NCBI GenBank assembly: GCA_913056385.1
Contig: CAJXND010000019.1
Span: 1 to 34,006, forward strand
DNA from: an uncultured Ectothiorhodospiraceae bacterium
GTDB lineage: Bacteria; Pseudomonadota; Gammaproteobacteria; Nitrococcales; Nitrococcaceae
Direction: 5' to 3'
Length of the DNA stretch: 34,006 nt
The position numbers and the translations under genes were made by a program. Every line of letters starts with the position of its first letter. The first letter of the stretch is position 1. The notes under the pieces were generated by a model. That model searched no databases, had not been told where the DNA came from, and saw only the letters and a list, made by a program, of their open reading frames with translations. This document shows, in pieces, positions 1 through 34,006 of the stretch.

Positions 1-93
1 GACAACCCGTTCGCCGGGCGGCGCAACAAGCTCACGCCACGTCAGCAGCGCAAACGCGAGCGAATGATCCGGCGTCGAAAGGGTAGAGGTTGA
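1..93 (+). CDS. C-terminal tail of an unidentified basic protein (5' truncated)
   Basis: The first 30 codons of the window read as an open frame ending in TGA at 91-93. The visible peptide is extremely basic, with clustered Arg and Lys (for example RQQRKRERMIRRRKGRG), as in the disordered nucleic-acid-binding tails of some pseudouridine synthases and other RNA-binding proteins. No domain is visible, so no function is assigned. The next gene starts 5 bases after the stop, which suggests both are in one transcript. Confidence 0.5.
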   Translation, partial: DNPFAGRRNKLTPRQQRKRERMIRRRKGRG

Positions 94-98
94 GGCGC

Positions 99-662
99 AT
101 GGGCGAAGTCACCGTCCCGGGTGTCCACCAGGTCCGTTTCGTCTACTCCGCGCTCGAAGACCGTCTGGCGGTCATGCTCACCATGGCCTCGGGTGACGGG
201 CGGGTGGCGTGGTTGACGCGGCGGGGGCTGACGGGGCTCATGCGGCACATGAACACCATCCTCAAGAAGAGCCACCCGGCAGCGGATGGCGATGAGGCGC
301 ACGATGCCGTGATGGCGCTGGAGCATATCGGTGCTCGCTCCCAGGTCGCCGCGGAGCGGGCGCAGGAGCAGGGCGCACGCGCCGGGGACGGGAGCGTGGG
401 CATCGAGACACCATCGAACTGGGCCCATCATTTGATTACTGAGGTGACGGTCGAGCCGCAGGGTGAACGTCTGGTGGTGGCCCTGATGGGCCAGCCGCTG
501 CGCGGCGCGCCTGATCGACGGCTCGATCCGCTGCCGGTGGCCGGCCTTTCGTTGACCCGGGCCCATGCCCACGAACTGCTCCATCTGATGCGGACGCATG
601 CCGAGCAGGCCGGCTGGGCCCTTGAACCGCTCATCGGATGGATGGACCGGGAAGGCGAATGA
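99..662 (+). CDS. Hypothetical protein, 187 aa
   Basis: An open frame of 187 codons starting at ATG 99, preceded by GAGG-type Shine-Dalgarno sequences; an in-frame TTG at 90 is possible but sits directly on the purine run. I do not recognise the family. The protein is soluble, with no signal peptide or membrane segment. It starts with a strand-rich part (residues 1-35), continues with a helical middle rich in Met, His and Glu (residues 40-100), and ends with a second strand-helix part (residues 110-187) carrying several His and Leu residues. It follows the basic-tailed gene by 5 bases. Its stop lies 2 bases from the 3' end of a convergent tRNA-Arg gene, and no terminator is visible between them. 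Confidence 0.7.
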   Translation: MGEVTVPGVHQVRFVYSALEDRLAVMLTMASGDGRVAWLTRRGLTGLMRHMNTILKKSHPAADGDEAHDAVMALEHIGARSQVAAERAQEQGARAGDGSVGIETPSNWAHHLITEVTVEPQGERLVVALMGQPLRGAPDRRLDPLPVAGLSLTRAHAHELLHLMRTHAEQAGWALEPLIGWMDREGE

Positions 663-664
663 AC

Positions 665-741
<77 letters not shown>

Positions 742-885
742 GCGAATTCAACCGCTGCGTGGCGTTCTCCGCCTTTCAATGGTGGCACTGAATATCAACC
801 GGAACAATCATCGACGTGAGTACCGATCGGGTGTGGATACGGCTATTATTCCTATTCCTGAATTTCATCAATGGAAAGTATCAAG

Positions 886-2205
<1,320 letters not shown>

Positions 2206-2300
2206 GTCTCACTTTTCGCTGCGAAGTTTATCACTGTCCGTCGCGGGAGTGCCACATCACCACGGCACGTTGCTATGATGGCGACTTTAGATAAGATCGA

Positions 2301-2387
2301 TGGTGCCGGGGGCGGGAATCGAACCCGCACTCTCTCGCGAGAACCGGATTTTGAGTCCGGCGCGTCTACCAGTTCCGCCACCCCGGC
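2301..2387 (-). tRNA. tRNA-Leu (anticodon CAA)
   Basis: A class II tRNA of 87 bases including encoded CCA. Acceptor is GCCGGGG/CCCCGGC, the anticodon stem CCGGA/TCCGG carries loop CTCAAAA (anticodon CAA, reads TTG), the long variable arm holds the self-complementary TCTCGCGAGA, and the T arm is GCGGG/CCCGC. The discriminator is A, as required for leucine. It lies 95 bases upstream of tRNA-Ala on the same strand and could share its transcript. Confidence 0.97.
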
Positions 2388-2398
2388 TTTATGCCTTT

Positions 2399-2414
2399 AC
2401 TATAACAGGCCTGC

Positions 2415-2425
<11 letters not shown>
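2399..2425 (-). promoter_or_regulatory. Candidate promoter of tRNA-Leu, overlapping the queA start
   Basis: On the minus strand TATAGT (complement of 2399-2404) lies 11 bases before the tRNA 5' end, a good -10 position. A -35-like CTGACT (complement of 2420-2425) is 15 bases further upstream, inside the start of queA. Read on the plus strand, the same bases contain TATAAC (2401-2406), 8 bases before the queA ATG. The assignment is by eye; the short spacer is a weakness. Confidence 0.35.
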
Positions 2426-4564
<2,139 letters not shown>

Positions 4565-4593
4565 TGCCGACCTTTTAATCGAGGGAGATTGCC

Positions 4594-4974
4594 ATGGACT
4601 TCTTCATCAGCGACGCGCTTGCCCAGTCCGGTGAGCCGGCGGCCGGAATCACCGGCCTCATCTTTCCCATCGCGCTCATCGTCATCTTTTATTTCCTGCT
4701 GATTCGGCCCCAGCAGAAGCGGGCCAAGGAGCACAAGAAGCTGGTTTCGAATCTCTCCAAAGGTGATGAGATTCTCACCACCGGCGGGTTCGTCGGGCGC
4801 GTGACCGATGTTGGTGATACCTATGCCAATCTCGAGCTTGCCGAGGGCATCGAGGTCCGGATGCAGAAGAGCGCAGTCGCGCAGGTTCTGCCCAAGGGCG
4901 CGATGAAGGGGAGCCTCGAGAAGGCCGAAGCGGCCGCCAAGGACGAGTCCGGCAAGGGCGGCAAGTCGAAGTAG
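4594..4974 (+). CDS. yajC: Sec translocon accessory protein YajC
   Basis: 126 residues. YajC is a single-span inner-membrane partner of SecD-SecF. A short periplasmic N-terminus precedes one hydrophobic helix (about residues 20-40), followed by the family block RPQQKRAKEHKKL and a cytoplasmic domain with GDEILTTGGFVGRV. The tail is rich in Lys, Glu and Ala. A strong GAGGGAGA ribosome site precedes the ATG. It is 2 bases ahead of secD and surely in the same operon, following tgt as in most gammaproteobacteria. Confidence 0.96.
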   Translation: MDFFISDALAQSGEPAAGITGLIFPIALIVIFYFLLIRPQQKRAKEHKKLVSNLSKGDEILTTGGFVGRVTDVGDTYANLELAEGIEVRMQKSAVAQVLPKGAMKGSLEKAEAAAKDESGKGGKSK

Positions 4975-4976
4975 GC

Positions 4977-6836
4977 ATGATGAATCGGTATCCGCTCTGG
5001 AAGTACGTGTTGCTGGTGGTTGTGATTGCCGCCGGGTGTCTCTACGCGCTGCCCAATCTCTTCGGGCAGGATCCCGCGTTGCAGATCAGCACCGCCGAGG
5101 GCAGCGCGCCCTCGGAGCAGGCACGTGAGCGGATCCGTCGTCTTCTCTCCGACGAGGGTGTGGCCATCAGCGGGACGGAGGTCTCGGAGGATCACCTGCT
5201 GGTCCGGCTCGCCAGCGCCGATGCCCAGGTGCGGGCCGCCGACGAGCTGGCCGTTGCCCTGGGCCGCGATTACACCGTGGCGCTGAATCTTGCCCCGGCC
5301 ACACCGGGCTGGCTGCGCGACATCGGGGGTCAGCCGATGTACCTGGGGCTGGATCTGCGCGGTGGGGTGCACTTCCTGATGGAGGTGGACATCGAGGCCG
5401 TCGTCGAGCAGACCCTGGCGCGTTACCGTGACGAGTTCCGTCGTCTGCTGCGCGAGGCGGATATCCGCTACGGCGACATCACGTTGCAGGAAACCGGAGT
5501 GGTAATGCAGTTCGCCGATGCGGCCCGGCGGGATGCCGCACAGGAGGCGCTCAGTCCGGACTATCTGGAGCTGGCGTTCACCGCCGAAGAAGTGGATGGA
5601 ACGCCGGCGCTCATCGCCGAACTCAGTGATCAGGAGCTGCGCGAGGTCCGGAACTTCGCCGTTGAACAGAACATGACCACCCTGCGTAATCGGGTGAACG
5701 AGCTCGGTGTGGCGGAGCCGGTGATCCAGCGCCAGGGCCTGAATCGAATTGTTGTCCAGCTCCCCGGCGTCCAGGATACCGCGCGTGCCAAGGACATCAT
5801 CGGCGCGACGGCCACCCTCGAGTTCCGCATGGTCGACTCCGGCAATTTCCCCTACTTCGGCGACGGCGATGATCCGGTGCCGCCGGGGACGGAGCGCTTC
5901 CCCGAGCGGGGCGGCGGGCACGTCCTGCTCGAGCGGGAGGTCATCATCACCGGTGATGCGATCACCGATGCATCCTCGGGCATCGATACCCAGACCGGTC
6001 AGCCGGAGGTGAACATCCGCCTGAGCGGGAGCGGCGGTAATGTCATGAACCGGATCACCGGCGGCCGCGTCGGCGACCACATGGCGGTGGTCTTCAAGGA
6101 GACCGAGGTTCAGGCGCGGCGGGTCGATGGCGAGGTTGTCCGTGAGCAGGTCGAGGTCGAGGAGGTCATCAATGTCGCCCGCATCCAGGAGCAGCTGGGC
6201 AGCCGTTTTCGCATTACCGGCCTCGACAGTTCCCGGGAGGCCCGCAACCTCGCGCTGCTGCTGAGGGCGGGTTCGCTGGCGGCGCCCATGCAGATCGTCG
6301 AGGAGCGCACCATCGGGCCGAGCCTCGGCCAGGAGAACATCAACCAGGGGCTGGCGGCCGTTATTGTCGGCTTCCTCCTGGTCGTCCTGTTCATGGCGGT
6401 CTACTACAAGGTCTTCGGCCTGGTGGCCAACCTGGCCCTGCTCGCCAACCTGGTGCTGATCGTCGCGGTGCTCTCGCTGCTCCAGGCCACCCTCACGCTG
6501 CCGGGCATTGCCGGCATCGTGCTGACCGTGGGGATGGCCGTGGATGCCAACGTCCTCATCTATGAGCGGATCCGCGAGGAGTTGCGTGCCGGCAGCAGTA
6601 CGCAACAGGCCATCGAGGCGGGTTATGGCAAGGCCTTCTCGACCATCGCCGATGCCAATGTGACGACCCTGATCGCCGCGCTCGTGCTGTTCGCCTTCGG
6701 AACCGGTCCGGTAAAAGGGTTCGCGGTGACGCTGTCGATCGGCATCGTGAGCTCCATGTTCACGGCGATTCTCGGCACCCGGGCCGTCGTCAACCTGATC
6801 TATGGCGGTCGCCGCGGCGTCCGTCTGGCCATCTGA
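4977..6836 (+). CDS. secD: Protein translocase subunit SecD
   Basis: 619 residues, an RND-superfamily membrane protein that uses proton motive force with SecF to help pull preproteins out on the periplasmic side. The start MMNRYPLWKYV matches the E. coli SecD start. After the first helix (about residues 8-25) comes the large periplasmic P1 region with YLGLDLRGGVHFLMEVD (about 122-138). Five helices follow near the C-terminus, with GMAVDANVLIYERIREE (from about 519), the conserved helix 4 block. The stop is followed 10 bases later by the GTG of secF. Confidence 0.98.
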   Translation: MMNRYPLWKYVLLVVVIAAGCLYALPNLFGQDPALQISTAEGSAPSEQARERIRRLLSDEGVAISGTEVSEDHLLVRLASADAQVRAADELAVALGRDYTVALNLAPATPGWLRDIGGQPMYLGLDLRGGVHFLMEVDIEAVVEQTLARYRDEFRRLLREADIRYGDITLQETGVVMQFADAARRDAAQEALSPDYLELAFTAEEVDGTPALIAELSDQELREVRNFAVEQNMTTLRNRVNELGVAEPVIQRQGLNRIVVQLPGVQDTARAKDIIGATATLEFRMVDSGNFPYFGDGDDPVPPGTERFPERGGGHVLLEREVIITGDAITDASSGIDTQTGQPEVNIRLSGSGGNVMNRITGGRVGDHMAVVFKETEVQARRVDGEVVREQVEVEEVINVARIQEQLGSRFRITGLDSSREARNLALLLRAGSLAAPMQIVEERTIGPSLGQENINQGLAAVIVGFLLVVLFMAVYYKVFGLVANLALLANLVLIVAVLSLLQATLTLPGIAGIVLTVGMAVDANVLIYERIREELRAGSSTQQAIEAGYGKAFSTIADANVTTLIAALVLFAFGTGPVKGFAVTLSIGIVSSMFTAILGTRAVVNLIYGGRRGVRLAI

Positions 6837-6846
6837 GGAGGCGCTC

Positions 6847-7782
6847 GTGGATTTCTTCAAACGCGAGCCGAATATCGAATTCATGGCCCATCGCGGGCGC
6901 GCCGCGGTTTTCACCGCGCTGCTCGTCGCGGCGGCCATTGCCTTCCTGCTCTTCAGGGGGCTCAATCTGGGACTGGACTTTACCGGCGGTACGCTGGTCG
7001 AAGTGGGTTACCCGGAGGCCGTGGATCTCGCCGAGGTGCGATCCACGCTGGCCGATGCCGGCTACGACAACGCCGTCGTTCAAACATTTGGTACATCGCG
7101 CGATATCCTGATCCGCCTGGCACCGGACGCCGGCGAGGGAGATGCCCTGAGTAACGCCGTGCTCGACACGCTGCGCGAGGCGAACCCGGCGGCCGAATTG
7201 CGCCGGGTGGAGTTCGTCGGGCCGCAGGTGGGCGAGGAGCTCGCGGAGAAGGGCGGCCTCGCGCTGCTCTATGCCCTCGGCGGCATCCTGATCTACGTGG
7301 CCTTTCGGTTTGAGTACCGCTTCGCCATCGGCGCCGTTGCGGCGGTGGTGCACGATGTGGTGGTGACGGTGGGGATATTCGCGGGTATCGGCATGGCCTT
7401 CGATCTCACGGTACTGGCCGCGCTGCTGGCGGTGATCGGCTACTCATTGAACGACACGATCGTGGTTTTCGACCGGATCCGCGAGAACTTCGTGCGGGTG
7501 CGTAAGGGAACGGCGGCGGAGATCGCCAATCGCTCGATCAACCAGATGCTGCCACGCACGCTGGTCACCAGTCTGACCACGCTGCTTGTCCTCATCGCAC
7601 TGGCTCTGCTGGGCGGCGAGCTCATCCGCGGGTTTGCGATCGCGCTGATGATCGGTGTTCTGGTGGGTACCTATTCTTCGATCTATGTGGCGAGCTCGGC
7701 GGCGCTCGCCCTCGGCGTCAGCAAGGAAGATCTGGTTCCGCCGCCGAAGGAAGGCGAGGACGCCGAGAATGAGCAGCCGTGA
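6847..7782 (+). CDS. secF: Protein translocase subunit SecF
   Basis: 311 residues, partner of SecD. GTG 6847 is chosen because GAGGAGG precedes it at normal spacing and because SecF proteins start just ahead of the FFKREPNIEFM-type block. The first helix is followed by GLNLGLDFTGGTLVEV (about 38-53), and the conserved GYSLNDTIVVFDRIRENF lies at about 198-215 within the group of five C-terminal helices. An upstream in-frame ATG at 6802 would overlap secD by 35 bases and has no ribosome site. The C-terminus is acidic. Confidence 0.97.
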   Translation: MDFFKREPNIEFMAHRGRAAVFTALLVAAAIAFLLFRGLNLGLDFTGGTLVEVGYPEAVDLAEVRSTLADAGYDNAVVQTFGTSRDILIRLAPDAGEGDALSNAVLDTLREANPAAELRRVEFVGPQVGEELAEKGGLALLYALGGILIYVAFRFEYRFAIGAVAAVVHDVVVTVGIFAGIGMAFDLTVLAALLAVIGYSLNDTIVVFDRIRENFVRVRKGTAAEIANRSINQMLPRTLVTSLTTLLVLIALALLGGELIRGFAIALMIGVLVGTYSSIYVASSAALALGVSKEDLVPPPKEGEDAENEQP

Positions 7783-7855
7783 CGCCAGTGGTGGTCATGC
7801 GGATTTCATAAACAGCTCGTATGATTCGGCCAAACATGGCCACGGGGATTCCGCC

Positions 7856-8668
7856 ATGACGGACGTCGAGCTGCTCAAACCGCTTCGCTACCGCAGTATT
7901 TTCATCTCCGACACGCACCTCGGTTTCAGTGGCGCGAGGGCGGATTTCCTCCTCGATTTCCTCGAATCGGTGGAATGCGACACGCTCTATCTGGTGGGCG
8001 ATATCATCGACATCTGGGAGATGCGGCGGCGCGGGCTGCGTTGGCCGGACAGCCATAACGCGGTTGTCCAGAACATCCTCAAACGGGCTCGCAACGGCAC
8101 CCGGGTCATCTACATCCCGGGCAATCACGACGAGATGTTCCGTGACTATGCGGGGATGTCCATCGAGGGCGTGAGCATCGAGCTGCGGGCCGTCCACGAG
8201 TGCGCGGACGGGCGTCGACTGCTGGTGCTGCACGGTGACGAGTTCGATACCGTCGTGCAGTGCAGCCGGCTCGCCGCCAGGCTGGGCAGCCGCATGTACG
8301 CCTGGCTGATTCGCGCCAATCACTGGGTCAACCGGATCCGCCAGTTATTCAACCGTCCCTACTGGTCATTGGCCGCCCACCTCAAGCACCGCACCAAGAA
8401 TGTCATGCAGTACATCGCCAACTACGAGGAGGCGCTCATTCACGAGGCGCGTCAGGCGGGTGTCGACGGACTGGTCTGCGGGCATATCCACCACGCGGAG
8501 ATTACCGACCAGAGCGGCGTCCTCTACTGCAATGACGGCGATTGGGTGGAGAGCTGCACCGCGCTGGTGGAATCCCGCGCCGGCCATCTGGAACTGCTCC
8601 GCTGGAGCGATGTCCGGGAGACGCTGAAGTCTACCTCCGCTGAGGTGGCGGACGGGCGCGCCGCCTGA
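7856..8668 (+). CDS. LpxH-like metallophosphoesterase (UDP-2,3-diacylglucosamine diphosphatase family)
   Basis: 270 residues of calcineurin-like phosphoesterase fold. All metal-binding motifs are present: Asp19 and His21 in SDTHLG, Asp49 in GDIIDIW, Asn90-His91-Asp92 in PGNHDE, His126 in LHGDEFD, and His210 and His212 in CGHIHH. The family includes LpxH, which cleaves UDP-diacylglucosamine in lipid A synthesis. This protein is longer than LpxH (about 240) and reads SDTHLG where classical LpxH reads ADLHL, so it belongs to the LpxH-like paralogue group whose substrate is less certain. ATG 7856 follows GGGGAT; ATG 7769, overlapping secF, is an alternative. A small hairpin (7828-7841) precedes the start. 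It converges on suhB with 7 bases between stops. Confidence 0.85.
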   Translation: MTDVELLKPLRYRSIFISDTHLGFSGARADFLLDFLESVECDTLYLVGDIIDIWEMRRRGLRWPDSHNAVVQNILKRARNGTRVIYIPGNHDEMFRDYAGMSIEGVSIELRAVHECADGRRLLVLHGDEFDTVVQCSRLAARLGSRMYAWLIRANHWVNRIRQLFNRPYWSLAAHLKHRTKNVMQYIANYEEALIHEARQAGVDGLVCGHIHHAEITDQSGVLYCNDGDWVESCTALVESRAGHLELLRWSDVRETLKSTSAEVADGRAA

Positions 8669-8675
8669 GCGCTGA

Positions 8676-9473
8676 TCAGGCGCGGATGCCCTCGACGCGA
8701 TGGGGGGCGATCGTGCGGACCAGGTCGGCGAACAGCTTCGGGCTGCCGGCAACGATATTGCCGGTGTCGAGGTAATGGTCACCGCCCGCGAAATCGCCCA
8801 CGATGCCACCGGCTTCCCGGATCATCAGTGCACCCGCGGCCATGTCCCAGGGTTTGAGGCCCACCTCCCAGAAACCGTCGAGTCGCCCGCAGGCGACATA
8901 GGCCAGGTCCAGGGCCGCCGAGCCGGCCCGGCGGATATCACCGGCGCGCCGGAAGACATCGCCGAACATGCCCAGATAGGCATCATGATACTCCCGCAGC
9001 CGCAGCGGGAAGCCTGTGCCGAGCAGGGCGTTATCCAGTCCCGGACGCGCCTGCATGCGCATCCGCCGACCCTCAAAAGTGCAGCCACCACCACGCCGTG
9101 CGGTCCATAGTTCCTGGCGAATCGGATCGTAGATGACCCCGGCCTCGAGGGCGCCCCGGTATTTGAGGGCAATGGAGACGGCGTACTGGGGGAAGCCGCG
9201 CAGGTAATTCAGCGTGCCGTCCAGCGGGTCGACCAGCCAGACGTAGTCGGCCTTCTCCTCGCCGCCACGTTCCTCCCCAACGATCGAATGGTCGGGGTAG
9301 GCCTGCCTGAGAATGGCGTGGATCTCGTCCTCGGCCATGCGGTCGACCTCGCTGACGAAGTCGTTCTCGCCCTTTGCCTCGACATGCAGGCGATCAAGGC
9401 GATCGATATTGCGGACAATGATATTTCCGGCGCTGCGGGCGGCGCGCACGGCAACGTTGACCATCGGGTGCAT
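8676..9473 (-). CDS. suhB: Inositol-1-monophosphatase SuhB
   Basis: 265 residues of the magnesium-dependent inositol monophosphatase family. In E. coli SuhB also binds the NusA-RNA polymerase rRNA antitermination complex. Metal ligands are Glu67 (GEERGG) and Asp82 and Asp85 in WLVDPLDGTLNY; the C-terminal KPWDMAAG block supplies the last aspartate. The start at 9473 gives MHPMVNVAVRAA, the standard family beginning; an upstream ATG at 9524 adds 17 unconserved residues. It is divergent from trmJ across 94 bases, as in many gammaproteobacteria. Confidence 0.96.
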   Translation of the reverse strand: MHPMVNVAVRAARSAGNIIVRNIDRLDRLHVEAKGENDFVSEVDRMAEDEIHAILRQAYPDHSIVGEERGGEEKADYVWLVDPLDGTLNYLRGFPQYAVSIALKYRGALEAGVIYDPIRQELWTARRGGGCTFEGRRMRMQARPGLDNALLGTGFPLRLREYHDAYLGMFGDVFRRAGDIRRAGSAALDLAYVACGRLDGFWEVGLKPWDMAAGALMIREAGGIVGDFAGGDHYLDTGNIVAGSPKLFADLVRTIAPHRVEGIRA

Positions 9474-9567
9474 TGGCTGATCCTGAAACGGGCTGCGATC
9501 GGCGTGGTATGCCGTAGAATTCACTCAAGCCCTGCATCATAACAGTAAACCTCGGGGAGTTCGTGTT

Positions 9568-10299
9568 TTGGCCGACTGGCAAGGCAATGACTGTCGCTTC
9601 GTCCTGGTGGGGACATCGCATTCCGGCAATCTGGGAGCGGCCGCCCGGGCCATGCTTACCATGGGGCTCGAGAGACTCGTGGTGGTGGCGCCGGCGTGTT
9701 CGGTCGACGAGCAGGCCCTGGCCATGGCGGCTGGTGCCAGAGATATGCTCGCCGTCGCGGAGCAACATGCCGGGCTGGTCGATGCCGTGGCGGATACCCA
9801 GCTCTGTCTGGGGCTGACCGCCCGGCCGCGGCGTGATGGCGTACCGGCTCTGACCCCGCGGGAGGCGGCCGGGATGATCGCCACGGAGCCCGGGCCCGTG
9901 GCCGTTCTGTTCGGTCGCGAGCGCACCGGCCTGACCAACGACGAACTGGCCTGCTGTCACCGTCTGGTTCATATCCCCGCCAACTCGGCCTACCCGGCGC
10001 TGAACCTGGCCGCCGCCGTGCAGATCATGGCCTACGAGATCTTCATCGCGTCGGCCGAACAGCAAGGCGATGATCACCGCGCCATGCTCACCCGTGAGGC
10101 GACAGAAAAGCTGGCCACGGGTGCCCATCTCGAGGGGCTGCACCGGCAGATGGAACGGCTGGCGGACCACAGTGGCTATGCGGCGCGCGCGCCCCGCGAG
10201 GTCATGCTGCGAAGGCTGCGTAACTTCATCAACCGGGCGAGGCCCACCGTTGACGAAGTGGATTTGCTGCGCGGGATACTCAAGCGCGTTCTTCCGTAG
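9568..10299 (+). CDS. trmJ: tRNA (cytidine/uridine-2'-O-)-methyltransferase TrmJ
   Basis: 243 residues, SPOUT-class enzyme that methylates the 2'-OH of nucleotide 32 of several tRNAs. The three knot motifs are visible: VLVGTSHSGNLGAAARAM (12-29), LFGRERTGLTNDEL (from about 113) and ANSAYPALNLAAAVQI (about 138-153). A roughly 80-residue C-terminal helical extension is typical. The start is TTG, with GGGGAG 8 bases upstream; the nearby GTG 9563 is out of frame. A TAGAAT box at 9515-9520 may be its -10, though no good -35 accompanies it. Confidence 0.94.
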   Translation: MADWQGNDCRFVLVGTSHSGNLGAAARAMLTMGLERLVVVAPACSVDEQALAMAAGARDMLAVAEQHAGLVDAVADTQLCLGLTARPRRDGVPALTPREAAGMIATEPGPVAVLFGRERTGLTNDELACCHRLVHIPANSAYPALNLAAAVQIMAYEIFIASAEQQGDDHRAMLTREATEKLATGAHLEGLHRQMERLADHSGYAARAPREVMLRRLRNFINRARPTVDEVDLLRGILKRVLP

Positions 10300-10332
10300 C
10301 CGTTCTGCTGGCTGCCGCAAGCGAGGGGTGCG

Positions 10333-10338
10333 TATACT
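10333..10338 (+). promoter_or_regulatory. Candidate -10 box of cysE (TATACT)
   Basis: TATACT matches five of six consensus bases and ends 6 bases before the cysE ATG. A start of transcription at the usual distance would fall on or next to the ATG, giving a leaderless message. No convincing -35 was found; CTGCCG at 10312-10317 is the best and its spacer is short. Confidence 0.35.
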
Positions 10339-10344
10339 TTGCTT

Positions 10345-11142
10345 ATGTTTCAGCGTCTTCGCGAAGATGTCAGCTGTGTTTTCGACCGCGATCCGGCGGC
10401 GCGAAACCATTTCGAGGTGCTGACCAGTTATCCCGGTGTCCATGCGCTTATCCTGCATCGCATGAATCACTGGCTGTGGCGCCATGGCCTGCGCTGGCTG
10501 GCCCGGTTCTTCTCGCTGATTGCCCGCTGGTTGACCGGGATCGAGATTCATCCGGGGGCGAAAATCGGGCGGCGGTTTTTCATCGATCACGGCCTCGGCA
10601 TTGTCATCGGCGAGACGGCGGAAGTGGGCGATGACTGCACGCTCTATCAGGGGGTGACCCTTGGCGGTACCTCCTGGGAGGGGGGTAAACGGCATCCGAC
10701 CCTGCGCAACGATGTCGTGGTGGGCGCCGGTGCCAAGGTGCTCGGCCCCATCGAAGTGGGCGAGGGCGCGCGCATCGGCTCCAATGCCGTCGTGGTCAAG
10801 GATGTGCCGGAGCATGCCACGATGGTCGGTATCCCGGCCCGGGTGGCCCGGATCGCCCGCGAGGAGACGCCATGCACCGAAGCCGATCAGCGCCGTGCGG
10901 AAACGGCCCGGCGTATCGGCTTCGAGGCCTATGGTGCGACACGGGACATGCCCGATCCGGTGGCGAATGCCATTAACGCGATTCTCGATCATGTGCATTA
11001 CACCGACGCGCGACTGCAGGAGATGTGCAGTGCCCTCCGGGCGTTGGGCGCGGAGGTCAATGACAGCCGGATCCCCGATATCGAGGATTGTGGCATGCAG
11101 GATGACAGCGGACGGGATCAGGCCTCGGGCTCCGAACGCTGA
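10345..11142 (+). CDS. cysE: Serine O-acetyltransferase CysE
   Basis: 265 residues. Makes O-acetylserine from serine and acetyl-CoA, the committed step to cysteine. A helical N-terminal domain is followed by a left-handed beta-helix of hexapeptide repeats containing the catalytic block [16 protein letters not shown] (His82) and GKRHP (His117), and ending in [17 protein letters not shown]. The helical N-terminus is shorter than in E. coli CysE and the C-terminal tail longer (about 90 residues, with [10 protein letters not shown]), as in the CysE forms found next to isc genes. It precedes the desulfurase by 12 bases, so cysteine supply and use are linked. ATG 10345 lacks a well-spaced ribosome site; a TTG at 10339 is possible. 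Confidence 0.95.
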
Positions 11143-11154
11143 ACGGGGATGCTC

Positions 11155-12366
11155 ATGACTCCCTACCTCGACTACGCGGCAACGACCCCCGTTGACCCCC
11201 GGGTCTCCCGGTTCATGGCCCGGTTCGAGGGGCCGGACGGGTTTTTCGCCAACCCCGGTAGCGACCATCCCGCCGGCCATGCCGCGGCCGCGGCCGTTGA
11301 TGACGCCGCCCAGCAGGTGCTTGGCCTGCTGGACGACCCGGGTTTTCGGGTGATCTGGACCAGCGGTGCCACCGAGGCCGACAACCTGGCGATCGCCGGC
11401 CTTGCACGGGCGCTCGATCGGCGGGATAGCCCGCGGCGCCGATTACTGGTGGTAGCGACCGAGCACTCGGCGGTCCTGGCAGCCGCCCGGGTGGCAGGCG
11501 CCGCGGGTATGCGGGTGGAGACGCTGCCGGTATCCGGCGATGGCCTTCTCGAGGTGAATACGCTGGAGCGCGCGCTTGATGACGAGGTTGCGCTGGTCTC
11601 GATTGCCCCGGTGAACAACGAGACCGGCGTTATCCAGAATATCGAGCCCCTGGCCGCCGCGATTCATGCCGTGGGTGCACGGCTTCACCTGGACGCGGCC
11701 CAGGCCGTCGGTCATCTGCCCGACAATGGGCTCTATCGTCATGCCGATATGGTTTCGCTGTCCGCCCACAAATTCTGTGGGCCGAAGGGCATCGGGGCGC
11801 TCTGCTACCGGCCGGCCCTGCGTCTGGAGCCGCTGTTGCAGGGTGGTGGCCAGCAGCGGGGCATGCGGCCGGGGACGCTGCCGGTGCCGTTGATCGCGGG
11901 CATGGGTGAGGCCCTGCAGATACGGAATGACCATGATGAGCGGGTGCGTCAGCGTGGTCTCCAGCAGCGGCTTCGGCAGCACCTGGAGGCGCTCGGTGGT
12001 GTCGTGATCAATGGCCGCGGTGACGGCTCGGCGCATGTCCTCAACGCATCATTCGCGGGTGTCCAGGGCGCGGCCCTGCGCGCTGCGCTGGCCGATCTGT
12101 CGGTGGGTTTCGGGTCGGCCTGCAATAGCCGGGGCGGGCCCTCCCATGTCCTCCGGGCGATGGGGCGGCCGGATGCGCTGGCCCATGCCTCGGTGCGTTT
12201 CAGCCTCGGACGCTTCACCACCGAGCGCGATATTGACAGTGTGGCGGAGCGAGTGGCCGAGCGGGTCCGACGCCTGCGGGCCATATCACCCGTGTGGCGT
12301 GAACTTCAGGCGGGCGAGTCCATCGAAAATGTCTACGGCGTCACAACCCCGCTGAGAATGGCTTGA
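11155..12366 (+). CDS. iscS: Cysteine desulfurase, IscS type
   Basis: 403 residues, PLP enzyme that takes sulfur from cysteine as an enzyme persulfide for Fe-S clusters and tRNA thiolation. It starts with YLDYAATTP and has His104 (ATEHSAV), Asp180 (HLDAAQAVG), PLP lysine 206 (SLSAHKFCGPKG) and active-site Cys323 in GSACNSRGG. His104 and Lys206 have the same numbers as in E. coli IscS, and RFSLGRFTTE plus SPVWREL near the end mark the IscS group. The Cys loop is one residue shorter than in E. coli and lacks its ASLEP sequence. ATG 11155 is preferred to 11149 because GGGGA then has normal spacing. The next gene starts 4 bases on. Confidence 0.9.
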   Translation: MTPYLDYAATTPVDPRVSRFMARFEGPDGFFANPGSDHPAGHAAAAAVDDAAQQVLGLLDDPGFRVIWTSGATEADNLAIAGLARALDRRDSPRRRLLVVATEHSAVLAAARVAGAAGMRVETLPVSGDGLLEVNTLERALDDEVALVSIAPVNNETGVIQNIEPLAAAIHAVGARLHLDAAQAVGHLPDNGLYRHADMVSLSAHKFCGPKGIGALCYRPALRLEPLLQGGGQQRGMRPGTLPVPLIAGMGEALQIRNDHDERVRQRGLQQRLRQHLEALGGVVINGRGDGSAHVLNASFAGVQGAALRAALADLSVGFGSACNSRGGPSHVLRAMGRPDALAHASVRFSLGRFTTERDIDSVAERVAERVRRLRAISPVWRELQAGESIENVYGVTTPLRMA

Positions 12367-12370
12367 AACG

Positions 12371-12745
12371 ATGGACATGAAGCTGGAGCCTTGGAATGCG
12401 GAGAGCCTTGGAGCCCCCGGGGCGGCGCAGGGCTGGATCCACGGCGCGGCGGGACGGGTCGCCGACGGCTGTCGTGTTGATTGCTGGCTGTCAGCAGGGC
12501 CGGGCGGTATCCGCGAGGCGCGCTTCGAGGTGTTCGCGGGGCCGGAGGCCATGAGGGCCGCTGCATGGCTGGCGGACTGGCTCGCGGGCCGGTCGGTCAA
12601 GGCCGCCGAGGCGGTCACCGGGCTGTGGCTCGCCGGGCAGGCCGGGATGCCGGACGAGGCTCGAGGCGAAGGACTTTGCATTGAGGATGCACTGCGGTCA
12701 GCGCTGACCGCAGTCGCCGCCGGAGAAGGTGGGAGCGAGATATGA
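12371..12745 (+). CDS. IscU-like scaffold-fold protein lacking the canonical ligand cysteines
   Basis: 124 residues. The stretch IREARFEVFAGPEAMRAA, then WLADWLAGRSVKAAEAVTG and finally CIEDALRSAL aligns with the core of IscU (IIEDARFKTYGCGSAIAS, VTEWVKGKSLDEAQAI, LAEDAIKAAI). Its position between iscS and iscA is exactly that of iscU. By hand alignment the three cluster cysteines of IscU are replaced (PACGD by VADGC, YGCG by FAGP, HC by GE), and the LPPVK motif that binds HscA is lost (MPDEA). Three cysteines remain elsewhere: Cys34, Cys38 and Cys103. It is therefore unlikely to hold a cluster in the IscU way; a structural or regulatory partner of the desulfurase is possible. Its stop overlaps iscA by 4 bases, so it is clearly translated. 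Confidence 0.75.
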   Translation: MDMKLEPWNAESLGAPGAAQGWIHGAAGRVADGCRVDCWLSAGPGGIREARFEVFAGPEAMRAAAWLADWLAGRSVKAAEAVTGLWLAGQAGMPDEARGEGLCIEDALRSALTAVAAGEGGSEI

Positions 12746-13068
12746 CGATACAGCTGACGGTACGGGCCGCCGATCACATCCGCGACGCACTGACGCGCCA
12801 TGGCAGTGGCATGGGGCTGCGTCTGGGTGTTCGGACATCCGGTTGCTCGGGTTTCATGTACACCGTGGACTACGCCGATGCCGTGGGTGACGACGATACC
12901 CTGGTCGAGCAGCACGGTGTCTCGGTGGTGATTGATCGAAAGAGCCTGCCGTTCCTGGAAGGCATGGAAGTGGACTTCGTCAGAGAGGGCCTCAACGAGC
13001 ACTTCAGTTTCCGCAACCCCAACGTGACGGCCGAGTGCGGTTGCGGCGAGAGCTTCTCGGTGCAGTGA
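12742..13068 (+). CDS. iscA: A-type iron-sulfur carrier IscA
   Basis: 108 residues. Carries iron or preformed Fe-S clusters to apoproteins. The three ligands are intact: Cys35 in TSGCSGF, and Cys99 and Cys101 in ECGCGESF, with the same numbering as E. coli IscA. Translation is coupled to the IscU-like gene through ATGA. No hscB, hscA or ferredoxin gene follows, unlike the standard isc operon; instead a 122-base gap leads to ndk. The protein could also be called ErpA-like, but the isc context favours IscA. Confidence 0.92.
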   Translation: MTIQLTVRAADHIRDALTRHGSGMGLRLGVRTSGCSGFMYTVDYADAVGDDDTLVEQHGVSVVIDRKSLPFLEGMEVDFVREGLNEHFSFRNPNVTAECGCGESFSVQ

Positions 13069-13097
13069 TTGCCGGCATTCCGGTGGCTGGGTAGACT
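13069..13097 (+). promoter_or_regulatory. Candidate promoter of ndk
   Basis: TTGCCG (13069-13074) and TAGACT (13092-13097) are separated by exactly 17 bases; each matches four of six consensus positions. It lies directly after the iscA stop and would give a leader of roughly 90 bases. Found by eye only. Confidence 0.4.
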
Positions 13098-13150
13098 ATC
13101 GGGCGATTTTCCGGGCCCACTGCGCCATGGCGGGTGGGTTTTGTATTGTC

Positions 13151-13173
13151 GGGCCGGCGCTGACGCCGGTCCC
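13151..13173 (+). other. Stem-loop in the ndk leader
   Basis: GGGCCGGCG and CGCCGGTCCC can pair over nine base pairs with one bulged T around the loop CTGA. It ends 7 bases before the AGGAG ribosome site of ndk. No T-run follows, so it is not a terminator; it might affect translation or mRNA stability. Confidence 0.45.
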
Positions 13174-13190
13174 CCAGCAGGAGTTGATCA

Positions 13191-13619
13191 ATGGCCGTCG
13201 AGCGCACGCTTTCCATCGTCAAACCGGATGCCGTCGCCGGCAACCACATCGGCGACATCTACAACCGCTTCGAGACCGCAGGTCTGCAGATCATCGCCGC
13301 GCGTATGCTGCATCTGAGCCAGGAGCAGGCGGAGGGTTTCTACGCGGTGCACCGGGAGCGTCCGTTCTTCGGCGATCTGGTGAAGTTCATGACCTCCGGG
13401 CCGGTGATGGTGCAGGTGCTCGAGGGTGAAGACGCCATTCGCAAGAATCGCGAGATCATGGGCGCCACCAACCCGGCCGAGGCGACGGCGGGCACCATCC
13501 GCCACGACCTTGCCGAGACCCTCGACGCGAATGCGGTCCATGGTTCCGACGCGCCGGAGACGGCCCGCGATGAAATCGCTTTCTTTTTTGGTGATGATGA
13601 GCTCCACAGCCGCGGCTGA
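13191..13619 (+). CDS. ndk: Nucleoside diphosphate kinase Ndk
   Basis: 142 residues. Transfers the gamma phosphate of ATP to nucleoside diphosphates through a phosphohistidine. The N-terminal [12 protein letters not shown], the [10 protein letters not shown] block and the catalytic [12 protein letters not shown] block with His117 are all present, and the C-terminus [11 protein letters not shown] is typical. GGAG precedes the ATG. Its last 23 bases overlap the favoured start of rlmN, so the two genes are probably coupled, as is common in this lineage. Confidence 0.98.
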
Positions 13620-14724
13620 AGATCGTCCGCTGACCCGCTCCGGTCGGGTCAACCTGCTGGGTCTGGACGAGGCGGGCCTGCATGGCCTGCTTCAGGAGCT
13701 TGACGAGAAGCCTTTCCGCAGTAAGCAGCTACGGCAGTGGCTTCACCAGCGGCGCGTGTTCGACTTCGACGCCATGACGGACCTGGCCAAGGGTTTCAGG
13801 GGGAAGCTGGCGGATCTCTCGGAGTTGCGCGTGCCGCAGGCGGTTTTCGATCGCGAGTCCGCGGACGGGACCCGCAAGTGGCTGCTGGCGCTGGAGAGCG
13901 GCCAGGCGGTGGAGACCGTCTACATCCCGGAACGCGGACGGGGGACGCTATGCGTGTCCTCTCAGGTGGGTTGTGCGCTGGACTGCGGGTTCTGTTCCAC
14001 CGGCAAACAGGGCTTCAATCGGAATCTGACCGCGGCGGAGATCATCGGGCAGCTACACTTTGCCACTCAGGCCCTGGAACAAGAGGGTCGTGGCCGCCGG
14101 GTCACCAATGTGGTCATGATGGGCATGGGCGAGCCGCTGGCGAACTTCCGCAACGTGGTGGCTGCCACCAACCTGATGGTGGATCCCTATGCTTGGGCGC
14201 TGTCGCGGCGGCGGGTCACGCTGTCCACGGTGGGGCTGGTGCCGGCGCTCTACCGGCTGGCGGATGTCAGTAACATCAGCCTTGCCGTCTCACTGCACGC
14301 TCCCAACGACGCGCTGCGCGACGAGATCGTTCCCATCAATCGGAAGTACCCGCTGCGGGAGCTGCTGCCGGCCTGCGAACACTACATTGGCAATACGCCG
14401 CATCACTGCATCTACTGGGAGTACGTGATGCTGGATGGCGTGAATGACGGCCAGGAACATGCCCGGCAACTGGTCGACCTGCTGGGCAATATCCCCTCCA
14501 AGATCAACCTCATCCCGTTCAATCCGTTTCCGGGCACCCGCTACGAGGCATCGCCGAGGGAGCGCATCCGGCGCTTCGCCGATACACTCCAGCGTGCCGG
14601 TTTCATCACCACGGTCCGACGCACGCGGGGGCAGGATATCGATGGGGCTTGCGGCCAGCTGGTGGGTCAGGTCATCAACCGTCGCAACCAGGGCAAACGC
14701 GGGACCACAACGGCATCCGCCTGA
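13597..14724 (+). CDS. rlmN: Dual-specificity RNA methyltransferase RlmN
   Basis: About 375 residues. A radical SAM enzyme that makes 2-methyladenosine at 23S rRNA A2503 and at A37 of some tRNAs. The cluster motif is CALDCGFC (Cys126, Cys130, Cys133); Cys352 in DIDGACGQL is the residue that carries the methyl group, and Cys119 lies just ahead of the cluster motif. [20 protein letters not shown] and [11 protein letters not shown] are further family blocks. The start is uncertain: ATG 13597 or 13594 gives the usual length, while ATG 13570 has a GGAGA at good spacing. All overlap ndk. The stop overlaps the pilF ATG by one base. Confidence 0.95.
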
Positions 14725-15464
14725 TGCGCGTCTGGTCGGTTGTCCTCGCCGCTGTGCTATTGGCCGGGTGCGCGGTCCGGCAGGATGCGCCCCTCAGCGA
14801 TGACGACTCCGTCCGGGCCGCCCGGGCCAATACCGATATTGCTACCCATCATCTACGCAATGGTGCGCTCGGCCTCGCGCTGGAGAAAATCGAAAGGGCC
14901 CTGGGTCAGGATCCAGCGCTGATCGACGCGCATCTGGTGGCCGCGGAAGTCCGGGCACGGCTCGATGAGCCGGCGGCCGCGGAGTCGCACTTTCGTCAGG
15001 CCCTGTCCCTGGATCGCGAAAACGGCCCCGCGCTCAATAACTATGCGGCCTTCCTGTGCGGTAGCGGCCGTGTGCGTCGGGCACTCGACCTGTGGGACAT
15101 GGCGGCGGCCAATCCGCTCTATCCACGACGTGTGATGGCGTTGAGCAACGCGGCCCGTTGCCTGAGTGACGCCGGCGAGGGCACCGAGGCGGCATCCTAC
15201 TGGCGTCATGCGCTTTCGCTGCAGCCCGACCACCCGCCGGCGCTGCGGGGCATGACCGAATGGAGCCTTGCGCAGGACCGGGTCGATGCCGCACAACAGT
15301 GGTTTTCGCGCTACACTGCGATGGCGGAGGAAACCCCATCGCTGCTCTGGCTGGGGGTGCGGGTCGCCAGAGCCGCTGATGATGCGGACCGTCACGGGCA
15401 GCTTGCCCGGCGGCTCAGGGAACGATATCCCGCATCCGAGCAGGCCGCACGCTTGACGGAGTGA
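14724..15464 (+). CDS. pilF: Type IV pilus biogenesis lipoprotein PilF (PilW), TPR protein
   Basis: 246 residues. Pilotin-like lipoprotein needed for assembly of the PilQ secretin in the outer membrane. A signal peptide ends in the lipobox LLAGC (Cys16). The rest is a row of tetratricopeptide repeats, visible as NGALGLALEKIERALGQDP, PAAAESHFRQALSLDRENG and EGTEAASYWRHALSLQPDH. The position between rlmN and rodZ is the usual one for PilF. The start overlaps the rlmN stop in TGATG. No other pilus gene is visible here, so whether the cell makes pili cannot be judged. Confidence 0.9.
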   Translation: MRVWSVVLAAVLLAGCAVRQDAPLSDDDSVRAARANTDIATHHLRNGALGLALEKIERALGQDPALIDAHLVAAEVRARLDEPAAAESHFRQALSLDRENGPALNNYAAFLCGSGRVRRALDLWDMAAANPLYPRRVMALSNAARCLSDAGEGTEAASYWRHALSLQPDHPPALRGMTEWSLAQDRVDAAQQWFSRYTAMAEETPSLLWLGVRVARAADDADRHGQLARRLRERYPASEQAARLTE

Positions 15465-15471
15465 TATCTCG

Positions 15472-16527
15472 ATGACGGAGCAACAGCGCAGCGGCGATAC
15501 CAGTAACGCCGGCAGACAGATGGTCGGACCGGGTCGGCTCGTCCGGGATGCGCGTCTGCGGCGGGATATGACCGTTGACCAGGTGGCCGAGGCCCTGCAT
15601 CTCGACCGCCGCACGGTGGAGCAGCTGGAGGCCGATGACTTCGATGCGCTGCCGCCGCTCACCTTTGTGCGCGGATATCTTCGCGCCTACTGCCACCTGC
15701 TGGAGCTCGACCCCGAGCCGGTGATCAACCGCCTGGCCGAGGCCGGGATCACCGACAGCGAGAATCCGCTCAAGGCCCATGCCGGCGCCGAGGCGGGTGA
15801 CACGCGCACGCCACGACCGGTGAGTCGCGGCCCGGGGTTCCTCGGGCTGGCGCTTGGTCTTGCCCTGCTGATTGCGGGTGTGGTTGCCGCCGGCTGGTGG
15901 CTGTCGCGCTCGGAACTCTCCATTCCCTTCATTGCCCCGGCGGATGAGCAGACCGGGGCCGCAGCTGCCGACAGCGCGGCGCAGAACGCGTCTCCGGCGG
16001 ATACGTCCATGGCACCGACGCCGGATCCGGCAACGGACCCGGCGTCGGATGACGGGTCGATGACGCAGGCCCCGTCGGACACGCCATCCACCGGGACCGG
16101 CTCACCGGAACCCGCTGCTGAAGCCATGGAGTCGGCGTCCGGGACGGCGCTCGCTGCCCCCGAGGTCGAGCCGTCGCCCGCCACGGGCGCAATGGCAGAG
16201 ACGGATGAGGGGGCCGCGGACGTGTCCGGCGACCGGGCCTCCGGCGAGGAATCCCCGGCTGTGGTGCCCGAAGCCCCGGCGGCGGAGCCGGATCAACTGG
16301 TTTTCCGCTTCAGCGGCGATTCCTGGATGGAAGTCACCGATGACCGTGGCGAGCGGCTGCTCTTCGGGATGGCCGAGCCGGGTGAGGAGCGCCTGACGGG
16401 CAGGGCGCCATTCGATATTGTCATCGGCAACACGCGCAACGTCACGCTCAGGTACGGTGATGAGGAAGTCGACCTCGAACAGTATGCGCGGGGTAATGTG
16501 GCGCGTTTTACGCTGGGTGGTTCCTGA
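15472..16527 (+). CDS. rodZ: Cytoskeletal protein RodZ
   Basis: 351 residues. RodZ links MreB to the membrane and helps to keep rod shape. A cytoplasmic helix-turn-helix domain (about residues 20-85, with LVRDARLRRDMTVDQVAEAL and FVRGYLRAYCHLL) is followed by one membrane helix (123-144), a long low-complexity periplasmic linker (about 145-275) rich in Ala, Asp, Glu, Ser, Thr and Pro, and a C-terminal beta domain (about 278-351, DUF4115) beginning LVFRFSGDSWMEV. The linker is strongly acidic. The next gene is hisS; ispG, which normally stands between them, is absent. Confidence 0.93.
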   Translation: MTEQQRSGDTSNAGRQMVGPGRLVRDARLRRDMTVDQVAEALHLDRRTVEQLEADDFDALPPLTFVRGYLRAYCHLLELDPEPVINRLAEAGITDSENPLKAHAGAEAGDTRTPRPVSRGPGFLGLALGLALLIAGVVAAGWWLSRSELSIPFIAPADEQTGAAAADSAAQNASPADTSMAPTPDPATDPASDDGSMTQAPSDTPSTGTGSPEPAAEAMESASGTALAAPEVEPSPATGAMAETDEGAADVSGDRASGEESPAVVPEAPAAEPDQLVFRFSGDSWMEVTDDRGERLLFGMAEPGEERLTGRAPFDIVIGNTRNVTLRYGDEEVDLEQYARGNVARFTLGGS

Positions 16528-16568
16528 AAGGATCCGCCTGGTCATGATCTCAATCTAACGGGGAAAGC

Positions 16569-17843
16569 TTGAGTACCTCGATTCAGAACATTCGCGGTTT
16601 TGGTGACGTCCTCCCCGACGAGGGCCCGATCTGGCGGTTTGTCGAAGACACCTTCCGTCACGAACTCGAGCGCTACGGTTATGCGGAGATACGCCTGCCG
16701 ATCGTGGAGAAGACGGAGCTCTTCTCACGGTCCATCGGTGAGGTGACCGATATCGTCGAGAAGGAGATGTATACCTTCACCGACCGCAACGGCGACAGCC
16801 TGACGCTGCGACCGGAAGGAACGGCCGGCTGCGTCCGGGCTGCCCTGCAGCGCGGTCTGCTGCACAATGCGCGACCGCGGCTCTGGTATGCGGGGCCCAT
16901 GTTCCGCCATGAGCGTCCCCAGAAAGGACGATACCGGCAGTTTCACCAGGTGGGGGCGGAAGCGTTCGGTGCCCCCGGTCCGGATCTGGACGCCGAGCTC
17001 ATCCTCCTCTCGGGGCGGATTCTCCGTGCCCTCGGTATCGACGGGCTGCGGCTGGAGCTCAACAACCTGGGCATCATCGAGGCGCGCCGGCGCTATCGAG
17101 CCGCGCTGATCGAGCATCTCCAGGCGCACGAGGGCTGGCTCGATGACGACGCCCGGCGCCGACTGCATACCAATCCGCTGCGCATCCTCGATACCAAGAA
17201 CCCGCAGATGGCCGATGTGATCCGGACGGCGCCGGACCTTGCAGACTACCTCGACGAGACCTCCCGACAGCATTTCCAGGACCTGCGCTCGATGCTCGAT
17301 GCGGCGGGCCAGCCCTATGTCGTCAACAGCCGGTTGGTGCGTGGACTCGACTACTACGGTGGCACCGTGTTCGAGTGGATCAGCGACAGTCTGGGTGCGC
17401 AGGGAACCGTGCTGGCCGGCGGGCGCTATGACATCCTGGTGGAAATGATCGGTGGGCGTCCCACCCCGGCCATCGGCTTCGCGGCGGGGCTGGAGCGGCT
17501 GGTGGCCCTGGTGGAGGCGGCGGGCAGTGCGCCTGCCGCGCCGCCGGCGCATGCGGCACTGGTCGCAGCGGATGAGAATCAGCAGGCCGACATCGTGGCC
17601 CTGGCGGAAAGACTGCGTGACCGGCTCCCCTGGCTGCGACTGCAGTTGCCCATCGGCGGCGGGTCGATGAAAAGCCAGTTGCGCCGCGCCGACCGAAGTG
17701 GCGCCGCGCTGGCGCTTATCCGGGGTGCCGAGGAAACCGCCGCCGGAGAGATCACCATCAAGGACTTGCGTGGCGACGCGGAGCAGTATGCAGTGGCGAT
17801 CGAGCGGCTGCCGGAGATACTCTCCACGTTGGAATCAACCTGA
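16569..17843 (+). CDS. hisS: Histidine-tRNA ligase
   Basis: 424 residues, class II aminoacyl-tRNA synthetase. It begins [18 protein letters not shown], with motif 2 near [18 protein letters not shown], the histidine-specific block [14 protein letters not shown], motif 3 with [11 protein letters not shown], and a C-terminal anticodon-binding domain. The start is TTG with GGGGA about 5 bases upstream; no in-frame ATG fits the conserved N-terminus. It is followed after 18 bases by yfgM. Confidence 0.97.
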
Positions 17844-17861
17844 GCAGGACGGCATTAACCC

Positions 17862-18487
17862 GTGGCATACGACGACGAAGAACAACTCGAGGCCATCCGC
17901 GCCTGGTGGCAACGGTACGGCCGCACGGTCATCGTGACGGTGGCCGTCGCGCTGGCCGTGGTCATCGGCTGGCAGCAGTGGGGAGCCTGGCAGGATCGGC
18001 AAATGGCCGCGGCGGCGTCGGACTATGCCGCCATACTGGCGTCGCTCAATGCCGGCGATCGGGAGGCAGCGGCCAACCGCCTGGAGGTGCTTCGCGAGGG
18101 GCACGCGGACAGTCCCTATGCGGCAATGGCAACGCTCGCGGTGGCGACGGCGGAATTCTCCGCGGACGAAGCCGGCGCGGCCGCGGACAGCCTTGGCTGG
18201 ATTCCGGCCAACCAACCCGGGAGTCCGCTGGCGGTGGTCGCGCGGTTACGCCAGGCCGAGGCACTCAGCGCGGCGGGCGACGATCAGTCGGCCCTGATGG
18301 CCCTTGAACCGCCACCGGAAGGCCCCCTGCGCCCACGGTACCTGGAATTGCAGGGTGATCTGGAGGCTGCCCTGGGCAACACGGATGCCGCGATTGATGC
18401 CTACCGCCAGGCACTGGAGGAGACCGGCGGTCAGCGCCGTTCGCTGCTGGAGATCAAGCTCTTCGACCTCGGTGGAGCGCCGGCATC

Positions 18488-18491
<4 letters not shown>
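17862..18491 (+). CDS. yfgM: YfgM, ancillary SecYEG translocon subunit
   Basis: 209 residues. An inner-membrane protein with a short cytoplasmic N-terminus (DDEEQLEAIRAWWQRYG), one helix (about residues 22-41) and a periplasmic TPR-like domain. YfgM works with PpiD at the Sec translocon as a chaperone platform. GTG 17862 is the start that gives the conserved N-terminus. The last bases overlap bamB in ATGA. The hisS-yfgM-bamB order is conserved across gammaproteobacteria and supports the call. Confidence 0.94.
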
Positions 18492-20312
<1,821 letters not shown>

Positions 20313-20350
20313 ACCGGGAACCTGCTCACCGGGCCTGCGATCTGACAGGC

Positions 20351-21727
20351 ATGATGCGCGGGTTACTCTTTCTGGTGCTGTCACTGGTGGTGACCGGCGC
20401 CAGCGGCCAGACGGTCCATCGCCTCACCATTGACGGGGCGATCGGGCCGGCGACGGCGCAATACGTCGTCCAGGGGCTCGAGGCGGCCGAGGCGGAGTCC
20501 GCGTCGGCCGTTATCCTGCAGATGGACACGCCGGGCGGCCTCGACCAGTCCATGCGCGACATCATCAAGGCGGTGCTCGCCTCTCCCGTGCCCGTTATCG
20601 GCTATGTCGCGCCATCGGGCGCTCGCGCGGCCAGCGCCGGGACGTACATACTCTATGCCACTCATTGGGCCGCCATGGCGCCGGGCACGAACCTCGGTGC
20701 CGCGACGCCGGTGCAGGTCGGCGGTATGCCCGGGAATCCCGATCGTGGAGGGCGTGATCCAGACGGAGGCGGGGCGCCCGAATCCGGTGAGGCCCCCGGC
20801 GATCAATCCGGTGGCGGCGCGTCGGCCACGGAGCGCAAACGGATCAACGATGCCGTGGCGTATATCCGGGCGCTGGCCGAGCTTCGCGGGCGCAATGCCG
20901 AATGGGCGGAACGTGCCGTCCGGGAATCCGTGAGCCTCTCCGCGGAGGCCGCGTACCGCGAGGGGGTCATCGATCAGGTGGCGATGAACACCGGCGCGAT
21001 ACTCGATGCCGTCGATGGCCGCCGTCTCCTGCAGGACAGCGCCGAGCCACTCCGGCTTACGGACGCCGTGATTGACGAGCGCGCGCCGGACTGGCGGCAT
21101 GAATTGCTGGCCGTCATCACCAACCCGAACGTGGCCTATATTCTCCTGCTGGTCGGGATTTACGGACTGATCTTCGAACTGGCCAATCCGGGTACACTGG
21201 TCCCCGGAGTCATCGGGGGCATCTCCCTGCTTCTGGCGCTCTTCGCCCTGCAGGCGTTGCCGGTCAACTACGCCGGTCTCGGTTTGATCGCGCTGGGCGT
21301 CCTGTTCATGCTGGGCGAGGCCCTTGCGCCGTCCTTCGGTGCCCTGGGCGTCGGAGGAGTGCTTGCCTTCGGGCTCGGGTCGCTGCTGCTTTTCGATACC
21401 GAGGGGCCGGGGTTCGAGCTCTCGATGCTCCTGGTGGCCGGCGTGACAGCAGCCAGCCTGGTGATCTTCATGGGCACGGCGATGCTCGCGCTGCGGGCCT
21501 TCCGGCGACGCGGTGTTGCCGGGCGGGCCCATATGCAGGGGGAGCAGGGCGAGGTGGTGGCAACCCGCCCGGCGCTGCGGGTCCGGGTGGAGGGCGAGCG
21601 CTGGCGGGCGAGATGTGACACGCCGCTGGAGGCGGGAGACCGGGTGCGAGTCACCGCAATCGACGGCCTGACCCTCACGGTCGAGCCGATGGACACAAGG
21701 GAGACGAATGATGATGGGGCAGTATGA
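20351..21727 (+). CDS. NfeD/ClpP-type membrane-bound serine protease
   Basis: 458 residues of the long NfeD form (1510-N plus NfeD domains). A signal sequence (1-19) is followed by a ClpP-fold protease domain with the Ser-Lys dyad: Ser95 in RAASAGT and Lys163 in ERKRINDAVAYIR. A Gly-, Asp- and Pro-rich insert lies between them (about 120-158). RNAEWAERAVRESVSLSAEA, typical of the family, precedes four or five membrane helices and a C-terminal OB-fold NfeDb domain. Family members cleave hydrophobic C-termini of stomatin-like proteins, but no stomatin gene is adjacent. Its end overlaps pdxH by 20 bases. Confidence 0.92.
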   Translation: MMRGLLFLVLSLVVTGASGQTVHRLTIDGAIGPATAQYVVQGLEAAEAESASAVILQMDTPGGLDQSMRDIIKAVLASPVPVIGYVAPSGARAASAGTYILYATHWAAMAPGTNLGAATPVQVGGMPGNPDRGGRDPDGGGAPESGEAPGDQSGGGASATERKRINDAVAYIRALAELRGRNAEWAERAVRESVSLSAEAAYREGVIDQVAMNTGAILDAVDGRRLLQDSAEPLRLTDAVIDERAPDWRHELLAVITNPNVAYILLLVGIYGLIFELANPGTLVPGVIGGISLLLALFALQALPVNYAGLGLIALGVLFMLGEALAPSFGALGVGGVLAFGLGSLLLFDTEGPGFELSMLLVAGVTAASLVIFMGTAMLALRAFRRRGVAGRAHMQGEQGEVVATRPALRVRVEGERWRARCDTPLEAGDRVRVTAIDGLTLTVEPMDTRETNDDGAV

Positions 21728-22304
21728 GACCGCGGTTGCGCGCTTCAATGAGTGGCTCGACCTCGCCGGGGAGACAGAAGGCATTCCAGAGCCGACGGCG
21801 ATGACGCTTGCCACGGCCACTGCGAGCGGGCGGCCGAGTGCGCGCACAGTATTGCTCAAGCAGGTGGATGAGGATGGTTTCGTTTTCTACACCAACAGCC
21901 TCAGTCGAAAGGGCCGCCAACTCGCCGCCAACGCCCGGGCGGCGCTGACGTTCTTCTGGGCGCCGCTGATGCGCCAGGTGATGATCGAGGGCGCGGTACA
22001 GCCGGTGAGTGACGTCGAGGCGGATGCGTATTTTGCCAGCCGCCCGCGCCTCAGCCAGATTGGCGCCTGGGCCTCGCAGCAGTCCGAGCCCCTGGCCGGG
22101 CGCGAGGCCTTCGATGCACGGGTCGCCGAGGTCGAGGCCCGGTTTGCCGATAGGCCGGTGACGCGGCCCCCGCACTGGATGGGCTATCGCGTTTGCCCTG
22201 ACATGATCGAATTCTGGCAGGGCCGTGAAGGTCGGCTGCACGACCGCGAGCGGTACTCTCGCGATGAGAACGGCAGCTGGGATTGGACGCTCCTCAATCC
22301 CTGA
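21708..22304 (+). CDS. pdxH: Pyridoxamine 5'-phosphate oxidase PdxH
   Basis: 198 residues. FMN enzyme that oxidises pyridoxamine or pyridoxine phosphate to pyridoxal phosphate. Family blocks include AMTLATATASGRPSARTVLLK, GFVFYTNSLSRKGRQL, the LSQIGAWASQQS loop and the C-terminal WMGYRVCPDMIEFWQG and LHDRERYSR. Three consecutive ATG codons (21708, 21711, 21714) follow AAGGGAG, so the exact start is uncertain by two residues. The stop sits in a palindrome shared with the convergent gene. PLP made here is the cofactor of the IscS-type enzyme upstream. Confidence 0.96.
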   Translation: MMMGQYETAVARFNEWLDLAGETEGIPEPTAMTLATATASGRPSARTVLLKQVDEDGFVFYTNSLSRKGRQLAANARAALTFFWAPLMRQVMIEGAVQPVSDVEADAYFASRPRLSQIGAWASQQSEPLAGREAFDARVAEVEARFADRPVTRPPHWMGYRVCPDMIEFWQGREGRLHDRERYSRDENGSWDWTLLNP

Positions 22305-23540
22305 TCAGGCTCGGCCCTGATAATCGAGCCAGGGCTGGAGCTGCGCGGGTTCACCACCGGCGACCATGCGGCCCGGACGCTCCACTTGCCAGGCGGCGCC
22401 CAGCGAGTGCGCCTGCTCCGCCCAATGATCGAGAATGGCCTGCATCCCATCCGGATGGACCGGGTAGTCATGGGCCAGGGTCAGGAGTTGGCCATCCGCT
22501 GCCTGAACCAGCGCCGTGTAGGCCACCGGGCCAAGTTCACGGGTAGCCTGTTCCGTGACCGTGACCACCGCCGCCGAGGTCACGCCCGCCTGGTCGATGA
22601 TGGGCTGGCGATACCACGGCCGTCCGGCCTCGATTGCGTGCGCCTGGGCGATGGAAAGGGCGACCTCCGGGTCGGCCGCCGCTGTGCCCTTTGCCGGTGC
22701 CGTGGCCGTTACCTGGATGCCATGGCTCTGCAGGCCGGCCATGTACTGTCTCTGCATCCGGACCCAGCGCCCGTAGCCCTCGACGCTGGTGTCCACGTCC
22801 GCTGCATTGCGGGAGGCCCATTCATCGAACGTCATCCAGGGTGTCCAGACCGCACCGTCACGACCCATGAAACGGTTTCCTGGCTCGAGCTCGATCTGCT
22901 CGACGCCGTCCGGGCGGTACAAGGCAGCCTCGATCAATTGCCATAGTCCGCCGAATTCGGCATGTTCCAGCTGCACCTTGAGCAATGCCGAAAGATCGTG
23001 GAATGTCGCATAGCTCAGATGAACCGGCTCGACACCCATTAACTGCCGCAATGCGCGATCGGTGGCGAGTCCCGCCCGGCCTTTTTCCAGGAGGGTGCTC
23101 TCCAGTTTTCGGCGCAGCGCATCGAGTTGTTCACCGGGCGCTACCAGTGCAAATGGAATGGCCAGGAGGGGACCGGAACCGGGCCGGCGGAGCGGGGCGA
23201 GTGCCGATTCCGGGAATCGGCCGCCACTGCTGCCCAGAGAGAGCAGTTGCGGCTGGAAAGGGCCCCCGCGCAGGCTGCCGCGGTAGATATCCAGCAACGC
23301 CTCGACCATGGGCAGCCCGGGCCGGAGTATTTCCGTGAGGTCGTACAGTGCGGCCGGCATGACCAGACCCGCCTCGGCGATTTCCTCGCCGATGATTCGC
23401 CGCAGGTCGTCGGCGATTGGCGCGGCAAGCAATTCTGCACTGTCGCGGCTCAGTGGCTCCGGAGGGCGCGTCTGCATGATGCCCGCGGGGTCGAGTTCAA
23501 CGGTCAGAACGGCCGGTGTTGCAGAGAGGGCGGACGGCAT
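22305..23540 (-). CDS. Hypothetical protein, 411 aa
   Basis: I do not recognise this protein. It is a 411-residue soluble product without signal peptide or membrane helices. The N-terminal third has SRDSAELLAAPIADDLRR and an FQPQLLSLGSSGG loop. The middle contains a striking aromatic and acidic stretch (LSYATFHDLSALLKVQLEH) and GNRFMGRDGAVWTPWMTFDE. The C-terminal third holds a HAIEAGRPWYRQPIID block and alternating strands and helices. The ATG at 23540 has AAGAGG 7 bases upstream and an extended -10 promoter 28 bases upstream. The stop abuts the pdxH stop with no base between. It is divergent from the H-NS family gene. Codon use looks like that of its neighbours. Confidence 0.85.
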   Translation of the reverse strand: MPSALSATPAVLTVELDPAGIMQTRPPEPLSRDSAELLAAPIADDLRRIIGEEIAEAGLVMPAALYDLTEILRPGLPMVEALLDIYRGSLRGGPFQPQLLSLGSSGGRFPESALAPLRRPGSGPLLAIPFALVAPGEQLDALRRKLESTLLEKGRAGLATDRALRQLMGVEPVHLSYATFHDLSALLKVQLEHAEFGGLWQLIEAALYRPDGVEQIELEPGNRFMGRDGAVWTPWMTFDEWASRNAADVDTSVEGYGRWVRMQRQYMAGLQSHGIQVTATAPAKGTAAADPEVALSIAQAHAIEAGRPWYRQPIIDQAGVTSAAVVTVTEQATRELGPVAYTALVQAADGQLLTLAHDYPVHPDGMQAILDHWAEQAHSLGAAWQVERPGRMVAGGEPAQLQPWLDYQGRA

Positions 23541-23567
23541 TGCGTAGCCTCTTATTCAAAAGGCTGA

Positions 23568-23576
23568 ATTATACCA
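23568..23576 (-). promoter_or_regulatory. Extended -10 promoter of the 411-aa hypothetical gene
   Basis: On the minus strand the bases read TGGTATAAT, a perfect extended -10 element (TGn followed by TATAAT). No good -35 is seen, which fits extended -10 promoters. Transcription would begin near 23561, about 20 bases before the ATG and just upstream of AAGAGG. Confidence 0.65.
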
Positions 23577-23713
23577 TTCCTTCGTCATTAACAGACGCCC
23601 CGAGAAACCCTTTAAATATCACGAACGGTAGTGAATGGGGCTGTTTTCCGTTGCGTTATGGATTATATTGTTGTGCGTGAAAAGGCGATCAATGAGTATT
23701 TGAAGAGGAACCT

Positions 23714-24025
23714 ATGGATCTTTCCAATTACACGACCGAAGAGCTGAATCAGCTAAAGAAAGATATCGACCGGGAAGTGCAGGGTCGGCGCAAGGAAGAT
23801 GCCAGGAAAGCGCAGCAGGAACTCAAGCAGGTAGCGGAGCGGTACGGCTTTACCCTGAGCGATCTCGTCGGCGGCCAGCCTGCCAAGGCACGTGCCAAGG
23901 GCAAGGTCCGCTTCCAGCACCCGAGCGACTCGGGCAAGACCTGGTCGGGTCGTGGCCGCAAGCCGGGCTGGGTAAAGGAGTGGGAGGCAAGCGGCCGGTC
24001 CCTGGAGGAACTCCGGGTCGACTGA
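23714..24025 (+). CDS. H-NS family nucleoid-associated protein
   Basis: 103 residues. H-NS proteins bind AT-rich DNA, oligomerise and silence transcription. An N-terminal helical oligomerisation part rich in Lys, Glu and Gln (residues 8-45) is joined by a basic linker to the C-terminal DNA-binding core with HPSDSGKTWSGRGRKPGWV (69-87), the signature of the family. GAAGAGGAA precedes the ATG. The upstream gap of 173 bases is clearly AT-richer than its surroundings and includes TATATT at 23664-23669 as a possible -10. Self-binding there would give autoregulation, an inference. It converges on pncB with 30 bases between the stops. Confidence 0.93.
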   Translation: MDLSNYTTEELNQLKKDIDREVQGRRKEDARKAQQELKQVAERYGFTLSDLVGGQPAKARAKGKVRFQHPSDSGKTWSGRGRKPGWVKEWEASGRSLEELRVD

Positions 24026-24055
24026 ATCTCCCGTTCCCGGCAGCCTGCCTCGGTT

Positions 24056-25393
24056 CTAGTGGCGGGCTGCCAGCTCGGCTTGCAGACTCTTGAGTCCCTC
24101 CGAGAGCTTCACCGGGTATTGTGCGGGCTTCCGGAGCGCGCAGACATCCTGCGGAAGCAGTGACAGCTGCGTGGTGCAGCGGTTTCGGGCCTGCTCCAGA
24201 TCAGTGGCGCCGGTATCGCCGACTTGCCGGCCCGCCGCCATGACCTCCTTCAGCAAGGGCTCGCCGCCGAGTGATTCGCTCATGAGTCCAAGGGTATCCC
24301 CGGTCATCGCACCGCTGGCGTCGAATTGCCGGAATATCTGTTTGCGCCCGGGCAGATCCGTCTTGCCCTTCGAATGCTTGCCCCGCGGCTTGTCCCGGAA
24401 ATAGTGCAGCTTGTAGGCCGAATCCAGGAATGGGACGTCGGCCGAGGTATCGACATTGGATCCAACGCCCACGCCATCAATGGGCACATCCCCGGAAAGC
24501 AGCGATTCGATGCGGTATTCATCAAGCCCGCCACTGACAATGATCCGCGTGTCGCCGAGTCCGCCGTTATCGAGGATCTCCCGTGTCATGCGGGCGTTGG
24601 CGGCGAGGTCGCCGCTGTCGATCCGTACGCCGTGGACGGGGATGCCTTCGTCGGCCAGACGGCCGGCAACTTCGACCACGCGTTCAGCGCCGCGGCGCAC
24701 GTCATAGGTGTCAATCAGCAACACCACGTTATCCGGGTGACTGCGGGAAAAGCGCTCGAACGCCTCGATTTCGCTGTCGTGGGCCAGTACGAACGCATGA
24801 GCCATTGTTCCGGTGGGCGGGATCCCGTAGCGGGCGCTCCCCAGGCAGGTGGCGGTGGCGGCAAAGCCGGCCATGTAGCAGGCGCGGGCGGCCCAGGTTC
24901 CCGCCTCCCCGCCGTGGGCCCGGCGCATGCCGAAATCGATGACCGGCGTCTCGCCGGCGGCAAGCCGACAGCGGGCCGCCTTGCTCGCGATCAGCGTCTG
25001 GTAGTGGAGGATATTCATCAGCCGCGATTCGATGAGCTGCGCCTCCGGCAGCGGGGCGACGATCTGGACCAGCGGTTCCTCCGCGAAGAAGACCGAGCCC
25101 TCATCAAGCGCGAGTACCCGACCGGTAAAGCGAAAGTCCGCCATGCGATCGACGAACGTGTCCGAGAACAGACCGGTCTGCCGCATCCACTCGAGCTCTT
25201 GCGGCTTGAATTGCATCTGCTCCAGCCAGTCCAGGCCCTGCTGCAGTCCAGCGGCGACGAAAAATCCCCGTTGCGCCGACTCGCGCATGAAGAGCTCGAA
25301 GACCGCATCTTCCGTCATCCCGTGCTCGTAGTAAGTCTGGAGCATGGTGAGTTCGTAGAGATCGGTCAGAAGCGGCGTACGTTCCAGATTCAT
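24056..25393 (-). CDS. pncB: Nicotinate phosphoribosyltransferase
   Basis: 445 residues. Makes nicotinate mononucleotide from nicotinate and PRPP in NAD salvage. It begins RTPLLTDLYELTMLQTYYEHG, typical of the family; other blocks are IDFGMRRAHG, the catalytic GTMAHAFV histidine block, VRIDSGDL, IIVSGGLDEYRI and GVGSNVDTS. The sequence resembles the subgroup shared with Gram-positives and eukaryotes more than E. coli PncB. The start at 25393 is taken because a longer frame to 25468 has an unconserved Ala- and Cys-rich extension. It lies 13 bases after the ABC permease on the same strand, so the three minus-strand genes look like one operon. Confidence 0.93.
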   Translation of the reverse strand: MNLERTPLLTDLYELTMLQTYYEHGMTEDAVFELFMRESAQRGFFVAAGLQQGLDWLEQMQFKPQELEWMRQTGLFSDTFVDRMADFRFTGRVLALDEGSVFFAEEPLVQIVAPLPEAQLIESRLMNILHYQTLIASKAARCRLAAGETPVIDFGMRRAHGGEAGTWAARACYMAGFAATATCLGSARYGIPPTGTMAHAFVLAHDSEIEAFERFSRSHPDNVVLLIDTYDVRRGAERVVEVAGRLADEGIPVHGVRIDSGDLAANARMTREILDNGGLGDTRIIVSGGLDEYRIESLLSGDVPIDGVGVGSNVDTSADVPFLDSAYKLHYFRDKPRGKHSKGKTDLPGRKQIFRQFDASGAMTGDTLGLMSESLGGEPLLKEVMAAGRQVGDTGATDLEQARNRCTTQLSLLPQDVCALRKPAQYPVKLSEGLKSLQAELAARH

Positions 25394-25406
25394 TCTTGTT
25401 GCTCTG

Positions 25407-26198
25407 TCAGCTGCGGAGCCCGGTGCCCCGGCGCAGCAGCCAGAGGCTGAGTGCGGTACCGGCGGCAATGAAGCCGAGGATCAGCGTATAGGCTGTCGCG
25501 AGAGGTATATCCGAGCTGCCGAGGATGCCATAACGGAAGGCATTGACCATATACAGAATCGGATTCGCCATCGAGAGTGTCTGCCAGAAATCCGGCAGCA
25601 TGGAGATGGAATAGAACACGCCGCCGAGATAGGTCAGTGGCGTGAGTATGAAGGTGGGGACAATGGCGATGTCATCGAACTTCTTCGCGAAAACCCCGTT
25701 GATGAAGCCGCCGATGGAGAACAGCACGGCGGTCAGGAAAACCACCGAAATGGTCACGGGGATATTGTGGATCTGCAGATCGGCGAAAAAGGTCGCGATG
25801 ATGGTCACGATCAGGCCGGTGAACAGTCCACGGCCGACACCGCCGGCCACATAGCCGGCGAGAATGACGTAATTGGGCGTGGGTGAAACCAGCAGTTCCT
25901 CGATGTGGCGCTGGAATTTCGCGCCGAAGAACGACGAGACGACGTTGGTGTACGAGTTGGTGATCACCGACATCATGATGATGCCCGGGGCGATGTACTC
26001 CATGAAGCTGTAGCCGTCCATCGGACCGACGCGTGAGCCGATGAGACTGCCGAAGATAATGAAATACAGCGTCATGGTGATGGCGGGTGGCACAAGCGTC
26101 TGCACCCAGATCCGCAGGTAGCGGTGGGTCTCCTTCCAGGCCAGCGTCTGCAGGGCGGTCAGGGTCTGCCGCGGGTAAGCGGGATAGAGTGCTGCCAT
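25407..26198 (-). CDS. yadH: ABC-2 type transporter permease (YadH-like)
   Basis: 263 residues, about six membrane helices. The N-terminal half has LAWKETHRYLRIWVQTLVPP, then IAPGIIMMSVITNSYTNVV, the coupling segment KFQRHIEELLVSPTP and the C-terminal LTPLTYLGGVFYSISMLP with WQTLSMANPILYMVNAFRYG. These are the blocks of the YadH family, exporters of unknown substrate. The ATP-binding subunit gene ends one base before this start, so they form a two-gene transporter. Confidence 0.92.
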   Translation of the reverse strand: MAALYPAYPRQTLTALQTLAWKETHRYLRIWVQTLVPPAITMTLYFIIFGSLIGSRVGPMDGYSFMEYIAPGIIMMSVITNSYTNVVSSFFGAKFQRHIEELLVSPTPNYVILAGYVAGGVGRGLFTGLIVTIIATFFADLQIHNIPVTISVVFLTAVLFSIGGFINGVFAKKFDDIAIVPTFILTPLTYLGGVFYSISMLPDFWQTLSMANPILYMVNAFRYGILGSSDIPLATAYTLILGFIAAGTALSLWLLRRGTGLRS

Positions 26199-26199
26199 G

Positions 26200-27138
26200 T
26201 CATGCGGTCTCTGGCTGGGCGTCGCGCTTGCGATCGCCGAGCATGCGGACGAAGAGCTCCTCGAGGCGGTTGGACTTGTTCTTCATGCTGGTGACCTGAA
26301 CGCCGGTCGCATTCAGCTGGGTGAACAGATCGGTCAGGGTCTGGTCGCCACGCACCTCCACCTCGATGGTGCGCTCATCGACCGGCACCACATAGAAGTC
26401 CCGGAAATCCGGCAGGCTGCCCACCGGCGAGGCGATGTCGAGCAGGAAGCTCTGGCTCTTGAGTTTGGCAAGCAGCGAGCGGACGTCGGTGTTCTCGATG
26501 ATCCGCCCGCCATCAATAATGCCGATGCTGCGGCACAGGGACTCGGCCTCCTCCAGATAATGCGTGGTGAGGATGATGGTGGTGCCCCGCTCGTTCATCT
26601 GCCGCAGGAATGCCCACATGGACCGGCGGAGCTCGATGTCGACGCCCGCCGTCGGCTCGTCGAGGATCAACAGCCGCGGTTCGTGAATGAGGGCGCGGGC
26701 GATCATCAGGCGCCGCTTCATGCCACCGGAGAGCGAGCGCGACGTGGCATCGCGCTTGCCCCAGAGGTCGAGTTCGCGCAGATACCGCTCCGCTCGCTCC
26801 TGCGCGGTATGGCGGTCGATGCCGTAATAGCCCGCCTGATTGATCACGATCTGGCTGACCGTCTCGAACTGATTGAAGTTGAACTCCTGCGGCACCAGAC
26901 CGATATTCGACTTTGCTTCCCACGGATCTTCGATGATGTCGTGGCCGAAAACGCTGACGTGGCCGGCGCTGGGGCGGACGAGCGACGAGACGATGCCGAT
27001 GATGGTGGTCTTGCCGGCGCCGTTAGGTCCGAGCAGGCCGAAAAAGTCGCCGGGCATGACTTCCAGATTGATGTCCCGCAACGCGATGACGCCGCCAGGA
27101 TACGTCTTGTTCAACTGGCGCAGGGAAAGCGCATTCAT
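26200..27138 (-). CDS. yadG: ABC transporter ATP-binding protein (YadG-like)
   Basis: 312 residues. Walker A is GPNGAGKTT, the Q-loop sits in GLVPQEFNF, the ABC signature is LSGGMKRRL, Walker B is RLLILDEPTAGVD and the switch histidine is in LTTHYLEEAE. A C-terminal extension of about 95 residues follows the nucleotide-binding domain, as in YadG. It is the ATPase for the permease downstream. The substrate is not known for the family. It is divergent from carA over 217 bases. Confidence 0.94.
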   Translation of the reverse strand: MNALSLRQLNKTYPGGVIALRDINLEVMPGDFFGLLGPNGAGKTTIIGIVSSLVRPSAGHVSVFGHDIIEDPWEAKSNIGLVPQEFNFNQFETVSQIVINQAGYYGIDRHTAQERAERYLRELDLWGKRDATSRSLSGGMKRRLMIARALIHEPRLLILDEPTAGVDIELRRSMWAFLRQMNERGTTIILTTHYLEEAESLCRSIGIIDGGRIIENTDVRSLLAKLKSQSFLLDIASPVGSLPDFRDFYVVPVDERTIEVEVRGDQTLTDLFTQLNATGVQVTSMKNKSNRLEELFVRMLGDRKRDAQPETA

Positions 27139-27252
27139 TTCGTGTAAACCGGATTAACGGATCGCCGGACAGCGATCAAAAACGACAACGTTAGCCCCTT
27201 TGGGCTCGGCTGCGCAAGGGACTGCGCGGTTGTGTCGCCTTCGTTCATCCAG

Positions 27253-27282
27253 TGGACACCCGAACGCGCTCGAGCGTACACT
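27253..27282 (+). promoter_or_regulatory. Candidate promoter of carA
   Basis: TGGACA (27253-27258, five of six matches) and TACACT (27277-27282, four of six) are separated by 18 bases. Transcription would start near 27289, placing the terminator-like hairpin at the very beginning of the message. Confidence 0.5.
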
Positions 27283-27301
27283 TTCGCGGTTGAGACAGCC
27301 G

Positions 27302-27334
27302 ACGGGAGGGCTTCTGCGGAACCCTCCCGTTTTT
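27302..27334 (+). terminator. Intrinsic terminator / attenuator hairpin in the carA leader
   Basis: ACGGGAGGG (27302-27310) pairs perfectly with CCCTCCCGT (27322-27330) and is followed by a run of five T (27330-27334), the form of a factor-independent terminator reading toward carA. Inner TTC/GAA pairing can shorten the loop. It ends 21 bases before the carA GTG. No plus-strand gene lies upstream within 3 kb, so its natural target is the carA transcript itself. Confidence 0.75.
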
Positions 27335-27355
27335 GCGAGCAGATGGGGTGAATGC

Positions 27356-28498
27356 GTGACCGACACGGCAATTCTGGCACTCGAAGATGGTTCGGTTTTC
27401 AGGGGGCGGGCACTCGGCGCCAGTGGCCAGACGGCCGGGGAGGTCTGCTTCAACACGGCGATGACCGGATACCAGGAAATCTGTACCGATCCCTCCTATT
27501 TCGGCCAGATGGTTACGCTGACCTATCCGCATATCGGCAACACCGGGGCCAATCAGCTGGACGAGGAGTCAGGGGGACCCCGGCTCTCCGGCCTGATTAT
27601 CCGGGATGCGCCGGTCCGCATGAGCAACTGGCGTGCGGAGGAGACGCTGCCCGACTATCTGGCGCGTCACCGAATCGTCGGGATCTGCGATATCGATACC
27701 CGGCGGCTGACCCGGCTGCTCCGCGAGAGGGGTGCACAGAACGGTTGCATTATCGCCGGCGAGCATCCGGATACCGAGGAGGCGGTGGCGGTTGCCCGCG
27801 CCCATCCGACGCTGACCGGCCGCGACCTCGTCCAGGAGGTGTCCACGCCCGAGCGGTATGAGTGGCGTCTGGGAACCTGGGCGCTGGAGCGCAACGAGCA
27901 GGAGGGCGAGCCACGGTCCGATGCGGATCTGCCCTGGCATGTGGTGGCCTACGATTTCGGCGTCAAGCGCAATATCCTGCGGATGCTGGTCGACAGTGGT
28001 TGCCGGGTGACCGTCGTGCCGGCCCGGACGTCGGCGGAGGACGTGCTGGCGATGCAGCCGGACGGCGTGTTCCTGTCGAATGGCCCGGGCGATCCCGAAC
28101 CGCTCAGCTACGCCATCGAGGCAACGCAGCACCTGCTCGCCGCGGCCGTGCCGGTGTTCGGTATCTGCCTTGGCCATCAGCTGCTCGGGCTCGCTGCCGG
28201 GGCGAGCAGCGTGAAAATGAAGTTCGGCCATCATGGCGCCAACCATCCGGTCCTGGATGTCGACACTGGCCGGGTGATGATCTCGAGTCAGAACCACGGT
28301 TTTGCCATCGATGCCGACACGCTTCCGGAGAATGTCCGGGTCATGAACCGATCGCTGTTCGACGGTACGCTTCAGGGTATCCACCTCACGGATGCTCCGG
28401 CGTTCAGTTTCCAGGGGCATCCGGAGGCCAGTCCGGGTCCACATGACGTCGCTCCGCTTTTCTCACGCTTTGTCGATCTGATGGCCGCCCGGCAGTAA
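27356..28498 (+). CDS. carA: Carbamoyl-phosphate synthase small subunit
   Basis: 380 residues. The glutaminase subunit that feeds ammonia to CarB for arginine and pyrimidine synthesis. The N-terminal domain has [16 protein letters not shown] and [20 protein letters not shown]; the class I glutaminase domain holds the nucleophile Cys271 in [12 protein letters not shown] and His355 and Glu357 in GHPEAS. GTG 27356 is chosen: GGGG precedes it by 6 bases and it gives the family's usual length. The frame stays open upstream through the hairpin, but without conserved sequence. It is followed after 31 bases by carB. Confidence 0.97.
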
Positions 28499-28529
28499 GC
28501 GGTCTGACTCACCAGGTGGTTTTACCAAC

Positions 28530-31500
28530 ATGCCCAAGCGCACCGACATCCAGAGCATCCTGATCATCGGCGCCGGTCCGATCGTCATCGGTCAGGCCTG
28601 CGAGTTCGACTACTCCGGCGCCCAGGCCTGCAAGGCCCTGCGCGAGGAGGGTTATCGGGTCATTCTGGTCAACTCCAACCCGGCCACGATCATGACCGAT
28701 CCGGAGATGGCCGACGCGGTCTACATCGAGCCGATCCAGTGGCGGACGGTCGCCAGCATCATCGAGCGCGAGCGGCCCGATGTCGTGCTGCCCACCATGG
28801 GCGGACAGACCGCGCTCAACTGTGCCCTGGATCTCGATCGTCACGGGGTCCTCGAGCGCTATGGCGTCGATATGATCGGCGCCACCAAGGCGGCCATCGA
28901 CATGGCGGAAGACCGCGAGGCCTTCCGTCAGGCCATGGCGCGCATCGGACTGGACACCCCGGCGGCGCGCATCGCTCACACCATGGAGGAGGCCAACGTC
29001 GCGCAGCGGGAGATCGGTTTCCCCACCATTATCCGGCCGTCTTTCACGCTGGGCGGCAGCGGCGGCGGCATTGCCTACAACGCCGAGGAATTCGTCGAAA
29101 TCTGCGAGCGTGGCCTGGATCTCTCGCCCACCAACGAGTTGCTGATCGAGGAGTCGGTGCTCGGCTGGAAGGAGTTCGAGATGGAGGTGGTGCGTGATCG
29201 GGCCGACAACTCGATCATCATCTGCGCCATCGAGAATCTGGATCCGATGGGCGTGCACACCGGGGATTCCATCACGGTGGCGCCGGCGCAGACGCTCACC
29301 GACAAGGAATACCAGATCATGCGCGACGCCTCGCTGGCGGTCCTGCGCGAGATCGGGGTGGAGACCGGCGGCTCCAATGTGCAGTTCGCCGTCAACCCGG
29401 ATAACGGGCGGCTGGTGGTCATCGAGATGAATCCGCGGGTGTCGCGATCCTCGGCGCTGGCCTCCAAGGCCACCGGCTTTCCCATTGCCAAGGTCGCCGC
29501 CAAGCTGGCGGTCGGCTATACCCTGGACGAGCTGCGCAACGAGATCACCGGCGGTCGGACACCGGCCTCCTTCGAGCCGAGCATAGACTACGTCGTCACC
29601 AAGATACCGCGCTTCACCTTCGAGAAGTTCATGCGCACCAAGCCGGTCCTGACCACGCAGATGAAGTCCGTCGGCGAGGTCATGGCCATTGGCCGGAATT
29701 TCCAGGAGTCCCTTCAGAAAGCGCTGCGCGGTCTGGAGAACGGGCTCGAGGGGCTGGATCCCCGGGTGGCGCCGGGTCCCGAGGCCCTGGATCGGGTGGT
29801 CCAGGAGTTGCGTCAGCCCGGTCCCGAGCGGCTGCTCTGGGTGGCGGATGGCTTTCGCGCCGGTCTCGACCTCGACAGTCTGTTCGGCCATACGTGGATC
29901 GATCCCTGGTTCCTCGCCCAGATCGGCGATCTGGTGGAGCGCGAGCAGGCGCTGGCCAACGCCGAATCGGCGGACCTCGGTGGCGAGCCGTTGCGTGAGC
30001 TCAAGCGTTGCGGTTTCTCCGATGCCCGGCTGGCGCGACTGATCGGGGTGGATGAGCATGCCCTGCGCGCGCGGCGACACGCCGAGGGCATCCGGCCGGT
30101 CTACAAGCGCGTCGACTCCTGCGCCGCGGAGTTCGCGACGGCCACGGCCTACATGTACTCCACCTACGACGAGGAGGACGAGGCCGAGCCGACCGATCGC
30201 CGGAAGATCATGATTCTCGGCGGTGGGCCGAACCGGATCGGGCAGGGGATCGAGTTCGACTACTGTTGTGTCCATGCCGCCCTTGCGCTGCGTGATGACG
30301 GCTATGAGACCATCATGGTCAATTGCAACCCGGAGACGGTCTCCACCGACTATGACACCTCCGATCGGCTCTACTTCGAGCCCCTGACGCTGGAAGACGT
30401 CCTCGAGATCGTCAGGACCGAGCAGCCCGACGGCATTGTCATCCAGTACGGCGGGCAGACACCGCTCAAGCTGGCCCGGGACCTGGAGGCTTTTGGCGCG
30501 CCCATCATCGGGACGACACCGGATTCCATCGACCTTGCCGAGGATCGTCAGCGTTTCCAGGGGCTGATCAATGACGCCGGTCTGCAGCAGCCGCCCAATC
30601 GCACGGCGAGCAGCGCCGATGAGGCCTTCCGGCTGGCCGGCGAGATCGGCTATCCGCTGGTGGTGCGGCCCTCCTACGTACTCGGCGGCCGGGCGATGGA
30701 GATCGTCTACCAGGAATCGGAACTCGCCCAGTATATGAACGAGGCGGTGAAGGTATCCAATGAGTCCCCCGTTCTGCTCGACCGTTTCCTCGACGATGCC
30801 ATCGAGGTGGACGTGGATGCCATTTGCGATGGTCGGGATGTGCTGATTGGCGGGATCATGGAGCATATCGAACAGGCGGGCGTGCATTCGGGCGATTCCG
30901 CCTGTTCCCTGCCGCCCTACAGCCTGGCCCCCCAGGTCGGCGATCGCCTGCGCGACCAGATGCGCGAGATGGCGCTGCGCCTGGGCGTGGTGGGGCTAAT
31001 GAATGCGCAGTTCGCCATCAAGGGCGATGAGATCTTCGTCCTCGAGGTGAATCCCCGTGCCTCGCGGACGGTCCCTTTCGTCTCCAAGGCGACGGGCCTG
31101 CCGCTGGCCAAGATCGCCGCACGCTGCATGGTGGGCCGGACGCTGGCGGACCAGGGCTGTACCCGCGAGCGAGTGCCGCCGAGCTACTCGGTCAAGGAGG
31201 CGGTGTTCCCGTTCATCAAGTTCCCGGGGGTGGATCCGATCCTGGGCCCGGAGATGAAGTCCACCGGCGAAGTCATGGGTATCGGGCCGGTTTTCGGCGA
31301 GGCGTATGCCAAGTCACAGCTCGCCGCCGGCGTCGAGCTGCCGCGCGGCGGGCGCGTGTTCATCAGCGTTCGTGATGCCGACAAGCCGGCGGTGGCGGCC
31401 ATCGGACGTGACCTCGCCCGCAAGGGCTTCGAGCTGGTGGCCACCAGTGGCACGGCCACCGTACTGCGCGAGGCCGGTATCGACTGCGACCTGATCAACA

Positions 31501-31748
31501 AGGTGGTCGAGGGCCGCCCGCATATCGTGGACGCCATCAAGAATGGCGAGATCGACCTCATCATCAATACCACGGAAGGCCGGCAGGCCATCGCCGATTC
31601 CTTCTCGATCCGCCGTGAGGCGCTGCATCACAAGATCTGCTATACGACCACGATCGCGGGTGCACGGGCAACCGGCCAGGCACTGGATTATCTCGAGTCG
31701 GAGGAGGTGCGCTCGCTTCAGGACCTGCACAAGGAGGCCAGGGCATGA
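28530..31748 (+). CDS. carB: Carbamoyl-phosphate synthase large subunit
   Basis: 1072 residues, one less than E. coli CarB. Two homologous ATP-grasp halves carry the blocks [20 protein letters not shown] near the start and [20 protein letters not shown] near residue 560, each with a carbamoyl- or carboxy-phosphate synthetic centre. [20 protein letters not shown] and [20 protein letters not shown] are the paired metal and nucleotide blocks. The last 130 residues or so form the MGS-like allosteric domain that senses ornithine and UMP, with [15 protein letters not shown]. The stop overlaps greA in ATGA, giving a carA-carB-greA operon. Confidence 0.98.
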
Positions 31749-32221
31749 GCAAGACACCGTTGACCGTACGCGGTGCCGGACAGCTGCGGGACGAGCTCAA
31801 TCGGCTGAAGACCGAGGATCGCCCGCGAGTGATCAACGCCATTGCCGAGGCAAGGGCCCACGGCGATCTCAAGGAGAACGCCGAATATCATGCCGCTCGC
31901 GAACAGCAGGGCTTCATCGAAGGCCGGATTGCCGAGATCGAATCGAAGCTCTCCAATGCTCAGGTCATCGATGTCACCACGCTGCCGGCCACCGGCAAGG
32001 TGGTGTTCGGCGTCACCGTGGTGCTGGCGGATGAAGAGGATGGCAGCGAGAAGACCTACCAGATCGTTGGCGAGGATGAGGCGGACATCAAGGCCGGTCG
32101 GATCTCGGTCCAGTCGCCCATTGCCCGCGCCCTGATCGGCAAGGAAGAAGGGGAAGTAGTGGACGTCCAGGCCCCGGGGGGACAGCGCGCCTATGAAATC
32201 GTCGAGGTCCGGTACGAATAG
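31745..32221 (+). CDS. greA: Transcription elongation factor GreA
   Basis: 158 residues, the same as E. coli. GreA inserts a coiled coil into the RNA polymerase secondary channel and stimulates cleavage of backtracked RNA. The acidic tip block [20 protein letters not shown] is intact in the N-terminal coiled coil, and the C-terminal FKBP-like domain has [20 protein letters not shown]. Coupling to carB matches the car operon order reported for Pseudomonas aeruginosa. The small membrane-protein gene that follows overlaps it by 29 bases. Confidence 0.98.
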
Positions 32222-32447
32222 CGGGCTCGAGCGGCTGGACGCGGTCAAGCTCGAGCTGGCCGTGGTCCTCGGACTGGCCGTCGGGGTGCTGCTGGTGGTC
32301 TGGCGCCTTGATGCCGGACACTGGGTGGAGCTGGGGCTGCTGGCGATGACCGGGTTCGTGGCCGGCGGCTGGCTTGCCTGGCGTACGCGTGGCGTGATTC
32401 GTGGTGTCGGTGCCCGGGACGGGACCACCGGGGCCGGGGAGGACTGA
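32193..32447 (+). CDS. Small two-helix membrane protein, unknown function
   Basis: 84 residues. After a basic, Ser-rich start there are two hydrophobic segments, about residues 20-37 ([18 protein letters not shown]) and 46-63 ([18 protein letters not shown]), joined by a short RLDAGHW turn, and a polar tail with Arg and Gly. Both ends would be cytoplasmic by the positive-inside rule. GGGGGA lies about 10 bases before ATG 32193, and the gene is wedged between greA (29-base overlap) and rlmE (3-base gap), so it is very likely translated. I do not recognise the family. In E. coli the greA-rlmE interval holds yhbY instead. Confidence 0.75.
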
Positions 32448-32450
32448 GAC

Positions 32451-33074
32451 ATGGCCCGCCGTCGCGGCAACCGTCGGTGGTTGGACGAACACTTCAGCGA
32501 CCCGTACGTGCGCGAGGCGCAGCGTCGTGGCCTCCGATCCCGGGCGGTATTCAAGCTCGAGGAGATCGACGAGCGCGATCGTCTCCTGGCCGCCGGCCAG
32601 CGCGTCGTCGACCTGGGGGCTGCCCCTGGTGGCTGGAGTGAGTATGCGGCCAGCCGGGTCGGTGAGCGCGGACGGGTGATCGCCATCGATCTGCTGGAGA
32701 TGACGCCACCCCCCGGTGTGATCACCCTGCAGGCCGACTTCGCGGCCGACGAGGGGCTGGCTCGGCTGGATGCCGCGCTGGCGGGGCAGGCGGTTGACCT
32801 TGTACTTTCGGACATGGCCCCCAATCTCTCTGGTCAGAAGGCGATTGATCAGCCGCGCTCGATGCTGCTCGCCGAGCTGGCGCTGGATTTTTGCGGCGAT
32901 CGTCTGAAACCCGGTGGCGCGCTTCTGGTCAAAGCTTTCCAGGGGCATGGTTTCGATGCGTTACTCGGTGAGATGCGCCGGCGCTTCGATCGGGTGCAGA
33001 GCCGCAAGCCCCGCGCTTCCCGCGACAGGAGTCGCGAAGTCTACCTGCTGGCCCGTGGCTTTCGGGCAGTGTAG
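32451..33074 (+). CDS. rlmE: 23S rRNA (uridine-2552-2'-O)-methyltransferase RlmE (FtsJ/RrmJ)
   Basis: 207 residues. Methylates U2552 of 23S rRNA late in 50S assembly. The catalytic tetrad is complete: Lys35 in [10 protein letters not shown], Asp121 in SDMAPN, Lys161 in VKAFQG and Glu196 in REVYLL. The S-adenosylmethionine motif is [15 protein letters not shown]. The gene precedes ftsH by 36 bases, the conserved arrangement. Confidence 0.98.
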
Positions 33075-33110
33075 GGTGCACAGTCAAACGACGATTTGAG
33101 GTAAGCCGTC

Positions 33111-34006
33111 TTGAACGACATGGCCAAGAACCTGATTCTCTGGGTGGTCATCGCCGTCGTGCTGATGTCCGTTTTCAGCAACTTCCAGAACCAGGGCACC
33201 ACTGCCCAGGAAGTGCCTTATTCACAATTCCTGAGTGAGGTCGACAGCGGCCGGATCGACTCGGTCACCATGAAGGGGCCGGTGATCCGGGGGACGCGCT
33301 CCGACGGGTCGAATTTCAGCACCTACAGCCCGGAGACGGACAATAACGCGCTGATCGGTCAGCTCATGGACAATGGTGTCCAGATTCGTGCCGAGGAGCC
33401 GGAGGGCCGCAGCATGCTGCTGCAGATCCTCATCTCGTGGTTCCCGTTTCTGCTGCTCATCGGCGTGTGGATCTACTTCATGCGCCAGATGCAGGGTGGC
33501 GGTGGCGGCCGCGGCGCGATGTCCTTCGGCAAGAGCCGGGCCAAGATGATGTCCGACGAACAGGTCAAGGTGACGTTCAAGGATGTCGCCGGTGTCGAGG
33601 AGGCCAAGCAGGACGTCGTCGAGCTGGTGGAGTTCCTGCGTGACCCTTCCAAGTTCCAGCGTCTGGGCGGCACCATCCCGCGTGGCGTGCTCATGGTCGG
33701 GCCGCCCGGAACGGGTAAAACGCTGCTGGCCAAGGCCATCGCCGGCGAAGCGCGCGTTCCTTTCTTCAGCATCTCCGGTTCGGACTTCGTCGAGATGTTC
33801 GTGGGTGTAGGCGCGTCCCGCGTGCGGGACATGTTCGCCCAGGCCAAGAAGCAGGCGCCCTGCATCATCTTCATCGACGAGCTCGATGCGGTGGGTCGCC
33901 AGCGTGGTGCGGGCCTTGGTGGGGGGCACGACGAGCGTGAGCAGACGCTCAACCAGATGCTGGTGGAGATGGACGGGTTTGAGGGCAGCGAGGGCATCAT
34001 CGTCAT
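33111..34006 (+). CDS. ftsH: ATP-dependent zinc metalloprotease FtsH (3' truncated by window)
   Basis: About 298 residues of the N-terminal half are visible; the frame is open to the window edge. FtsH degrades membrane and short-lived cytoplasmic proteins, including the lipid A enzyme LpxC and heat-shock sigma factor in E. coli. The first helix (about 7-24), a periplasmic domain, a second helix (around 103-122), Walker A GPPGTGKT (197-204) and Walker [10 protein letters not shown] (Asp256) are present; the protease HEXXH lies beyond the window. TTG 33111 is preferred: it gives [11 protein letters not shown], matching the [11 protein letters not shown] start of E. coli FtsH, and GAGGTAA sits 7 bases upstream. 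ATG 33120 is the alternative. Confidence 0.97.

Follow-up and report, generated by a model that had tools for sequence, protein, structure and literature searches.

Between the genes for a cysteine desulfurase and an A-type carrier in an uncultured Ectothiorhodospiraceae bacterium of the salt-loving genus Spiribacter lies a gene whose product, judged by its sequence, is an IscU homologue that fails the features by which the IscU scaffold is defined. We refer to this gene as iscU* and to its divergent desulfurase partner as iscS*; the whole stretch of DNA analyzed, 34,006 nucleotides long, is called the window. We lean slightly towards an interpretation in which the scaffold of a reduced ISC operon would have become a cluster-less, probably regulatory subunit of its own desulfurase, IscS*. 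Cluster ligands are what ordinarily defines an IscU, and a conserved form that lacks them yet is under purifying selection suggests a second role for the scaffold at the desulfurase, one that could be studied without cluster chemistry.

Sequence and Predicted Fold of IscU*

An earlier note made from the letters of the window had claimed that all three cluster cysteines and the ligand-side His and Asp are replaced in this product, and that LPPVK, the HscA-recognition motif of IscU, has become MPDEA. Alignment to E. coli IscU confirms both, with all five residues of the cluster site changed (Cys37 to Asp32, Asp39 to Cys34, Cys63 to Gly57, His105 to Gly99 and Cys106 to Glu100; Table 1). The other cysteines that had been listed, Cys34, Cys38 and Cys103, are present. 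The reported alignment to the IscU core also holds, but its description as gap-free is only roughly right, as short gaps exist.

The Pfam model NifU_N matches the window IscU* with 19.2 bits (E 0.0014), below its curated cut-off of 22, and the NCBIfam iscU model TIGR01999 does so with 18.8 bits (E 0.0013), short of the equivalog cut-off of 192.4; up to E 10, NCBIfam gives no match to the SufU model TIGR01994. With a profile built from 39 relatives (A1), IscUs from other gammaproteobacteria are reached at about E 1e-25; the loci so matched in which the full ligand set was read include L083, L085 and L087. The AlphaFold model of the product alone has pLDDT 88.4 and pTM 0.82. Foldseek aligned it to E. 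coli IscU (3lvl_A) with E 8e-8 and TM 0.78, and VIA gave Z 17.2 for human ISCU (8pk8_D) and about Z 11 for SufU. ISCU and IscU structures come first among the PDB matches, and the top ten were all taken out of desulfurase complexes. We conclude that the window IscU* is homologous to IscU beyond chance and that its product is predicted to adopt the IscU fold, as the earlier note had supposed. Profile, fold and synteny rule out a chance similarity or an unrelated protein.

Table 1. Genes and altered sites at the iscU* locus, with fused genes from other lineages. Positions are those of the window unless a locus is named.
Feature	Position	Strand	Remarks
cysE, serine acetyltransferase	10339..11142	+	directly upstream of iscS*; name presumed from sequence
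iscS*, divergent IscS-type cysteine desulfurase	11149..12366	+	4 bases before iscU* start
iscU*, IscU-fold protein (predicted) without cluster ligands	12371..12745	+	ATG start, 124 aa
Asp32 codon, at IscU Cys37 position	12464..12466	+	alignment to E. coli IscU
Cys34 codon, at IscU Asp39 position	12470..12472	+	alignment to E. coli IscU
Gly57 codon, at IscU Cys63 position	12539..12541	+	alignment to E. coli IscU
MPDEA (Met93-Pro-Asp-Glu-Ala97), at LPPVK position	12647..12661	+	alignment to E. coli IscU
Gly99-Glu100, at IscU His105-Cys106 position	12665..12670	+	alignment to E. coli IscU
iscA, A-type carrier with its three cysteines	12742..13068	+	start overlaps iscU* end
IscS-IscU* fused ORF, G302 genus	L088:5592-7196		
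IscS-IscU* fused ORF, G302 genus	L132:309-1919		
IscS-IscU* fused ORF, G302 genus	L133:4781-6376		
IscS-IscU* fused ORF, G302 genus	L134:2341-4098		
IscS-IscU* fusion, G066	L140:4111-5817		568 aa; other family than G302

Conservation of the Locus across the Order

The order was represented by 54 genomes, of which 42, the window's included, belong to families f1 to f4 and 12 to family f5. Of the 42 genomes in f1-f4, 41 have adjacent iscS*, iscU* and iscA genes. The one left over, G008, has a completeness of 74% and yields only a weak match with stops. In 39 of the 41 order loci, on contigs reaching both flanks, these genes are directly bordered by cysE and ndk, and the gap between iscA and ndk is at most 457 bases in these 39. 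The gene names cysE, ndk, suhB, trmJ, rlmN, pilF, rodZ and hisS are our presumed assignments. In E. coli, suhB and trmJ adjoin isc. Searches of the 41 order loci with E. coli IscR, HscB, HscA, Fdx and IscX gave no match at E 1e-3, and all five were matched in control loci L069 and L090; in a third control, L071, whose contig ends in hscA, IscR, HscB and HscA were matched.

Cys37, Asp39, His105 and Cys106 are kept in none of the 41 order IscU* proteins. Cys63 is lost in 22 of the 41 and kept in 19. Close relatives with the canonical cysteine set, which the earlier note had named as a sign of recent decay, number 0 of 41. Gly28, Glu105, Asp106, Ala107 and Ala111 are invariant in 39 of 39 IscU* sequences, and the three cysteines of iscA are kept at all 41 loci. 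Family f5 has iscU* in none of its 12 genomes. Nine of these lack any IscS match at E 1e-60, and in the two examined of the remaining three, IscS has none of these isc-locus neighbors.

Over four Spiribacter pairs, dN/dS is 0.16-0.31 for iscU*, compared with 0.03-0.11 for iscA, 0.11-0.17 for iscS* and 0.22-0.24 for rodZ; its rate of evolution exceeds those of iscA, cysE and ndk and is close to that of rodZ. Hence iscU* is under purifying selection, weaker than that on iscA. Its presence in 41 of 42 genomes together with these ratios rules out recent decay, in agreement with the earlier reading of the intact frame.

A different metal or persulfide site formed by Cys34, Cys38 and Cys103 had also been proposed. 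Cys38 is invariant in all 14 members of group A2 (the window, 12 other Spiribacter and G017 of a neighboring genus), with Cys34 found in 9 and Cys103 in 10 of them, and 0 of the 27 other order-level homologues have a cysteine at any of the three positions. These cysteines are not conserved order-wide, and as a general rule the proposal is unsupported.

Two irregularities were noted in iscS-like genes of the order. In G030 (L052:4756-5972) iscS* is split into two overlapping frames, through a sequencing error or because the gene is broken, and G009 carries an extra IscS-like gene away from the isc locus (L146:4803-6002).

The Desulfurase and Its Contact Surface

The catalytic residues His104, Asp180, Gln183, Lys206 (the PLP lysine) and Cys328 (the active cysteine) are kept in all 53 IscS* sequences compared (39 from the order, the window's included, and 14 from outside). 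The window protein scores 342.3 bits against TIGR02006, under the equivalog cut-off of 643.2. By sequence, IscS* would thus be an intact-looking but divergent IscS-type desulfurase. In a tree of 71 IscS rows the 53 pseudo-partnered sequences fall on one side of a branch with SH-aLRT 80, a value obtained by a quick search with long branches present. A cut or split IscS led us to leave loci L047 (G033) and L052 (G030) out of the tree and of the interface counts, and no IscS sequence was available for L129 (G059); G086 has an IscU frame that breaks off ahead of residue 105 and was grouped with the canonical set. In two genomes, G054 and G093, iscS is preceded in tandem by another IscS-like gene of shorter length (L071:3395-4513 and L089:3280-4434).

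E. coli IscS contacts TusA through Trp45. Order members have lost this residue throughout (39 of 39), as have 13 of the 14 outside sequences, and 18 of 18 canonical IscS keep it. The loss is no proof that the partnership with TusA has ended, since most of these genomes have TusA. A coordinated loss of the contact, involving IscS Trp45 and TusA Phe58, is suggestive only, because G054, whose ISC system is canonical, likewise has TusA-like proteins that lack Phe58.

The IscU-binding C-terminal helix remains recognizable in the order (Ser384 in 38, Pro385 in 36 and Trp387 in 32 of 39 IscS* sequences). At acidic position 388, 29 of the 39 now have Arg; Glu309 and Glu347 are gone from all 39, one of which has Asp at 347. 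We calculated net charge over the contact positions and segments named for E. coli IscS-IscU in an excerpt of PMC2854127. The mean is +2.94 for IscU and -2.11 for IscS in canonical pairs (n = 18), +1.64 and -0.07 in the outside lineages (n = 14), -0.15 and +0.81 in other order members (n = 26) and -2.08 and +1.54 in Spiribacter (n = 13). Whole-protein charge is not inverted (IscS -8.0 to -5.0, IscU -5.4 to -5.9).

In Spiribacter, subset tests of this shift give modest results: 1.9% of four-position subsets of conserved acidic IscS residues shift as far as positions 309, 311, 347 and 388, and 5.0% of three-position subsets of conserved basic IscU residues shift as far as 42, 59 and 103; the four acidic positions were hand-picked inside the segments of PMC2854127 (excerpt) and the rows are related, so that these fractions are indications and not probabilities. 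With the same reading, the values for other order members are 2.0% for IscS* and 26% for IscU*, making IscS* alone unusual, and those for the 14 outside sequences are 12% and 95%, neither of them unusual. Reversing the charge of Lys103 in E. coli IscU abolishes IscS binding (PMC2854127, excerpt), and the corresponding residue of the window IscU* is Ala, a point against the proposed pairing. The charge swap at these positions in Spiribacter suggests that a private interface between IscS* and IscU* has been retained.

Ligand-Poor IscUs and Gene Fusions outside the Order

Other orders of the same class provided 14 further ligand-poor IscUs; in a scan of 369 genomes of the class the best loci alone were read, so that this number is no measure of frequency. 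The 14 form a series. In three of them (G282, G398 and G424) the loss is limited to Cys37 and Asp39. His105 survives in G425 together with Cys63, in G057 with Cys106 and in G077 with Asp39; in seven others Cys63 is the sole site residue left, and G066 has none. Cys63 is thereby kept in 11 of the 14, and Cys37 is lost in all 55 ligand-poor homologues from within and outside the order.

In-frame fusions of IscS with a C-terminal IscU* domain are found in all four genomes searched of the G302 genus (534 aa in G302, 536 in G420, 531 in G421 and 533 in G422), with both Aminotran_5 and NifU_N over their cut-offs. A separate IscU with the full ligand set is encoded as well in G302, G420 and G421, and in G302 it sits in an isc operon with hscBA and fdx. 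The fusion in G066 scores 20.0 bits for NifU_N (cut-off 22) and has no ligand cysteine left; cysE precedes it, iscA and ndk follow, and no other of 36 genomes searched around G066 contains it. At the loci of the four G302-genus fusions and of G057 no iscA was found, the contig of G420 stopping about 300 bases past the fusion. A predicted model of the fused protein has pLDDT 88.7 and pTM 0.85, with the elements of the IscU domain present. The occurrence of fusions in two families is evidence for physical association of the IscS and IscU* parts.

The Remaining Fe-S Pathway

The earlier note reasoned that an Fe-S system must exist elsewhere in the genome. Indeed, the window genome encodes sufS-sufU and a gene that we take to be sufT-like on contig C15 and SufB on contig C17, and its SufU, with cysteines, scores 159.8 bits against TIGR01994, over the family cut-off. 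A second canonical IscU, the other candidate, was not found there; the sole other NifU_N match is this SufU. SufB is over its cut-off in 51 of the 54 order genomes and in 41 of the 42 from f1-f4, and the three misses (G033, G050 and G052) are all less than 85% complete. In G057, the sole outside lineage searched genome-wide for SUF and HscA, SufB is present and HscA is below its cut-off.

HscA, judged by a strict cut-off of 708.55 bits, is found in 0 of the 54 order genomes. The best match in the window genome has 640.9 bits and is the sole one at E 1e-50, presumably DnaK. A single Hsp70-family match at this level, again presumably DnaK, occurs in 39 of the 42 f1-f4 genomes; in G021, G022 and G029 it is joined by another, partial match. 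No frataxin/CyaY turned up in 60 genomes, in a search whose control was positive in E. coli alone. Of 59 relatives, 58 have MnmA and 54 have TusA, and the window genome has both; possible sulfur customers therefore exist.

Discussion

We propose that iscU* descends from an IscU scaffold and that its ISC operon would have lost cluster assembly while SUF does that work. Given the absence of ligands, IscU* is not expected to hold clusters and would no longer build them. It would stay bound to IscS* through an interface with exchanged charges, presumably in the window organism as well. There it may occupy the IscU site, where it would most likely position or restrain the mobile Cys328 loop and the choice of sulfur acceptor, the purpose served probably being tRNA thiolation or other sulfur trafficking. 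Retention of the operon, joint absence from most of f5, fusions to IscS in two lineages and the reciprocal change of charge at the contact surface argue for a lasting partnership with IscS*, and lend indirect support to the pseudo-scaffold bound to the desulfurase that the earlier note had imagined. E. coli IscU raises IscS activity only slightly and competes with TusA (PMC11302665, excerpt), which makes an effect of IscU* on acceptor choice plausible. A more far-reaching version is that the pair constitutes a new desulfurase holoenzyme, with a permanent pseudo-scaffold subunit and a private, charge-reversed interface that insulates IscS from canonical partners, and with the two parts fused in some lineages; we put this a little short of an even chance.

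IscU* could alternatively be a sulfur carrier, accepting the persulfide of IscS* on a remaining cysteine (at the Cys63 position in many homologues, Cys38 in Spiribacter) and passing it on as SufU or TusA would. Cys63 is indeed the ligand most often kept, at the frequencies given above for the order and for the outside lineages, and Cys38 is invariant throughout A2. However, the Cys38 position (E. coli Leu43) alternates with the IscS-facing positions 38, 40 and 42 and probably points away from IscS, and the window genome already has a SufU with its cysteines. Moreover, since all three ligand cysteines are missing in 24 of the 55 ligand-poor homologues, the G066 fusion included, a conserved relay cysteine is unlikely as a general mechanism, although one may operate in lineages that keep Cys63 or, through Cys38, in Spiribacter. 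Taken as a whole, the carrier reading appears unlikely to us.

It is improbable, in our estimation, that IscU* serves as a docking adaptor bringing IscA or another client to the IscS* complex. Such a role would fit the iscA gene with all three cysteines that follows iscU* in 41 of 41 order loci, and the overlap of the two genes in the window, but not the apparent lack of iscA at the G302-genus and G057 loci; furthermore, SUF can load IscA. Similarly improbable is a relic in slow decay, retained through the translational coupling of iscS* with iscA. The varying degree of ligand loss among lineages and the faster evolution of iscU* relative to iscA, cysE and ndk would fit a relic, yet the frame is open in 41 of 42 genomes, dN/dS has the values given above, five residues are invariant, the window member is predicted to keep the IscU fold (pLDDT 88), and ligand-poor IscU domains have been kept in gene fusions in two lineages.

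In the regulatory-subunit interpretation that we prefer, IscU* shares with the IscU scaffold (TIGR01999; E. coli IscU, human ISCU2) its fold, its family and its position between iscS and iscA. Unlike that scaffold, it has no cluster-site residues and no LPPVK, and the charges that face IscS are inverted; its locus, unlike scaffold loci, has no hscBA, fdx, iscX or iscR. SufU (TIGR01994) likewise belongs to the NifU_N superfamily and has a desulfurase partner, but it keeps its cysteines, pairs with SufS and is a separate gene in the window genome, and the IscU* model is nearer to IscU (Z about 17) than to SufU (about 11). Frataxin/CyaY and ISD11, whose folds are unrelated, bind and tune IscS or NFS1 and are not its scaffold, whereas here the regulator would be the former scaffold itself. 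M. tuberculosis combines a complete SUF system with an ISC operon cut to iscS alone (PMC10848736, excerpt). That case shares with ours the reduced operon, the retained desulfurase and SUF, but here a modified IscU and IscA remain as well. The iscU* locus offers a view of ISC operon remodelling in a setting where cluster assembly falls to SUF. Among the matches listed, the titles and abstracts of open-licence PMC articles hold no description of a ligand-less IscU or of an IscS-IscU fusion. IscU* may serve as a natural separation-of-function IscU, and the fused form as a natural IscS-IscU for structural work.

Two of the loci outside the order merit separate mention. In G425 (L138:6868-7350), iscR is kept beside iscS, and the IscU is without Cys37, Asp39 and Cys106. 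The IscU of G282 (L091:5978-6361) may represent an early stage of ligand loss.
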